NCBI RefSeq assembly: GCF_002216145.1
Contig: NZ_CP022278.1
Location: 1,984,001 to 2,048,000, forward strand
Source: Neisseria chenwenguii
Lineage (GTDB): Bacteria > Pseudomonadota > Gammaproteobacteria > Burkholderiales > Neisseriaceae
Length of the DNA: 64,000 nt
Direction of reading: 5' to 3'
Below the pieces are notes generated by a model. That model was not told where the DNA came from. It searched no databases and worked only from the letters and a program-made list of their open reading frames with translations. Positions 1 to 64,000 of the stretch are shown here, piece by piece (the stretch's first letter is position 1; the number at the start of each line of letters is the position of its first letter). The position numbers were made by a program, and so were the translations under genes.

Positions 1-1018
1 TCGCCCTTGCTCAGTTTGGCCAGCATGGCTATGGCGGCGGCTTCGGCGGAGAGCGCGGGCAGGAAGCGGTTCCTCAGCGCGGCGGCGGCAACGGCGGTCA
101 TACTGCCCATTATCATCGAGGGCGTAATCAGGCCGCCGTAGGCGCCGCGAGCGCGAGCAGAACGGCCAGCTATTTGGCGGCAAACAGCGCCGGCCCGCCG
201 CTGCCGTCGAGCATACCCGCAAAACCGAGCTGGTTGCCCGCCTTGCCGATGCGGGCGTTGTCGCGCGGTAGAAACGGCAGGTGTTTGGTGGAGCGCACAA
301 ACACCGTCGCCACCGCGCCGACCGGCGGCCCCGCCAGCGCCGACCAAACCAGCAGCGGCGTATTGAGAAACGCCTGCGGCAGATGGTATTGCACCGCATC
401 GCCCAAGCCGTAGCGCGCCACCGCCGTGGCTGTTACCGAAGCCGGCAGCGCCGCCGCCACCGATTTTTTGTCCCAGGCGCACAGCATCACTTCCAGCGTA
501 AACAGCACGCCCGCCATCGGCACGTTGTACACCGCCGCCAAACCCGCGCCCGACGCGCAGGCCAGCAGCAGTTTGGCCTCGTCGGCGTCTAACCCGAAAC
601 GGTGCACCCACAGCGAAGCAAACGCGGCGCTCATCTCGCGCGGCGCCACCTCCCTGCCCAGCGGCGAACCCAAACCCACGGTGACAATCTGCAACAGCGC
701 ATGGCACACTGTTTCTTTGAACGGCAGCCCCTCCAGCGGTTTGGCGAGCAAAGCCTTAATCCCGACCAGCGGCCTGCCGTAACGTTTGAGCGCAAACCAG
801 CCGCACCCGGCCACCGCGCTGCACAGCATCACGACGGCAAACCGCCGCCACAACGGGGCCTGTTCCACGCCGATGCAGAACGGAATTTCCCCTCCGTCCA
901 GCCCGCAGCCGAACGTGTGGTATTGGACGAAATGCAGCAGTTGCGACAGGCAGATGCCGACCAGTCCGACAATGATGCCGATGGCGGACAGGGAAAGGAA
1001 CAGGCGCGGGGTTTTCAT
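1..1018 (-). pseudogene. ClC-family chloride channel/transporter, disrupted
   Basis: ClC family membrane protein for chloride transport. The ATG at 1018 gives a 282-residue frame with the signature GSPLGREVAPRE near residue 120 and several hydrophobic helices. It ends at a TAG (170-172) directly after FAAK. Past the stop the same strand still encodes ClC-like sequence: LAVLLAL in the same frame, then RGAYGGLITPSMMIG in another frame, running off the window edge. The gene therefore carries both a nonsense codon and a frameshift about 30 bases further on. The longer upstream reading frame to 1279 has no support, because ATG 1018 starts the family-like hydrophobic N-terminus. ClC assignment is firm; loss of function is inferred from the two lesions. 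Confidence 0.8.
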
Positions 1019-1078
1019 GAGTGGAACGGGCGGTTGGAAAAGGTGGGGTTTTAGGGCAGATTGGCGGGATTGGGGGAG

Positions 1079-1090
1079 AGGCCGTCTGAA
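1079..1090 (+). repeat. DNA uptake sequence (AG-DUS), example copy
   Basis: AGGCCGTCTGAA, the 12-mer recognised by the type IV pilus protein ComP during neisserial transformation. This is one representative; the same word occurs very frequently on both strands throughout the window, in intergenic regions and inside genes. Copies that form terminators or touch start codons are listed separately. Confidence 0.9.
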
Positions 1091-1187
1091 AAAATAATGA
1101 CAGCGGCGGGGAGGGCAGGGTGCTTGGGGGAGCGCTGTTTCAGACGGCCTTGAATGCAGCCCGTTGTCTGGGACCGTCTGAAAAAAC

Positions 1188-1883
1188 GTGTTGCAGGGCA
1201 GCGTGGAAACGTGGATCGGCAGCCCGCTGCGCGTCCATCGCCGCTGCGTCGAGCCGATGTTCGGCATTGCCAACGCCATCGCTTACGAAAACAAAATGAT
1301 ATTTTTCAATCCCTCCCCCGAATTGCCCAAAAGACAGCCTGAAACTGCGGCCTTCCACTTAGGGCCGAGCAGTTGGGTGCAGGTGGCGGGCGAAGCCAAA
1401 CCGCGCCAGTTTGTGCAGGAACAGGCAGATTTGGTGATCGAAATGCTGGATCTGATGGTGAAACGCGAAAACAGCCTGCCCGATTTGTATATCATTACGC
1501 CGTTTAAGCAGATTAAAAATAAGGTGATAGAGCAAATTGTCGGGCGGGTCGGTTTCAGCCGCAAAGGTGAACTGAAAAAATGGTGCAACGCCAATATCGG
1601 TACGGTGCATACGTTTCAGGGCAAGGAAGAAAAGGCGGTGTGGCTGGTGCTCGGTTGCGATCGGAAAACCGGAGGCGCGGCGGATTGGGCGGCGGGCAAA
1701 CCCAATCTGCTCAACGTTGCTTTGACCCGCGCCAAGCAGTGGGTGTTTGTCATCGGCGATAGGGAACTTTGGGGGCGGAAACTGTTTTTTAAAGTGGCCG
1801 CGCAAAGATTGGGCATGATAAGCGGAGAAGAATTTAAGGAACGGGTGTTGGGGAAGGAAAGGCTGTCTGAACAGTCGGTTTAA
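1188..1883 (+). pseudogene. C-terminal remnant of a superfamily 1 (Upf1/Dna2-like) helicase
   Basis: The 231-residue frame matches only the last part of an SF1B helicase: an HRRC-type motif (VHRRCVEPMFGIAN), motif V (GTVHTFQGKEEKAVWLV) and motif VI (NLLNVALTRAKQWVFVIGD). The Walker A and B half is missing. The frame opens with a GTG and is closed just upstream by the TGA inside a DUS-like word (GGACCGTCTGAA, 1171-1182), so homology begins right after that word. A truncation whose junction is at or near a DUS is the simplest reading. It is convergent with apt. A protein could be made from GTG 1188 but would lack ATPase function. Confidence 0.7.
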
Positions 1884-1903
1884 GATTATTCATGCACAAG
1901 GTT

Positions 1904-1945
1904 GAGGCCGTCTGAAAACCGGGTAAATGGTTTTCAGGCGGCCTC
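1904..1945. terminator. Inverted-DUS terminator between helicase remnant and apt
   Basis: GAGGCCGTCTGAAAACC pairs with GGTTTTCAGGCGGCCTC across an 8-base loop. It sits between convergent genes and can serve both. Confidence 0.7.
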
Positions 1946-1964
1946 GGTTTCAAATATTCAAAAC

Positions 1965-2525
1965 CTACATACAGCCTTCGTTTTGGCACAAGCTAAACAG
2001 CGGTACGCCGCTTGCGCGGATTTTGGCGCCGCCGGGCAGGTCGGTAAATTCGAGGATGGCGGCGGCTTCGACGACTTCGGCGCCGAGTTTGCGCAGCAGT
2101 TCGACGCCGGCGAGCATGGTGCCGCCGGTGGCGACGAGGTCGTCAACGAGCAGGACGCGGCTGCCGGGTTTGACGGCGTCGGTGTGGATTTCGACGGCGG
2201 CTTCGCCGTATTCGAGCGCGTAGCTTTGCGAGAGTGTGTCAAACGGCAGTTTGCCTTTTTTGCGGATGGGCACGAAGCCGACGTTGAGCTGGTAGGCCAG
2301 CGCGGCGCCGATGATGAAGCCGCGTGCGTCGAGGCCGGCGACGGTGTCGATTTTCTGCCCCATGTAGCGGTACACCATCAAATCAATCAGCAGTCGGAAG
2401 TATTCGGCGCTCTGCAAAACGGGTGTGATGTCGTGGAAAAGAATGCCTTTTTCCGGCCAGTTTTCGATTTTGCGGATTTTGGCCGCGAGTGCGTTGACGT
2501 CCATCACTTCAGGATGAATCAGCAT
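1965..2525 (-). CDS. apt: Adenine phosphoribosyltransferase
   Basis: Cytosolic purine salvage enzyme that makes AMP from adenine and PRPP. The 186-residue protein has the PRPP loop [14 protein letters not shown], the [10 protein letters not shown] region and the [14 protein letters not shown]-terminal segment of type I APRTs. Length fits the family (about 180-190). The start at 2525 ([10 protein letters not shown]) is chosen because neisserial homologues share this N-terminus; the internal ATG at 2504 is an alternative. It is transcribed alone, convergent with the helicase remnant and divergent from gmk. Confidence 0.95.
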
Positions 2526-2684
2526 GATGTGTTCCCCGTATTCGGATAATCAAAGCCCTTATTGTAACAAAGTTATCCCAAATTTACAGATTCGCTTGCG
2601 CGGGGCGGGACATGAGGCCGTCTGAAAAAGGGTTTGCCGTCATGCTGTTGCGCTTTTGGGCGTGCGTGAGTAGGCCGTCCGAAC

Positions 2685-2714
2685 TTAGAAAAAGCGGATT
2701 CGCTGTGTTATAAT
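2685..2714 (+). promoter_or_regulatory. Promoter of gmk-rpoZ-spoT
   Basis: A perfect TATAAT at 2709-2714 lies 31 bases before the gmk ATG, with a weak -35 (TTAGAA, 2685-2690) at 18-base spacing. Confidence 0.6.
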
Positions 2715-2745
2715 TGGTTAAAATTTCCGACAGGCAAGCCGCATC

Positions 2746-3363
2746 ATGCAAAGCAAGAAAAAAGGCAATATTTTCATCATTTCCGCCGCTTCGGGCACGG
2801 GTAAAACCACGCTGGTGTCGCGGCTTTTGAAAAACAACGCCGATTTGCGCGTTTCCATTTCCCACACCACCCGCGCCCCGCGCGAGGGTGAAGAGCATGG
2901 GGTTCACTATCATTTTGTTCCCAAAGAAGAATTTGAATCGCTCATTAGTAAAAAGGCTTTTTTAGAACACGCCAATGTGTTCGGCAATTATTACGGCACG
3001 AGCATTGCGGGCGTGGAAAGCCTGAGCAACGAAGGCTTTGACGTGATTCTGGAAATCGACGTTCAGGGGGCAGAACAGGTGCGGAACGTTTTGCCCGAGG
3101 CGTGCAGCATTTTCATTCTGCCGCCCTCGCTGGAAATCCTTGCAGGCCGTCTGAAAGGGCGGGGTACCGACAGCGCGGACGCTATTGCCACCCGTTTGGC
3201 CGAAGCCCGCCGCGAAATCGGCGAAGCGGCGCATTTCGACTTTATCGTCGTCAACGACGATTTGGACAGAGCCGAAGCCGATTTGCTCCACATCATCAAA
3301 GCAGGCCGTCTGAAACGGCAGGCGCAGCAGGCGTTTCTCGACGGCCTGTTGGAAAATTCTTAA
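2746..3363 (+). CDS. gmk: Guanylate kinase
   Basis: Phosphorylates GMP to GDP with ATP in the cytosol. The 205-residue protein starts MQSKKKGNIFIISAASGTGKTT, with P-loop SGTGKTT near residues 16-22, the GMP-binding segment SHTTRAPREGEEHGVHYHF and the lid region GRGTDSADAIATRL. DUS words inside the gene encode GRLK twice (near 3142 and 3301). First gene of a run gmk-rpoZ-spoT, the same order as in many Proteobacteria; this links purine nucleotide supply to (p)ppGpp turnover. Confidence 0.97.
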   Translation: MQSKKKGNIFIISAASGTGKTTLVSRLLKNNADLRVSISHTTRAPREGEEHGVHYHFVPKEEFESLISKKAFLEHANVFGNYYGTSIAGVESLSNEGFDVILEIDVQGAEQVRNVLPEACSIFILPPSLEILAGRLKGRGTDSADAIATRLAEARREIGEAAHFDFIVVNDDLDRAEADLLHIIKAGRLKRQAQQAFLDGLLENS

Positions 3364-3414
3364 AAAACAGCGACAATAACCTTTTCCGAAATTTTTCTAT
3401 AAAGAAAGCAAAAC

Positions 3415-3621
3415 ATGGCCCGTATTACCACCGAAGACTGCACTCCGAAAATCGCCAACCATTTCGACCTGACCCTGATCGCCGCCCGCCGCGCGCGCCA
3501 GCTTGAAAACGGCAACGCGCCGCTGGTTGACGATGTGCGCAACGACAAGCCGACCGTTACCGCGCTGCGCGAAATCGCTGCAGGCCAAGTCGGTTCGGAA
3601 CTGCTCAAGCGCGGCAAATAA
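3415..3621 (+). CDS. rpoZ: RNA polymerase omega subunit
   Basis: Omega chain (68 residues) that helps assemble beta prime and, in E. coli, forms part of a ppGpp site. The protein begins MARITTEDC and has the family core [20 protein letters not shown] followed by [13 protein letters not shown]. It lies 51 bases after gmk and 28 bases before spoT on the same strand, so very likely shares their transcript. Start supported by the conserved MARIT opening. Confidence 0.96.
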
Positions 3622-3636
3622 CGCCGCTTGCTGATG

Positions 3637-3652
3637 AGGCCGTCTGAAAATG
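3637..3652 (+). promoter_or_regulatory. DUS abutting the spoT start codon
   Basis: AGGCCGTCTGAA occupies 3637-3648 and the ATG is 3650-3652, so the uptake word fills the place of a Shine-Dalgarno. The AGG of the DUS is 10-12 bases before the ATG and could serve as a weak ribosome site. Confidence 0.6.
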
Positions 3653-5815
3653 TCCGCCCCCGCCGCCACCGTACCTTACGATCTGCTGACCGCCGAAGCG
3701 CGCGCGGTTTTGTTCCGCACTGCTTCATATCTCAGCGGCGAAGAAAAGGAACAGCTTGAAAAAGCCGTTGCTTTCGCGTTTCATGCCCACGACGGGCAGA
3801 CGCGCAAAAGCGGCGAACCCTACATCACCCACCCGCTCGCCGTTGCCGCGCAACTGGCGGTATGGCATATGGACATACAGGGGTTGTGCGCCGGCGTGAT
3901 GCACGACGTATTGGAAGACACAGGTGTGTCGAAGCTGGAAATGGCGGCGCAGTTCGGCGAAACTGTTGCCGAAATGGTGGACGGCCTCTCCAAGCTGGAA
4001 AAACTCAAATTCGACGATCAGGCCGAACATCAGGCGGAAAGCTTCCGCAAGCTGATTCTGGCCATGACCAAAGACGTGCGCGTGATTGTGGTCAAACTGG
4101 CCGACCGCCTCCACAATATGCGCACACTCGGCTCGATGCGCCCCGAAAAACGCCGCCGCATCGCCAAAGAAACCCTTGAAATCTATGCACAAATCGCCAA
4201 CCGCATCGGCTTGAACAACGCGTATCAGGAATTGCAGGATTTGTCGTTTCAAAACCTTCATCCCAACCGCTACGAAACGCTGCGCAAGGCGATGGAAAAC
4301 AGCCGCAAAAACCGCCGCGACGTGGTCGGTAAGGTTTTGCGCGCGTTCGGCCGGCGCCTCGTCAGTGCCAATATCGAAGCCAAAATCAAAGGCCGCGAGA
4401 AAAATCTCTACAGCATCCATCAGAAAATGCTGGCGAAAAAACTGCGTTTTGCCGACGTGATGGACATCTACGGCTTCCGCGTCATCGTCAACAGCATTCC
4501 CGCCTGCTACGCCGCCCTCGGCGCGCTGCACGGCCTCTACCAGCCCAAGCCCGGGCGGTTTAAAGATTACATCGCCATTCCGAAAAGCAACGGCTACCAA
4601 AGCCTGCACACCACGCTTGTCGGCCCTTACGGCCTGCCGATCGAAGTGCAGATCCGTACGCGCGAAATGGACGCTGTCGCCGAAGGAGGCGTGGCCGGAC
4701 ATTGGATTTACAAATCCGGCAGTGGCAGCGTCGATCAGGCCGTGCTGCACACCAACCAATGGCTCAAAAGCATCCTCGACTTGCAGGCCAGCAGCGCCAA
4801 CGCCATCGAGTTTCTCGAGCACGTCAAAGTCGATTTGTTCCCCAACGAAGTCTATATCCTTACGCCCAAAGGCAAAATCCTCACGCTGCCCAAGGGTTCG
4901 ACCCCCATCGACTTCGCCTACGCCGTCCACACCGACATCGGCCACAAAACCGTCGCCGCCCGCATCAACAACACCATGATGCCGCTTCGCACCAAGCTCA
5001 AAACCGGCGACTCGGTCGAAATCATTACCTCCGAACACGGCAAACCCAATCCCGCATGGCTCAGCTTCGCCGTTTCCGGCCGCGCCCGCAGCGCCATCCG
5101 CAACTACATCAAAAACATGAACCGCCGTGATGCCGTCACGCTGGGTGAAAACCTGCTGCAAAAAGCCCTTTCCAGCCTGCTGCCGCAAGATGTTTTGCTT
5201 TCAGACGGCCTCAAAGAAAAATACCTCGCCGATTTAAACGACAAACAAACCTCGTTTGAAGAAGTGCTCTACAACGTCGGCATGGGGCACACCCTGCCCG
5301 TATCCGTCGCCATGCACATCGCCGAGCTTGCGGGTGAACACTTCGGCAGCGAAGTGCGCCTCAGCCCGATCAACGTCGGCAGGCAGGAAAGCGGCCGTCT
5401 GCACATGGCCGAATGCTGCCACCCCGTCGCCGGCGATCCCATACGCGCCGTACTCGTCAAAGGCAAGGGCATGATTATCCACCGCGATACCTGTCCGACC
5501 CTGTTCAAGACCGACCCCGAACAGCAGCTCGACGCCGATTGGGGCAACCTGATGACGCAAAACAACCAAAGCTACCGCTTCGTTTTGCAGATTCAGGCCG
5601 AAGACACCCATGGCCTGCTTGCCCAAATGGCGCAGGCCATCAGCAGCGCCGGTGCCGACATCGCTTCCGTCGAAACCCCCTCGCGTGCCCAAGCAGGCAC
5701 CGAAGGCTTCGTCGAATTCCGCTTTCTGGTCAAAGCCGCCGATTTGGCGCAGGTCAACCGCATCATCCACGATTTGCACGCCATTCCGCAGGTGAGAAAA
5801 GTCACGCGAAGTTAG
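3650..5815 (+). CDS. spoT: Bifunctional (p)ppGpp synthetase/hydrolase SpoT
   Basis: Makes and degrades (p)ppGpp. The 721-residue protein carries an intact HD hydrolase domain (HAHDGQTRKSGEPYITHP near residue 46, MHDVLEDTGV near 83), a synthetase domain with the RFKD form of the charge motif (GRFKDYIAIPKSNGYQSLHT near residue 300), TGS (about 395-455), a conserved-Cys region (HMAECCHPVAGD) and a C-terminal ACT domain (about 640-720). RxKD plus HD marks the SpoT/Rel class, in contrast to RelA at 7292-9505. Last gene of the gmk operon. Confidence 0.96.
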   Translation: MSAPAATVPYDLLTAEARAVLFRTASYLSGEEKEQLEKAVAFAFHAHDGQTRKSGEPYITHPLAVAAQLAVWHMDIQGLCAGVMHDVLEDTGVSKLEMAAQFGETVAEMVDGLSKLEKLKFDDQAEHQAESFRKLILAMTKDVRVIVVKLADRLHNMRTLGSMRPEKRRRIAKETLEIYAQIANRIGLNNAYQELQDLSFQNLHPNRYETLRKAMENSRKNRRDVVGKVLRAFGRRLVSANIEAKIKGREKNLYSIHQKMLAKKLRFADVMDIYGFRVIVNSIPACYAALGALHGLYQPKPGRFKDYIAIPKSNGYQSLHTTLVGPYGLPIEVQIRTREMDAVAEGGVAGHWIYKSGSGSVDQAVLHTNQWLKSILDLQASSANAIEFLEHVKVDLFPNEVYILTPKGKILTLPKGSTPIDFAYAVHTDIGHKTVAARINNTMMPLRTKLKTGDSVEIITSEHGKPNPAWLSFAVSGRARSAIRNYIKNMNRRDAVTLGENLLQKALSSLLPQDVLLSDGLKEKYLADLNDKQTSFEEVLYNVGMGHTLPVSVAMHIAELAGEHFGSEVRLSPINVGRQESGRLHMAECCHPVAGDPIRAVLVKGKGMIIHRDTCPTLFKTDPEQQLDADWGNLMTQNNQSYRFVLQIQAEDTHGLLAQMAQAISSAGADIASVETPSRAQAGTEGFVEFRFLVKAADLAQVNRIIHDLHAIPQVRKVTRS

Positions 5816-5848
5816 GTGGAAAACCGCACTGTTTGTATCCCGCAGTAA

Positions 5849-5896
5849 AGGCCGTTTGGTGCTTCGACTACGCTCAGCAACCTTTTCAGACGGCAT
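5849..5896. repeat. DUS-flanked GCTTCGACTACGCTCAGC hairpin cassette
   Basis: A degenerate DUS, then the word GCTTCGACTACGCTCAGCAACC, then an inverted DUS (TTCAGACGGC). The same internal word recurs near 6456, 11926 and 24520 and in reverse near 54517. Confidence 0.5.
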
Positions 5897-5914
5897 TAAA
5901 ACCGTTTCCAAACC

Positions 5915-5943
5915 TTGACAGATGCCGCCGTTCGGCGGATAAT
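5915..5943 (+). promoter_or_regulatory. sigma70-type promoter of rpsU
   Basis: TTGACA (5915-5920), 17-base spacer, GATAAT (5938-5943). The -10 sits inside a near-palindrome GGCGGATAATCCGCC. The implied leader to rpsU is about 185 bases. Confidence 0.7.
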
Positions 5944-6135
5944 CCGCCAATTGTTTTCCCCGCGCAAAAGCGTACATTTCGGCTGAAGCCGACCTGTTAG
6001 GAGGTGATGTTTACATCACGGCGCGTATCCCGCCGGTCTGATTCAGACACCCGCGATATACCAAACCAATTCTCAAGGCCGTCTGAAGACAGACCGCCGC
6101 ATCTAACCGATTTAAAAAATATTGAAGGAAACAAA

Positions 6136-6348
6136 ATGCCTGCAATCCGTGTAAAAGAAAACGAACCCTTCGAAGTTGCCATGCGCCGTTTCAAACGCGC
6201 TGTGGAAAAAACCGGTCTGCTGACCGAGCTGCGCGCCCGCGAAGCCTACGAAAAACCGACTACCGAGCGCAAACGCAAAAAAGCCGCAGCCGCCAAACGC
6301 CTGCAAAAACGCCTGCGCAGCCAACAGCTGCCTCCGAAAATGTACTGA
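6136..6348 (+). CDS. rpsU: 30S ribosomal protein S21
   Basis: Small-subunit protein of 70 residues that helps base-pair mRNA leaders with 16S rRNA. Sequence [19 protein letters not shown] at the start and a Lys/Arg-rich C-terminal half ([14 protein letters not shown]) are typical. The ATG at 6136 follows GAAGGAA by a normal distance; an upstream in-frame ATG at 6004 would add 44 unconserved residues and is rejected. Preceded by a strong promoter with a long leader and followed by a factor-independent terminator, so it is its own transcription unit. Confidence 0.96.
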
Positions 6349-6371
6349 TTGCAGGCTTGCTGTAATTAGAA

Positions 6372-6408
6372 AAACACCGTAAAGCCTGCGCTTTGCGGTG
6401 TTTTGTTT
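6372..6408 (+). terminator. Factor-independent terminator of rpsU
   Basis: AACACCGTAAAGC pairs with GCTTTGCGGTGTT around CTGC, followed by a T-rich run and then a DUS. Confidence 0.85.
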
Positions 6409-6516
6409 TTCAGACGGCCTGAGGTTTTGTAAAAATCACAAATGCCGTCTGATGCTTCGATTGCGCTCAGCACAGGTGCTGCGACTGCATTCAGCAACCG
6501 AACTTTCACGGACATC

Positions 6517-6614
6517 ATTCCCGCGCAGGCGGGAATCCACGTTTGATTTCCTGAAACTGTGTTAAAACAAGATATTGTTTGTATTTAACCGTGGATTCCC
6601 GCCTGCGCGGGAAT
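6517..6614. repeat. NIME-type repeat: two inverted dRS3 units
   Basis: dRS3 copies ATTCCCGCGCAGGCGGGAAT (6517-6536) and ATTCCCGCCTGCGCGGGAAT (6595-6614) flank about 58 bases of RS-like spacer; flanks pair further (CATC/GATG, CCACG/CGTGG). dRS3 (ATTCCC-N8-GGGAAT) is a known neisserial intergenic repeat. Two more copies are at 24561-24658 and 54393-54495. Confidence 0.85.
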
Positions 6615-6769
6615 GATGTCTGTTGAAGGATTAACTGTTTCAGACGGCCTTTAGGCGGATGTCTCTGATTTTTACAAAAATCTTGCTCTTTCTACATCCC
6701 GAAAAAATTCCAGACACCATGCCGTCTGAAAAAACATTTCCATCTTCCCATTCCCAAAAGGAGCAAAAA

Positions 6770-7213
6770 ATGACCCTCAAAACCCGTCTGTCCGAAGACA
6801 TGAAAACCGCCATGCGCGCCAAAGATCAGGTTTCACTTTCCACCATCCGCCTGATTAACGCCGCCGTCAAACAGTTTGAAGTTGACGAACGCGCCGAAGC
6901 CGACGATGCCAAAGTCACCGCGATTCTGACCAAAATGGTCAAACAGCGCAAAGATTCCGCCCAAATCTACACCAACGCCGGCCGTCAGGATTTGGCGGAT
7001 AAAGAAAACGCCGAAATCGAAGTGTTGCAGCGCTATCTGCCGCAAATGATGTCGGCCGAAGAAATCCAAGCCGCCGTAACCGCCGCCGTTGCCGAAACCG
7101 GCGCGGCAGGAATGGCGGATATGGGCAAAGTCATGGGCTTGCTGAAAACCCGTTTGGCGGGCAAAGCCGATATGGGCGAGGTGAATAAGGCGCTGAAAGC
7201 GGCTTTGAGCTGA
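6770..7213 (+). CDS. GatB/YqeY domain protein
   Basis: A 147-residue YqeY-family protein; the domain resembles the tRNA-binding tail of the GatB amidotransferase subunit, but the role of the free-standing protein is not established. The sequence opens MTLKTRLSEDMKTAMRAKD and ends with the family-like stretch DMGKVMGLLKTRLAGKADMGEVNKALK. ATG 6770 follows AAAAGGAG closely, so it is preferred to the upstream in-frame codon at 6659. In many bacteria yqeY lies next to rpsU, as here, which supports a translation-linked role. Shares a terminator with convergent relA. Confidence 0.9.
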   Translation: MTLKTRLSEDMKTAMRAKDQVSLSTIRLINAAVKQFEVDERAEADDAKVTAILTKMVKQRKDSAQIYTNAGRQDLADKENAEIEVLQRYLPQMMSAEEIQAAVTAAVAETGAAGMADMGKVMGLLKTRLAGKADMGEVNKALKAALS

Positions 7214-7237
7214 TTTTCCGCTTGTACACCGCCGTGT

Positions 7238-7275
7238 GGCCGTCTGAAAATCTTGGCGTTTTCAGACGGCCTTTT
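7238..7275. terminator. Inverted-DUS terminator shared by yqeY-like gene and relA
   Basis: GGCCGTCTGAAAA pairs with TTTTCAGACGGCC around TCTTGGCG, then TTTTGTT. Lies between two convergent genes. Confidence 0.8.
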
Positions 7276-7291
7276 GTTCTCAATGCGCCGT

Positions 7292-9505
7292 TTACAAACG
7301 CGTGACGCTCAATACGCCTTTGACGTCGCCCAAACTGGTGAGGATGCGCGGTAAGTCATTGACTTGTTTGACTTCCAGCGTAAAGCGCATACTGGCTTCG
7401 AGATCGCGCGACTGGGTTTGGACGGCGGTGACGTTGAGTCTGTGGCGGGCGAGGGCGTCGGAGACGTCGCGCAACAGGCCGCTGCGGTCTTGGGCGCGGA
7501 TTTCGACATCGACGGCGAAAACCTGGCCTTCTTGGGCGGCCGCCCATTCGGCGTTGAGCACTTTGTCGGGTGAGAGTTCGGCGAGGTGCTGGAACGACGG
7601 GCAGTTGCGGCGGTGGACGGAAATGCCGCGTTCGCGGGTAACGAAACCGACGATGTCGTCGGGCGGTGCGGGTTTGCAGCATTTGGCAAGCGTGGTCATC
7701 AGGCCGTCTTCGCCGTCGATGAGGACGCCGTTTTTGCCGCCGCGCTTGATTTTCGACTGTTTGACGATGGTGGTTTCGTCAACGGAAACAGGGGGCGGTT
7801 CATTGAGTGTGCCGCAGGCTTTTTGGATGGCGCGCGGGGAGATTTCGCCCTGCCCCATGGCGGTGTAAAGTTCGTCGAGTTTTTTGTAGCCGAGTTTTTC
7901 CGCCAAGTCTTGCAGATTGGGTTTGGGGCTGATTTTGAGGAGTTGTTTGTCGAGCTGGGCGCGGCCTTCTTCACGCACTGAATCGGCGTTTTGCTGGCGG
8001 ATGTAGGCGCGGATTTTGCTGATGGCTTTGCCGGATTTGACCCAGCCTTCGTAGAGCCAGTTGACGGAAGGGTGGCCTTCTTTGGCGGTGATGATTTCGA
8101 CGCGCTGGCCGTTTTCGAGCGGGGTGGAGAGCGGCACAATCTGACCTTCGACTTTGGCACCGCGGCAGCGGTCACCGATGCTGCTGTGCAGTGCGTAGGC
8201 GAAGTCGATGGGCGTTGCGCCTGCGGGCAGGGACAGGACTTTGCCGTGCGGGGTCAAAACGTAAATCGTGTCGTTAAAGAGCTCGGTTTTGAAGGCTGCG
8301 GCGAGGTCTTCTTTGCCGCTTTCGGCCATATTTTCGCGCCAGTCGAGCAGTTGGCGCAGCCAGGCGATTTTCTGTTCGTAGGCGGAATCGCCTTTGCCGC
8401 CTTCTTTGTAGCGCCAGTGGGCGGCGACGCCGAATTCGTTGAACCGGTGCATTTCAAAAGTGCGGATCTGCACTTCGACGCCTTTGTCTTCGGGGCCGAC
8501 GATGACGGTGTGCAGGCTTTTGTAGCCGTTGCCTTTGGGATTGGCGATGTAGTCGTCGAACTCGCCGGGCACGGGCTGCCACAGGCTGTGGACGATGCCC
8601 AGCGTGGTGTAGCACTCGGGTACGGTATCGACAAGGATGCGCACGGCGCGGATGTCGTAAAGCCCTTGAAAATCCAGCTTTTTCTTGACCATCTTTTTGT
8701 AGATGGAATAGATGTGTTTCGGGCGGCCGGCAACTTCGAAATGGATGTTGAACTTGTTTAACTCGCTGCGCAGAGTGGCGAGGAAATGGTCGATGTATTC
8801 GAGGCGCTCGGTGCGTTTTTCGTCGAGCAGGTTGGCGATTTCTTTATATTTTTCAGGCTGATGGTGGCGGAAGCCCAAATCTTCGAGCTGCCATTTGAGC
8901 TGCCAAACGCCCAAACGGTTGGCGAGCGGGGCGAAAATGTCGAGGGTTTCTTTGGCGAGCGTGCGTTTTTCAGGGTTGTCGGGCTGAGAGCCGATAAACT
9001 GCATGGTACGCGTGCGCATCGCGAGTTTGATCAACACGACGCGGATGTCTGTCACCATCGCCAGCAGCATTTTGCGCATGGTTTCGGCCTGCTGCGCGCG
9101 CTCTTCGGGCGTGGCGAGGCTGTCAACACGGGCGAAGTGGGTCAGCTTCTGCACTTCGTCTATGCCCTTGACGAGTTCGGTTACAGTCGCGTTGCATTGT
9201 TCGGTAACAATTTCCTGCCAGTTTTCGCAACAGCTTGAAATATCGGCTAAAATCGTGGCGGCAACGGCATCGGGCAGCAGATCCATTTCGTCTACCATCT
9301 GCGCCGCGCCCATCAGATGGCTTAACACCGGCTCGCCGCCCGAAACACGCATCTCTTGCGGATAATGCTGTTCGGCCAGCTTTAAGGCCGTCTGAAGCAG
9401 CGCGGCGTCTTTTTCGGGCAGCGCGGCGGTGCGGCGGTCGAACCATTCGCGGTAACGGCTTAAATCGGGGGCGATGCTGCTGGTTTCGTCGAGGTGGGCG
9501 GCCAT
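7292..9505 (-). CDS. relA: Monofunctional GTP pyrophosphokinase RelA
   Basis: Ribosome-associated ppGpp synthetase of 737 residues. The N-terminal pseudo-hydrolase domain lacks the HD pair (ATILADISSCCENW where SpoT has MHDVLEDT), and the synthetase has the acidic EFDD motif (GEFDDYIANPKGNGYKSLHT near residue 315) typical of RelA. TGS, conserved-Cys (TTLAKCCKPAPPDDIVGFV) and ACT regions follow. ATG 9505 is preceded by AGGAAA; the upstream ATG at 9544 lacks a site. Paralogue of spoT 1.5 kb away; the pair gives the two-enzyme stringent system known from beta- and gammaproteobacteria. Confidence 0.95.
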   Translation of the reverse strand: MAAHLDETSSIAPDLSRYREWFDRRTAALPEKDAALLQTALKLAEQHYPQEMRVSGGEPVLSHLMGAAQMVDEMDLLPDAVAATILADISSCCENWQEIVTEQCNATVTELVKGIDEVQKLTHFARVDSLATPEERAQQAETMRKMLLAMVTDIRVVLIKLAMRTRTMQFIGSQPDNPEKRTLAKETLDIFAPLANRLGVWQLKWQLEDLGFRHHQPEKYKEIANLLDEKRTERLEYIDHFLATLRSELNKFNIHFEVAGRPKHIYSIYKKMVKKKLDFQGLYDIRAVRILVDTVPECYTTLGIVHSLWQPVPGEFDDYIANPKGNGYKSLHTVIVGPEDKGVEVQIRTFEMHRFNEFGVAAHWRYKEGGKGDSAYEQKIAWLRQLLDWRENMAESGKEDLAAAFKTELFNDTIYVLTPHGKVLSLPAGATPIDFAYALHSSIGDRCRGAKVEGQIVPLSTPLENGQRVEIITAKEGHPSVNWLYEGWVKSGKAISKIRAYIRQQNADSVREEGRAQLDKQLLKISPKPNLQDLAEKLGYKKLDELYTAMGQGEISPRAIQKACGTLNEPPPVSVDETTIVKQSKIKRGGKNGVLIDGEDGLMTTLAKCCKPAPPDDIVGFVTRERGISVHRRNCPSFQHLAELSPDKVLNAEWAAAQEGQVFAVDVEIRAQDRSGLLRDVSDALARHRLNVTAVQTQSRDLEASMRFTLEVKQVNDLPRILTSLGDVKGVLSVTRL

Positions 9506-9685
9506 GATGTTTTCCTGAACTCGCGTGGCAAGGATAGATGACATTTTAGCAGAGTGCGGGGCAGGGAATAACAACCGTTTGAGGTATATCCCGACGAGGC
9601 CGTCTGAAAACCACACACCGGCTTGTTTTAGACGGCCTGAAGTGCTAAGGTAGGTACGTTTCCAACTTTCAAAGGCATATCAACT

Positions 9686-10336
9686 ATGAAACTCTATACT
9701 TACGACCATTGCCCGTTTTGCGTACGCGCACGCATGATTTTCGGTCTGCGCGGCCTGCCGGTGGAAGAGGTGGTGTTGGCGAACGACGACGAGGAAAATC
9801 CGATTCGGATGATCGGCGCGAAACAGGTGCCGATTTTGGAAAAAGACGACGGCTCGTTTATGGGCGAGAGTCTGGATATTGTGCGCTATGTGGATGAATC
9901 GGCGGGCAAAGGCCGTCTGAAAGAAAACGTGCGCTCCGAAATTCAGGCTTGGATCGACAAGGTCGGGAAATACAGCGGCAAACTGATTCAGCCGCGTACG
10001 GTTAAAATCGGCCTGCCCGAGTTTGCAACCGCATCGGCGGTGAAATATTTCGTTGATAAAAAAGAGAAAAACATCGGCAGCTTTGCCGGAAACCTCGCCG
10101 ATACGCCCGCACTTTTGGCGCAAATCAATCAGGATTTGAAGGAACTCGAACCGCTGGTTGATCCCGTTTCAGACGGCATCAACGGCGAAGTGGGCATGGA
10201 AGATATTCTGCTGTTTCCCGTATTGCGCAATCTGACCATCGTCAGCGGTATTGAGTTTCCGAAAAACACCGCCGCGTATCTTACGCGCATGGGTAAGGCT
10301 TCGGGCGTGGATCTGTATTTTGACCGCGCAATTTGA
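9686..10336 (+). CDS. grxB: Glutaredoxin 2 (GrxB)
   Basis: GST-fold glutaredoxin of 216 residues. N-terminal thioredoxin-like domain starts MKLYTYDHCPFCVRARM with the CPFC redox site at residues 9-12 and a cis-Pro region KQVPILEKDDG; the C-terminal all-helical half (about 75-215) matches GrxB, which is larger than classical glutaredoxins. Acts with glutathione, whose synthesis is represented here by gshB (39929-40885). Divergent from relA, followed by an inverted-DUS terminator. Confidence 0.93.
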   Translation: MKLYTYDHCPFCVRARMIFGLRGLPVEEVVLANDDEENPIRMIGAKQVPILEKDDGSFMGESLDIVRYVDESAGKGRLKENVRSEIQAWIDKVGKYSGKLIQPRTVKIGLPEFATASAVKYFVDKKEKNIGSFAGNLADTPALLAQINQDLKELEPLVDPVSDGINGEVGMEDILLFPVLRNLTIVSGIEFPKNTAAYLTRMGKASGVDLYFDRAI

Positions 10337-10350
10337 AGCCGGAAATGTTC

Positions 10351-10384
10351 AAAGGCCGTCTGAAATTTCAGACGGCCTTTTTTA
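10351..10384. terminator. Inverted-DUS terminator after grxB
   Basis: AAAGGCCGTCTGAAA is followed immediately by TTTCAGACGGCCTTT and a T run. Confidence 0.85.
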
Positions 10385-10435
10385 TCAAGATTCAAATAAG
10401 CCGTTGGGAGTGAAACAGCTTATTTTAAAATCCGA

Positions 10436-10771
10436 TTATTTTTTGCTTTTTTTGCTTTTTTTGCTTTTTTTAGCTTTGCTGGCTTTTGCTTTAACCGGCT
10501 GTTCGGTAGCAGCAGCGGCAGCATCAGGAGCAGCTACGGGCTCAGAAGCAACGGCAGGCTGTTGGGCTTGGGCAGCGGGTTGGAAACCTTTGTCGCGCAT
10601 ACATGCTTCGAAAGCAACTTTATCTTGAGCAGAAGTTTGGCATTGCTGCATAGCTTGCTCAACAGTCAGTTGGGGAGCGGCAGGTGCTTGGGCTTCTTCG
10701 GCTTTTTTGGTGCTTGAACAAGCGGTCAGCATCAGACCGGCGGCTGCGATTGCAAACAGAACTTTTTTCAT
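10436..10771 (-). CDS. Small lipoprotein with Lys-rich tail
   Basis: Unrecognised 111-residue lipoprotein. The signal MKKVLFAIAAAGLMLTAC has lipobox LTAC with Cys18. After a Glu/Ala/Pro-rich linker comes a short conserved-looking core (TVEQAMQQCQTSAQDKVAFEACMRDKGF) with two cysteines and a C-X-RDKGF ending seen in small envelope lipoproteins. The last 20 residues are nearly all Lys, Ser and Ala, ending KKSKKSKKSKK, encoded by 9-base tandem repeats that could slip. Likely anchored to the outer membrane inner face; a cationic tail may contact peptidoglycan or nucleic acid (inference). Confidence 0.75.
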   Translation of the reverse strand: MKKVLFAIAAAGLMLTACSSTKKAEEAQAPAAPQLTVEQAMQQCQTSAQDKVAFEACMRDKGFQPAAQAQQPAVASEPVAAPDAAAAATEQPVKAKASKAKKSKKSKKSKK

Positions 10772-11035
10772 GTCGTAATATTCCTAAATTGGTTTATTGA
10801 TGGTTGCCGTGAACAACGGCGGGTACAGAATTCAGCTTCTGCATGGCTCTATTGAGTGTTGAAGCGCCGATTAGTTTCATTTGTCGGTGTAATAATACGC
10901 TAATGAAATTATTGTAAATGTTAATGACAAAAAGAAAATTTTCTTAAACTCAAAAGTTTGTATGCTGAAAAAGGACAGAAAAAAATTGACATTTTAATGG
11001 CGGAAAAACCGGAGGCCGTCTGAAAAAAAGAAAAA

Positions 11036-11087
11036 TTGACCGCCGGCAGACGCGCTCGCTACAATGTAATAATTGGTTATACCAATT
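11036..11087 (+). promoter_or_regulatory. Promoter and FadR-type operator of the GntR gene
   Basis: TTGACC (11036-11041), 18-base spacer, TACAAT (11060-11065), then the palindrome AATTGGTTATACCAATT (11071-11087). Its core TGGTTATACCA (11074-11084) fits the FadR-subfamily consensus TNGTNNNACNA exactly. Placement at the transcription start suggests autorepression. Confidence 0.65.
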
Positions 11088-11107
11088 TATAAAAATAGGC
11101 GGAAACC

Positions 11108-11881
11108 ATGAAACCAATCAAAACGCAAAAAATCAGCGACCAAATCCTAAGCATCATTGAAGAGCGAATCGCTGCCGGCGAATACGCGGAAGGCCGGAAA
11201 ATCCCGCCCGAGCGCACGCTGGCGGAAGAATTCGGCGTATCGCGCCCGTCGGTACGCGCCGCGCTGAACATACTCGTATCGCGCGGCACTATGGAAGCAC
11301 GGCAGGGTGACGGATATTATGTTTCCGTGAAACAGCGGCAGGATTTCCTGCAAAGCTGGCAGGAACTTTTGGGCCGGCATTCCCACTGGGAACACGACGT
11401 CTACGATTTCAGCCGCCATATCGAAAGCTGCATGGCCGGCCTGGCGGCGGCACGGCGCACTGAAGAAGACATCAGCCGCATCGGTTTTTGGCTGGAAAAA
11501 TTTGAAAAAGCCTGCGCCGAAGGCAATGCCGGATACCAAATGGAAGCCGATGCCAGCTTCCATCAGGCCATTGCCGATGCCTCGCATAACATCTTGTTCA
11601 GCCACCTTTCCGGCAGCCTGCTGCGTATGCTCTACCGCCAAACCCGCAGCAGCATCATCCGCGACAAACAAAGCGGCAACCCGCGCCCGACCCTGATGGC
11701 GCAGCACCGAGCGCTGTTTGAAGCCATCGAAGCCGGCAACGCTGCGCAGGCCTCCGCTGCCGCGCAAAGCCATTTGGAATTCGTGTTCGAAAGCATCCGC
11801 GAAGACCGCGAATACCAAAGCCGCCGCCAACACGCGGGTACGCTGGCGCAGAATGATTTGGATAAGGTGAAAAACTGGTAG
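11108..11881 (+). CDS. FadR-type GntR transcriptional regulator (GdhR-like)
   Basis: 257-residue regulator. The N-terminal winged helix (residues 8-72) contains the GntR signature IPPERTLAEEFGVSRPSVRAALNILVSRG; the rest is an all-helical FCD ligand domain with metal/ligand His candidates (ASFHQAIADASHN, LEFVF). FCD members sense organic acids. The protein resembles the neisserial regulator GdhR, which controls glutamate dehydrogenase and lactate uptake, but neither target is in this window, so the symbol is left blank. A matching operator overlaps its promoter. ATG 11108 is 43 bases after the -10. Confidence 0.88.
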   Translation: MKPIKTQKISDQILSIIEERIAAGEYAEGRKIPPERTLAEEFGVSRPSVRAALNILVSRGTMEARQGDGYYVSVKQRQDFLQSWQELLGRHSHWEHDVYDFSRHIESCMAGLAAARRTEEDISRIGFWLEKFEKACAEGNAGYQMEADASFHQAIADASHNILFSHLSGSLLRMLYRQTRSSIIRDKQSGNPRPTLMAQHRALFEAIEAGNAAQASAAAQSHLEFVFESIREDREYQSRRQHAGTLAQNDLDKVKNW

Positions 11882-11910
11882 GGCGGTTGTTTGACTGATG
11901 GTTTGGAAAA

Positions 11911-11961
11911 TAGGCCGTCTGATGCTTCGGTACGCTCAGCAACCGATATTTCAGACGGCCT
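11911..11961. repeat. DUS-flanked GCTTCG...CTCAGCAACC hairpin cassette
   Basis: AGGCCGTCTGA, then GCTTCGGTACGCTCAGCAACC, then TTTCAGACGGCCT. Long inverted DUS with the recurrent loop word; it may end transcription of the GntR gene. Confidence 0.6.
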
Positions 11962-12145
11962 CACCGCTTCCCCGCACTCTGTAAGGGCAGGGCGTTTTGT
12001 GGCATAATCGCCGCACGTTTTCCGTAAAAATTTCCACCGTCTGCCGCATTTTCTGCGTGCAGGCCGTTCAAAAATTCAAAAACCCGTTTCAGACGGCCTG
12101 TGCCTTATCCCGCAGCAAGGCCGTCTGAAAAGAAAGAGACCTGAT

Positions 12146-13561
12146 ATGAATCCGTTTTCCACACTCGGTTTGGGCAGTGAAATCGTCGCCGCGCTGACCG
12201 AACAGGGCTACGAAACCCCCACGCCGATTCAGGCCGCTGCCATTCCCAAGGCTTTGGCCGGCCACGACCTTTTGGCTGCCGCCCAAACCGGCACGGGCAA
12301 AACCGCCGCCTTCATGCTGCCCGGCCTCGAGCGCCTTAAACGCTATGCCACACCGAGCACTTCGCCCGCGATGCACCCCGTGCGGATGCTGGTGCTGACG
12401 CCTACGCGCGAATTGGCCGACCAAATCGACCAAAACACCGCCGCCTACATCAAAAACCTGCCGCTGCGCCATACCGTGTTGTTCGGCGGTGTGAACATGG
12501 ACAAACAAACCGCCGACCTGCGCGCCGGCTGCGAAATCGTCGTCGCCACCGTCGGCCGCCTGCTCGACCATGTCAAACAGAAAAACATTAATCTGAACAA
12601 AGTCGAAATTGTCGTTCTCGACGAAGCCGACCGCATGCTCGACATGGGCTTCATCGACGACATCCGCCGCATCATGCAGATGCTGCCCAAACAGCGCCAA
12701 ACCCTGCTGTTTTCCGCTACCTTCGCCCCGCCCATCCGCAAGCTGGCGCAGGATTTCATGAACGCGCCCGAGCGCGTGGAAGTGGCCGCGCAAAACACCA
12801 CCAGTGCCAACGTCGAGCAACACATCATTGCCGTTGACGCGCTGAAAAAACGCAATCTTTTAGAGCGTCTGATTGTCGATTTGCAGATGAACCAAGTGAT
12901 TGTATTCTGCAAAACCAAACAAAGCGTCGATCAGGTTACGCGCGACCTCGTCCGTCGCGGCTTGTCCGCCCAGTCGATACACGGCGACAAATCCCAGCAA
13001 ACCCGCCTCGAGACGCTGAATGCCTTCAAAGAAGGCAGCCTGCGCGTTTTGGTCGCCACCGACGTCGCCGCCCGTGGGTTGGACATCGCCGAGTTGCCGT
13101 TCGTCATCAACTACGAACTGCCGACCCAGCCCGAAGACTACGTCCACCGCATCGGCCGCACCGGCCGCGCCGGCGCCGACGGCGTGGCGATTTCGCTGAT
13201 GGACAAAACCGAACAGAAAATGTTTGAAGCCATTAAAGAATTAACCGGCAACGATTTGAAAGTCGAGCGTATCGAAGGTTTCGAACCGTTTTGGTGGGAC
13301 AACACCGGCGCAGAAAACGAAATGCCGTCTGAAAACCGCGCATCCGCAAGCCGCCGTGAACGCAGCGAAAACCGTCGCGAACCGCGCGGCGAACGGAACG
13401 AACGCGACAGCCGCTACGGGCGCGTTTCCCCACGCAACGAAAAAACGCAGGCTGACAAAAACGACCCCAGTGCCGCCTGCGGAAAAATTGCCGGCCGAAG
13501 CCGCCGCAGCCGCCGCGAACGCCAAATCTGCGCGCTGCTCCAGCCGAATTACGGGTTATAG
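12146..13561 (+). CDS. rhlE: DEAD-box RNA helicase, RhlE-like
   Basis: ATP-dependent RNA helicase of 471 residues. Motifs in order: Q motif (TPTPIQAAAIP), I (AQTGTGKT), Ia (PTRELADQI), II (DEAD), III (SATF), IV-V (VIVFCKTK; ATDVAARGLDI) and VI (HRIGRTGRAG), ending near residue 375. The tail is Arg/Asn/Glu-rich and closes with RRERQICALLQPNYGL, a conserved neisserial ending. Length and core favour RhlE over DbpA or SrmB. Preceded by a cluster of DUS; SD-like AAAGAGA before the ATG. Confidence 0.9.
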   Translation: MNPFSTLGLGSEIVAALTEQGYETPTPIQAAAIPKALAGHDLLAAAQTGTGKTAAFMLPGLERLKRYATPSTSPAMHPVRMLVLTPTRELADQIDQNTAAYIKNLPLRHTVLFGGVNMDKQTADLRAGCEIVVATVGRLLDHVKQKNINLNKVEIVVLDEADRMLDMGFIDDIRRIMQMLPKQRQTLLFSATFAPPIRKLAQDFMNAPERVEVAAQNTTSANVEQHIIAVDALKKRNLLERLIVDLQMNQVIVFCKTKQSVDQVTRDLVRRGLSAQSIHGDKSQQTRLETLNAFKEGSLRVLVATDVAARGLDIAELPFVINYELPTQPEDYVHRIGRTGRAGADGVAISLMDKTEQKMFEAIKELTGNDLKVERIEGFEPFWWDNTGAENEMPSENRASASRRERSENRREPRGERNERDSRYGRVSPRNEKTQADKNDPSAACGKIAGRSRRSRRERQICALLQPNYGL

Positions 13562-13570
13562 GCCGTCTGA

Positions 13571-13633
13571 AAAAAGATGCCGTCTGAACCTTCGGCTGCG
13601 CCCGGCAGTCGGCGTTTCAGACGGCATCTTTTT
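13571..13633 (+). terminator. Inverted AT-DUS terminator after rhlE
   Basis: AAAAAGATGCCGTCTGAA pairs with TTTCAGACGGCATCTTTTT across a GC-rich loop. This pair uses the ATGCCGTCTGAA form of the DUS. Confidence 0.8.
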
Positions 13634-14005
13634 GATTTTGGCGCCGCCGGATCGGGAAATCCGGTACTTCGTTTTTTTCCAAATGTTCAGGCCGTCTGAA
13701 AGCTCCGGTTACGCTTGGTAAAGGGGTTTCAGACGGCCTGTTTGTCACCGGATCCGATTAATGGTGAGCGTGGTGTTTGGCTGGTGCGCTGTACGGTTGT
13801 CATGCTAATCCTTCTGCGGTTAAACGCTGTGGCGGTATGGCGAAAGAAGACTAAATTTTTTTCCGGTTTGTGAACAGGCGGAATGGATAGGCTGGGTTTT
13901 GCCGGGTTTCAGTTAAGAATGCAGGAGAGGTTTACTTTGGACGTAACTGTTTCAGATGACTGTTTTGGTTTTTGCAAAATCCGCAGGCCGTCTGAAAACC
14001 GTAAA
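13634..14005. other. Intergenic stretch with DUS pair, no supported gene
   Basis: Holds another inverted DUS pair (13690-13740, loop CTCCGGTTACGCTTGG). On the minus strand a short open segment ends SAPAKHHAHH, but it is interrupted by TGA and has no start codon. I see no supported coding sequence. Confidence 0.5.
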
Positions 14006-14043
14006 CCAAAAAGAAAGCGCGAACCCTTGCGGATTCGCGCTTT
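14006..14043 (-). terminator. Terminator of dnaK
   Basis: On the minus strand AAAGCGCGAA pairs with TTCGCGCTTT across a 10-base loop and is followed by CTTTTTGGTTT. Confidence 0.8.
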
Positions 14044-14072
14044 ACTGTTTCCAAGCCGTTTTTCAGACGGCT

Positions 14073-16001
14073 TTATTTTTTGTCGTCTTTGACTTCTTCA
14101 AAGTCGGCATCGACTACATCGTCGTTTTTCTGGGCGGATGCGTCGGCCTGTGCGCCTTCGCCCGCCTGGGCTTCGGCTTGCACTTGGGCGTAAACCATTT
14201 CGCCGAGTTTTTGGCTGGCGGTACCCAAGGCTTCGGCTTTGGCGTCGATTTCGGCTTTATCTTCGCCTTTGACGGCTTCCTCGGCTTCTTTCAGCGCGGC
14301 TTCGATTTTTTCTTTCTCGGCTGCCTCGAGTTTGTCGCCGTAGTCGGCCAGCGATTTTTTAACTGAGTGGATCAGCGCTTCGGCTTGGTTGCGCGAGGCG
14401 ACGAGTTCGGTCAGTTTTTTGTCTTCTTCGGCGTTGGCTTCCGCATCTTTCACCATGCGTTCGATTTCTTCTTCGCTCAGGCCTGAAGAACCTTGGATGG
14501 TGATGTTGGCGGCTTTGCCTGTGCCTTTGTCTTTGGCGGAAACGTGCAGGATGCCGTTGGCGTCAATATCGAAGGTCACTTCGATTTGCGGCATACCGCG
14601 CGGTGCGGGTGCGATGTCGCCGAGGTTGAACTGCCCCAGCGATTTGTTGGCGGAGGCGCGTTCACGTTCACCCTGCAAAACGTGGATGGTAACGGCCGAC
14701 TGGTTGTCTTCGGCGGTTGAGAACACCTGCGACGCTTTGGTCGGGATGGTGGTGTTTTTCTGGATCAGTTTGGTCATCACGCCGCCCATGGTTTCGATAC
14801 CCAGAGACAGCGGGGTAACGTCGAGCAGCAGAACGTCGCTGCGGCCGCCGCCCAATACTTCGCCCTGAATCGCGGCGCCGACGGCTACGGCTTCGTCGGG
14901 ATTGACGTCTTTGCGCGGTTCTTTGCCGAAGAAGGCTTTAACGGCGTCTTGTACTTTCGGCATACGGGTTTGGCCGCCGACCAAAATCACGTCGTCGATG
15001 TCGGAAGCGCTCAGGCCGGCGTCTTTCAGCGCGGTGCGGCAAGGCTCGATGGAACGCTGTACCAAGTCTTCGACCAGGCTTTCGAATTTGGCGCGGGTCA
15101 GCTTGATAATCAGATGTTTCGGGCCGGTGGCGTCCATGGTGATGAACGGCAGGTTGATTTCGGTCTGCTGGCCGCTGGAAAGCTCGATTTTGGCTTTTTC
15201 AGCAGCTTCTTTCACGCGCTGCATCGCCATTGAATCGCCTTTGAGGTCGATACCCTGGTCTTTTTTGAACTCTTCGATGATGTAGTCGATGATGCGTTGG
15301 TCGAAGTCTTCGCCGCCTAAGAAGGTGTCGCCGTTGGTCGCCAACACTTCAAACTGTTTGTCGCCGTCGACATCGGCGATTTCGATGATGGAAATATCGA
15401 AAGTACCGCCGCCCAAGTCGTAAACCGCGATTTTGCGGTCGCCTTTGCTGCCTTTGTCCATACCGAACGCCAAAGCGGCGGCGGTCGGCTCGTTGATGAT
15501 GCGTTTGACTTCTAGACCCGCGATGCGGCCGGCGTCTTTAGTGGCTTGGCGCTGGCTGTCGTTGAAGTAGGCTGGAACGGTAATTACCGCTTCACTTACT
15601 TTTTCGCCCAAATAGGCTTCGGCGGCTTCTTTCATTTTGCGCAATACTTCGGCGGAAATCTGCGGCGGAGACAGCTCTTTGCCCTGCGCTTTCACCCATG
15701 CGTCGCCGTTGGACGATTTGATGATTTCAAACGGCATGGTTTCGATGTCGCGTTGGACTTCTTTGTCTTCGAATTTGTGGCCGATCAGGCGTTTGGCGGC
15801 GTAAACGGTGTTTTTCGCATTGGTTACGGCTTGACGTTTGGCCGGCGCGCCGACGAGGATTTCGCCGCCGTCGAGGTAAGCGATGATGGAAGGCGTGGTG
15901 CGCGCGCCTTCGGCGTTTTCGATTACTTTGGTTTGGCCGTTTTCAGAGATGGCCACGCAAGAGTTGGTTGTACCTAAGTCGATACCGATGACTTTTGCCA
16001 T
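14073..16001 (-). CDS. dnaK: Molecular chaperone DnaK (Hsp70)
   Basis: Hsp70 ATPase of 642 residues that folds proteins with DnaJ and GrpE. N-terminal nucleotide-binding domain: [13 protein letters not shown] at residues 5-17, [12 protein letters not shown], and VGGQTRMP; the [12 protein letters not shown] acidic C-terminus matches Gram-negative DnaK. The length is normal for the family. ATG 16001 follows AGGAGC. It lies downstream of grpE on the same strand, separated by 427 bases with its own sigma32-like promoter, so the two are probably separate transcripts. dnaJ is not in the window. Confidence 0.98.
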
Positions 16002-16078
16002 TGTGTTTTGCTCCTAAAAAATAAAACTGCTTCATTAATAATAAACAAACTGTTTGGAACGTCGTTCCGTTGGCCTGT

Positions 16079-16106
16079 AGATAAGGCGGTTTAACCGCTT
16101 TTCAAG
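16079..16106 (-). promoter_or_regulatory. Heat-shock (sigma32-like) promoter of dnaK
   Basis: On the minus strand CTTGAAA (16106-16100), 13-base spacer, CCTTATCT (16086-16079), against consensus CTTGAAA / CCCCATNT. About 78 bases before the dnaK start. Confidence 0.6.
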
Positions 16107-16428
16107 TGTGGAGAACAAAAATTTTTTCGATATTTTCGTTTTTCAATTCAAGTGCTTGATTTACTTATCCACAAGCTGTCTGAAGATTGGTTTTCAGACG
16201 GCCTGAAAGGAGGTGCGAATCAGTTTTATCAGAATGATTTTCCAATAAAGCGGCGGAACTTGATGTTTCCTACTGCGTTGCGGCGCCTCGCCGTACTATC
16301 CGTACTGTCTCCGGCTTGCTGTCTTGTATGAAATATCAATTTCCGTTGCTTGGGGGCGGAAGTGCTTTCGCGCCCGGCAGAGGCCGTCTGAAAATTTTAT
16401 GCTTGATGAACTTCACCAAGCGGTGCCT
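16107..16428. other. grpE-dnaK intergenic region with Correia-like fragment
   Basis: Contains a DUS pair near 16180-16205. At 16268-16331 a stretch (CGCCGTACTATCCGTACTGTCT core) matches the inner part of the Correia elements at 38834 and 44301; its ends are degraded. No supported gene. Confidence 0.45.
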
Positions 16429-17004
16429 TCAATCTTCTTTTTTCGCCACTACCACCATCGCGGGGCGCAACACGCGCTCTTCCAGTGCATAGCCTTTTTT
16501 CATCACGCTGACGATGGTGTTCGGCTCCTGATCCTCCTTCACCACCGCCTGCATGGCCTGATGTTGGTGCGGGTCGAGTTTGTCGCCCGGCTGCGGGTTG
16601 ATTTCCTTGATTTTGGTCGCGTCAAACGCCTTTTGCAGTTCGGTCAGCGTCATCTGAACGCCCATTTTCAACGCGTCGAAATTACCGCTTTGGTCGAGCA
16701 GCGCCATTTCCAGATAGTCTTTCACCGGCAGCATTTCGGCGGCGAATTTCTGGCCGGCAAATTTATGCGTAGAGGCGATTTCTTCCTGATGGCGGCGGCG
16801 CAGGTTTTGCTCGTTGGCCAAACCGCGCAGCTGCTCTTCCTTCACCTGCGCCTCCAGGTCGGCGATGCGCGCTTCCAAGTCTTCGTAAGAGGGCTTTTCC
16901 GCCGCTTCGGCTTCGGGCGCGGCGGCTTCGGTTTCGACGGTTTCAACCGCTTCGGCGGCTTCGTTTTTTTCTTCTTCTGCGGTTTGCTGGTTTTGCTCGG
17001 TCAT
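16429..17004 (-). CDS. grpE: Nucleotide exchange factor GrpE
   Basis: Dimeric nucleotide-exchange partner of DnaK, 191 residues. An acidic low-complexity N-terminus (Glu/Ala-rich, residues 1-45) leads into a long coiled coil (YEDLEARIADLEAQVKEEQ) and the C-terminal beta domain with DPHQHQAM and IVSVMKKGYALEERVLRPAMVVV, typical of GrpE. ATG 17004 is preceded by AAAGGA; an upstream ATG at 17076 would translate through the promoter and is rejected. Lies upstream of dnaK behind its own heat-shock promoter. Confidence 0.96.
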   Translation of the reverse strand: MTEQNQQTAEEEKNEAAEAVETVETEAAAPEAEAAEKPSYEDLEARIADLEAQVKEEQLRGLANEQNLRRRHQEEIASTHKFAGQKFAAEMLPVKDYLEMALLDQSGNFDALKMGVQMTLTELQKAFDATKIKEINPQPGDKLDPHQHQAMQAVVKEDQEPNTIVSVMKKGYALEERVLRPAMVVVAKKED

Positions 17005-17048
17005 GACGGGCGTCCTTTTAAAAACGGGTTTCAAGTTTAATGTCGGGC

Positions 17049-17077
17049 ATATAGGGCCGTCTGAAAAAGTTTTCAAG
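17049..17077 (-). promoter_or_regulatory. Heat-shock (sigma32-like) promoter of grpE with DUS in the spacer
   Basis: On the minus strand CTTGAAA (17077-17071), 14-base spacer, CCCTATAT (17056-17049), 7 of 8 to CCCCATNT. The spacer contains the inverted uptake word TTCAGACGGCC. 45 bases before the grpE ATG. Confidence 0.7.
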
Positions 17078-17186
17078 ACGGCATAAAGAAGTTTCCGCTA
17101 TAACCATATGATTTATTCCGCTATGCCCGCGTCCGGATAAACGGTAAGATGAAGCCGTCCCCGACTTCTTTTCATACGGCCTCATC

Positions 17187-18005
17187 ATGAAAAAAGACCA
17201 TCTCAACAGCCCCGATTTCGATTTGTGGCAGACCATACGCGAAGAAACCGAAACCGCCGTGGCTGCCGAGCCGATGTTGGCGAGTTTTTTGCACCAAACC
17301 GTTTTGCGCCACGAAACGCTGGATTCCGTTTTGGCCTACCACCTTTCCAGCAAACTTTCCGGCACGATTATGGACGCGCGTGCGCTGTTTGAAATCTACC
17401 AGCAGGCGCTGGCGAGCGATGCGCACATCAGCAAATGCGTCGAGGCCGACCTCAAAGCCATTTACGAACGTGACCCCGCCTGCGACGAATATTCGCTGCC
17501 GCTGCTGTATTTCAAAGGTTTCCACGCCATTCAGGCGCACCGCATCAATCATTGGCTCTACCAAAACGACCGCAAAACGCTGGCGTATTTTCTGCAAAAC
17601 CGGATGTCTGAAGTGTTCGGTACCGACATCCATCCCGCCGCCCGATTCGGCCGCGGCCTGATGCTCGACCATGCGACGGGTTTTGTGGCGGGCGAAACCG
17701 CCGTTTTGGGCAACAATATTTCGATTCTGCACGGCGTGACGCTCGGCGGTTCGGGCAAAGAAAGCGGCGACCGCCACCCGAAAGTCGGCGACGGCGTGAT
17801 GATCGGCGCGAATGCTTCCGTGCTCGGCAACATCCGCATCGGCGAAAACGCCAAAATCGGCGCCGGCAGCGTGGTTGTGGCCGATGTGCCGCCGTCGGTT
17901 ACCGTGGTCGGCGTGCCCGCCAAACCGGTCGGCCGTTCACTGAAAACGCCGTCGGCGGATATGGATCAGAGCCTTCAGGCAGTGGGTTGGGATTTTGTGA
18001 TTTGA
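17187..18005 (+). CDS. cysE: Serine O-acetyltransferase
   Basis: Makes O-acetylserine from serine and acetyl-CoA, the entry step of cysteine synthesis. 272 residues: N-terminal helical SATase domain (LLYFKGFHAIQAHRINHWLY near residue 110), then left-handed beta-helix hexapeptide repeats (DIHPAARFGRGLMLDHATG, NISILHGVTLGG, GANASVLGNIRIGENAKIGAGSVV) and a C-terminal tail whose last residue is Ile, as expected for the segment that binds cysteine synthase. Convergent with lpxL across a perfect DUS palindrome. Confidence 0.96.
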   Translation: MKKDHLNSPDFDLWQTIREETETAVAAEPMLASFLHQTVLRHETLDSVLAYHLSSKLSGTIMDARALFEIYQQALASDAHISKCVEADLKAIYERDPACDEYSLPLLYFKGFHAIQAHRINHWLYQNDRKTLAYFLQNRMSEVFGTDIHPAARFGRGLMLDHATGFVAGETAVLGNNISILHGVTLGGSGKESGDRHPKVGDGVMIGANASVLGNIRIGENAKIGAGSVVVADVPPSVTVVGVPAKPVGRSLKTPSADMDQSLQAVGWDFVI

Positions 18006-18025
18006 ACGTCGGATTTCAAAGAAAC

Positions 18026-18053
18026 AGGCCGTCTGAAAATTTTCAGACGGCCT
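18026..18053. terminator. Perfect DUS palindrome between cysE and lpxL
   Basis: AGGCCGTCTGAAAA is followed directly by its exact reverse complement, then CTTTAT. Serves two convergent genes. Confidence 0.85.
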
Positions 18054-18068
18054 TTATCACAATTGCCG

Positions 18069-18944
18069 TTACCCCTCCGCTCGCGCGCCCCCTCTTGGGT
18101 GTTTGTAACGGTTGTACATAAACAGATACTGAAAAGGAAAGCGGCGTATCCAGTTTTCGACGTTTTGGTTGATGAGCCGCGCGTCGTGTTCCTTGTCGCC
18201 GTTCAATCCGCCTTGCAGCGGTTCGATGTGGAGCACGAATCCTTTGCCTTTGGGCAGGCGTTCGCCGCAGAAAAACAGCGCGGTCACGTTTTTCACCTGC
18301 GCGAGTTTGCCCGCCAGCGTCATGGTGTAGGCGGGTTTGCCGAAAAAGTCCGCCCACACGCCGTCGCCGCCTTCTTCGGGCGAGGGAACGTGGTCGGGCA
18401 AGATGATTGTCGCTTCGCCTGAGCGCAGGGCTTTGATAATCTGCTTGACGCCCTGAATGTTGGTTGGCGCGGTTTTGCCCTTGCCGCGCACGCGTCCGGC
18501 CTGCATGACGGCGTCGAACATTTTAATTTTCGGCGGTTTGTACATCGCGGTCAGCGGGAACGGAAGCTGCTGGCTGATGTAGCGGCCGGCCAGATCGTAG
18601 CTGCCCAGATGCGGCGTGATGAACAGCAGGCCGTTGCCCTGATTTAAGGCCGTCTGAACGTGTTCCCAGCCGCGGATTTCCGTAAACAGCGTTTCAATTT
18701 CTTCGGGCCGTCTGAAAAACGCCACCGCCAGCTCGAGTGCGCCTTTGGCGGTTTCTTGGAACACCTGTTTTACCGCGGCATCATCGGGATTCAGTCCCGC
18801 CTGCGCCATGTGGGCGTAAACGCGGGCGTAGTCTTCTTTGCGCAGGTGAAAGGCGAGGCCGCCCCAAAACTTGGCGATGCGGTGCAGCAGCGGCAGGGGC
18901 AGGGCGGCGGTGAGTTTGAACAGCAGGGTGAGGAGGGTTTGCAT
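18069..18944 (-). CDS. Lipid A late acyltransferase (LpxL/HtrB family)
   Basis: Inner-membrane enzyme that adds a secondary acyl chain to lipid A, 291 residues. A hydrophobic N-terminus (MQTLLTLLFKLTAALPLP) anchors it; the catalytic H-X4-D/E motif appears as TPHLGSYDLAG, followed by the LpxL-like MYKPPKI and the later LPDHVPSPEEGGDGV and FFGKPAYT segments. ATG 18944 is chosen over the much longer upstream frame because it begins the family domain. Neisseria carry two such enzymes (LpxL1, LpxL2); I cannot decide which this is. Confidence 0.9.
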   Translation of the reverse strand: MQTLLTLLFKLTAALPLPLLHRIAKFWGGLAFHLRKEDYARVYAHMAQAGLNPDDAAVKQVFQETAKGALELAVAFFRRPEEIETLFTEIRGWEHVQTALNQGNGLLFITPHLGSYDLAGRYISQQLPFPLTAMYKPPKIKMFDAVMQAGRVRGKGKTAPTNIQGVKQIIKALRSGEATIILPDHVPSPEEGGDGVWADFFGKPAYTMTLAGKLAQVKNVTALFFCGERLPKGKGFVLHIEPLQGGLNGDKEHDARLINQNVENWIRRFPFQYLFMYNRYKHPRGGARAEG

Positions 18945-19130
18945 AATCTGATTTGATGTTGTGGCAGGCCGTCTGAAAAACGGCGGCTGCGGATTGGATT
19001 TCGGGGATTGTAATGGAATCGCGGGCAAAGCCCAAACGCTTTCGGAAAAGCGATAGAGAGGCCGTCTGAAAACCGTGTGTCCGCCGCTTTTCAGACGGCC
19101 TTGCGCCTTGCGGAAACGGGCGGAACCTGC

Positions 19131-19277
19131 TATCATCCGCCCCGCATTAAGAGTTGGGGATTCCATGCCAACCTGCTGTTTCAAATGAAAAAGTAAGGTG
19201 GACGGTTTGTAAAACCGATGTGGCTTTCGGCAAACGCGGAAAGCAATACCAAACCCGCTTGATGCGGGATTTTTTTT
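19131..19277 (+). ncRNA. Candidate small RNA or leader RNA upstream of metK
   Basis: Possible promoter TTGCGG (19108-19113), 17 bases, TATCAT (19131-19136). Two hairpins follow (CGGTTT/AAACCG at 19203-19217; GCTTTC/GAAAGC at 19223-19244), then a strong terminator: CCCGC-TTGAT-GCGGG plus eight Ts (19254-19277). A 7-codon ORF reading MPTCCFK (19165-19188) lies near the 5' end. The terminator ends 145 bases before metK, which has its own promoter. It matches no RNA family I recognise. Confidence 0.45.
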
Positions 19278-19323
19278 GCCTGCGCAAAACGAATTCCGGC
19301 AAATGAGAAAATTTTCATTTGTG

Positions 19324-19352
19324 ATGACACGATAGGGCGGAAAGCGTATAGT
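19324..19352 (+). promoter_or_regulatory. Promoter of metK
   Basis: ATGACA (19324-19329), 17-base spacer, TATAGT (19347-19352). Leader of about 65 bases contains a DUS. Confidence 0.5.
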
Positions 19353-19422
19353 TTCTGCCGTTAACAGTCTGACAGGCCGTCTGAAAAACGATAACAGCCT
19401 GTTTATTAAGAAAGTATAGAAA

Positions 19423-20592
19423 ATGAGCGAATACCTGTTTACTTCGGAATCCGTTTCCGAAGGCCATCCCGACAAAGTGGCCGACCAGATTTCCGATGCG
19501 ATTTTAGATGCAATCTTCACGCAAGACCCCAAAGCGCGCGTTGCCGCCGAAACTCTGGTCGCAACCGATTTGTGCGTATTGGCGGGCGAAATTACCACCG
19601 TCGCAAAAGTCGATTACGAACAAGTCGCCCGCGACACCATCGCCCGCATCGGCTACAACAACCCCGAATTGGGCTTCGATGCGAAAAGCTGCAAAGTCAT
19701 TTTGAACTACGGCGTGCAGTCGCCCGACATCGCGCAGGGCGTCAACGAAGGCGAAGGCTTGGATTTGGACCAGGGCGCGGGCGACCAGGGGCTGATGTTC
19801 GGCTACGCCTGCGACGAAACCCCCACGCTGATGCCGTTTGCCATCTATTACAGCCACCGCCTGATGCAGCGCCAGAGCGAACTGCGCCGCGACGGCCGCC
19901 TGCCGTGGCTGCGTCCCGACGCCAAAGCCCAGCTGACCTGTGTTTACGACGCCGAAACCGGTAAAGTCAAACGCATCGACACCGTCGTTTTATCGACCCA
20001 ACACGACGAATCAATCGGCTACGACGAACTGCGCGAAGCCGTCATCGAGCAGATCATCAAGCCCGTATTGCCGTCTGAAATGCTGACCGCCGAAACCAAA
20101 TACCTGATCAACCCGACCGGCAAATTCGTCATCGGCGGCCCCAAAGGCGATTGCGGCCTGACCGGACGCAAAATCATCGTCGATACTTACGGCGGCGCAG
20201 CCCCGCACGGCGGCGGTGCGTTTTCCGGCAAAGACCCGAGCAAAGTTGACCGTTCCGCTGCCTACGCAGGCCGCTATGTGGCGAAGAACATCGTCGCCGC
20301 AGGCTTGGCCGCGCAATGCCAAATCCAGATTTCCTACGCCATCGGAATTGCCGAGCCGACCTCGATTTCCATCGACACCTTCGGCACGGGCAAACTCAAC
20401 GAAGCCGAACTGATCAGACTCGTGCGCGAACATTTCGACCTGCGCCCCAAAGGCATCGTGCAAATGCTCGATCTTCTGCGCCCGATTTACGGCAAAACCG
20501 CCGCCTACGGCCACTTCGGCCGCGAAGAGCCGGAATTTACCTGGGAGCGGACAGATAAAGCAATGGCGCTGAAAGCCGCAGTGGGTTTGTGA
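19423..20592 (+). CDS. metK: S-adenosylmethionine synthetase
   Basis: Makes SAM from methionine and ATP in the cytosol. 389 residues with [21 protein letters not shown] near the start, the [12 protein letters not shown] hexapeptide region and the phosphate loop [20 protein letters not shown]. All three MetK domains are intact and the length is normal. ATG 19423 has only a weak AAGAAAG site. The structured transcript candidate directly upstream may be related to its control, but no known SAM riboswitch motif is visible. Confidence 0.98.
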
Positions 20593-20606
20593 TTGTTTGA
20601 ATGATG

Positions 20607-20643
20607 AAGGCCGTCTGAAAAATGATTTTTCAGACGGCCTGTT
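20607..20643. terminator. Inverted-DUS terminator after metK
   Basis: AAGGCCGTCTGAAAAA pairs with TTTTTCAGACGGCCT across TGA. Confidence 0.8.
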
Positions 20644-20694
20644 TCCTTATACAATGCCTGCATCAGCCCGTTCACATACATAAGGAGCAGCAAA

Positions 20695-21015
20695 ATGTTC
20701 GGTAAACAGCTTTTTGAAGAAGTCAGCGCGAAAATCAGCGAAACCATCGCCAACAGCCCTGCCAAAGACGTGGAAAAAAACGTCAAAGCCATGCTGGGCA
20801 GCGCGTTTAACAAAATGGATTTGGTCACGCGCGAGGAATTCGACATCCAACAGCAGGTTTTGGTGAAAACCCGCACCAAATTAATCGAACTCGAATCGCG
20901 TCTGGCGCGTTTGGAAGCCGGTCAGAACACGGCTGCGGCGGCAGAGGAAGTTTCCGCCGAAACGCAGGAGGCTGCCGAAAAAGCGGCTGAAGCGGTTGAA
21001 GACGACAATATTTGA
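20695..21015 (+). CDS. ubiK: UbiK/YqiC-family ubiquinone biosynthesis accessory factor
   Basis: 106-residue protein of the YqiC/BMFP family. In E. coli UbiK assists aerobic ubiquinone synthesis with UbiJ, and Salmonella YqiC has membrane-fusing activity. N-terminus MFGKQLFEEVSAKISETIANSPAKDVEKNVKAML-like amphipathic helix, then the conserved DLVTREEFDIQQQVLVKTR and a leucine-zipper-type coiled coil (LIELESRLARLE), followed by an acidic Ala/Glu tail not needed by the family. Good AAGGAG site. Sits 18 bases upstream of comM, likely cotranscribed. Confidence 0.88.
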   Translation: MFGKQLFEEVSAKISETIANSPAKDVEKNVKAMLGSAFNKMDLVTREEFDIQQQVLVKTRTKLIELESRLARLEAGQNTAAAAEEVSAETQEAAEKAAEAVEDDNI

Positions 21016-21021
21016 GTTGAG

Positions 21022-21036
21022 GCCGTCTGAAAAATG
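21022..21036 (+). promoter_or_regulatory. DUS abutting the comM start codon
   Basis: An AGGCCGTCTGAA ends a few bases before the ATG at 21034, in the same arrangement as at spoT; no other Shine-Dalgarno is visible between ubiK and comM. Confidence 0.55.
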
Positions 21037-22530
21037 TCGCTGGCTTTGGTTTACAGCCGCGCTTTGAGCGGTATGAATGCGCCGTTGGTCGAGGTGGAAG
21101 CCCATCTTGCCAACGGCCTGCCTGCTTTTAACATCGTCGGCCTGCCGGATACGGAAGTGAAGGAAAGCCGCGACCGTGTGCGCGCGGCGATTATTCAGAG
21201 CGGCTTTGATTTTCCGGCCAAGAAAATCACCGTCAACCTCGCGCCGGCGGATCTGCCCAAAGAATCGGGACGGTTTGACCTGCCGATTGCCGTCGGTATT
21301 TTGGCGGCTTCGGGGCAGGTTTCGGCGGAAAAGCTTGCGCAGTATGAATTTGCGGGCGAGCTGGCGCTGTCGGGGCTGCTGCGTCCCGTGCGCGGTGCGT
21401 TGGCGATGGCCTGGCAGGGAATGCAGGCGGGGCACGCGTTTATCCTGCCGTCTGAAAATGCCAAACAGGCGGCGGTGATGAAAGGCATCACGGTTTACGG
21501 CGCAAATTCTTTGGGCGAAGTGGCGGCGCATTTAAACGCCGTCGAGCCGCTGGCGCAGGCCGAGTGCGACATCGCTTCAAGGCCGTCTGAAAACGGCAGA
21601 CTGCCCGATTTGAGCGACGTCAAAGGCCAGCATACCGCGCGTTTGGCGCTGGAAATCGCGGCGGCGGGCGGACACAGCCTTTTGATGATGGGTCCGCCGG
21701 GTACGGGCAAATCCATGCTTTCGCAGCGCCTGCCCGGCATTCTGCCGCCGCTGACCGAAGACGAATTGGTCGAAGTTTGGGCGCTGCGCTCGCTTCTGCC
21801 CAACCACAGTCAGGATTTGAGCGGACAGCGGCCGTTCCGCAGCCCGCACCACGGCGCCAGCTCGGCGGCGATGGTCGGCGGCGGCCCGGATCCGCGTCCG
21901 GGCGAAATTTCGCTGGCGCACCACGGCGTTTTGTTTTTAGACGAACTGCCTGAGTTTGACCGTAAAGTTTTGGAAGTTTTGCGCGAACCGCTGGAAAACG
22001 GCGAAATCCACATTTCCCGCGCCGCGCGGCAGGCGGTTTATCCGGCGAAGTTCCAACTGGTGGCGGCGATGAATCCCTGTCCGTGCGGCTATCTCGGCCA
22101 TCCGAGCAAGCCCTGCCGCTGTACGCAGGAAAGCATCGCCAGATACCGCAGCAAAATTTCCGGCCCGCTGCTCGACCGTATTGATTTGACGATTGAAGTC
22201 CCCGCGCTTTCCGCCGCCGAACTCATGCAGCAGGAAGCGGGCGAAAGCAGCGCGGAAGTGTTGAAACGGGTAACGGCGGCGCGGGCGAAACAATACGCGC
22301 GGCAGGGTAAAGTGAATGCGGCTTTGAGCGTGACCGAGCTGGACAACGCGGCAAACATCCGCAAAGACGCGCAGGAAGCGCTCGGCGCAATGCTGGAAAA
22401 ACTGTCCCTTTCCGCCCGCAGTTTCCACCGCATCATGCGCGTGGCGCGCACGCTGGCGGATTTGGCGGGCGACGAGGAAGTCGGGCGGCAGCACGTTTTG
22501 CGTGCGGTCGGTTTCCGCAGGGCTTTATAG
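21034..22530 (+). CDS. comM: ComM-type AAA+ branch-migration helicase (YifB/Mg-chelatase-like)
   Basis: 498-residue hexameric AAA+ protein; in Vibrio, ComM extends strand exchange during natural transformation. N-terminal Lon-protease-like fold (residues 1-170: SLALVYSRALSGM, VGLPDTEVKESRDRV), Walker A GPPGTGKSMLSQRLPGILPP near residue 215, Walker B FLDELPEF, and a Cys cluster CPCGYLGHPSKPCRC typical of YifB. Fits a naturally competent host whose genome is full of DUS. Start taken at the ATG next to a DUS. Confidence 0.94.
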   Translation: MSLALVYSRALSGMNAPLVEVEAHLANGLPAFNIVGLPDTEVKESRDRVRAAIIQSGFDFPAKKITVNLAPADLPKESGRFDLPIAVGILAASGQVSAEKLAQYEFAGELALSGLLRPVRGALAMAWQGMQAGHAFILPSENAKQAAVMKGITVYGANSLGEVAAHLNAVEPLAQAECDIASRPSENGRLPDLSDVKGQHTARLALEIAAAGGHSLLMMGPPGTGKSMLSQRLPGILPPLTEDELVEVWALRSLLPNHSQDLSGQRPFRSPHHGASSAAMVGGGPDPRPGEISLAHHGVLFLDELPEFDRKVLEVLREPLENGEIHISRAARQAVYPAKFQLVAAMNPCPCGYLGHPSKPCRCTQESIARYRSKISGPLLDRIDLTIEVPALSAAELMQQEAGESSAEVLKRVTAARAKQYARQGKVNAALSVTELDNAANIRKDAQEALGAMLEKLSLSARSFHRIMRVARTLADLAGDEEVGRQHVLRAVGFRRAL

Positions 22531-22709
22531 CGCGGCAGACGCGGTGTTCGGCAGTTTCAGACGGCCTTTGCGCTTCCCTCAGTTTGCGTAAAAAGAATGT
22601 AAACAAGAGGGCGCGCTTTTGCCGAAGTCCGAGAGATGTTGATAAAATAGCCGTCCCGATTGCTGGCGGTTTTTATTTTGAAGGCCGTCTGAAAAAACAA
22701 AGGTACGAT

Positions 22710-23765
22710 ATGAATAAACAGACACAACATGGCAAAGGCCTTTCAGGCTTTCTTTCCGGCTTACTGCTGGCAACGGCGGCGATTGCCGGTATTTTGTTTT
22801 TCTTAAACAAAGGCAACCAAAGCGCATTTAAAGAAGAAATTGTGAAAGACCGGCCGGCAGAGCAGAGCGAGCCGGAAGTGTTGAAGCCGCAGGAAAAACC
22901 GAAAAAAGCAGAAACAGCTCCCGCTGAAACCACGGTAACGCCGTCTGAAAAACCGGCGCAAACCGAAACCAAAACGGTAGAAGAAAAACCTGCCCAAACC
23001 GAACCTGTAGAGCAGCCGAAAGCGGAAACCAAACCGCAGGAAGAAACCCCGCGCATCGTGGTTACCCCGCCGAAGCCGCAAGCCCAGCCGCACCAACATC
23101 AGCAGTCCCAACCCAAAGTTGAGACAACGACTACTGTCACCGAGCCTGCTTCCGGTGTGGATGCGGAAGCGGCCAAAGCCGAAGCTGCCCGCAAACTGGC
23201 CGAGAAAAAAGCCGAGTTGCAGAAAAAACGCGCCGGGCGCGAGCAGTCCGCCAAAGCCGGCAGCGACAAAAAAACCGAGCTGACCGACAAACAGAAAACC
23301 CGCGCCGAGCGCAAGCTGGCTGAGAAAAAAGCCGCCAAGCAAAAAGCGGAAGAAGCGAAAAAGTCCGCCAAACCGACGCCCGAGCAGATTCTGAACAGCG
23401 GCAGCATCGAAAACGCCCGCAAAGCGGCTGACGAAGAAGCAAAAAAAGCCGCCAAAGCCGAAACCGCCAAAAATGCCGATGCCAAAAAATCTGAAAAAAC
23501 CGCCTACGGCGATGATTCAGACGGCAAAGGTTCGGGCAAAAAAGTCGTGTTGCAGATGGGTTCTTATGCCGACCGCAAGAGCGCCGATGCGCAACGCGCC
23601 AAGCTCGCCATGATGGGCGTCGCTTCCCGCGTGGTCGAAGGCAGCGTCAACGGCAAGAGCGTTTACCGCGTCCAAAGCGGCAGCCTGAGCCAGGATGCTG
23701 CCAAGCGCGCGCAGCAGACGCTCAAAGACAACGGCGTCAACAGCTTTGCCCGTTCGGCACAATAA
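22710..23765 (+). CDS. SPOR-domain cell envelope/division protein, FtsN-like
   Basis: 351-residue single-pass protein. Short cytoplasmic start (MNKQTQHGKGLSGF), one transmembrane helix (about residues 14-31, LSGLLLATAAIAGILFF), a long Pro/Glu/Lys/Ala-rich linker with repeated EKPAQTE and AEKKAAKQK-type segments, and a C-terminal SPOR domain (about 275-351, KKVVLQMGSYADRKSADAQ) that binds denuded septal peptidoglycan. Architecture matches FtsN. ATG 22710 is chosen because it precedes the membrane helix. A DUS lies 25 bases upstream. It is followed after 12 bases by dsbA. Confidence 0.8.
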   Translation: MNKQTQHGKGLSGFLSGLLLATAAIAGILFFLNKGNQSAFKEEIVKDRPAEQSEPEVLKPQEKPKKAETAPAETTVTPSEKPAQTETKTVEEKPAQTEPVEQPKAETKPQEETPRIVVTPPKPQAQPHQHQQSQPKVETTTTVTEPASGVDAEAAKAEAARKLAEKKAELQKKRAGREQSAKAGSDKKTELTDKQKTRAERKLAEKKAAKQKAEEAKKSAKPTPEQILNSGSIENARKAADEEAKKAAKAETAKNADAKKSEKTAYGDDSDGKGSGKKVVLQMGSYADRKSADAQRAKLAMMGVASRVVEGSVNGKSVYRVQSGSLSQDAAKRAQQTLKDNGVNSFARSAQ

Positions 23766-23777
23766 CGGAGACGCACA

Positions 23778-24407
23778 ATGAAACTGAAAACCGCAGTTGC
23801 TGCATTCGCTTTGACATTTGCAGGTTTCGCGCAGGCCGCGACGGAAGGAACGGATTACACCGTTCTTTCCAAGCCGATTCCGCAGTTGCAGGCGGGTAAA
23901 GTGGAAGTGTTGTCGTTTTTCGGCTATTTCTGCGTCCATTGCAACAACCTCGATCCTGTTTTGCTGAAGCACAGCAAAACTTTTGCCGCCGATACCTACC
24001 TGCGCCCCGTGCATGTGGTGTGGCAGCCTGAAATGCTGGGTCTGGCGCGCGTGGCTGCTGCGGTAAACAGCGCGGGTATGGTGCATCAGGCCAACGGCGC
24101 GCTGTTTAATGCGGTGTACGGCCAGAAAATCAATCTTGCCGACAGTGCAACGTTCAAACAATGGGCGGCTGCGCAACGCGGTTTCGACGGCAAAAAGCTG
24201 ACGGCGGCCTACGACAATCCCGCCAGCCTGGCCGAAGCCAAAAAAATGCAGGCGCTGACCGAGACTTACCGTATCAGCAGTACACCGACGGTAATCGTCG
24301 GCGGGAAGTATAAGCTTGAGTTTCCCAACGGCTACGCGCAAGGCATGAAAACTGTGGACGAATTAATCATAAAAGTACGCAGCGAGCGCGGTTTGAAAAA
24401 ACGCTGA
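23778..24407 (+). CDS. dsbA: Thiol:disulfide interchange protein DsbA
   Basis: Periplasmic oxidase that forms disulfides in exported proteins, 209 residues. Signal peptide MKLKTAVAAFALTFAGFAQA with Ala-X-Ala cleavage and no lipobox, unlike the lipid-anchored meningococcal DsbA1/DsbA2. The redox site is FGYFCVHCNN (CVHC, near residue 55) and the cis-Pro loop is ISSTPTVIVGGKY. In an operon with the SPOR protein. Which of the several neisserial DsbA paralogues it corresponds to cannot be settled here. Confidence 0.93.
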   Translation: MKLKTAVAAFALTFAGFAQAATEGTDYTVLSKPIPQLQAGKVEVLSFFGYFCVHCNNLDPVLLKHSKTFAADTYLRPVHVVWQPEMLGLARVAAAVNSAGMVHQANGALFNAVYGQKINLADSATFKQWAAAQRGFDGKKLTAAYDNPASLAEAKKMQALTETYRISSTPTVIVGGKYKLEFPNGYAQGMKTVDELIIKVRSERGLKKR

Positions 24408-24560
24408 CAAACCAAACCGGTACACGGCAGCCCGTCGCGGCTGCCGGTATTTTTTCAAACGTGGGCAACGCCGTTTTCAGACGGCATGAGACCTTTGCGA
24501 AAATCAAAAAAGCCGTTTGACGCTTCGACTACGCTCAGCACTAGAATTTTCACGGACGTC

Positions 24561-24658
24561 ATTCCCGCGCAGGCGGGAATCCACGTTTGATTTTCTGCAA
24601 CTGTGTTGAAACAAAATATTGCCTGTTTTTAACCGTAGATTCCTGCCTGCGCGGGAAT
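24561..24658. repeat. NIME-type repeat: two inverted dRS3 units
   Basis: ATTCCCGCGCAGGCGGGAAT (24561-24580) and ATTCCTGCCTGCGCGGGAAT (24639-24658) around a spacer closely similar to that at 6537-6594. Preceded by the GCTTCGACTACGCTCAGC word. Confidence 0.85.
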
Positions 24659-24793
24659 GACGCCGGTTGAATGATTAACTGTTTCAGACGGCATTCAGGC
24701 GGGCGTTTCTTATTTTTGCATAAGTCTCAACCAGAAAACCCGACGGCTGAAGAGGCTGTCTGAAAAATTTTCCGAAAAATCCTGAAAGAAAAA

Positions 24794-25618
24794 ATGGACA
24801 TCCTGATTTTGTTTAAAGCCCTGATTTTGGGCATCATCGAAGGTTTGACCGAGTTTCTGCCGATTTCCAGTACCGGCCATCTGATTGTGTTCGGCGATCT
24901 CTTGAATTTCCACAGCAACGGCAAAGTATTTGAAATCGCCATCCAACTCGGCGCCGTGTTGGCGGTGATATTTGAATACCGCCAGCGTTTTACCCATGTC
25001 ATCACCAATCTCGGGCGCGATAAAACGGTCAACCGCTTCGTGTTGAACCTCGCCGTCGCGTTCGTCCCCGCCGCCGTGGTCGGTTTGCTGTTCAGCAAAC
25101 AAATCAAACACTATCTGTTCAACCCGATTTCCGTCGCCACCATGCTGATAGTGGGTGGACTGATTATTTTGTGGGTGGAAAAACGCCAAGACGCGAAAAC
25201 GCCGGAAGTGCTCAAAGTTGACGATATGCGCCCGATTGATGCGTTGGTGGTCGGCTGCGCCCAAATCTGCGCGCTGGTGCCGGGCACTTCGCGCTCGGGC
25301 AGCACCATCATGGGCGGCATGATTTGGGGTTTGGAGCGTAAAGTCGCCACCGAATTTTCCTTCTTCCTCGCCGTGCCGATGATGATTGCGGCAACGGGTT
25401 ATGATGTTTTGAAACACTACAAACTCTTCACCGCCCAAGACATCGGCCTGATTGCCGTCGGCTTCGTTGCCGCATTCGCCGCCGGTCTGCTTGCGGTCAA
25501 AGCGCTGCTGAAATTCGTTGCCTGCAAAAACTATGTGCCGTTTGCCTATTACCGCATCGTGTTCGGCGGTTTTATCCTGTTGACTTGGGTAATGGGTTGG
25601 GTGAATTGGAACGCTTAA
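24794..25618 (+). CDS. uppP: Undecaprenyl-diphosphatase
   Basis: Polytopic inner-membrane phosphatase that recycles undecaprenyl diphosphate for cell-wall and glycan synthesis. 274 residues with the BacA/UppP signatures [18 protein letters not shown] (residues 12-29) and [13 protein letters not shown] (near 160) and about eight membrane helices. Length is typical. ATG 24794 follows GAAAGAAA. Convergent with smc across a perfect DUS palindrome. Confidence 0.96.
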
Positions 25619-25627
25619 CCGGTTTTT

Positions 25628-25667
25628 AAAAAACAGGCCGTCTGAAATTTCAGACGGCCTGTTTTTT
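25628..25667. terminator. Perfect DUS palindrome between uppP and smc
   Basis: AAAAAACAGGCCGTCTGAAA is followed at once by its exact reverse complement, giving a 20-bp stem arm with T and A tails usable from both sides. Confidence 0.9.
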
Positions 25668-25689
25668 ATCCCGCTTATCCCAACGCCGT

Positions 25690-28600
25690 TCAAGCCGGTT
25701 CGGCCATTTGCAGGGCTTGTTGGATATCTACGGAAACGATGCGGGAAACGCCTTTTTCCTGCATGGTCACGCCGACGAGCTGTTCGGCCATTTCCATGGT
25801 GAGGCGGTTGTGGGAAATGTAGAGGAACTGGGTTTGAGCGCTCATTTCTTTGACGAGGTTGCAGAAACGCGAGGTGTTGGCGTCGTCGAGCGGGGCATCC
25901 ACTTCGTCTAAAAGGCAGAACGGGGCGGGGTTGAGGCTGAACAGGGCAAATACGAGGCTCATGGCGGTGAGGGCTTTTTCGCCGCCGGAGAGCAGGTGGA
26001 TGGTGGAGTTTTTCTTGCCGGGCGGGCGCGCCATGATGGCAACGCCGGCGGTGAGCAGGTCGTCGCCGATCATTTTGAGAGTGGCTTCGCCGCCGCCGAA
26101 CAGGGTAGGGAAGAAGGTTTGTACTTTTTCGTTGACGGCGTCGAAGGTTTCTTTGAAACGGGCTTTGGTTTTGTCGTCGATTTGGGCGATGGCTTCTTCC
26201 AAAAGGTCAATGGCGGCCTGCACGTCGCCGCTCTGGCTGCGGTAGTAGCCGTCGCGCTCGCGGGCTTCGTCGAGCTCTTGCAGTGCGGCGAGGTTGACGG
26301 GGCCTAAGGCTTCGATTTGTTGGGTGAGGCTGCCGATTTGGTTGTTCAACACGTTCAGACGGCCTGCTTCTTTGGCGAGGGTTTCCAGTGCTTCCAAGTC
26401 GGCTTCGCGTTCGGCGAGGTTTTGGTGGAAGCGTTTGGCGTTGATCAGGGCTTCCTGCTGCTGGAGCAGGGCGGTTTGGGTGGCGGCCTGAAGCTGGGGG
26501 AGCTTGGTTTGCAGCGCCTGCCAGGCGGCGTATTGTTCTCGCCCGCGCGTTTGGGTGGCGGAAAGTTCGCTTTGCAGTCCGGCGGACTTTTCGTCGAGCT
26601 GCATGACGGATTCGGTCAGGGCTTCGAGTTTGATTTGGTGTTCGTCGTCCTGCATTTCGGTTTCGTAGGAGAGGGCGAGCTCTTGCTGGCGTTCCTGCCA
26701 TTCCAGCGTTTGCTGCTCGAGGCGTTCGAGTTGCAGGCGCTGGTTTTCTTTTTGCTGCTGGAGTTTGTGAACGGCGACTTCGGCCAGTCCGTATTGGCGG
26801 TTGGCTTCCAAGAGGGCGAGCTGCGCCTGTTTCAGGCGGCCTTGCTGGGCTTGGCGGCTGCCGCCGGTGTTTTGCTGCTGGTGTTCGAGTTCGGCGGCGG
26901 CTTCGTTTAATGCAGCGATGTCGTCTTCGAGGCCGTCTGAAGATTGTTCTAAAACGGTTTGTTCTTCTTCGAGCTGAAGCAGCTCTTGGGCGATGTGTTC
27001 GCGGCGGAGCTGGCCCTGGTTGATGCGCGCCAGCATTTCGGCGGCGCGTTGCTGGGCTTGGTTGTATTGCTGTGCGTGCTGTTTCTGCTGCTGGGTCAGG
27101 TTGCGCAGATGGCCTTCGGCCGCTTCGAGCGCGGCTTGGGCTTGGCTGCGGGCTTGGGCGGCGGCGGCGAGTTTGGGCGCAACGGCGGCGGTTTCGGTGC
27201 TTAATTCGTCCAAACGGGCTTTTTGCGCCATCAGGTTTTCGCCTACGGGTTGGGCGTAGAGCAAGACGCTGACTTTATCGATTTGGTGGCCTTCGGGCGT
27301 GAGCCAGATTTGGCTGCCGCTTAATTCGGCTTGGCGGGCGAGGGCGTAATCCAGATCGGGGGCGCACAACACGCCGTCGAGCCAATGGTGTAAGGCCGTC
27401 TGAAAAGGCGGCTTGGCTTGGATTTGGTTGAGCAGCGCCTGCACGGGCAGGGATTTTTTAATGCCGCCGCTGAGGTTTCGCGACAGCCACGCGGCGCGGC
27501 CTTGCGGCAGCGGGGAGGGCGGGGCGAAACCGTCGTCAACGGCACGGGCGTGCAGGCGTTCGGCCAGAATGATGCCGAGCGCGTGCCGCCATTCGTCGGG
27601 CGCGCTGATGTGCTGCCAGAGCTGCGGGGCGTTTTCGCTGCCGGCGGCCTGCCAGAAATCGGAGGATTCGCGGTTTTGCGCCAGAATCTGTGCGAGCGCC
27701 TGCTGTTGCGCTTCCAATGTGATGTGCTGCTGCTGGAGGTTTTGGAATGTGTTTGAGGCCGTCTGAAAATCTTGGCGCAGTTTGTCGCACTGCGCTTCGG
27801 CGGCGAGGATTTGTTCTTCGTAGTGTTCCTGTTGGGTGTGCAGCAGCGCGGTCTGCTCTTGCGCGGCGTCGGCTTCGTGTTCGTCGGGCAGGTTGAGGGC
27901 TTGGTTTTCCTGTTTCAGACGGCCTTGTCGGGCTTGGTGCTGCCGGAGACTTTGTTTGGCATGCGCAAGCTGCTGCTGCTTTAAGGCCAGCTCGCGTTTG
28001 ATGCGGGCGGCTTCGTCCTGCTGGGTTTGGAACGCGGCGTTCAGCACGGCCTGAGCTTCTTCTAGTTCGGGCAGGGTTTCTTCGTGTTCGGCAACCTGCA
28101 TGGCGAAATCGGCGAGCTCGACCTGTTTTTCCTCAATCTGAATGTCGGTTTCTTCCATCTGTGCGCGAATCTGCTGCTGTTCCTGATGGATGCGCTGAAG
28201 CTGAATCTGCGCGGCTTGGCGGTCGCGTTCGATACGCTGGCTGAGGTTGCGCATATGCCGCATCTGCTCTTCCAAACGGGCAATCTGTTCGCGCAAAACG
28301 CCGCGCCGGTTGTTCATTTCGTGCACATCTTGCTGCTGCGCCTGTTCGGCCGTCTGAAGGGCGTGAACTTCGTCGGCCAGCGTTTGAATCTGCGCGGCGG
28401 TTTCGTCCTGCTGCCGCCGGAAGGTTTGGTGTTGCGCGGTGGCTTTGTCGGCCTGCTGCAAAGCCTGCTGCCATTGCACGAAATCGAGCAGATCCTGCTG
28501 CTGGGAAAGCTGTGCGGTCAGCGCTTGGTAGCGTTCGGCGGTTTCGGCCTGTTTTTCCAGTTTTTCGACCTGGCGCGCCAGCTCGCTCTGCAAATCGGCC

Positions 28601-29181
28601 AGCCGTTGCAGATGTTCGCGTGTATCTTTCAGACGGCCTTCTGTCTCTTTGCGGCGTTCTTTATATTTGGAAACGCCTGCCGCCTCTTCTATATAGGCGC
28701 GCAACTCTTCGGGACGCGCTTCAATAATCCGCGAAATCATGCCCTGTTCGATCACGGCATAACCGCGTGCGCCCACGCCTGTTCCCAAAAACAAATCGGT
28801 AATGTCGCGGCGGCGGACGACTTGGTTGTTGATGAAATAAGTGGATTCGCCCTGACGGGTAAGCTGGCGCTTGATGCTCACTTCGGCATACTGCCTCCAT
28901 GCGCCTTGAAGGCTGTGGTCGGCGTTGTCGAAAACCAGCTCAACCGTCGCGCGCGGGGCGGGGCGGCGGGTCGCGGCGCCGTTGAAAATCACGTCCTGCA
29001 TACTTTCGCCGCGAAGCTGTTTGGCCGAGGCTTCGCCCAAGACCCAGCGCACGGCGTCAATCACGTTGGATTTGCCGCAGCCGTTCGGCCCGATAACGGC
29101 CACAAGCTGGCCGGGCACATGAATGGTGGTCGGGTCGGTAAAGGATTTGAAACCGGAAAGTTTGATGTGGGTCAGGCGCAT
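25690..29181 (-). CDS. smc: Chromosome segregation ATPase SMC
   Basis: 1,163-residue SMC protein that compacts and segregates the chromosome with ScpA and ScpB. N-terminal ATPase half has Walker A GPNGCGKSNVIDAVRWVLGE; two long Gln/Ala/Glu-rich coiled coils flank a hinge around residues 510-650; the C-terminal half has signature LLSGGEKALTAMSLVFALF and Walker B CLLDEVDAPLDDANTSRF. ATG 29181 (MRLTHIKLSGFKSF) is the canonical SMC start, so the 37-residue upstream extension is rejected. DUS words inside the gene are numerous. Confidence 0.97.
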   Translation of the reverse strand: MRLTHIKLSGFKSFTDPTTIHVPGQLVAVIGPNGCGKSNVIDAVRWVLGEASAKQLRGESMQDVIFNGAATRRPAPRATVELVFDNADHSLQGAWRQYAEVSIKRQLTRQGESTYFINNQVVRRRDITDLFLGTGVGARGYAVIEQGMISRIIEARPEELRAYIEEAAGVSKYKERRKETEGRLKDTREHLQRLADLQSELARQVEKLEKQAETAERYQALTAQLSQQQDLLDFVQWQQALQQADKATAQHQTFRRQQDETAAQIQTLADEVHALQTAEQAQQQDVHEMNNRRGVLREQIARLEEQMRHMRNLSQRIERDRQAAQIQLQRIHQEQQQIRAQMEETDIQIEEKQVELADFAMQVAEHEETLPELEEAQAVLNAAFQTQQDEAARIKRELALKQQQLAHAKQSLRQHQARQGRLKQENQALNLPDEHEADAAQEQTALLHTQQEHYEEQILAAEAQCDKLRQDFQTASNTFQNLQQQHITLEAQQQALAQILAQNRESSDFWQAAGSENAPQLWQHISAPDEWRHALGIILAERLHARAVDDGFAPPSPLPQGRAAWLSRNLSGGIKKSLPVQALLNQIQAKPPFQTALHHWLDGVLCAPDLDYALARQAELSGSQIWLTPEGHQIDKVSVLLYAQPVGENLMAQKARLDELSTETAAVAPKLAAAAQARSQAQAALEAAEGHLRNLTQQQKQHAQQYNQAQQRAAEMLARINQGQLRREHIAQELLQLEEEQTVLEQSSDGLEDDIAALNEAAAELEHQQQNTGGSRQAQQGRLKQAQLALLEANRQYGLAEVAVHKLQQQKENQRLQLERLEQQTLEWQERQQELALSYETEMQDDEHQIKLEALTESVMQLDEKSAGLQSELSATQTRGREQYAAWQALQTKLPQLQAATQTALLQQQEALINAKRFHQNLAEREADLEALETLAKEAGRLNVLNNQIGSLTQQIEALGPVNLAALQELDEARERDGYYRSQSGDVQAAIDLLEEAIAQIDDKTKARFKETFDAVNEKVQTFFPTLFGGGEATLKMIGDDLLTAGVAIMARPPGKKNSTIHLLSGGEKALTAMSLVFALFSLNPAPFCLLDEVDAPLDDANTSRFCNLVKEMSAQTQFLYISHNRLTMEMAEQLVGVTMQEKGVSRIVSVDIQQALQMAEPA

Positions 29182-29661
29182 TGGGGATAAAACAGCAGGT
29201 TGTTCAACGAAAGATGCGTATTTTAACGGAAAGCGGGCAGGGGTTTCAGGATTTGTCTGAAAACGGCCTGCTTTTTTGTTTGAGCGTTGCATTGTTCCGT
29301 ATCTGATTATTATCTTTGTTGTATAAATGATATAAGGGTAAATGCTCTTGTAATGGTTTTAGAAGGGGTGTTGTTTAAAATAAATATGCTATTTAATAAA
29401 TACTTATATGAATTTTTTAGTGTAAATACAGGGTATTTTGCATGAATCTGACAGTATGAAATATACCTATTATCTGATTTAATTACCGCTGGTATGATTT
29501 ATGAATATAAAAGTACAAATGGATATATTATTAACGCATACGCAGTCTGCCGCATTTGCACCGGCTGGAAATGCGGCTTTGAAATATCGGAAAACAGGTT
29601 ACTCAAGCCGAAAAAATATTTTATTTAAACATCAAGCATCACGATTATCAGGAGCGATGAA
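29182..29661. other. AT-rich upstream region of the adhesin operon
   Basis: Roughly the last 370 bases are strikingly AT-rich compared with the neighbouring genes and lack DUS. They must hold the promoter of the lipoprotein-adhesin operon, but several TTGNNN/TATNNT-like pairs are possible and none stands out. No gene is visible. Confidence 0.5.
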
Positions 29662-30558
29662 ATGCTGAAGCGAAGCAGTTTGTTATGGGGTTTGTTGCCG
29701 CTGGTGGCGCTGGTCGGTTGCGCGCAACAGAAAAAAGAAACATGGGTCAATACGACGGAATCGGGTTACACCACCGGCGTGCCGGAAGGGCGCTCGTCCA
29801 TTGTGTTCTACCGTCAGGCCGATGCGGTGCAAGGGCCGACTGTGAATATTTATGTTAACGGCCAATATTCCGGTTCGCTGCAGCCGAATGCCTACCGTCA
29901 GGAGCTGGTGTGCGCGCAAAACCAGAAAATCCATGCCGATTTTACCCGCCAAGACGCTGCTTACTACAACAAAGAACACGCCGGCGACTACTACGACCTG
30001 CCTGAATCTGCCGTTTCGTTCTTCAAAATCGTTGATAACGGCCGCGGTCGGCCGGCATTGCAAAACGTTTCGCCCGAGCAGGCTGAAGAGGAAATGAAAG
30101 GCATCAAGCGCCAAAATCATACGCTTTCGCGTGTTACCAGCCCGGAAAAATGTGCGCAAATCCTGAAGAAATACAGCCTTCAATCCTCTGCGTTGTTTAA
30201 ATTCGACCGCTCCGGCTACAACGATATGCTGGAAAAAGGCAAGCAGGAAGTGGCCGCCATCTCTGCCGACATCAAACAAAATCCGGATCACGTTACCGGC
30301 ATCGAAGTCATCGGCCATACCGACCCCGAGGGTACGCCGGCTTACAACAGCCGCTTGTCAAGCGAGCGCGCGGCAACGGTCAAACAGGCGCTGTCTGAAA
30401 GCGGCTTGAACCCGAAAGTCATTTCTGCGCAAGGACGCGGCGAGCAGCAACTGCTGGTAGCCAATTGCCGTAAACGCTTCCCGAAAAATGCCCAAGCACG
30501 CCAAGAGTGCGACCAACCCAACCGTCGTGTGGAAATCATTCTGCACGGTGAAAAATAA
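29662..30558 (+). CDS. OmpA-family outer-membrane lipoprotein
   Basis: 298-residue lipoprotein: signal with lipobox LVGC (Cys20), a unique N-terminal domain (about 21-170; two Cys) resembling envelope beta-sandwich modules (SSIVFYRQADAVQGPTVNIYVNGQ), then an OmpA C-terminal peptidoglycan-binding domain (about 175-298: FKFDRSGYNDML, VIGHTDPEGTPAYNSRLSSERA, QPNRRVEIILHG). It ends 23 bases before the adhesin ATG, so the two are cotranscribed. OmpA-type lipoproteins accompany several type I-secreted giant adhesins; a role in export or tethering is inferred. Confidence 0.85.
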   Translation: MLKRSSLLWGLLPLVALVGCAQQKKETWVNTTESGYTTGVPEGRSSIVFYRQADAVQGPTVNIYVNGQYSGSLQPNAYRQELVCAQNQKIHADFTRQDAAYYNKEHAGDYYDLPESAVSFFKIVDNGRGRPALQNVSPEQAEEEMKGIKRQNHTLSRVTSPEKCAQILKKYSLQSSALFKFDRSGYNDMLEKGKQEVAAISADIKQNPDHVTGIEVIGHTDPEGTPAYNSRLSSERAATVKQALSESGLNPKVISAQGRGEQQLLVANCRKRFPKNAQARQECDQPNRRVEIILHGEK

Positions 30559-30581
30559 CGAACGATAAAAAGGTATTGAAA

Positions 30582-33500
30582 ATGTCTAAAAACATTACGT
30601 TAACCATTAATGGAAAAGAAAAAGTTTTGGAGACCGTCAAATTTCAGACGGCCTCGGGCGAAGCATTGCGTATTCCCGCGCAGTCTAAAGTGAATTATCA
30701 GTTTATTGATGAGGCGACACAGTTTGGTCCGGAAAACATCATGACCAAACGCGTCGGCGATAACTTGGAAGTGGCGTTTGAAGGCTCGGATATCGCTCAT
30801 CCGGATTTAATTATCGAAGGCTATTATTCCAATGAAACGGGCGCTTCCAAAGGTAGTCTGCTGGTCGGTCAGCATGAAAACGGCGGTTTGTATCCGTATA
30901 TTCCCGAAAGTGCAGAGGCATCCGATGCAGTGACCATGCTTGCCGAAGAAGTGATGGCTGGCCAGGCGCTGGGTGGCGAAGTCATTGCCAGCTCATGGGC
31001 GTTTAATCCTTTATGGCTGCTGGGTGCGTTACCTTTGGGCGCTGCAGCTGCCGCATTGGGCAATAAAGATGATAAAGACGATAAAGCCGGTATTACGGTT
31101 GATGCGCCGAACGATTCTTCCGATGCGACTCCGTCCATTACCGGTACGGTAAGCGATGTCGAAGCCGGCCAAGTGGTTACACTGACCGTGACCGACAGCG
31201 GGGGCAGCGTTCAAACCTTAACTGCTACCGTTCAGGAAAACGGCACTTACAGCGCAGAAGTTCCCAATGATCTGCCCGAAGGTCCTTACCGTGTTGATGC
31301 AAATGTTGCCGATAAGGCAGGCAATACGGCTAAAGCCAACGATTCCGGCGTTATTGATGCCGTTATCACATTGACCGTAGATGCGCCGGACGAGGTGAGC
31401 AATGATGCAACCCCGATGATTACCGGCACTTCCGATGCTCTCGGCAGCATTGTTACATTGGTCATTACCGATGCACAAGGCGCGGTTCATACCGTGACCG
31501 TTCCTGTAACCGAAGACGGCATCTATGCAATTGAAGTGCCTGATGCGTTGGCTGACGGCAAATATACCGTAGAAGCCAAAGTGACCGATTCAGACGGCAA
31601 AACAGCTACTGCAAGCGATGCCGGCGAAATCGATATTATCGCGGCCATCACTGTTGATGCGCCCGATCTGACCAACGACAACACCCCGACCATTACCGGC
31701 ACCGTTCAAGATGTCGAAGTGGGTCAGGTTGTTACTTTGACCGTTACTGATGCTGCAGGCGTTGTTCAAACCGTTACCGCAGCCGTTCGGGCTGACGGTT
31801 CATATTCCGTTGATGTGCCGAATACGCTTTCAGACGGCCAATATACTGTGGATGCAAGCGTTCAAGACAAAGCGGGCAATACGGCTAAAGCACAAGATGC
31901 CAACGGTGTCGTTGATGCGCAGGCGCCTGTAATTACGGTTGATGCGCCGGACGCTGTTTCACGCGACAACACGCCTGCGATCAAAGGCACGACTGACGCA
32001 GAAGAAGGTCAAATCGTCACCCTGACCGTGACCGACAGCGCAGGCAAAGTACAAACCCTGACCGCGACTGTTGAAAGTGACGGCACCTACAGCGCCGAAC
32101 CGGCCACCCCGTTGGCCGACGGCGGCTACAGCGTCCGGGCACAGGTAAAAGACACCGCCGGCAATGCGGCCGAAGCGAAAGACGACGGCTCTGTGGACAC
32201 CACGGCCGCCATCACCGTCGACGCCCCCGACCTGACCAACGACAGCACCCCGCTGATTACCGGAACCGTCCAAGACGTCGAAGCCGGCCAAATCGTCACC
32301 CTGACCGTGACCGACAGCACCGGCGCGACCCAAAGCGTGACCGCCGCCGTCCTTTCAGACGGCACCTACAGCGCCGAAGTGCCCGCCGCACTGCCCGAAG
32401 GCAGATACAGCGTCACCGCCGTCGTCGCCGACCGGGCCGGCAACAAAGCCGAAGCAGGCGACGACAACAACGGCCAAGGCAACATCATCGACACCACCGC
32501 ACCGACCATCACCGTTGACGTACCGGACAACGGCAACGACAGCACCCCGACCGTAACCGGCAAAACCGACGCACCGGCCGGCAGCATCGTGACCGTGACC
32601 GTCACCGATGGTGAAGGCAAAGTACAGACCGTCACGACGACCGTTCGGGACAACGGAGGCTACAGCGTCGACGTACCCGCCCCGCTGGCCGAAGGCGAAG
32701 TGAAAGTCGAAGCCGAAGTCAAAGACCCCGCCGGCAACACCGGCAAGGCCGAAGACAAAGGCATCGTCGACACCAACGCCCCGGTGATCAGTGTTGATGC
32801 ACCCGACAACACCGCCGACAATACTCCGGTGATCAGCGGCAAAACCGACGCGCCCGCCGGTTCCGCCGTCACCCTGACCGTGACCGACAGCGCAGGCAAA
32901 GTACAAACCCTGACCGCGACTGTTGAAAGTGACGGCACCTACAGCGCCGAACCGGCCACCCCGTTGGCCGACGGCGGCTACAGCGTCCGGGCACAGGTAA
33001 AAGACACCGCCGGCAATGCGGCCGAAGCGAAAGACGACGGCTCTGTGGACACCACGGCCGCCATCACCGTCGACGCCCCCGACCTGACCAACGACAGCAC
33101 CCCGCTGATTACCGGAACCGTCCAAGACGTCGAAGCCGGCCAAATCGTCACCCTGACCGTGACCGACAGCACCGGCGCGACCCAAAGCGTGACCGCCGCC
33201 GTCCTTTCAGACGGCACCTACAGCGCCGAAGTGCCCGCCGCACTGCCCGAAGGCAGATACAGCGTCACCGCCGTCGTCGCCGACCGGGCCGGCAACAAAG
33301 CCGAAGCAGGCGACGACAACAACGGCCAAGGCAACATCATCGACACCACCGCACCGACCATCACCGTTGACGTACCGGACAACGGCAACGACAGCACCCC
33401 GACCGTAACCGGCAAAACCGACGCACCGGCCGGCAGCATCGTGACCGTGACCGTCACCGATGGTGAAGGCAAAGTACAGACCGTCACGACGACCGTTCGG

Positions 33501-35990
33501 GACAACGGAGGCTACAGCGTCGACGTACCCGCCCCGCTGGCCGAAGGCGAAGTGAAAGTCGAAGCCGAAGTCAAAGACCCCGCCGGCAACACCGGCAAGG
33601 CCGAAGACAAAGGCATCGTCGACACCAACGCCCCGGTGATCAGTGTTGATGCACCCGACAACACCGCCGACAATACTCCGGTGATCAGCGGCAAAACCGA
33701 CGCGCCCGCCGGTTCCGCCGTCACCCTGACCGTGACCGACAGCGCAGGCAAAGTACAAACCCTGACCGCGACTGTTGAAAGTGACGGCACCTACAGCGCC
33801 GAACCGGCCACCCCGTTGGCCGACGGCGGCTACAGCGTCCGGGCACAGGTAAAAGACACCGCCGGCAATGCGGCCGAAGCGAAAGACGACGGCTCTGTGG
33901 ACACCACGGCTCCTGAAGTTTGCGCCGAAGACCAGTCGGTTGAAGAAGCATCGTCAGCAACGGTAAACGGCGTGATCCGTGTAACCGATACCGCTGTAGC
34001 TTCTATTACAGTGGCCGGTAAAGACGTGACTGCAGTAACCGCTTCCAACCCGATCAGCATCAATACGGCAAAAGGTGTTCTGCTGATTACCGGTTACGAT
34101 GCGGCCAAAGGCGAAGTGTCTTACCGCTATACTGAAAACGGCAAAGCGGAAAACCACAGTGCCGGCGATAATTCAGTCAAAGACAGCTTCTTGGTTGTGG
34201 TACGCGATGCAGCCGGCAATACCGTGATGGGCAGCTTGGATATCACCATTACCGATACCGCACCTGTTGCCGTTAACGATACAAACAGCCTGTCTGAATC
34301 CGCAGCTTCTGTCAGCGGCAATGTGTTGGCAAACGACAATGTGAATGCAGATACACTAGTAACAGTTACCGCCGGCAGCACCACAGGCCAATACGGTTCA
34401 TTGTCTTTGGATGCAAATGGTCAGTACGTTTACACCGTCAACCAAAACAATGCAGCAGTTAAAGCCTTGAACAGCGGCGAATCGCTGAAAGAAACCTTCA
34501 GTTACACGGTAACCGATGCAGACGGTGATAAGTCTTCCGCAACCCTGACCATTACCATCAATGGCGAAGATGCAGACAAATCGACCATCGGCGGCAACGA
34601 TACCGATGTGATTAAAGGTGGTTCGGGCAATGATGTACTGATTGGCGATACCAGCGGTTACGAGCTGATTATCAAACCGGGCGAGAATTACAACATCGCC
34701 GTGATGTTGGATACCTCCAACAGTATGAATCAGTACCGTACCAAAGGCGGCGAAGCCTATATCGAGATGGCGCGCAAATCACTGTTGAAACTGGTTCATG
34801 ACTTTGCCGGACACGACGGTGAAGTGAATGTCACGTTGTTTACATTCAATACAACTTCCAAATTAGTATTGAATATTCAAGACCTGAATGAATCCAATGT
34901 CGATCAGCTTGTTACGAAGATTTTAGGCCTGCGTGCTTCCGGTTTGACCAACTACGACGACGTGTTCCGCGATGCAGTTGATTGGTTTGAAGACGTATCC
35001 AGCAACGGTTACCACAACGTAACCTACTTCCTGACAGACGGTCAGCCGACCACTTACGGCGACAGCGGCCGCTCGGAATGGCAGGGTTATGTGAACCAAA
35101 GTGCGGTTAACAAATCGTTGTCCAGCTTTGCCAAACTGTCTGATTTGTCGGCTGTTCATGCTATCGGCTTCTCCGAAGGCATTCAGAAAAATATGCTGAA
35201 TTTCTTCGATAATACGGTTTCAGACGGCCAGACGATTACTGATCAATCTTTGTCGGTAAAAACCTATCCGGCTACTGTGGTTTATCACGGTGAGTCAGGA
35301 GATTCGCAAGTGGTGTCTAATCCTCAAGAGCTGGGCGCTGCACTGGAAAGTGGTACGACCGAACGTGTTATTAACAGTGTGTCTTCCGATACACTCGAAG
35401 GCGGCAACGGCAACGACATCATCTTCGGCGACAGCATCAATACCGACCATTTGTCTTGGACAGACGGCCTGACCGGCATCCAACACACAGAAGGTACGCA
35501 TGACGGTATGGGCGCGAAAGCATTGACCGAATACATCAAGTGGACGGACAACGCCGGTACCGATGCCAGTGACCAGCAGGTTGTCGATTACGTGCGTGAA
35601 AACTGGCAGGAGCTGCTGGATAACCGCAACGACGGTGGTGCTGATACACTCTCCGGCGGTAACGGCGACGATATCATGTTCGGCGGCGCAGGTAATGACA
35701 GTCTGACTGGCGGCGAAGGTGTGGATCAGTTTGTATTCCTTGCCAATAGCAACAACGGCAATGATGTCATTACTGACTTCCAAGCAGGTGTCGATAAGGT
35801 CGTCTTTGCCGATTTGGTCAGCCCGCAGCAGTTGGAAAATGCGGTTTGGAATGACGAGACCCATACCCTGAGCTTTACCGGCAAAGGCGAAGACGGTCAG
35901 ACTTACCAAAACAGCATTGCCTTCAACGGCTTGTCGGTCGGTGAAACGTTAGACAGTGTATTGCAAAACCACGTTGAAACCATCGGCTGA
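30582..35990 (+). CDS. Giant RTX adhesin with Ig-like repeats, VCBS and VWA domains
   Basis: 1,802-residue putative type I-secreted surface adhesin. ATG 30582 follows AAAGG; the TTG two codons earlier is rejected. Order: N-terminal domain (1-130), Trp/Ala/Gly-rich hydrophobic segment (NPLWLLGALPLGAAAAALG, about 143-161) that may retain the protein as in LapA-like adhesins, about ten Ig-like domains (170-1108, each opening ITVDAPD and ending with DKAGN/DTAGN), a degenerate domain, a VCBS-like domain (about 1223-1330), RTX GGSGNDVLIGD, a VWA domain with MIDAS DTSNS (about 1368-1560), further RTX nonapeptides (GGNGNDIIFGD, GGNGDDIMFGGAGND) and a C-terminal T1SS signal region. No export genes nearby. 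Confidence 0.88.
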   Translation: MSKNITLTINGKEKVLETVKFQTASGEALRIPAQSKVNYQFIDEATQFGPENIMTKRVGDNLEVAFEGSDIAHPDLIIEGYYSNETGASKGSLLVGQHENGGLYPYIPESAEASDAVTMLAEEVMAGQALGGEVIASSWAFNPLWLLGALPLGAAAAALGNKDDKDDKAGITVDAPNDSSDATPSITGTVSDVEAGQVVTLTVTDSGGSVQTLTATVQENGTYSAEVPNDLPEGPYRVDANVADKAGNTAKANDSGVIDAVITLTVDAPDEVSNDATPMITGTSDALGSIVTLVITDAQGAVHTVTVPVTEDGIYAIEVPDALADGKYTVEAKVTDSDGKTATASDAGEIDIIAAITVDAPDLTNDNTPTITGTVQDVEVGQVVTLTVTDAAGVVQTVTAAVRADGSYSVDVPNTLSDGQYTVDASVQDKAGNTAKAQDANGVVDAQAPVITVDAPDAVSRDNTPAIKGTTDAEEGQIVTLTVTDSAGKVQTLTATVESDGTYSAEPATPLADGGYSVRAQVKDTAGNAAEAKDDGSVDTTAAITVDAPDLTNDSTPLITGTVQDVEAGQIVTLTVTDSTGATQSVTAAVLSDGTYSAEVPAALPEGRYSVTAVVADRAGNKAEAGDDNNGQGNIIDTTAPTITVDVPDNGNDSTPTVTGKTDAPAGSIVTVTVTDGEGKVQTVTTTVRDNGGYSVDVPAPLAEGEVKVEAEVKDPAGNTGKAEDKGIVDTNAPVISVDAPDNTADNTPVISGKTDAPAGSAVTLTVTDSAGKVQTLTATVESDGTYSAEPATPLADGGYSVRAQVKDTAGNAAEAKDDGSVDTTAAITVDAPDLTNDSTPLITGTVQDVEAGQIVTLTVTDSTGATQSVTAAVLSDGTYSAEVPAALPEGRYSVTAVVADRAGNKAEAGDDNNGQGNIIDTTAPTITVDVPDNGNDSTPTVTGKTDAPAGSIVTVTVTDGEGKVQTVTTTVRDNGGYSVDVPAPLAEGEVKVEAEVKDPAGNTGKAEDKGIVDTNAPVISVDAPDNTADNTPVISGKTDAPAGSAVTLTVTDSAGKVQTLTATVESDGTYSAEPATPLADGGYSVRAQVKDTAGNAAEAKDDGSVDTTAPEVCAEDQSVEEASSATVNGVIRVTDTAVASITVAGKDVTAVTASNPISINTAKGVLLITGYDAAKGEVSYRYTENGKAENHSAGDNSVKDSFLVVVRDAAGNTVMGSLDITITDTAPVAVNDTNSLSESAASVSGNVLANDNVNADTLVTVTAGSTTGQYGSLSLDANGQYVYTVNQNNAAVKALNSGESLKETFSYTVTDADGDKSSATLTITINGEDADKSTIGGNDTDVIKGGSGNDVLIGDTSGYELIIKPGENYNIAVMLDTSNSMNQYRTKGGEAYIEMARKSLLKLVHDFAGHDGEVNVTLFTFNTTSKLVLNIQDLNESNVDQLVTKILGLRASGLTNYDDVFRDAVDWFEDVSSNGYHNVTYFLTDGQPTTYGDSGRSEWQGYVNQSAVNKSLSSFAKLSDLSAVHAIGFSEGIQKNMLNFFDNTVSDGQTITDQSLSVKTYPATVVYHGESGDSQVVSNPQELGAALESGTTERVINSVSSDTLEGGNGNDIIFGDSINTDHLSWTDGLTGIQHTEGTHDGMGAKALTEYIKWTDNAGTDASDQQVVDYVRENWQELLDNRNDGGADTLSGGNGDDIMFGGAGNDSLTGGEGVDQFVFLANSNNGNDVITDFQAGVDKVVFADLVSPQQLENAVWNDETHTLSFTGKGEDGQTYQNSIAFNGLSVGETLDSVLQNHVETIG
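32015..33910 (+). repeat. 852-bp tandem repeat array inside the adhesin gene
   Basis: Positions 32015-33058 and 32867-33910 read as identical at a lag of 852 bases, giving two full units and a 192-base partial third. Each unit is 284 codons, three Ig-like domains, so copy changes keep the frame. Identity starts at CGTCACCCTGACC and stops at the GGC before TCCTGAAG (33911). Confidence 0.9.
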
Positions 35991-36005
35991 TTGTCGGCTT
36001 GAAAC

Positions 36006-36032
36006 AAGCCCCGCGATATGCGGGGCTTTTTA
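36006..36032 (+). terminator. Terminator of the adhesin operon
   Basis: AAGCCCCGC-GATAT-GCGGGGCTTTTT, a strong non-DUS terminator 16 bases after the stop codon. Confidence 0.9.
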
Positions 36033-36036
36033 TGGA

Positions 36037-36072
36037 CTGAATTAGATTGGTAGGGAAGCTAATCTAATTCAG
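36037..36072. repeat. 12-bp perfect inverted repeat
   Basis: CTGAATTAGATT and AATCTAATTCAG flank 12 bases, immediately after the adhesin terminator. Function unknown; it could be a remnant of a mobile element end. Confidence 0.5.
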
Positions 36073-36412
36073 CACTTTCGTTATTTCCGTGAAGCTAAGA
36101 AAGCCATGATTTGAATAAGTAATTAAAGGTTTAAGAAGTTGATCGCAAACTTTAGTCTGTATGAGTGGGGTGGTTGCTGAAATTTCAGACGGCATGACAA
36201 CACTCCCGGCTACCTGAACGGCCAAACTTTGCCATCAACAGATCAAGCTGTTAAACTTACCATACTATTTTTCAGAAGCGCAAACCCGTTTTATGAAAGA
36301 CTCAGATCAGAGCAGCGACATACCGCATCTAAGTTTTTGCGCCCGAGAATCAGGCAGTCTGACCGCCCCTTGCCGTCAGGCTGCTTTTTCACGTTTTTAG
36401 GAATAAAAAATC
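36073..36412 (+). promoter_or_regulatory. Leader region of the terC gene with terminator-like hairpin
   Basis: Contains one AT-type DUS (near 36185) and, at 36352-36395, GGCAGTCTGAC pairing with GTCAGGCTGC followed by TTTTTC, 18 bases before the gene. A terminator inside the leader suggests attenuation. TerC-family genes in other bacteria are often behind the yybP-ykoY manganese riboswitch, but I could not recognise that consensus here. Confidence 0.4.
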
Positions 36413-37969
36413 ATGGATTTCAGTTGGTTGGCCGAACCGCATACATGGATAGGCTTTGCAACGCTTTTGGTGCTCGAAGTGGTTTTGGGCATCGACAACC
36501 TCGTTTTCGTCGCCATTTTGGCAAACAAAGTCAAACCTGCCCAGCGCGACCGCGCGCGGATTACCGGTTTGGGGCTGGCGGTATTGATCCGCATCGTCAT
36601 GCTCGGCTTTATGGCGCACATTATGACGTTGACCCGCCCGTTGTTTGTCTGGGGCAGTTTGGACGTTTCGGGCAAAGATTTGATTATGTTCGCCGGCGGC
36701 ATTTTCCTGCTCTACAAAGCGACCACCGAGCTGCACGAGCGTTTGGAAGGCAACAATCATTTCGCCGTCACTGACAATCATAAAAAACACGCGCCGTTTT
36801 GGGGTGTGGTGGTGCAGATTCTGATTTTGGACGCGGTGTTTTCGATTGATTCCGTGATTACGGCGGTGGCGATGGTCGATCACATCGTGATTGCGATGGC
36901 GGCGGTGGCCGTGGCAATGAGCGTGATGATTACCGCCAGCAAACCGCTGACCGCGTTTGTCGACAAACACCCGACCGTCGTTATGCTCTGCTTGGGCTTC
37001 CTGCTGATGATCGGGTTCAGCCTGATTGCCGAAGCCTTCCATTTCCACATTCCGAAAGGCTATCTCTACGCCGCTATCGGTTTCTCGATTCTGATTGAGG
37101 TGTTCAACCAGATTTCGCAGAAAAACAGCCGCAAAAACGACTACATCAGCAGCTCGTGGCGCAAACGCACGGCGGAAAATGTGCTCGGTATGATGGGCAT
37201 CCGCGAAAGCGTGTTGGAAAAAGCAGGCGGCGAGGCTGATGACGATGCACATTTTGAAGAAAACGAAAAATCCATGATCCGTAGTGTTTTGACGCTGGCC
37301 GAACGCCCGATTCCGGGCATCATGATTCCGCGCCGCGACATCGAGCGGCTGGACATTTCGCAAAGCAAAGAAGAGCAAACTGCGCAACTGAAAAACACGC
37401 CGTACAGCCGCCTGCTGGTCGTCGGAAAAGCCGGCGTGGACGAGCCTTTGGGCTACATCAACAAAAAAGATCTGCTCGCGCAGCTTTTGGAAAACGGCGA
37501 AACCAATATTCAGACGACCCTACGTCAGCCGCTGGTTTTACCCGACTCCACCACCGCCCTCAACGCGCTCGAGCTGTTCCGTAAAAACAGCGCCGACTAC
37601 GCGCTGGTGGTGGACGAATTCGGCGCGGTTTTGGGGATGCTGACCGTCAAAGACCTGCTCGAAGCCATTGCCGGTGAGTTCCCCGAAGAATTTGAGCGTG
37701 AGGAAGAACCCGCCGTTCAGGAAAACGCCGACGAAAGCCTGACTGTGGACGGCGCGCTCGAATACGTCGAACTCGCCCCCCAACTCGGCCTACCGACGCA
37801 AAGCGAAGACGCCGACTTCCACACCGTCGCCGGCTTGATTATGGAAGAACTGCAAAGCCTGCCCGATGTGGGCGATTCCGTCAATTTCCACGGCTGGCGT
37901 TTTGAAGTAATGGAAAAAGAAGGCCAGCGGATCGAGCGGGTAAAAATCAGCAGGCTGCCGGAGGAGTAG
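36413..37969 (+). CDS. TerC-family membrane protein with CBS pair and CorC/HlyC domain
   Basis: 518-residue inner-membrane protein of the YoaE/YegH type. Residues 1-235 are a TerC domain with seven or so helices and conserved acidic motifs (LEVVLGIDNLVFVAILA; LDAVFSIDSVITAVAMVDH), linked to metal ion export, notably manganese, in related proteins. A CBS pair follows (about 290-420, ERPIPGIMIPRRDIERLD; DEFGAVLGMLTVKDLLEAI) and a CorC_HlyC domain ends the protein (about 440-518). ATG 36413 follows AGGAAT. Substrate is not shown by the sequence. Confidence 0.88.
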   Translation: MDFSWLAEPHTWIGFATLLVLEVVLGIDNLVFVAILANKVKPAQRDRARITGLGLAVLIRIVMLGFMAHIMTLTRPLFVWGSLDVSGKDLIMFAGGIFLLYKATTELHERLEGNNHFAVTDNHKKHAPFWGVVVQILILDAVFSIDSVITAVAMVDHIVIAMAAVAVAMSVMITASKPLTAFVDKHPTVVMLCLGFLLMIGFSLIAEAFHFHIPKGYLYAAIGFSILIEVFNQISQKNSRKNDYISSSWRKRTAENVLGMMGIRESVLEKAGGEADDDAHFEENEKSMIRSVLTLAERPIPGIMIPRRDIERLDISQSKEEQTAQLKNTPYSRLLVVGKAGVDEPLGYINKKDLLAQLLENGETNIQTTLRQPLVLPDSTTALNALELFRKNSADYALVVDEFGAVLGMLTVKDLLEAIAGEFPEEFEREEEPAVQENADESLTVDGALEYVELAPQLGLPTQSEDADFHTVAGLIMEELQSLPDVGDSVNFHGWRFEVMEKEGQRIERVKISRLPEE

Positions 37970-38097
37970 GGTGCGTGTTTCTTTGATGACGGAATAAGGA
38001 AAGAAAGTAGCTGGCTATATTGCTGCATTTTGCTGTTTTGGCAAAGTTAAGCCGAACGGTGGGCAAAGCTGCATTTATGGAAAGTTTTGCTCTAAAG

Positions 38098-38157
38098 GGA
38101 ATGCCGACTGAAAAATTCTGTCGGATTTTGGGGATAGAATTTTTCAGACGGCATTCC
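38098..38157 (+). terminator. Long imperfect DUS hairpin after the terC gene
   Basis: GGAATGCCGACTGAAAAATT pairs with AATTTTTCAGACGGCATTCC (one mismatch) across a 16-20 base loop; one arm keeps an AT-type DUS and the other has a mutated one. Confidence 0.65.
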
Positions 38158-38261
38158 GGACTACAGAGCGGTAAGGGCCGGCCAAAGAAAATTAAAAACA
38201 TTTCCTGCTGCTTCTACTGATACGAGGAGGGCAGGTGAAACAGGTAATGGCAAAAAACTAC

Positions 38262-38302
38262 TTCAGACGGCCTGATATTTATGAAATATCAGGCCGTCTG
38301 AA
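38262..38302 (-). terminator. Inverted-DUS terminator of the PCuAC gene
   Basis: TTCAGACGGCCTGATATTT and its exact reverse complement flank ATG, giving a 19-bp stem directly after the minus-strand stop codon. Confidence 0.8.
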
Positions 38303-38306
38303 TATA

Positions 38307-38780
38307 TTAATGTTGATGGACGCCGGAAGCTGCTCCGTGATGTTGCGAATCAGATTTTGGTGCATTTTTCACGACTACTTCTACAGTCTGCGGTTTGGCG
38401 TTTTTGAATTTTAGTGTCAAAGGAAATTTATCACCAGGCTTAAGCTGTTTTTTCAAGCCCATAAACATCACATGATAGCTGCCCGGTTTCAGCTCGGTAA
38501 CGCCTTTGGCTTCCAGCGGCGCACCGTCTTTGGCTTGGCGCATCCGCATCACGCCGTTGTCGTTGACGTGGGTGTGAACCTCAATACGTTCGGCAACGGG
38601 CGTACTGCCGCCGATGAGGAAGTCTTTTTGGGCTTCGTCGTTTTTAATGGTCATAAACGCACCACTCATGTTCATGCCTTGAACGGTCGAGCGTGCCCAC
38701 GGATTTTCAACCTGAACGCCAGCCGCCGCGGCGGCTTGGCACAATCCTGCTAAAGCTAACACAGTAATCATTTTTTTCAT
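38307..38780 (-). CDS. Periplasmic PCuAC-family copper chaperone
   Basis: 157-residue exported protein. Signal MKKMITVLALAGLCQAAAA, then the PCuAC fold: NPWARSTVQGMNMSGAFMTI, EVHTHVNDNGVMRMRQ and GSYHVMFMGLKKQLKPGD, which supply the His/Met ligands for Cu(I). The His-rich end (HHGAASGVHQH) suits a second Cu(II) site. In related bacteria the protein delivers copper to cytochrome oxidase or nitrite/nitrous-oxide reductase. ATG 38780 follows GGAAACC; the 7-residue longer frame is rejected. Monocistronic. Confidence 0.9.
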   Translation of the reverse strand: MKKMITVLALAGLCQAAAAAGVQVENPWARSTVQGMNMSGAFMTIKNDEAQKDFLIGGSTPVAERIEVHTHVNDNGVMRMRQAKDGAPLEAKGVTELKPGSYHVMFMGLKKQLKPGDKFPLTLKFKNAKPQTVEVVVKNAPKSDSQHHGAASGVHQH

Positions 38781-38833
38781 CGTGGTTTCCTTTTCTATCA
38801 AGGGGTGGGGGAAAACTACGGCAACTATCTTAT

Positions 38834-38990
38834 TATAGTGAATTAAAATAAGAAATCTACTTCGTTGGCTGCGGATGGGCTCAAAGAGGACGATTCACTA
38901 TGGCGCCGAAGCGCCAAGTTCATCTGTGCCGTACTACCCGTACTGTCTGCGCCTTGCCGCCTTGTATCCTTCTTATTTTAAGTCACTATA
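38834..38990. repeat. Correia repeat enclosed element, full length (about 157 bp)
   Basis: Terminal inverted repeats TATAGTGAATTAAAATAAGA and TATAGTGACTTAAAATAAGA (second read on the minus strand). The interior contains the words GCTCAAAGAG, GCGCCGAAGCGCC and TACTGTCTGCGCCTTGCCGCC, as in the long class of neisserial Correia elements. Such elements can carry promoters at their ends and be RNase III substrates. Lies upstream of the PCuAC gene. Confidence 0.8.
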
Positions 38991-39084
38991 CAGGAGCAGA
39001 CCGTCTGAAAACTTGATTTAGGCTAAATACTTTAGATATTAGTATCTAATTATAAGTAATCAGTTTGAGGCGGGTGGAACAAGT

Positions 39085-39483
39085 TCAAACCGCATCGCCG
39101 AAAAGCGCCATCAGCCACAAAATGCCCAGCAGGGTCAAAGCCAAAAGCTGTGCGGCCGAGCCTGCGTCTTTGGCGCGTTTGGCCAGCTCGTGTTTTTCGG
39201 TGGAAGTGTGATCGACCGCCGCTTCGATGGCGGTGTTGAACAATTCGGTAATCAGCGAAACAAACGATACGGCAATGAGCAGCATGGCGGTGGTGGTGCT
39301 GAAATCCAGAATCAGCGCCAGCGGAATCAACACGGCATGCAGCCAGACCAACTGACGGAACGCGCTTTCGTAGCGGTAGGCGGCTTTGAGGCCGTCTTGG
39401 GAATAGCCGAAGGCGTTGGTAATGCGGGTCAGGCCGGTTTTGCCTTTTTTCTCGGCGGCGTAGGAATTTTGATCTTGGTTCAT
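39085..39483 (-). CDS. dgkA: Diacylglycerol kinase
   Basis: Small inner-membrane kinase (132 residues) that turns diacylglycerol, released when lipid A or periplasmic glycans are modified, back to phosphatidic acid. Three membrane helices and the signature ELFNTAIEAAVDHTSTEKHE followed by LAKRAKDAGSAAQ identify DgkA. A soluble N-terminal 20 residues precede the amphipathic helix FGYSQDGLKAAYRYE. Length fits. Alone on its strand between repeats. Confidence 0.95.
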   Translation of the reverse strand: MNQDQNSYAAEKKGKTGLTRITNAFGYSQDGLKAAYRYESAFRQLVWLHAVLIPLALILDFSTTTAMLLIAVSFVSLITELFNTAIEAAVDHTSTEKHELAKRAKDAGSAAQLLALTLLGILWLMALFGDAV

Positions 39484-39650
39484 GATGGGATTTGGGGTGG
39501 GGAAAGTATCGGCATCATCGTTCAGGCCGTCTGAAGATGCAACGGGTTTTCAGACGGCCTGGGGCTTTTGTAATAATCAGAAACGGTCGTCTAAAGGCCG
39601 TCTGCAAAAGTTTCAGACGGCCATCTTGATTTTTGCAAAGGTCTCAGGCT
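39484..39650. other. DUS-rich spacer
   Basis: Two inverted DUS arrangements (39522-39562 and 39594-39622) and an outward-facing copy of the GAGACCTTTGCAAAA end word (39633-39646). No gene. Confidence 0.5.
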
Positions 39651-39824
39651 GAGACCTTTGCAAAAAAGCTGAAAATATTGAGAAATGCTTGCAGGGGCGG
39701 GTTTTACACCCGCCCGAACGCTAAGAATTCTGAAATATTAAATCTTTTCAGTAAATTAAAGATTTTCAGGCGGGTGTAAAACCCACCCCTACAAGCTGGC
39801 GTTTCTTATTGTTGCAAAGGTCTC
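39651..39824. mobile_element. MITE-like element with IS1106/IS5-type ends
   Basis: GAGACCTTTGCAAAA at the left end and TTGCAAAGGTCTC at the right form terminal inverted repeats of at least 12 bases. The interior has a second inverted pair (GGGGCGGGTTTTACACCCGCC and GGCGGGTGTAAAACCCACCCC types) and no coding capacity. The end word resembles that of neisserial IS1106-like (IS5 family) elements. About 174 bp. Confidence 0.6.
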
Positions 39825-39928
39825 CGGCCGTCTGAAAAGTCCGAGGCCTACTAACGTCGTGTTTGTGCGGATATTTCGGGAATTTCAGACGGCCTTCGGC
39901 GCCGTAAGCCGGCTTGCCGTCCGAACGC

Positions 39929-40885
39929 TCAATTTCCCGACCATTCCGCTACGGCGTCGGCAAACATGGCGGCGACGTCGAAGTTTTTCTGTTTCATGAT
40001 TTCTTGGAAACCGGTCGGGCTGGTGACGTTGACTTCGGTCAGGTTGCGGCCGATGACGTCCAAACCCGCCAGCAGGATGCCGCGGCGTTTGAGTTCGGGG
40101 GAGAGGGTTTCGGCGATTTCGCGGTCGGTTTCGCTTAACTCCTGCGCTACACCGCGTCCGCCGGCGGCGAGGTTGCCGCGGGTTTCGCCTTTTTGCGGAA
40201 TCCGCGCCAGCGCAAACGGCACGACTTTGCCGCCGATGACGAGGATGCGTTTGTCTCCGTCAATGATTTCGGGAATGTAGCGTTGCGCCATGATGGTGCG
40301 GGTATCGAGCCGCATCAGGGTTTCCAGAATGCTGCCGATATTGGGGTCGGTTTCGGTCAGACGGAAAATACCCATGCCGCCCATGCCGTCGAGCGGCTTG
40401 ACGATGATGTCGCCGTGTTCCTGCAAAAAGGCGCGTACGTTGGCGGCGCGGGTGGTTACTAAAGTCGGCGCGGTAAATCCGCTGAAATTCAAGATGGCGA
40501 GCTTTTCGTTGAAATCGCGCATGGACTGCCCGCTGTTGAACACTTTCGCGCCCTGCGTTTCGGCCAGCGTCAAAAGTTGGGTGGCGTAGAGGTACTGCAT
40601 ATCGAAGGGCGGGTCGGTGCGCATAATTACGGCATCGAAATCTTTTAAGGCCGTCTGAATTTTTTCCTGCACGCGAAACCAGTCGTGATCGTGGTCGTCT
40701 TTGGCACCGAGAAATTCAAACGGCGCGGCGTTTGCGCCGACCAAGCCGTTGCGAACGGACAATTCGCTGCTTAAGGTGTGGAAAAGCTGCCAGCCGCGTT
40801 TGGCCGCTTCGTGCATCATGGCGTAGGTGGTGTCTTTATAGGTTTTGAAACTTGCCGGCGGGTCGGCGATAAACAGGATTTTCAT
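39929..40885 (-). CDS. gshB: Glutathione synthetase
   Basis: ATP-grasp ligase of 318 residues that joins gamma-glutamylcysteine and glycine. Family features: MKILFIADPPASFKTYKDTTYAMM, MRTDPPFDMQYLYATQLLTLAE, the ATP-grasp segment GDIIVKPLDGMGGMGIFRL and RYIPEIIDGDKRILVIGGKVVPFALARIP, then the C-terminal LLAGLDVIGRNLTEVNVTSPTGFQEI. ATG 40885 is preceded by AAGGAAA. Supplies the thiol used by GrxB. Downstream of recN after a DUS hairpin. Confidence 0.96.
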   Translation of the reverse strand: MKILFIADPPASFKTYKDTTYAMMHEAAKRGWQLFHTLSSELSVRNGLVGANAAPFEFLGAKDDHDHDWFRVQEKIQTALKDFDAVIMRTDPPFDMQYLYATQLLTLAETQGAKVFNSGQSMRDFNEKLAILNFSGFTAPTLVTTRAANVRAFLQEHGDIIVKPLDGMGGMGIFRLTETDPNIGSILETLMRLDTRTIMAQRYIPEIIDGDKRILVIGGKVVPFALARIPQKGETRGNLAAGGRGVAQELSETDREIAETLSPELKRRGILLAGLDVIGRNLTEVNVTSPTGFQEIMKQKNFDVAAMFADAVAEWSGN

Positions 40886-40927
40886 CGGATTTCCTTATGG
40901 TAAACGCCTGCCATCATACCCTTGATA

Positions 40928-40967
40928 AAGGCTGTCTGAAAAGTGGCGGACGGGTTTCAGACGGCCT
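40928..40967 (-). terminator. Inverted-DUS terminator of recN
   Basis: On the minus strand GAGGCCGTCTGAAACCC pairs with TTTTCAGACAGCCTT, directly after the recN stop. Confidence 0.7.
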
Positions 40968-40971
40968 CGGC

Positions 40972-42633
40972 TTATTCCGCTGCCAGCGAGAGCATTTCGG
41001 CGGCGTGGCTGCGGGTAGTGTCGGTAATGGTTTCGCCGCCGAGCATCCGGGCGATTTCTTCGGTGCGGCCGTTGTTGTCCAATACTTTGATTTCGCTGAC
41101 GGTTTGTTCGCCTTCGCTGTGTTTGCTGACCTGCCAGTGGTTTTCGCCGCAGGCGGCGACTTGGGGGAGGTGGGTGACGGCGAGCACTTGGTGGGCTTTG
41201 CCGAGTTTGCGCAGGGCTTTGCCGACGGTTTCGGCGACGCCGCCGCCGATGCCGGTATCGACTTCGTCGAAAATCAGCGTGGGGACGTTGGTGTACTGGC
41301 TGGCGACGACTTGCAGCGACAGGCTGATGCGGGCGAGTTCGCCGCCGGATGCGACTTTGTTGAGCGGGCGCTCGGGGCTGCCTTTGTTGGCGGCGACTTG
41401 GAACTGTACTTGTTCCAAGCCGTGCGCAGTCGGTGATGAGGGCAGCAGCGCGATGGTGAAACTGGCGCCTTTCATGGCCAGATGCTGCATATGTTCGGTG
41501 GTTTCTGCGCCGAGCCGGCCGGCGGCCCGGTGGCGTAATGCGGACAGGACTTGCGCGGCTTCTTGGTAGTCGGCATGGCTTTGGGCGACGTTTTGTTCGA
41601 GCGCAGCCAAGTCGGTGGCGGCTTGGAGGTTTTGCAGTTTGGCGTCGATTTCGGCGAGTTTTTGCGGCAGCTCTTCAGGTTCGACGCGGTATTTGCGCGC
41701 CATGCCCATCAATTCGCCCATGCGCTGTTCCTGTGCGGCCAATTCGGCGGGGTTGAGGTCGGAACGGGCGGCAACGTCGCGCATATTGGCGCTGATTTCG
41801 CCCAGTTCGGCTTCGATGCTGGCGAGCATATTCAGGCTTTCGGCAAAACGCGGCTCGATGGATTGCAGATTGCCCAAGAGCTTTTGGCATTGGTAGATTT
41901 GGCGTTGCAGGCCGCTGTCGCCGTCTATGGTGCTGCCGACCTGTTCGGCGGCTTGCAGCAGCTCGGCGGCGTGCGCCAGCGTGTCGTGGCTTTGATTGAG
42001 GTTTTCCCACTCGCCTTGTTGCAGGTCGAGCCGGCTTAATTCGTTGAACTGCCATTCCAGCCTCTCGCGCTCGATGGCGGCGGTTTCCGACTGCGCCTGT
42101 GCTTCTTGGAGCGCTTTTTTGGCATTGACCCAGTTTTGGTAATGCTGCTTGACCGTTTCGGCCTGCGCGCTTGCGCCGGCAAATGCGTCGAGCAGGCTGC
42201 GCTGGGCGGATTCCTGGTTGAGCGAGTGGTGGGCGTTTTGGCCGTGAATATCGATCAGCTGCTCGCCCACGGCTTTAAGTTGCGCGAGTGTGGCGGCTTG
42301 GTTGTTAAGGTAGCTGCGGCTTTTGCCTTTGGCATCGATGATGCGGCGGATGCTCAATTCTTCGCTGCCGTCTTCGAGCAGTCCTTGTTCGCGTAACTGG
42401 CTTTGCAGCGCGGGCAGCGCGGAAATGTCAAACAGGGCAGACAACTGCGCTTCTTTCGCGCCGTTGCGCACCTGACTATAATCGGCTTTGTCTCCCAGCA
42501 AAAGCCCGATGGCGTCGAGCGTGATGGATTTGCCCGCGCCGGTTTCGCCGGTGAGGACGGTAAAACCGCTTTGGAAATCGAGGTTTAAATTTTCGACAAT
42601 GACAAAATCGCGTAGGGAGAGCGCCAGCAGCAT
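40972..42633 (-). CDS. recN: DNA repair protein RecN
   Basis: SMC-like ATPase of 553 residues acting early in double-strand break repair, and needed in Neisseria for transformation and oxidative resistance. Walker A TGETGAGKSITLDAIGLLLG near residue 28, coiled coils with hinge in the middle, SGGELARISLSLQVV signature and Walker B TLIFDEVDTGIGGGVAE near residue 450. The start MLLALSLRDFVIVENLNLDF matches the family. Complements comM and the DUS in a recombination-proficient host. Confidence 0.96.
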   Translation of the reverse strand: MLLALSLRDFVIVENLNLDFQSGFTVLTGETGAGKSITLDAIGLLLGDKADYSQVRNGAKEAQLSALFDISALPALQSQLREQGLLEDGSEELSIRRIIDAKGKSRSYLNNQAATLAQLKAVGEQLIDIHGQNAHHSLNQESAQRSLLDAFAGASAQAETVKQHYQNWVNAKKALQEAQAQSETAAIERERLEWQFNELSRLDLQQGEWENLNQSHDTLAHAAELLQAAEQVGSTIDGDSGLQRQIYQCQKLLGNLQSIEPRFAESLNMLASIEAELGEISANMRDVAARSDLNPAELAAQEQRMGELMGMARKYRVEPEELPQKLAEIDAKLQNLQAATDLAALEQNVAQSHADYQEAAQVLSALRHRAAGRLGAETTEHMQHLAMKGASFTIALLPSSPTAHGLEQVQFQVAANKGSPERPLNKVASGGELARISLSLQVVASQYTNVPTLIFDEVDTGIGGGVAETVGKALRKLGKAHQVLAVTHLPQVAACGENHWQVSKHSEGEQTVSEIKVLDNNGRTEEIARMLGGETITDTTRSHAAEMLSLAAE

Positions 42634-42792
42634 AGCTTATCCTTGATATAGGCCGTCTGAAAAAACGGTTTTAAACTTTTTCTGATTATAGCTAAGATTT
42701 TTTATAGTTTGAATAAGATTTTTCGTAGTTTGCTGATGATTTTGTTTAGTGTGGATTTAATTAATTGAATTTTATGGATTTGTTTTGTTACG

Positions 42793-42825
42793 AAAAGGCC
42801 GTCTGAAAGTTTCAGACGGCCTTTT
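42793..42825 (-). terminator. Inverted-DUS terminator of the GntP-type permease
   Basis: AAAAGGCCGTCTGAAA and TTTCAGACGGCCTTTT (overlapping GT loop), 8 bases past the stop. Confidence 0.85.
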
Positions 42826-42833
42826 GAATCGGT

Positions 42834-44222
42834 TTACATGAAGATGTCGAAGATGAGTACCAGCGCTAAAGCGGTGAACGATCCGATAAACGAAACCATG
42901 GTTTTGGCCATAAACTGATCTTTGACTTCTTTCAAGCCGTAGAGACCGTTGAATACCCAGAATCCGCTGTCGTTGAAATAGCTGAAAGAGACGGCACCGG
43001 CGCAGGTGGACATGGCCACGAGGGTAGGATTCAGCCCCAGTTGCGGGACGAGCGGCGCGGTTAGGGTGGCGGCGGTAATCAGGGCGACGGTGGCGCTGCC
43101 GAGTGAAATACGCATGAGTGCGGCGATAACAAACGGAATCAGGATGCCGGGCATACCGATGGTGAGAACAGCTTCGCCCAGCGCGTTACCGATACCCGCG
43201 TCGCGTACAACGTAGCCTAATGCACCGCCGGCACCCGTGATGAACAGAATCATACCGGTAGATTTCACACCTTCTTCAATCGATTTATCCAGCTCTTCTT
43301 TTGAGTGGCGTACACCCAAGCCGTAGAGGGCAATCAACAGACCGACAATCAGGGCGATAACGGGGTGGCCGATCATTTTCAGGAAAGCGGCAAATCCGTT
43401 TTCAAGTTTGAGGAAGCTGACGACGGTATTGCCCAGAATCAGAATCAGCGGAATGACAATCGGGGCAAATGAGAGGAATGCACCGGGCAGATTCATTTCT
43501 TGATAAATCCGTTCTACGTTTTCAATAGATTTGACGTATTCCTCTTTGAACTCTTTGCGTTCGAAGTCTGTGCCGTCTTCCGTCGGGATTTGATAGATTT
43601 TTTTACCCAACCATTTTGAGTAAAGTGTCGAGGCAACCAATACCGGCAGCGTCATGACCATACCCCAAAGAATCATCATGCCCATATCGACATCCAAAAT
43701 CCCGGCAACAGCCAGCGGACCCGGAGTGGGTGGAATGAAAACGTGGGCCAGTTGCAGGCCGGTTGCCATGGCTAATCCGAGGCCGATGACGCTTTTCCCC
43801 GTCATGCGGGAGAGGGATTTGGCCAACGGGGTCAGAATCACCAGCCCTGAATCGGCAAAAACAGGAATGGCGACGACATAACCGGTTAGTGCCAATGCCC
43901 ATTCTTCCTTGGCTTTACCGATGGTTTTAATGATGGAGAACGCCATTTGCTGGGCAGCGCCGGATTTTTCCAAAATGGCGCCCATCATGACGCCGAGGCC
44001 GATGATGATACCTGTGCTGCCGAGTGTGCTGCCGAAACCGCTGGTAATCGATTTGATAACGTCACCGAAGGGCAGACCACCGATCATGCCGGTTACCAAA
44101 GACGAAATAATCAGCGCAACGAAAACGTGGATGCGGGTTTTCATTGCCAGCACCAACAAAAGAATGATACCGACGGCCAAGCCGATGAGCATTTGGCCTG
44201 TGCTTACTGCTGCTGCTTCCAT
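42834..44222 (-). CDS. GntP-family sugar-acid:H+ permease
   Basis: 462-residue polytopic transporter of the GntP/GntT/DsdX family (gluconate, idonate, glycerate, D-serine and related acids). Twelve or more hydrophobic segments and family-like stretches PFGDVIKSITSGFGSTLGSTG, FIPPTPGPLAVAGIL, FITGAGGALGYVVRDAGIG and CAGAVSFSYFNDSGFWVFNGL. It lies directly downstream of gudD with a Correia element between. The neighbouring GudP transporter is broken, so this protein may be the surviving uptake route for glucarate or a related acid; that is inference. Confidence 0.85.
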   Translation of the reverse strand: MEAAAVSTGQMLIGLAVGIILLLVLAMKTRIHVFVALIISSLVTGMIGGLPFGDVIKSITSGFGSTLGSTGIIIGLGVMMGAILEKSGAAQQMAFSIIKTIGKAKEEWALALTGYVVAIPVFADSGLVILTPLAKSLSRMTGKSVIGLGLAMATGLQLAHVFIPPTPGPLAVAGILDVDMGMMILWGMVMTLPVLVASTLYSKWLGKKIYQIPTEDGTDFERKEFKEEYVKSIENVERIYQEMNLPGAFLSFAPIVIPLILILGNTVVSFLKLENGFAAFLKMIGHPVIALIVGLLIALYGLGVRHSKEELDKSIEEGVKSTGMILFITGAGGALGYVVRDAGIGNALGEAVLTIGMPGILIPFVIAALMRISLGSATVALITAATLTAPLVPQLGLNPTLVAMSTCAGAVSFSYFNDSGFWVFNGLYGLKEVKDQFMAKTMVSFIGSFTALALVLIFDIFM

Positions 44223-44300
44223 TTTTGTTTCCTTATAAAAGGTTTTATTGAAACTGACTGCCTAACATTTTCAGACGGCTTGATATGGAAAAAAGTTTTG

Positions 44301-44407
44301 TATAGAGAACTAAAATAAGAAATCTACTTCGTTGGCTGCGGCTTGCCGTACTATGTGTACTGTCTGCGCCTTGCCGCCTTATATCTTTCTTATTTGATTT
44401 CACTATT
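44301..44407. repeat. Correia repeat enclosed element, internally deleted (about 107 bp)
   Basis: Ends TATAGAGAACTAAAATAAGA and (minus strand) ATAGTGAAATCAAATAAGA; interior TCTACTTCGTTGGCTGCGG then TACTGTCTGCGCCTTGCCGCC as in the 38834 copy but missing about 50 central bases. The two lengths match the known long and short Correia classes. Confidence 0.8.
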
Positions 44408-44490
44408 AAAAAACGTTTTGCCGTTTTGCGCAGACCGCTTTCAGACGGCCTGCGCATCAACGGATACGTCAGGTAAGCAAGACGTTTGTT

Positions 44491-45819
44491 TTAACGCACC
44501 AGACACGGTTTTTTGTTGTCGAATTCCCAACCCGGAATCAGGTACTGCATCGCCATGGCGTCGTTGCGTGCGCCCAAGCCCATGTTTTTGTAGAGTTCGT
44601 GGGCTTTTTGGACTTGATCCATGTCGAGTTCAATGCCCAAACCCGGTTTTTTCGGCACTTCCACCAAGCCGCCTTTGATTTGCAGCGGTTCTTTGGTAAG
44701 CCGCTGGTTGCCTTCCTGCCAAATCCAGTGGGTGTCGATGGCGGTAATGTTGCCCGGTGCGGCTGCGGCAACATGGGTGAACATCGCCAGCGAAATATCG
44801 AAGTGGTTGTTGGAGTGCGAGCCCCAAGTCAAACCCCATTCGTGACACATTTGTGCAACGCGAACAGAACCCTGCATCGTCCAGAAATGCGGGTCGGCCA
44901 GCGGAATGTCGACGGATTGCAGCGAGATGGTGTGCCCCATCTGACGCCAGTCGGTCGCAATCATATTGGTGGCGGTCGGCAGGCCGGTGGCACGGCGGAA
45001 CTCGGCCATCACTTCGCGGCCGGAATAGCCTTGCTCCGCACCGCACGGGTCTTCGGCATAAGCCAATACGCCTTTGAGTTCCTTGCCGATTTCAACGGCT
45101 TCGGCCAACGACCAAGCACCGTTGGGGTCGAGCGTAATACGGGCTTCGGGGAATCGTTTTGCCAACGCCTTGATGGACTCGGCTTCTTCAAAACCGGCCA
45201 ACACGCCGCCTTTGAGTTTGAAATCGTTGAAACCGTATTTTTCGTAGGCGGCTTCGGCCAAACGCACCACGGAATCAGGCGTCATGGCCACTTCGTGACG
45301 CAGGCGGTACCAGTCGCAGGCATCGTTTTCCTGATTTTGGTACGGCAGGTCGGTTTTTTTGCGGTCGCCGATGAAGAAGAGATAGCCCAGCATTTCCACC
45401 GCATCGCGCTGCTGGCCGTCGCCCAAGAGCGAAGCCACGGTCACGTTCAGGAATTTGCCCAACAAATCGAGCATGGCCGCTTCGATGGCGGTTACGACGT
45501 GGATGGTGGTGCGCAGGTCGAAAGTCTGCAAACCGCGTCCGCCCGCATCGCGGTCGGCAAATTGATTGCGGACCGCAGTCATCACGTTTTTATATTCGCC
45601 GAGCGTTTTGCCGATGACCAAAGGTTTGGCATCTTCCAACGTCTGACGGATTTTTTCGCCGCCCGGCACTTCGCCCACGCCGGTGTTGCCGCTGTTGTCT
45701 TTCAGGATAACGATGTTGCGCGTGAAATAAGGGGCGTGCGCGCCGCTCAGGTTCAGCAGCATGCTGTCGTGGCCTGCAACGGGGATAACCTGCATTTCGG
45801 TAATAACGGGGGTATTCAT
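44491..45819 (-). CDS. gudD: Glucarate dehydratase
   Basis: Enolase-superfamily enzyme of 442 residues that dehydrates D-glucarate to 5-keto-4-deoxyglucarate. N-terminal capping domain ([20 protein letters not shown]), the K-X-K pair in [11 protein letters not shown], metal-binding acids in [11 protein letters not shown] and LAYAEDPCG, and the His-containing [14 protein letters not shown] region are all present. Start [11 protein letters not shown] follows AGGAGAA. Neighbours are a GntP-type permease and a deleted gudP; no aldolase or reductase of the pathway is in the window. Confidence 0.95.
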
Positions 45820-45928
45820 TTTGTTCTCCTGATTGAGATGTTTCGGATAATCTGTTTTTCAGACGGCCTCAAATAGCGGTTAGGTCGTCTGAAAATCTGT
45901 CGGTGTAGGCAGGTACGGTTAGCCCGCC

Positions 45929-46369
45929 TTAAGCAGTGTAACCATACGAACGCTTCTTCCCGAGTGATACGGTATCGAATGCGTGCTTGCGTACTACTTG
46001 TTTATAGTGGTCACTTTTACCGCTTTCTTTTTTGGCCTGATCCATGTTGACCAAACCACCGCCTTCTTCAATATATCGCACTTCCGCTTTATTGGCTTTC
46101 GGATGGTCTTTCGGGTCGTGAACCATTTTCAGCCAGGCAAGGCTAATGAGGATGCCGACCGTACCCATGGAGATGAACACGGATTCCCAGCACAATTCAC
46201 CGGCATCAAAGCCCAGCGTTTCCGACATCGGTTTGCCCGCAATCGCCAGCGTGGCGCGGTCACCATAGTTGACGTTGGTAACGAAAAAGAGCAAAGCAAC
46301 AATCATCCAGCGCACATTGGTGCGCTTCATTTCTGCACCCTCGGGCGGAACAGCGGTATTACTGCTCAT
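45929..46369 (-). pseudogene. gudP: GudP-type glucarate MFS transporter, internally deleted and truncated
   Basis: The ATG at 46369 has a good TAGGAAA site and encodes the GudP N-terminus (TNVRWMIVALLFFVTNVNYGDRATLAIAGKP). After SETLGFDAGEL the sequence jumps to a mid-protein segment (FISMGTVGILISLAWLKMVHDPKDHP...YIEEGGGLVNMDQ), losing several membrane helices, and stops about 30 residues later without the C-terminal half. About 146 residues remain of the roughly 440-450 usual. The junction keeps the frame. It cannot form a transporter. Orientation and place upstream of gudD show the original gudP-gudD order. Confidence 0.85.
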
Positions 46370-46375
46370 GGCCAA

Positions 46376-46718
46376 TTTCCTAAATGGAAGCTACTGATGA
46401 TTACGGATGAGTGCCATTATAGGGAGAGGGATAAACAAATGAATTAGCAGAAATTCTTAAAGCAACGGGGATTTATGGTAGATTTTTGTGCGAAAGCACG
46501 AAGAAGAGAAAGGGTAGGGGGAGATGCCCTGACCTTTGCGGGTTTGGTTTATTTTACGCAAAGGTCTTGGGCCTTTTGATTTTTGCAAAGTTTCAGGCCG
46601 TCTGAAACGGCTTGTTTTGCTGCTGTCCACAGGAAAAATTGAAAATGCGGACGGAGGGTTTTGTGAAGATTCAGGCTGACGGATTCCGGTTTGCCGTATT
46701 CAGACGGCCTATGTCTTG
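46376..46718. other. Intergenic stretch without a supported gene
   Basis: Contains a short hairpin TTGTGCGAAAGCACGAA (about 46485-46501), a GCAAAGGTCTT word like the IS1106-type ends (46559) and two DUS copies. No coding sequence is supported. Confidence 0.5.
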
Positions 46719-47489
46719 TCAGCGTTTGTTCCGTTCATATATAGGCATGACTTCCGGCAGTATTCTGCGGATGGCATTCATTCGGGTTTCGTTGGCAGGG
46801 TGGGTGGATAGGATGGCGATGGATGTTCCATTGCCTGCGCGGTTCATCTTTTCCCAAACGGTAAGTGCGGCCTGTGGATTGTAGCCCGCCTGCGCCATCA
46901 GCCGAACACCGCCCGCGTCGGCTTCGCTTTCCTGATGGCGGGAAAACGGTTTGGTAGCGATGAGATCCGAACCGAGCCCGACCAGATCGCCGTCCACGCC
47001 CGTCGCTCCTACCAGCAGGCTGCTGCCCAGCCCGGTCAGAAACTGTCCGCCGATGGCCTGTTTGCTGTGTTCTTGCAGGGCGTGTGTCATCTCATGACCG
47101 ATAACGGCGGCGATTTCGTCGTCGGTCAGCTTCAGGCGCTCGACCATGCCGGTGTAAACCGCCATTTTCCCGCCCGGCATGGCCCAGGCGTTCATTTCGT
47201 TACTGCGGATGACGTTCATCTGCCAGTTGAACCTGACGCCGGTTTGGTTGGCGCGGTCGGCGTAAGGACGCAGACGGTTGAATACGCGGTACACGCGCTG
47301 TGCGGTCGGCGAAGAAACGTCCAAAGCATGTTTGCTTTTCGCCTGATTGAGCACTTGGGCGTAGCTTTTTGCGGCGTTTTGGTTGAGGGTTTCGGTGTCG
47401 TAACCGACCATGTCGGCAACGGATGTGCAGCCGGCCAGCGCAGATACCAACCCCAGCCACAGATACTGTTTTTTATTGATATGTCCCAT
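46719..47489 (-). CDS. M48-family zinc metallopeptidase lipoprotein (LoiP/Oma1-like)
   Basis: 256-residue lipoprotein peptidase. Signal with lipobox LAGC (Cys21), then a peptidase M48 domain with the zinc motif GHEMTHALQEH near residue 130 and the third ligand Glu in HQESEADAGGVRLMAQAGY; the closing segment ILSTHPANETRMNAI is typical of LoiP/YggG and BepA-type proteins. It probably degrades or processes misfolded outer-membrane proteins in the periplasm. ATG 47489 has AAGGAT upstream. Downstream of pbpG after a terminator. Confidence 0.9.
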   Translation of the reverse strand: MGHINKKQYLWLGLVSALAGCTSVADMVGYDTETLNQNAAKSYAQVLNQAKSKHALDVSSPTAQRVYRVFNRLRPYADRANQTGVRFNWQMNVIRSNEMNAWAMPGGKMAVYTGMVERLKLTDDEIAAVIGHEMTHALQEHSKQAIGGQFLTGLGSSLLVGATGVDGDLVGLGSDLIATKPFSRHQESEADAGGVRLMAQAGYNPQAALTVWEKMNRAGNGTSIAILSTHPANETRMNAIRRILPEVMPIYERNKR

Positions 47490-47552
47490 TGTTAAATCCT
47501 TCCGATGGTTTTAAGAAAGTCTGAATTTGTTGCAATATAATAAATATACGGC

Positions 47553-47608
47553 AAAAGGCCGTCTGAAACATTTTCCGCAAGTTTAGGAAATATTTCAGAC
47601 GGCCTTTT
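47553..47608 (-). terminator. Inverted-DUS terminator of pbpG
   Basis: AAAAGGCCGTCTGAAA and TTTCAGACGGCCTTTT separated by about 24 bases that form a smaller inner stem (ATTTTCC/GGAAAT). Confidence 0.75.
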
Positions 47609-47636
47609 GGTTCCAACCGCCGAGCGCGGATGAGGA

Positions 47637-48584
47637 TTAAGAACGGCGCTGCTGCGACATCCAGGATTCAATCCGGCGCGCATCGTTTACGCGCGTGGTT
47701 GAAGAGGGCGAGTTGAGCAGAACGATGGTAATCGGTTGGTTTTGAACATTGGCTTTGACCACCATCGAGCGGCCGGCTTCGCGGATGTAGCCGGTTTTCT
47801 GCAATTCGATGTTCCAGCCACCTTCGCGTACCAGTGCGTTGGAGTTTTTATAGCTTTGGCGGCGGCCTGAAGCGGTATAGACCGAGCCGTAGTTTGAAGT
47901 CGAATTCTGACGGATTTGCGGGTATTTGCTGGCGGCGGCAACCATGCGGCTCAAGTCGTGCGCAGTCGAGACGTTGCGCGAATCCAAACCGGTCGGCTCG
48001 TAGAAACGGCTGTTGTTCATGCCGAGGCTGCGGGCTTTTGCGTTCATTGCGGCGACAAACGCGCCCATACCACCCGGATAGGTGCGTGCAAGCGCATGAG
48101 TGGCACGATTTTCGCTGCTCATCAGACTCAGGTGCAGCAATTCGCGGCGGCTGATGGAAGAGCCGACGCTCAGGCGGCTGCCGGTGCCTTTCAGGCGGTC
48201 GATTTCGTCAGGGGTGATTGTGATCATTTCGTTCATGTTCAGCTTGGCATCAAGCGTAACCATCGCGCTCATCAGCTTGGAAATCGAGGCAATCGGCATC
48301 ACGCGATTGGCATTTTTCTGATACAGCACTTCGCCCGTTTTATTGTTCATAATCAGCGCAGACTGCGAAGACAGTAGCGGGCCGGCAATGGCGGCTTGGG
48401 CTTCGACCTGCTGCGCTTTGCTGATGGCAAGCGCTTCCAGCGGGTCTTGCTGGGTCGGATAATTTTGTTCTAAAAACTGGCCCAAAACGTCCATATCGTC
48501 TGCTGCGACGGGCATGGCCGCCATCGCCAGAGCCGCACCCAGACAGGCGGCACTGATTTTTTTATAAAACTTGGTCATCGACAT
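47637..48584 (-). CDS. pbpG: D-alanyl-D-alanine endopeptidase (PBP7-type)
   Basis: Periplasmic low-mass penicillin-binding protein, 315 residues, that cuts peptide cross-links in peptidoglycan. Signal peptide MSMTKFYKKISAACLGAALA with cleavage near PVAA; active-site SxxK as SISK (in MPIASISKLMSAM), SxN as SEN (LMSSENRATHALA) and KTG (ELQKTGYIREAG). Matches E. coli PbpG and neisserial PBP4. Two possible starts (48584 and 48578) differ by two codons. Monocistronic, divergent from clpX. Confidence 0.93.
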   Translation of the reverse strand: MSMTKFYKKISAACLGAALAMAAMPVAADDMDVLGQFLEQNYPTQQDPLEALAISKAQQVEAQAAIAGPLLSSQSALIMNNKTGEVLYQKNANRVMPIASISKLMSAMVTLDAKLNMNEMITITPDEIDRLKGTGSRLSVGSSISRRELLHLSLMSSENRATHALARTYPGGMGAFVAAMNAKARSLGMNNSRFYEPTGLDSRNVSTAHDLSRMVAAASKYPQIRQNSTSNYGSVYTASGRRQSYKNSNALVREGGWNIELQKTGYIREAGRSMVVKANVQNQPITIVLLNSPSSTTRVNDARRIESWMSQQRRS

Positions 48585-48757
48585 AACAAACTCTCAAAAT
48601 CAAAAAATGCGTGTTGAATCAAGTGGAAACAATTTTATAATTTTGTGCGCTTTCTTTTTTCTTGTAAAGCAACATCTTGAATTTTTGCGATTGTTTGCAA
48701 CATTTATCTCAATAATAATGCTAAATAAATTAAAATTGCAACAATTACCCGCGAAAT

Positions 48758-48786
48758 TTGATAAACCCCGAGATACTTATTATAAT
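48758..48786 (+). promoter_or_regulatory. Promoter of clpX
   Basis: TTGATA (48758-48763), 17-base spacer, TATAAT (48781-48786): close to the sigma70 consensus. Lies in the AT-rich pbpG-clpX gap, about 80 bases before the ATG. Confidence 0.75.
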
Positions 48787-48866
48787 TTTCAGCTTTCTCT
48801 GCGGGTATTTTCCCCCGCTCCACCGCCCATCTCATTTTAAATTAAATTTTTAAAGAACAAATCTCC

Positions 48867-50132
48867 ATGTCTGAAGAAAAACGCTTCTGCTCCTTCTGCG
48901 GTAAATCCGAAAACGAAGTCAAAAACCTGATTGAAGGCGAAAGCGCCTTTATCTGCAACGAGTGCGTCGAAACCTGCGGCACCATGCTGCACGGCACCGA
49001 AAGCGGCGAAACCGCCGAAACTGCCGCCGTTCAAAGCGAAGAGGGCGGCAAACTGCCTACGCCCGCCGAAATCGTCGCCAACCTTGACGACCACGTTATC
49101 GGCCAAGAGCAGGCCAAAAAAGCGCTGGCGGTTGCCGTTTACAACCACTACAAACGCCTGCGCCACCCCAAAGCGGGTGGCAACGTCGAATTATCCAAAT
49201 CCAACATCCTGCTCATCGGCCCGACCGGCTCGGGCAAGACCCTGCTGGCGCAATCACTGGCGCGCAAATTAAACGTGCCGTTTGTGATGGCCGACGCCAC
49301 CACGCTCACCGAAGCCGGCTATGTCGGCGAAGACGTCGAACAAATCATCACCAAACTCTTGGGTAAATGCGATTTTAACGTTGAAAAAGCCCAACGCGGC
49401 ATCGTTTACATCGACGAAATCGACAAAATTTCCCGCAAAAGTGACAACCCCTCGATTACCCGCGACGTATCGGGCGAAGGCGTGCAGCAGGCGCTGTTGA
49501 AACTGATCGAAGGCACGGTTGCCAGCGTTCCCCCGCAAGGCGGCCGCAAACATCCGAATCAGGAATTTATCAACGTCGATACCACCAACATCCTCTTCAT
49601 CTGCGGCGGCGCATTTGCCGGCTTGGAAAAAGTCATCCGCCAGCGTACTGAAAAAGGCGGCATCGGCTTCGGTGCCGCGGTGCACAGCAAAGACGAAGAC
49701 GCGAAAATCACCGAGCTCTTCAACATCGTCGAACCCGAAGACCTGATCAAATTCGGCCTGATTCCTGAATTAATTGGCCGTCTGCCCGTAATCGCTACGC
49801 TGGCGGAATTGGACGAAGACGCGCTCATCAACATCCTGACCGAGCCGAAAAACGCGCTGGTCAAGCAGTATCAGACACTCTTCGGCATGGAAGACACCGA
49901 GTTGGAATTTGAACAAGACGCGCTGCGCAGCATTGCCAAGCTGGCGATGGAACGCAAAACCGGCGCCCGCGGCCTGCGCTCGATTGTCGAACGCTGCCTG
50001 CTCGAAACCATGTACTGCCTGCCTGATTTGCATGATGTAAAAAAAGTCGTCATCGGCAAAAACGTGGTCGAGAAAAACGAAGCGCCGAAACTGCTTCTTG
50101 CCGACGGCAGCGAATACAGCGCGACGGAATAA
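48867..50132 (+). CDS. clpX: ClpXP ATP-dependent protease unfoldase subunit
   Basis: AAA+ unfoldase of 421 residues that feeds substrates to ClpP. N-terminal zinc-binding domain with four Cys ([11 protein letters not shown]...ICNECVETC, residues 8-37), Walker [16 protein letters not shown], Walker [12 protein letters not shown], the IGFGA-type ClpP loop (GGIGFGAAV) and sensor [15 protein letters not shown] 48867 opens [14 protein letters not shown] as in relatives. clpP is not adjacent, unlike in many bacteria. Its own promoter and terminator make it monocistronic. Confidence 0.97.
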
Positions 50133-50185
50133 AACTAAATATCTGACAAAAGCAAAAATAGCGTTTCAAGTTGAGAAGTAACTGC

Positions 50186-50218
50186 CGAAGGCCGTCTGAA
50201 AATTTCAGGCGGCCTTCG
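50186..50218 (+). terminator. Inverted-DUS terminator after clpX
   Basis: CGAAGGCCGTCTGAAA pairs with TTTCAGGCGGCCTTCG (one wobble). Confidence 0.75.
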
Positions 50219-50275
50219 ACTTTGCAGCCCTTTGGCATGATTCGTTTTTTCTGACTACATCCGACAACATGACGA

Positions 50276-50329
50276 TTCACATTTTGTAAAAATTAGTCTA
50301 TGATTACAGACAAGATTGTTTACAATCTT
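50276..50329 (+). promoter_or_regulatory. Promoter and palindromic operator candidate of acnB
   Basis: TTCACA (50276-50281), 17 bases, TATGAT (50299-50304), followed by the palindrome AAGATTG-TTTA-CAATCTT (50312-50329) starting at about +1. A regulator or RNA hairpin could act here. Confidence 0.55.
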
Positions 50330-50386
50330 CCGTCTGCAAACTGCTTGCAGTTTTTCAGAAGAAAAACACGATAAGGAACAAATGAG

Positions 50387-52972
50387 ATGTTAGAAGCCTA
50401 CCGCAAAGCCGCCGCAGAACGCGAAGCGCTCGGCATTCCTGCCCTGCCGCTGAATGCGCAGCAAACCGCCGATTTGTCCGAACTGTTGAAAAATCCGCCC
50501 GCCGGCAAAGAGCAGTTTTTGCTGGATCTGCTCGCCAACCGCATTCCTGCGGGTGTGGATGATGCTGCCAAAGTAAAAGCGTCTTTCTTGGCTGCCGTGG
50601 CTGAAGGCAGCGTTAAAAGCCCGATTGTCTCACCCGAATACGCAACCGAACTGCTCGGCACCATGCTCGGCGGTTACAACATCCATCCGCTGATTGAGCT
50701 TCTCGACAACGAAAAACTCGCTCCTATCGCCGCCGAAGGCCTGAAACACACCCTGCTGATGTTCGATTCTTTCCACGACGTGAAAGAAAAAGCCGACAAA
50801 GGCAACCAACACGCCAAAGCCGTTTTGGAATCTTGGGCGAATGCCGAATGGTTCACTTCGCGCGAAGCCGTTCCTGAAAAAATTACCGTAACCGTATTCA
50901 AAGTCGACGGCGAAACCAACACCGACGACCTCTCTCCCGCGCCCGACGCATGGTCGCGCCCCGATATTCCGCTGCACGCGCTGGCGATGCTGAAAAACCT
51001 GCGCGACGGCATCAATCCCGACAAACCGGGCGAAGTCGGCCCCATCAAACTCTTGGAAGAACTGAAAGCCAAAGGCCACCCCGTTGCCTATGTGGGCGAT
51101 GTGGTCGGCACGGGTTCTTCGCGCAAATCCGCGACCAACTCCGTAATTTGGCACACTGGAGAAGACATTCCTTTTGTGCCGAACAAACGTTTCGGCGGTG
51201 TGTGCTTGGGCGGCAAAATCGCACCGATTTTCTTCAACACCCAAGAAGATTCCGGCGCGCTGCCGATTGAAGTCGATGTTTCCGCATTGCAAATGGGCGA
51301 TGTGGTCGACATTCTGCCGTATGAAGGCAAAATCGTGAAAAACGGCGAAACCGTTGCCGAATTCGAGCTGAAATCGCAAGTTCTGCTAGATGAAGTGCAG
51401 GCAGGCGGCCGTATCAACCTGATTATCGGCCGCGGCCTGACCGCCAAAGCCCGCGAAGCCTTGGGTTTGCCCGCTTCCGACAAATTCCGCCTGCCGCAAG
51501 CTCCTGCCGAAAGCAAAGCAGGCTTCTCGCTGGCTCAGAAAATGGTCGGTCGCGCCTGCGGTCTGCCCGAAGGCCAAGGCGTACGCCCCGGTACTTACTG
51601 CGAACCGCGCATGACCACCGTCGGTTCTCAAGACACCACCGGCCCGATGACCCGCGACGAGCTGAAAGACTTGGCCTGCTTGGGTTTCTCCGCCGATTTG
51701 GTGATGCAGTCTTTCTGCCATACCGCCGCCTATCCGAAACCCGTGGACGTGAAAACCCACAAAGAATTGCCTGAGTTCATCTCCACGCGCGGCGGCGTTT
51801 CCCTGCGTCCCGGCGACGGCGTTATCCACTCTTGGCTGAACCGCCTGCTGCTGCCCGATACCGTCGGCACCGGCGGCGACTCGCACACCCGTTTCCCGCT
51901 CGGCATTTCATTCCCTGCCGGTTCCGGCTTGGTGGCCTTTGCCGCCGCTACGGGCGTAATGCCTTTGGACATGCCCGAAAGCGTCTTGGTGCGCTTCAGC
52001 GGCAAGCTGCAACCGGGCGTTACCCTGCGCGATTTGGTCAACGCCATTCCGTTGTACGCCATCAAGCAAGGCTTGTTGACCGTTGCCAAAGCCGGCAAGA
52101 AAAACATTTTCTCCGGCCGCATTCTGGAAATCGAAGGCCTGCCCGACTTGAAAGTCGAGCAAGCGTTCGAATTGTCCGACGCGTCTGCCGAACGCTCCGC
52201 AGCAGGCTGTACCGTACACCTGAACAAAGAGCCGATTATCGAATACATGAAGTCCAACATCGTGTTGATGAAAAACATGATTGCCGACGGCTACAAAGAC
52301 ACGCGCACGCTGGAACGCCGCATCAAAGCCATGGAAGCATGGCTGGCCGACCCACAACTGCTTAAAGCCGACGCCGATGCCGAATACGCCGCAGTCATCG
52401 AAATCAACATGGACGACATCAAAGAGCCGATTATCGCCTGTCCGAACGACCCCGACGACGTATGCTTCATGTCTGAAAAATCCGGCACCGTCATCGACGA
52501 AGTATTCATCGGTTCGTGCATGACCAACATCGGCCACTTCCGCGCCGCTTCCAAACTCTTGGAAGGCAAGAGCGACATCCCGGTTCGCCTGTGGATGGCT
52601 CCGCCGACCAAAATGGACGCACAGGAGCTCACCAACGAAGGCCACTACGGCGTACTCGGCCGCGCCGGTGCCCGCATGGAAATGCCCGGCTGCTCGCTGT
52701 GCATGGGTAACCAGGCTCAGGTACGCGAAGGCGCAACCGTAATGTCCACCTCCACCCGCAACTTCCCGAACCGCTTAGGCAAAAACACCAACGTGTTCTT
52801 GGGTTCGGCAGAGCTGGCCGCGATTTGCTCCAAACTGGGCAAAATCCCGACGGTTGAGGAATACAAAGCCAACATCGGCATCATCGACGAAAACAGCAAC
52901 AAGATTTACCGCTACATGAATTTCAACGAAATTCCCGAGTACAACGAAGTCGCCGAAGGCGTAAATGTGTAA
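50387..52972 (+). CDS. acnB: Aconitate hydratase B
   Basis: TCA-cycle enzyme (861 residues) interconverting citrate and isocitrate with a [4Fe-4S] cluster. N-terminal HEAT-like and swivel domains (residues 1-370, including [17 protein letters not shown] and [16 protein letters not shown]), then the catalytic part with [20 protein letters not shown] and cluster cysteines in [14 protein letters not shown] and [12 protein letters not shown]. The domain order is AcnB, not AcnA. ATG 50387 ([13 protein letters not shown]) matches the family start, with AAGGAAC upstream. A palindrome sits at its promoter. Confidence 0.97.
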
Positions 52973-52986
52973 ATGCCGTCTGAAAT

Positions 52987-53019
52987 AAAGGCCGTCTGAA
53001 TGTTCAGACGGCCTTTTTT
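52987..53019. terminator. Inverted-DUS terminator after acnB
   Basis: AAAGGCCGTCTGAA-TG-TTCAGACGGCCTTT and a T run. Confidence 0.85.
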
Positions 53020-53075
53020 ATTCAGCCTTTTTTATTCAAACCCGCGAGCCGGTCTTCCGGTCATAACTTTACTTT

Positions 53076-53630
53076 TCAGACGGCCTCTGCCAGCGTCGCA
53101 ACAGCCTGCGCCAGTAGGCGGCTGTGGGTTTCGGTATCGGCCACACCCTGCGTCTGCGCAGAAACAATCAGCCCCTCGCCTCCGAGGTAGAGCAGTTCCG
53201 CCATTTCCGCCGCGCGCGGGAAACCGGCCGTCTGAAAGCGTTCGCGTAAAAGTGTGCGCACGGCCTGTTTGTGCGCGGCGGCCTGCCGGTGCGGTGCATC
53301 GGCGGACGCGGCGTATTCGGCGCAGGCATTGATAAACAGGCAGCCGGCAAATTCGGGCGAACGGATCCAGCCGTTTAAAAAATCAAGATAGGCCGCGGCG
53401 GTTTCGGCGGGCGGGCGGGCTTCGAGCGCGGCTTGAAGCTGCCCGATGAAATCCTGATGGCGGTAGTCGAGCGCGGCGGCAATCAGGCCGTCTTTACTGC
53501 CGAAGTGGCTGTACAGCGTGCGTTTGGTCGTTCCCGCGTTTTGGGCGAGCCATTCGACGCCGCAGGCATGAAAGCCGCTGCGGGCAAACAGGCGGTATGA
53601 TCGTTCGACGATTTGCTGTTTGGTGTCCAT
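53076..53630 (-). CDS. TetR/AcrR-family transcriptional regulator
   Basis: 184-residue repressor. The N-terminal TetR helix-turn-helix (residues 5-50: IVERSYRLFARSGFHACGVEWLAQNAGTTKRTLYSHFGSKDGL in outline) is clear; the C-terminal ligand domain resembles the TetR_C_16/YcdC types. Divergent from the HPP-family gene at 53799, with two near-identical palindromes between them, so it most likely represses both genes. The ligand is unknown. ATG 53630 lies 26 bases from the nearer operator. Confidence 0.9.
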   Translation of the reverse strand: MDTKQQIVERSYRLFARSGFHACGVEWLAQNAGTTKRTLYSHFGSKDGLIAAALDYRHQDFIGQLQAALEARPPAETAAAYLDFLNGWIRSPEFAGCLFINACAEYAASADAPHRQAAAHKQAVRTLLRERFQTAGFPRAAEMAELLYLGGEGLIVSAQTQGVADTETHSRLLAQAVATLAEAV

Positions 53631-53655
53631 CCGTTTTCCTTTGATGCTTGCTTAA

Positions 53656-53701
53656 ATATACCGTTCAGTATACACTTAGTTTGATATACCGTTCGGTATA
53701 T
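53656..53701. promoter_or_regulatory. Twin TetR operators
   Basis: ATATACCGTTCAGTATAC (53656-53673) and ATATACCGTTCGGTATAT (53684-53701). The second is a perfect 8+2+8 palindrome; centres are 28 bp apart, in the gap between the divergent TetR and HPP genes. Confidence 0.8.
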
Positions 53702-53734
53702 TTCAGACGGCCTTGCGGCAGGTGTTTTTCATTT

Positions 53735-53773
53735 CCGCAAAGGTCTTACGCAAAGGTCTTACGCAAAGGTCTT
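53735..53773. repeat. Three tandem 13-bp repeats
   Basis: CCGCAAAGGTCTT, ACGCAAAGGTCTT, ACGCAAAGGTCTT in direct tandem, ending 25 bases before the HPP gene. The unit resembles the IS1106-type end word (TTGCAAAGGTCTC). Confidence 0.85.
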
Positions 53774-53798
53774 ATTTTTATTTTTAAAGGAAAACAAA

Positions 53799-54308
53799 AT
53801 GAACTTTCTTCACGCTTGGTGCACCGCCGCCGACCCGCGCCCCGCGCGCCTGCCCGCGAAAAACATCGCGCTGGCGTGGTTCGGCGGATTTTTGGCCACC
53901 GCTGCTTTCGCGGGTACGGGCGATGCTGCCAACCTGCCGCTGGTTTTAGGCTCGTTCGGCGCAAGCTGCCTGCTGGTTTTCGCCTATCCCGCCAGCCCGT
54001 TTTCACAACCGCGCAACGTCGTCGGCGGGCATTTCACCGCCACGCTGACCGGCTTGATCGTAATGGCGCTGTTCGGCGTACACTGGTGGAGCATGGCAAT
54101 CGGCGTGGGTACGGCGGTTGCGCTGATGCTGCTGTTGCGCGTTCCCCATCCGCCCGCCGGCTCGAATCCGCTGATTGTAATGCTCGGCGGCGTCGGCTGG
54201 GATTTCCTCTTTACACCCACGTTGTTCGGCTCGCTGATTCTGGTCGCCGTTGCGCTGTTTTACAATAACCGGGGCGGCAAAGAACGGCGTTATCCGCTGT
54301 ATTGGTAA
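53799..54308 (+). CDS. HPP-family integral membrane protein
   Basis: 169-residue protein with four to five hydrophobic helices and the family motif HPPAGSNPLIVMLGG (near residue 115), also GSFGASCLLVFAYP and QPRNVVGGHFTA. HPP proteins have been linked to nitrite transport in cyanobacteria and plastids, but no function is known for the proteobacterial members. ATG 53799 follows AAAGGAAAA. It is divergent from a TetR regulator with twin operators, which suggests induction by a small molecule. Confidence 0.88.
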   Translation: MNFLHAWCTAADPRPARLPAKNIALAWFGGFLATAAFAGTGDAANLPLVLGSFGASCLLVFAYPASPFSQPRNVVGGHFTATLTGLIVMALFGVHWWSMAIGVGTAVALMLLLRVPHPPAGSNPLIVMLGGVGWDFLFTPTLFGSLILVAVALFYNNRGGKERRYPLYW

Positions 54309-54392
54309 AGCGGAGAAAGGCCGAGTCTGTTGCAAAAATCAGAAACATCCGCTTAAAGGCCGTCTGAAACGGTTAATTCCTCAACGGACGTC

Positions 54393-54495
54393 ATTCCCGC
54401 GCAGGCGGGAAACTACGTTTGATTTTCTAGAACTCATTTTAAAACCAAGATATTGCCTGTATTTAACCGTGGATTCCCGCCTGCTGCGCGGGAAT
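54393..54495. repeat. NIME-type repeat: two inverted dRS3 units
   Basis: ATTCCCGCGCAGGCGGGAAA (54393-54412, last base changed) and a second unit at 54473-54495 with a 3-base CTG duplication inside. Followed by the reverse form of the GCTTCGACTGCGCTCAGC word. Confidence 0.8.
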
Positions 54496-54665
54496 GATGT
54501 CCGTGAAAGTGCTTGCGCTGAGCGCAGTCGAAGTCAGGCGAGCATTTTTTGCAAAGGTCTCAAACCGTCTGAAAACTTCCGTTACTTTTGCAACGGGTTT
54601 TCAGACGGCCTTTTGCGTTATACTCTGCTTAAGCGATCGAAAATATACCGAAAGCAGAAAACGCC

Positions 54666-55553
54666 ATGAATTCAGATTCTTACACCCTCAACCACCCTGA
54701 ACGCCTGTTTCAGACGGCCTCACAGTTTCCCGACGTTTTCAAACCGCGCGCGCCCGAAAGCCATAAGGGCACTTACGGCACGCTGGCCGTTATCGGCGGC
54801 GCGGCGGGCATGAGCGGCGCGGTTGTTTTGGCGGCGACGGCCGCAATTTATCAGGGCTGCGGCAAGGTTTGGGCAGGGTTTAACCAGCTTCAACTGCCGT
54901 TTGCCGTCATTCCCGAACGCGCCGAAATCATGCTGGCGACGGCGCAAATGCTGCTTGAACGCGGCGATATCAGCGCGTGGGTATGCGGCTGCGGCATGGG
55001 GCTGGACGGCGCCGCCGAAGCACTGCTGCCGCAGGTTTTGCAACGCGCGCAAGGCCGGCCGCTGCTGTTGGATGCCGATGCGCTGACCCTGTTATCCGGG
55101 CCGTCTGAAAACCATCTGCACGAAACCGCGCGGCAGCACGGCGCGCTCATCCTCACGCCACACCCAGCCGAAGCAGCGCGGCTGCTGGGTGTTTCTACCG
55201 CTGAAGTCCAGCAAAACCGCATAGAAGCCGTGCAGACCCTAAGCGCGAAATTTAACGCAGTAGCGGTGTTGAAAGGCCGCCACACGCTGGTTGCCGCGCC
55301 AAACGGCGACACCTACACCAACCAAAGCGGCAACGCGGGGCTGGCGACGGCGGGCAGCGGCGACGTTTTGAGCGGCGTCATCGGCAGCCTGCTGGCGCAG
55401 GGTGTGGATGCATTTCAAGCCGCCAAAGCCGGCGTGTGGCTGCATGGCGCGGCGGCGGACGTTTTGCGCGACTCGGGCACAGGCGAAATCGGCCTGCTCG
55501 CAGGCGAAATCGCGCCCGCAGCCAGATGGCTGCGGAATAAGCTGTGCGGTTGA
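54666..55553 (+). CDS. nnrD: ADP/ATP-dependent NAD(P)H-hydrate dehydratase
   Basis: Repairs hydrated NAD(P)H. The 295-residue ribokinase-fold protein has [20 protein letters not shown] near residue 35, [23 protein letters not shown] and the catalytic loop [24 protein letters not shown] near residue 215. It is the free-standing NnrD (YjeF C-terminal) form without the fused epimerase NnrE. A DUS within the gene encodes FQTA near the N-terminus. ATG 54666 is the only suitable start. Confidence 0.93.
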
Positions 55554-55554
55554 A

Positions 55555-55602
55555 ATATTTTTTTCAGACGGCCTAATATGAACAAAGCCGTCTGAAAAAA
55601 AA
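55555..55602 (+). terminator. Inverted-DUS terminator after nnrD
   Basis: TTTTTTTCAGACGGC pairs with GCCGTCTGAAAAAAA across about 14 bases; here the DUS arms face outward. Confidence 0.65.
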
Positions 55603-55722
55603 TGAATCCGTTATTTATGGAGTTGGTTGCTTTCAGCAAAGGTTTTAACCTTTCAGACAGCCTTTTGCCCTTTTGTAAACAAGTGTATCCTTACGCCTTT
55701 CCATTTTGTTGACAATTTCACC

Positions 55723-56667
55723 ATGAACCAGCTTATCCGCATCAGCAATTTCATCGGCAAAACGTTTGCGCTGTGGGCGGCGTTGTGCGCCGGCACCGCC
55801 TTTGCCGCGCCCGATATCTTCAAATGGGTGTTGCCGCACGTTCCGCTTCTTTTGGGCGTAATCATGTTCGGCATGGGGCTGACGCTTAGTCCGTCGGATT
55901 TCAAAATCATCGGCAAATATCCGAAAGCCGTCGTTGTCGGCGTCATTGCCCAGTTTGCGATTATGCCGCTGACCGCCTACGCGCTGACCCGCGCGCTGCA
56001 ACTGCCGTCTGAAATCGCCATCGGCGTAATTCTGGTCGGCTGCTGCCCGGGCGGCACGGCTTCTAACGTCATCACTTACCTTGCGCGCGGCAATGTGGCG
56101 CTGTCGGTGGCGGTAACGTCCGTCACCACACTGCTCGCGCCTGTGTTCACGCCCGCGATTTTCCTGCTTTTGGCACACGAAATGCTGGATATTCAGGCTT
56201 CGGCGATATTTGTGTCGATTTTGAAAATGGTGTTGCTGCCGATTGTTTTGGGCGTGATTGCGCACAAATTTTTCCGCAGCCAAACCGAAAAAGCTGCCGG
56301 TCTGCTGCCTATGGTTTCGGTAGTGGCGATTGTGCTGATTATCGGCGCGGTGGTCGGCGCGAGCAAAGGCAAAATCATCGAAAGCGGCCTGCTGATTTTC
56401 GGCGTGGTTGTGTTGCACAACGGCATCGGCTACCTGCTCGGCTTTTTTGCCGCCAAACTCTGCAAACTGCCGTATGACGCACAAAAAACGCTGGCGATTG
56501 AAGTGGGTATGCAAAACTCGGGGCTGGGTGCCGCATTGGCCGCCGCGCATTTCGCCGCCGCGCCCGTGGTCGCCGTTCCGAGCGCGCTGTTCAGCGTGTG
56601 GCACAACATCTCCGGCTCGCTGCTGGCGTCTTACTGGGCAGCGAAAGCAGAGAAGGAAGGGCATTAA
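55723..56667 (+). CDS. Bile acid:sodium symporter family protein (ASBT-type)
   Basis: 314-residue sodium-coupled transporter, close to the structurally studied meningococcal ASBT homologue. About ten helices; crossover segments with sodium ligands are visible as [29 protein letters not shown] and [15 protein letters not shown] in outline, together with [14 protein letters not shown] 55723 ([15 protein letters not shown]) matches the homologue; the longer frame from 55627 is rejected. Natural substrate in Neisseria is uncertain, with pantoate-like or other organic anions possible. Confidence 0.93.
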
Positions 56668-56819
56668 GCCGCTGTTTGTATCGTAAAAAACATCATGCCG
56701 TCCGAAAAAGCCGACTGCGTTTGCGCAAGGTTTTTTCAGGCGGCATGATATTTTCCCAACACGAAAAATTCAGCAATAAGCAAATCTTTCATGCATCCGT
56801 CTTTTCAGTTTTTAAAAAA

Positions 56820-56834
56820 TGTTATACCATAACA
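56820..56834 (+). promoter_or_regulatory. Zur-box candidate upstream of the DUF4198 gene
   Basis: TGTTATACCATAACA fits the meningococcal Zur consensus TGTTATDNHATAACA at every position. It ends 29 bases before the ATG, where bound Zur would block transcription. Confidence 0.7.
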
Positions 56835-56863
56835 AACATTCATCAACCTGAACGGAAAATCCC

Positions 56864-57667
56864 ATGAAAAAAACCGCTTTGTTACTCTCCGCCTTCCTCT
56901 TCTCCACCGCCGCCCATGCCCACCGTGTCTGGGTCGAAACCGCCCACACCCACGGCGGCGAAGTTTTGAAAGCCGAATTGGGCTACGGCGAATTTCCCGA
57001 GCTCGAGCCGATTGCCAAAGACCGCCTCGACCTCTTCAAACCCATGCAGCTCGTTACCGAAAAAGGCAGACAGGATTTGGTGCGCGTGCGCGGCGGGCAG
57101 AATTACCAGTTTCAAAGCAAAAGCGCCGTAAAAGACGGCAGCTACCTCGTTACCGCCGAATACAAACCGACTTTCTGGTCGAAAAACGCCGCCGGCTGGA
57201 AACGCGCCGACATGAAGCAGATGACTGATGCGACCTACTGCGAAGAATCGGCGATGTACGGTAAAAACATCGTCAACGTCGGCCACGAAAGCGCGGGTAC
57301 GGCCGTCATCACCAAACCCGTCGGCCACCGTCTCGAAATCGTACCGCTCGACAATCCCGCCAATATCCACGTCGGTTCGCCGTTTAAAGTCAGGGTACTG
57401 CTCAACGGCGAGCCCCTGCCCAACGTCACGCTCACCGCCACCTTCGACGGTTTCGACACCAGCGACCGCAGCAAAACCCACAAGGTCGAAGCGCAAGCCT
57501 TCTCCGACACCACGGGCGACGACGGCAGCGTCAGCATCATCCCGCTGCGTCAGGGTTTCTGGAAAGCCAGCGTGGAACACAAAGCCGATTATCCCGACCA
57601 AAAAACCTGCCAAAAACAGGCCAGCTATTCAACCCTGACCTTCCAAATCGGGCACACGCACCATTAA
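56864..57667 (+). CDS. Periplasmic DUF4198 protein, probably metal-related
   Basis: 267-residue exported protein. Signal MKKTALLLSAFLFSTAAHAH, mature N-terminus HRVWVETAHTHGG rich in His, a first beta domain (to about residue 160) and a second Ig-like domain (NIHVGSPFKVRVLLNGEPLPNVTLTATF, about 170-260) of the DUF4198 type, ending IGHTHH. DUF4198 proteins often sit with nickel, cobalt or zinc uptake genes. The consensus Zur site at its promoter and the His clusters suggest a zinc-starvation role. A strong terminator follows, so it is alone. Confidence 0.8.
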   Translation: MKKTALLLSAFLFSTAAHAHRVWVETAHTHGGEVLKAELGYGEFPELEPIAKDRLDLFKPMQLVTEKGRQDLVRVRGGQNYQFQSKSAVKDGSYLVTAEYKPTFWSKNAAGWKRADMKQMTDATYCEESAMYGKNIVNVGHESAGTAVITKPVGHRLEIVPLDNPANIHVGSPFKVRVLLNGEPLPNVTLTATFDGFDTSDRSKTHKVEAQAFSDTTGDDGSVSIIPLRQGFWKASVEHKADYPDQKTCQKQASYSTLTFQIGHTHH

Positions 57668-57692
57668 AAGCACAAGACCTTATCCGAAACCG

Positions 57693-57730
57693 AAAAACCT
57701 GCCGCAGATACACTCTGCGGCAGGTTTTTT
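57693..57730 (+). terminator. Terminator of the DUF4198 gene
   Basis: AAAAACCTGCCGCAGA pairs with TCTGCGGCAGGTTTTTT around TACAC; a DUS follows at once. Confidence 0.9.
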
Positions 57731-57877
57731 CAGACGGCATGGAGAGGAGACTGCTGCAAAATCCGACGCGGCCGTTTATAGGGGCGGGTTTTACACAACT
57801 CAAAACGGCCGGTAGGCCGTGTTTCAGAAAACCTGCTTTGAGTTGTGCAAATACCTATGGTTCTATAAGTCATCCCG

Positions 57878-58289
57878 TCAGCTGCCGCGGTAAGTCGAAT
57901 AACCGAAAGGCGACAGGGTAATCGGCACATGGTAATGGCTGCCGTCTTTCAGTTCGAACGATACTTCCACAAACGGATAGAAATTATCCGTCTTTTCTTT
58001 GGCAAAATATTCTTTACGTTTTGAATTTCAGCTTGTAGACGCCGCGGTTGTCCGCGCCGGATTTCAGCGGAAGAAAATTCTTAATCCGACCCTGCGCATC
58101 CGTTTTATTTTCTGCGATTTCCCGCCACTGCCCTTTACCGTCCAGCTTATAAAGCGCAACGCCGACGCCGGGCGCGGGGCGGCCCTTGTTAATGTCCAAA
58201 ATATGGGTGCTGAGCTGGTATTCGCCGGCGGCGAAAGCAGACGGCATCATGCAGGCCAGCGAAACAAACAACAGGGTTTTCAATTTCAT
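57878..58289 (-). pseudogene. uraH: Periplasmic hydroxyisourate hydrolase/transthyretin-like protein, frameshifted
   Basis: From ATG 58289 the frame gives a signal peptide (MKLKTLLFVSLACMMPSAFA) and the HIUase/transthyretin N-terminal part (YQLSTHILDINKGRPAPGVG...), stopping at TAA near 58014 after LKFKT. The missing C-terminal part continues one frame over: [20 protein letters not shown]... to the family tetrapeptide YRGS and TGA at 57878-57880. One extra base (or two missing) near 58012-58020 explains it. HIUase hydrolyses 5-hydroxyisourate in urate breakdown; no other urate genes are near. Either a true lesion or a sequencing error. Confidence 0.85.
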
Positions 58290-58472
58290 AAACAGTTTCC
58301 TTGTTTTTCGGTTGAGAGATAACTCTTGTCATTTATATTATATAGTGTATTTATTCCATATTCAAAGCTAAACAGATAAACACCCGTTCAGACGGCATGT
58401 TCAAACCGGCTCGGCAGCCCCGCCTTTCTGTTAAAATCCCCATATTCCCAAACACGACCGATAACCGCCGCC

Positions 58473-59783
58473 ATGCACGAAATCAAATGCCCCCACTGCC
58501 ACACCGCCTTTACCGTCAACGAAGCGAGTTACGCCGATATTCTCAACCAAGTGCGCACACAGGAATTTCAAGCCGAACTGCGCGAGCGGATTGCGCAAAA
58601 CCAAGCGCAGTTCCAAAGCGACTTGAAGCTGGCCGAAACCGAAGCCCGCCGCAGTTTCGAGCAGACGCTTGCCGACAAAAACCGCGAAATTGCCGACCTG
58701 CTCCACCAAATCCAAAATCATGAAAAAGACAGCCGCCTCGCCGCCGCCGAAAGCGAAGGCCGTCTGAAAACCAAAATCGCCGAACAAGAAAAACTGATTG
58801 CCGAATTACGCGCCCAAGCCAAATCGCTGGAAAGCGCGAAAAACATGGAAAAAGAGCTGGAAATCACCAAAGCCCTCGCCGCCAAAGACCGCGAGCTGGG
58901 CGAGCTCAACGCCCGCCTGATGCTGCAAAACAAAGAAAGCCAACTCGAGCAGCAAAGCCTGCGCGAAAAATACGAAAGCGAACTCAAACAAAAAGACGAG
59001 GCCATCGCTTTTTATAAAGACTTCAAAGCCCGCCAGTCCACCAAAATGGTCGGCGAAAGCCTCGAAGCCCATTGCGAAACCGAGTTCAACCGCATCCGCG
59101 CCACCGCCTTCCCGCAGGCTCAGTTCGGCAAAGACAACGACGCCGCAAGCGGCAGCAAAGGCGACTACATCTACCGCGAATTTGACGAAAACGGCACCGA
59201 AATCGTCTCCATCATGTTTGAAATGAAAAACGAAAACGACGAAACCGCCACCAAAAAGAAAAACGAACACTTTTTCAAAGAGTTGGACAAAGACCGCCGC
59301 GAAAAAAACTGCGAATACGCCGTCCTCGTCTCCCTGCTCGAAGCCGACAGCGAGCTGTATAACATCGGCATCGTGGACGTGTCCTACGCCTATCCGAAAA
59401 TGTATGTCGTACGTCCGCAGTTTTTCATCCCGCTGATTTCCCTGCTCCGCAACGCTGCACTTAACTCATTAAAATACAAGCAGGAAATTGCCCAAATGCG
59501 CGCGCAGAATATCGACATTACCCACTTTGAAGAAGACCTCAACAGCTTCAAAGAAGGCTTCGCGCGCAATTACGACCTAGCCAGCCGCAAGTTTCAGACG
59601 GCAATCGAAGAAATCGACAAAACCATTACCCACCTGCAAAAAACCAAAGACGCGCTGCTTTCCTCCGAAAACAACCTGCGTCTGGCCAACAACAAAGCTG
59701 CCGATCTGACCGTGAAAAAACTCGTGCGCAAAAACCCGACCATGAAAGCCGCGTTTGAAGCGTTGGGGAAAGAAGCGGAGTAG
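58473..59783 (+). CDS. DUF2130 coiled-coil protein
   Basis: 436 residues. Starts [24 protein letters not shown] with a CPHC zinc-ribbon half-site, then about 170 residues of Glu/Lys/Gln-rich coiled coil (residues 25-190), then the DUF2130 domain (about 200-400: [49 protein letters not shown]) whose acidic and Lys residues recall a PD-(D/E)XK nuclease-like fold. Function is not established. Monocistronic with an inverted-DUS terminator. Confidence 0.88.
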
Positions 59784-59805
59784 GGGAGGGGGAAACTGAC
59801 TGTAG

Positions 59806-59850
59806 TAAGGCCGTCTGAAAACAGCATAGATTTCAGACGGCCTTATTTTT
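59806..59850 (+). terminator. Inverted-DUS terminator after the DUF2130 gene
   Basis: TAAGGCCGTCTGAAA and TTTCAGACGGCCTTA around ACAGCATAGA, then TTTTTG. Confidence 0.8.
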
Positions 59851-60049
59851 GAATTAAAACCGGTTTGGGCGGGTTTGTTTCCAGATGAATATGACTATGT
59901 TAATTAATCAAATAATTTGTTTATTATTTAATATTTTTGATAAAAAATTAAATTGATGAACTATCTTGGATGTGCTTAGGTCTCAATAATACCTGGGGTG
60001 TGTAGTTTTAGGTAGCTTGTTATTTTTAATGAACTTTCAGGAGTTAAAA
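59851..60049. other. AT-rich upstream region of the small-peptide genes
   Basis: Very AT-rich (runs such as TTATTATTTAATATTTTTG), without DUS, unlike surrounding DNA. It should contain the promoter for the two peptides; candidates such as TTGATG (59953) are not convincing. Confidence 0.5.
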
Positions 60050-60199
60050 ATGAAAGAGTTGAAATTGTATGGATTAGAGTATGTTGCCGGTGGTGACAGC
60101 GGCATCTATAAAATTTTTTATGCTATCGGCAGAGTGGTTCATCAAGGAATAAATTATCAGGAAGTGAAGCGGAGTAGAGGCTACAATCCATATGCCTAA
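60050..60199 (+). CDS. Double-glycine-leader peptide 1 (bacteriocin-like precursor)
   Basis: 49-residue precursor starting MKELKLYGLEYVAGG, a leader of the class II bacteriocin/microcin type with the cut expected after Gly-Gly (residue 15). The mature part would be about 34 residues (DSGIYKIFYAIGRVVHQGIN then a basic, Tyr-rich tail ending YNPYA), no Cys. AGGAG lies 7-11 bases before ATG 60050; an in-frame start at 60017 is rejected because it lacks a site and would spoil the leader. AT-rich codons contrast with flanking genes. Partner at 60271; no immunity gene or C39-peptidase exporter in the window. Confidence 0.7.
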   Translation: MKELKLYGLEYVAGGDSGIYKIFYAIGRVVHQGINYQEVKRSRGYNPYA

Positions 60200-60270
60200 A
60201 AATCAGATAGTTGTATAGGGTTGTTATATCCAAGAAGATACTACATTTTATTTTTATTTAGGAGTGTATC

Positions 60271-60420
60271 ATGAAAGTTTTAACTCAATCAGAATTACAA
60301 TGTGTAAGTGGCGGCAAGGGATGGTGGCGTTTTGCAGGACCTGTAGGAATCGGCATTGGCCTTATCAATGCGGGCAGTGATGCATGGTCAGGTCTTCGTG
60401 ATGGATGGAAATCTGTGTAA
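60271..60420 (+). CDS. Double-glycine-leader peptide 2 (bacteriocin-like precursor)
   Basis: 49-residue precursor, MKVLTQSELQCVSGG leader, closely matching the consensus M(K/R)ELxxxELxxVSGG. The predicted mature peptide is KGWWRFAGPVGIGIGLINAG then SDAWSGLRDGWKSV: Trp-rich, basic start, with a central Gly-rich stretch containing a GxxxG motif (GIGIG) as in two-peptide bacteriocins. AGGAG (TTAGGAGTG) is 6-10 bases before ATG 60271. It follows peptide 1 by 71 bases on the same strand. Too short for usual ORF callers. Antibacterial or signalling use is inferred from the leader only. Confidence 0.78.
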   Translation: MKVLTQSELQCVSGGKGWWRFAGPVGIGIGLINAGSDAWSGLRDGWKSV

Positions 60421-60525
60421 GAGTCAAGTCTGTAGGCCGAATGCTTGTATCTGTTAGAGATCCTATGGTACCGTAAATCGGTATGACTTCGGTTTAAAAA
60501 ACCGACTTGTACGACTGTAAGTAAT

Positions 60526-60556
60526 ATGCCGTCTGAAATGTTTTTTCAGACGGCAT
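60526..60556. terminator. Inverted AT-DUS hairpin between peptide 2 and the RTX beta-helix gene
   Basis: ATGCCGTCTGAAA pairs with TTTCAGACGGCAT across a short T-rich loop; a smaller hairpin CGGTTT-AAAA-AACCG lies just before (about 60490-60505). Confidence 0.75.
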
Positions 60557-60571
60557 CGTTTTGCAGTCAGA

Positions 60572-63114
60572 TTAAATGATGGCTAAGGCAGCCGCGGCGG
60601 CCGTATTGTCGTCATTGGCGGCTGTTGCGGTTTGTACAGTATAGCTTACGCTGTCAGTATCGGCGTTTACGCTGCTCAGACTGTTGATATTGCCGGTTTC
60701 GGACAGTGTGTCCATCAACTGTTGCAAAGCCAGCGAACCGCTGTCGAAGCGGAAGGTATCAATCACGCCGTCGGTGGTGTTGCCGTTTGCGAACTGATTG
60801 TCGACGGTAATGATGTCGCCTTCGTTGCCGTTGACGGTAATCGTCCAGTCGATATTGCCTGCGGCATCGGTTGCGGCTTGGACGTTCAGGTCTTCGACTG
60901 TGATGCCGCTGCCGAATTGGATGGCATTGTTGCCGGCGGCATCGTCTGTGATGGTGTCGTGTCCTTCGCCGCGGCTGAAGACGTAAGTGTCGTCGCCCGT
61001 GCCGCCCGCCAGATTGTCCGTGCCTGTGCCGCCGAACAGGGTGTCGTTGCCGTTGCCGCCGCTCAGACGGTCGTTGCCGTCTTCGCCCAGCAAGGTATCG
61101 TTGCCGTCTTCTCCCAGCAGGTTGTCATTGCCGCTGCCGCCGTTGAGATGGTCGTCGCCCGCGCCGCTTTCCAGACTGTCGTGTCCGGCGTCGCCGTTGA
61201 TGGTGTCGTTGCCGCCTGCGCCTGCCAAACTGTCGCTGCCGTCGCCGCCGCTGATGAAGTTGCCGCCGTTTCCGCTGACGGTAACGGTATCGTTACCGCC
61301 GTTGGCGTAGATGGTGTTGTTGCCGTCTTTGCCGTTGATTTTATCAACACCATCCGTACCGTCGATTTTATCGTTTCCGGCGGTTCCCGTGATGTCGGTA
61401 ACGGTAACGGTTTCGTAACCGAGGGTTTCGCCGTTGTAATAGTAGTTGGGGCCGGGGATGTAAACGGTTTCCTGATGCGTGCCGTAACTGATTTCCTCCG
61501 TGCCGGCGGCGATGTTTTCGGCAATCACCGAATCAAACATGGCAGAACTGCTGACCGGATTGTTTTCCAATGAAACCGTATTTGTGCCGGAACCGTCCGA
61601 AATCGGCCGCAATTGGGTAATGGCCTCCGAAGACAGATTGTTGACGATAGCATTGTCTTTAATCGATACGTTGTGGATTTTTCCGTTGACTTCTTCAAGG
61701 TCGATGGAGCCTTTGACTCGTCCGTAAGGGTCGGCGTTGGTTCCGTTGTTTACCAGCGCGTTGTTGCGGATGGAGATGCCTTTGTCGTTCAAATCGAAAT
61801 TGTGCCCGGCAAATACGGTGTTGACCCGGATGCCCGACCAAGAGGTATTGTCCCGAATCAGATTGTTGGCAACTTCATGGCCGCTGCCGCCGAAAATGCC
61901 TATGCCTGCTGCGCGCCAGCCCAGTTCGACCGTATTGTTCAGGAAACGGTTGTTTTCAGCCAGTTTGGACTCACTGCCGGAATTGATGCTGGACCAAGTG
62001 GCCAAGCCGTCATCGCCGTTACCACGGATATTTGAATTGATAACGGTCGAGTTGCTCGTGCCTTGCGCAAAGTTCACGCCGTCTGCCAGATTGTCGCGGA
62101 TACGCGCGTTGGAGATGGTCAAGCCGTCGGTGTATTGCATTTCGGCAGCCTGCGCGTAATCGCCAATCCATACGCCGGCTTCAAAATGTTCGATGGAGAT
62201 GTCGTGGATGGAAGAGTTGGAACCCAATGTTCCCGAAATACCTTTGTAGTTGGCACTTTCGTTGTAGCGGGAGGTCAGATTGGAATCCATCGAAACGTTG
62301 CCGAAGTCGACATTGTTCGTGCCGTGTTCAAATACGATACCGCCGCCGCCTTGCGCACTGCTTGTGAAATGCAGGTCGGTGTACCATTGACCTGCACCGC
62401 CGATGGTTACGCCCTCGGGTGCATAGATGTGGAGCTGCTGGTCAAAGTCGAACTGACCTTCGGGAATGTAAACGGATTTGCCCGATGCTTTGGCTGATTC
62501 GATGGCAGAGAGCAGGGCGTTCGAGTCGTCGGTATTATCGTTGGCAACCGCACCGAAATCCGTGATGCTGACGCTGTTTTCAGGCTGTTTGACGGCATCG
62601 GGGGCTTTTTCCAAATCGACAAAGTCGATGCCGACGGGGGTGTCGGCCGAAGTGTTGGTCAGCGTAACAACGTCGCCGCTTTTAATGGAAGCATCTTTCA
62701 ACAGTGTATTGACTTCGTCGAATTGGAAACGTGCGCTGCGACCGTCTCCTGCTTCGTCGTAGATATGATCGCCTTGCAGGTATTGCCAGTTGGATTTGGA
62801 CGACAGGTCGAGGGTGCCGACGGATGTGCCGTTCACTTTAACATCGACTTGTCCGGTTACCCCGTCCGGAACGGTATAACGGACGGTCATGGCATCCGCA
62901 TCGGCTTGCGCTTTAAACGAAACGGACGCGTTGGACGGCAAATCAACATACGACTGCCCGCTTGCTTCGACTGCTGCCGACGGGGAAGACGCGGTATTCT
63001 TAACGGCGGCTCCGCCTGCTAGCGTGCCTTTGTCGGCTTCGTATGTGGTATAAGGGACTTCGGCACCGAAGACGGAAGAATCATATTGGTCGGTGCTGTA
63101 GCTGTATTGGTCAT
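60572..63114 (-). CDS. RTX-secreted right-handed beta-helix protein, GH87 alpha-1,3-glucanase-like, with 5' frameshift
   Basis: Residue numbers count from in-frame TTG 62941 (789 residues). Order: carbohydrate-binding-like beta domain (5-110), beta-helix opening [17 protein letters not shown] (128), GH87-like core ([12 protein letters not shown] 250-261, [12 protein letters not shown] 287-298, GDDGLATWS 309-317, [18 protein letters not shown]), then RTX nonapeptides (520-651) and a T1SS-type C-terminus. The best start, ATG 63114 with GGGAG before it, is one base out of frame; the body frame stays open and protein-like ([20 protein letters not shown]) right up to it. One lost base, e.g. ATGACCC to ATGACC, explains this. 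Possibly secreted mutanase; function inferred. Confidence 0.68.
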
Positions 63115-63267
63115 TTTATGCTCCCAAAAATATACTGGTATTGATATTATCTTGTTTGATATCATTGTCATATAACAAGACGTTTGAATGAGACAAAGAA
63201 ACTGCCGAAAAGTTCGATAAATTTAAGAAATCCTGTAATTTCTAAACGTAATTTTCCAAACACTAAT

Positions 63268-63298
63268 GCCGTCTGAAAAATATTTTTCAGACGGCTTT
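63268..63298. terminator. Inverted AT-DUS terminator after typA
   Basis: GCCGTCTGAAAAA-TA-TTTTTCAGACGGC, followed by a further TTCAGACGGC. Confidence 0.8.
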
Positions 63299-63314
63299 CT
63301 TTTTTCAGACGGCT

Positions 63315-64000
63315 TTATTCGGGCTTTTTGAAATGGCGGCGGCGTTCGAGTTCGCTCAGGTAGCGTTTGCGCAGGCGGATGGACTGCGGGGTGATTTCCA
63401 CCAGTTCGTCGTCGTCGATAAACTCAACCGCGCTTTCCAGCGTCAGTTTAATCGGCGTGGTCAGACGAACGGCTTCGTCGGTGCCGCTGGCGCGTATGTT
63501 GGTGAGCTTTTTGCCTTTTAAGGGGTTGACCACCAAATCGTTGTCGCGGCTGTGGATGCCGATAATCATGCCTTCGTAGATTTTGTCGTTGGGGGAAACG
63601 AACATGCGGCCGCGGTCTTCGAGATTCCATAGGGCGTAGGCGACAGCTTCGCCTTGCTCTTGGGAAACGAGTACGCCGTTGTGGCGGCCGGGCATATCAG
63701 GTTTGACGGGGGCGTAGTCGTCAAAGACGTGGCTCATCAGTCCGGTGCCGCGTGTCATGGTCATGAATTCTCCTTGAAAGCCGATCAGGCCGCGTGCGGG
63801 AATGTGGTATTCGAGGCGGGTGCGGCCGTTGCCGTCGCTTTCCATGTTGGTCAGCTCGCCGCGGCGGCGGCCGAGTTCTTCCATGACGGCGCCCTGGTTG
63901 TCGTCGGGAACGTCAACGGTAAGGTTTTCATACGGCTCGCATTTTTGGCCGTCGATGTCGCGGTACACGACGCGGGGTTTGCCTACTGCCAGCTCGAAAC
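63315..64000 (-). CDS. typA: Translational GTPase TypA/BipA, C-terminal part (cut by window edge)
   Basis: About 228 C-terminal residues of a ribosome-associated GTPase of the EF-G family. The frame continues to the window edge (FELAVGKPRVVYRDIDG), so it is not truncated in the genome as far as can be seen. Visible are domain V/CTD motifs: EPYENLTVDVPDDNQGAVME, EYHIPARGLIGFQGEFMT, TRGTGLMSHVFDDY, NLEDRGRMFVSPNDKIYEGMIIG and LKGKKLTNIRASGTDEAV. These are diagnostic of TypA. It acts in ribosome assembly and stress. Confidence 0.95.
   Translation of the reverse strand, partial: FELAVGKPRVVYRDIDGQKCEPYENLTVDVPDDNQGAVMEELGRRRGELTNMESDGNGRTRLEYHIPARGLIGFQGEFMTMTRGTGLMSHVFDDYAPVKPDMPGRHNGVLVSQEQGEAVAYALWNLEDRGRMFVSPNDKIYEGMIIGIHSRDNDLVVNPLKGKKLTNIRASGTDEAVRLTTPIKLTLESAVEFIDDDELVEITPQSIRLRKRYLSELERRRHFKKPE

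Follow-up and report, generated by a model that had tools for sequence, protein, structure and literature searches.

Two small genes lie in one orientation, 71 bp apart, in the window, by which is meant the whole stretch of 64,000 nucleotides that was analysed (positions 1984001-2048000 of a one-contig genome of 2.50 Mb, here called the own genome, G000). The genes and the elements around them are as follows:

59810..59841, no strand: inverted uptake-sequence pair, GCCGTCTGAA ... TTCAGACGGC, left edge of an AT-rich stretch, read from the sequence
60039..60043, + strand: Shine-Dalgarno AGGAG of peptide 1, at a normal distance, read from the sequence
60050..60199, + strand: peptide 1 gene, 49 codons plus stop
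60050-60094, + strand: peptide 1 leader, 15 residues ending in VAGG, MKELKLYGLEYVAGG
60095-60196, + strand: peptide 1 mature part, 34 residues, DSGIYKIFYAIGRVVHQGINYQEVKRSRGYNPYA
60260..60264, + strand: Shine-Dalgarno AGGAG of peptide 2, at a normal distance, read from the sequence
60271..60420, + strand: peptide 2 gene, 49 codons plus stop
60271-60315, + strand: peptide 2 leader, 15 residues ending in VSGG, MKVLTQSELQCVSGG
60316-60417, + strand: peptide 2 mature part, 34 residues, KGWWRFAGPVGIGIGLINAGSDAWSGLRDGWKSV
60528..60554, no strand: inverted uptake-sequence pair, right edge of the AT-rich stretch, read from the sequence

The initial annotation had reported the two 49-codon genes with their spacing, Shine-Dalgarno sites and VAGG and VSGG leader ends, all of which were confirmed on the sequence. 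It had also assigned the leaders to the type cut by C39 peptidases, and this assignment held: both genes carry a double-glycine leader with a GG cleavage site, peptide 2 scored 16.6 bits against the bacteriocin leader domain TIGR01847 and so passed its cut-off of 15.7 (peptide 1 gave no match), and both peptides matched a neisserial leader profile, which includes both leaders, with E values in one genome of 2.4e-5 for peptide 1 and 1.9e-6 for peptide 2. The pair is more than chance, as peptide 1, used as the sole query before any profile was built, retrieved another pair from this genome (E 2.8e-4). Between the leader of peptide 1 and its paralogue at 379 kb, five of the seven changed codons are synonymous. 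Codon-level support comes from paralogues and not from the window pair: the two beta genes at 528 kb differ at nine synonymous and three non-synonymous codons, with base differences of 3/1/11 by codon position. Searches for known elements gave no match in Pfam for peptide 1 or peptide 2, in Rfam over 59000-61500 or in PADLOC for four peptides, and no sigma-70-like promoter was found on the + strand of 59700-60700.

The AT-rich stretch (59784-60571) has a GC content of 37.7% compared with 54.6% window-wide, and the window holds 77 copies of the uptake sequence AGGCCGTCTGAA versus 16 of ATGCCGTCTGAA. The genus is taken to be Neisseria, in part from these counts. The upstream neighbour of the pair encodes a DUF2130 protein, the C-terminal part of which was matched in 14 of the 46 Neisseria genomes, the own genome included. 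No leader peptides follow the DUF2130 gene at the 12 of 13 other loci that were readable (these were read for up to 1.5 kb downstream, one of them for just 86 bases; at L251 the gene end was not found), and six of these 12 carry a gene that we take to encode a CCA-adding enzyme. Judged by its surroundings, the pair appears to have been inserted locally. The conservation in relatives that had been proposed as a check was found in part, in that homologous leaders and tandem pairs are present in them, whereas the window pair itself, with each peptide as the query, was not found in 60 relatives.

Plasmid and phage origins were considered and rejected: the 801-bp segment gave no match to plasmids by blastn, a beta peptide from 528 kb gave none to phages and plasmids by tblastn, and a scan of viral contigs with the beta alignment yielded 24 stretches by pattern, none of which was confirmed as a relative. 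PHROGs returned one weak match of unknown function for peptide 1 (E 0.058) and none for four other peptides. Separately, the - strand at 60572-62941 encodes a large protein that combines RTX repeats with catalytic domains of the alpha-1,3-glucanase-like type (PF22815, PF22816) and is perhaps a secreted enzyme directed against dental-plaque glucan; its reading frame is listed from a TTG, and the first ATG upstream that has a ribosome-like site (~63114) belongs to another frame, so that the listed start and the intactness of the gene are provisional.

Related pairs, in which the two peptides are called alpha and beta as in lactococcin G, occur at several places. A second tandem pair at 379 kb of the own genome shares the leader start and gene order of the window pair, and at 528-531 kb the genes run alpha, beta, beta, alpha, with a further alpha-type gene 1.5 kb on. 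One further alpha/beta pair is present in the Neisseria genome G025, and full-length matches to the alpha and beta profiles are adjacent in two of the 46 Neisseria genomes (G000 and G025); in G005 a beta-like peptide (E 2.6e-8) is followed by a leader peptide that was not classed as alpha. In Vibrio sp. qd031, a locus taken from the best 80 of 479 exporter loci, a C39-ABC gene is followed directly by genes for a beta-type peptide (full-length match, E 1.6e-16) and then an alpha-like peptide. Together with a hydrophobic ORF of 51 aa, this Vibrio stretch (L177:11372-11904) forms a compact candidate two-peptide operon. Among 369 sampled genomes of the class, beta-type peptides were found at E<=1e-4 in the own genome only, in a scan that scored 18 of up to 42 candidates in some genomes, such that misses are possible; genome contigs scanned with the beta alignment gave 23 pattern matches and no confirmed relative.

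The absence of an exporter gene from the window, from which export in trans had been proposed, was borne out, and the C39 exporter then sought genome-wide exists: the sole C39-peptidase match of the own genome (E 4.6e-37) lies outside the window at a distance of 0.93 Mb from the pair. The protein that contains it measures 717 aa and also has the membrane and ATPase domains of ABC transporters. For the dedicated C39-ABC exporter expected for class IIb there is thus one candidate in the genome, not adjacent to the pair. Three leader-peptide genes adjoin the exporter gene, as do a gene of the HlyD family and a divergent one of the OEP family; export of the pair in trans by this distant exporter is plausible. 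The nearest exporters outside Neisseria include, among the matches listed, those of Moraxella and Psychrobacter (52-56% identity) and those of Rubrivivax-type MAGs (52-53% identity). C39 matches also occur in open frames of ~80-260 aa, some with stops, in G001, G003, G008, G015, G020, G024, G032, G034, G035, G062 and G064; by size alone, these resemble the stand-alone peptidase NapP as its size is given in PMC11798529.

A leader profile of 17 columns, built from 28 leaders of G000, G001, G005 and G025 with the window leaders included, gave 33 matches in the own genome at E<=0.01, which we grouped into 15 places (two matches, at 1,983 and 2,326 kb, are without an ORF in the scan). Genes with the same leader, whose presence elsewhere in the genome and in relatives had been put forward as a check, are therefore found in both, with matches in 12 of the 46 Neisseria genomes (33, 16, 14, 11, 10, 9, 6, 4, 2, 2, 1 and 1). 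In 14 of the 46 a C39 match falls in an open frame at least 463 aa long, one being counted though interrupted by TGA and two measuring just 463 and 476 aa; the ABC domains of these proteins were verified in the own genome. Leader matches accompany the long frame in 9 of these 14 genomes compared with 3 of the 32 others (p 2.7e-4, kinship ignored), all seven genomes with at least five leader matches are among the 14 (p 6.4e-5, kinship ignored), and with the four profile-building genomes removed the figures are 5/10 versus 3/32 (p 0.012, kinship ignored). The rule is not strict, as five genomes have the long frame and no match and three have a match and no long frame. Two findings that would have refuted the initial annotation, a lack of homologous leaders in relatives and a genome free of C39 exporters, were not obtained. 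The pair is probably one of about thirty leader peptides of the own genome that share one exporter.

Several other members of this repertoire were seen. A leader peptide of 40 residues, MKLLSLKELEKVAGG..., is present in G000 as three copies of identical protein sequence, at 528452 (L045:3453-3575), 530807 (L045:5808-5930) and 539309 (L224:4310-4432), each just 5' of an alpha-leader gene and without a clear Shine-Dalgarno sequence, and a variant at 1467494 stands first in the array at 1467 kb. Two leader peptides of 85 aa at 1136 and 1172 kb of G000 (L226:3985-4242 and L227:3631-3888) have long, glycine-rich and similar mature parts, with 74% DNA identity over 656 bp, and similar peptides also occur in G032. 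In G022, about a dozen leader peptides with differing mature parts form an array (L234:6604-11266) shortly upstream of a C39 match.

The mature parts were compared with bacteriocin families. Peptide 2 matched lactococcin G-beta (NF038034) over its whole length with 22.6 bits (cut-off 37, E 8.9e-5) and the class IIb cerein type (TIGR03949) with 20.2 bits, below the cut-off of 21.5, whereas no NCBIfam match was obtained for peptide 1. Against TIGR03949 the betas from 379 kb (30.2 bits), 528 kb (35.8) and Vibrio (25.3) scored above the cut-off of 21.5 and the G025 beta under it (16.9); against lactococcin G-alpha (NF038035, cut-off 37) the alpha paralogues reached at most 24.5 bits and the Vibrio alpha gave no match. 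In a leave-one-out test of each mature part against 2000 of its shuffles, in which several close paralogues make the results not independent, all shuffles were beaten by six of six betas and six of seven alphas. The failing alpha is mature peptide 1, the score of which is reached by 805/2000 shuffles. Mature peptide 2 passed narrowly (13.7 bits versus 12.8 for the best shuffle) and came only third when ranked with 84 other mature parts. By pairwise alignment peptide 1 fits best with the 379-kb alpha (19/2000 shuffles reach the score), and in alignment with the whole family of each peptide the score was reached by 93/2000 shuffles for peptide 1 and 3/2000 for peptide 2. Against solved structures the best matches (beta profile E 0.049, alpha profile E 0.16) were taken as chance.

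Class IIb two-peptide bacteriocins have GxxxG in both mature peptides and an immunity gene beside the pair. The GxxxG motif by which the initial annotation had brought in this class is borne out for peptide 2, with GIGIG and two GxxxG in its mature part, but not for peptide 1, which has none and is the sole alpha without it among those compared; likewise the class IIb reading stands as far as peptide 2 resembles lactococcin G and fails at the family test of mature peptide 1. Because of the family, shuffle and GxxxG results, peptide 2 is classed, by sequence comparison, as a divergent beta-type peptide, like lactococcin G-beta and class IIb, and peptide 1 as alpha-type by leader and position only. 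The pair was not filed under class IIb, because peptide 1 has no GxxxG, no immunity gene was seen next to the pair and neither peptide scores above the curated cut-off.

To our knowledge, immunity proteins have no general signature. Among the neighbouring ORFs no immunity-like ORF was seen next to the window pair, and the earlier statement that an immunity gene is missing is confirmed for the neighbours of the pair. An ORF of 32 aa with one hydrophobic span, a membrane peptide, lies beside the 528-kb and G025 pairs only (across 46 genomes nothing else matched it at a better E value than 0.05), and the 51-aa hydrophobic ORF lies directly 3' of the Vibrio pair; no NCBIfam model fits either, and both are regarded as immunity candidates only. 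Elsewhere in G000, at 1281 kb (L046:5687-6149), a leader peptide of 75 aa is followed by a hydrophobic ORF of 62 aa, a possible bacteriocin-immunity couple.

With a probability of roughly one half, we read the two genes as precursors of a divergent, lactococcin G-like two-peptide bacteriocin unit. Working with the HlyD adaptor and the OEP channel, the C39-ABC exporter would cut each precursor after GG and release a weakly cationic, helix-prone peptide of 34 residues, and both peptides would jointly target the envelope of bacteria nearby, for the most part related ones. Immunity would come from elsewhere in the genome, for example from the membrane peptide of 32 residues found with the 528-kb pairs, or would be unneeded. 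Counted against this unit are the sub-cut-off scores of peptide 2, the lack of a family match and of GxxxG in peptide 1, the shuffle-like score of its mature part, the G025 beta that falls under the class IIb cut-off, the lack of an adjacent immunity or exporter gene and of a sigma-70-like promoter on the + strand upstream, and the absence of antibacterial activity of the gonococcal Nap peptides as described in PMC11798529. Bacteriocin, autolysis and signal functions appear not to be separable by sequence.

We consider it unlikely that the genes encode Nap-like autolysis peptides, which would lyse the producer population in stationary phase and free DNA for transformation, with no killing of competitors. 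Self-lysis would fit the missing adjacent immunity gene, and gonococcal Naps with such leaders are described as promoting autolysis with no detectable antimicrobial activity (PMC11798529); however, a stand-alone C39 peptidase of the NapP type is lacking from the own genome, whose sole C39 match is an ABC exporter, and the beta-type peptide resembles two-peptide bacteriocins. It is quite unlikely that the genes are a decaying or orphan copy, left over from a bacteriocin pair and still exported but no longer working jointly: the two ORFs are intact, as are their ribosome sites and leaders, and the leader of peptide 1 has changed mostly synonymously relative to its 379-kb paralogue, although peptide 1 fails the family test and lacks the GxxxG seen in all other alphas compared, no immunity gene was seen beside it and the locus is missing from readable relatives. 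A role as pheromones, exported and sensed within one species, was suggested for meningococcal double-glycine peptides in the account of PMC2784325 and has a slender chance here, as no gene for a sensor or regulator was noticed next to the pair and dozens of differing mature parts per genome would be unusual for a signal. Chance ORFs without function, which a short, AT-rich intergenic stretch in a single species could suggest, are already very unlikely: the own genome has a paralogous tandem pair that shares leaders and order, as well as 33 leader matches, and the Vibrio pair lies beside a C39 exporter.

Within the bacteriocin reading, the leader end may be a recombination junction. Leader regions from 13 of the 15 places in the own genome and one from G025 were compared, and 58 of the 78 local DNA alignments that span two leaders in register end between -15 and +6 bases around the GG codons; selection on the leader alone could yield most of these ends, and the alignments are not independent. 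Stronger than this pattern is the comparison of the 528- and 539-kb loci, in which 480 upstream bases are identical, the leader agrees at 44/45 bases and the next codon is shared, after which identity falls to ~21%; the second 528-kb copy has the same end point relative to 539 kb after 604 bases at 94%. On this alignment the case is one clear mosaic. The window pair shows a weaker pattern, its leader similarity to the 379-kb and G025 pairs stopping at GG. Tentatively, and with somewhat more doubt than confidence, the window pair can be seen as a cassette of a modular arsenal in which dozens of dispersed peptides share one exporter and recombination in the course of natural transformation swaps the mature part at GG behind a conserved upstream-plus-leader module. 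If true, a strain would change its weapons with expression and export unchanged, and swapping at the cleavage site would give naturally competent bacteria a simple route to diversify secreted peptides. In a genome of about thirty leader peptides, of which some form lactococcin G-like pairs, and one exporter, deletion of that exporter should silence all. In the open-access literature searched, there appears to be little on bacteriocin-type peptides from Neisseria other than the two pathogens.

Lactococcin G and enterocin 1071 (NF038035 alpha, NF038034 beta) share with the present pair two adjacent genes with double-glycine leaders, a beta match for peptide 2 and matches for the alpha paralogues; they differ in that all matches here are below 37 bits, peptide 1 has none, no immunity or exporter gene is adjacent and the host is Gram-negative. 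The remaining systems were compared by description. The gonococcal nap island, as described in PMC11798529, places the peptides NapA-C, which have double-glycine leaders, promote autolysis and are given as without antibacterial activity, beside the stand-alone C39 peptidase NapP and a FapF-like pore gene. It is alike in its neisserial GG-leader peptides, AT-rich stretch and likely horizontal acquisition, and unlike in that the only C39 domain of the own genome is in the distant 717-aa ABC exporter, with none of the NapP type. Meningococcus 8013 has, in the account of PMC2784325, C39-ABC export units and five leader peptides, for which a bacteriocin or pheromone role was suggested; the C39-ABC protein, adaptor, TolC-like channel and several small leader peptides recur here, whereas 33 leader matches and alpha/beta pairs stand against the five peptides there. 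McbABCI of Moraxella catarrhalis, by the description in PMC2761928, is a Gram-negative double-glycine bacteriocin system in which, as is predicted for the present pair, an adaptor and an ABC exporter carry out export; it differs in having one peptide, which kills other strains and is encoded in one operon with exporter and immunity gene. Since the Moraxella peptide is described as killing (PMC2761928) and the gonococcal Naps as promoting autolysis (PMC11798529), both killing and autolysis are known among relatives.
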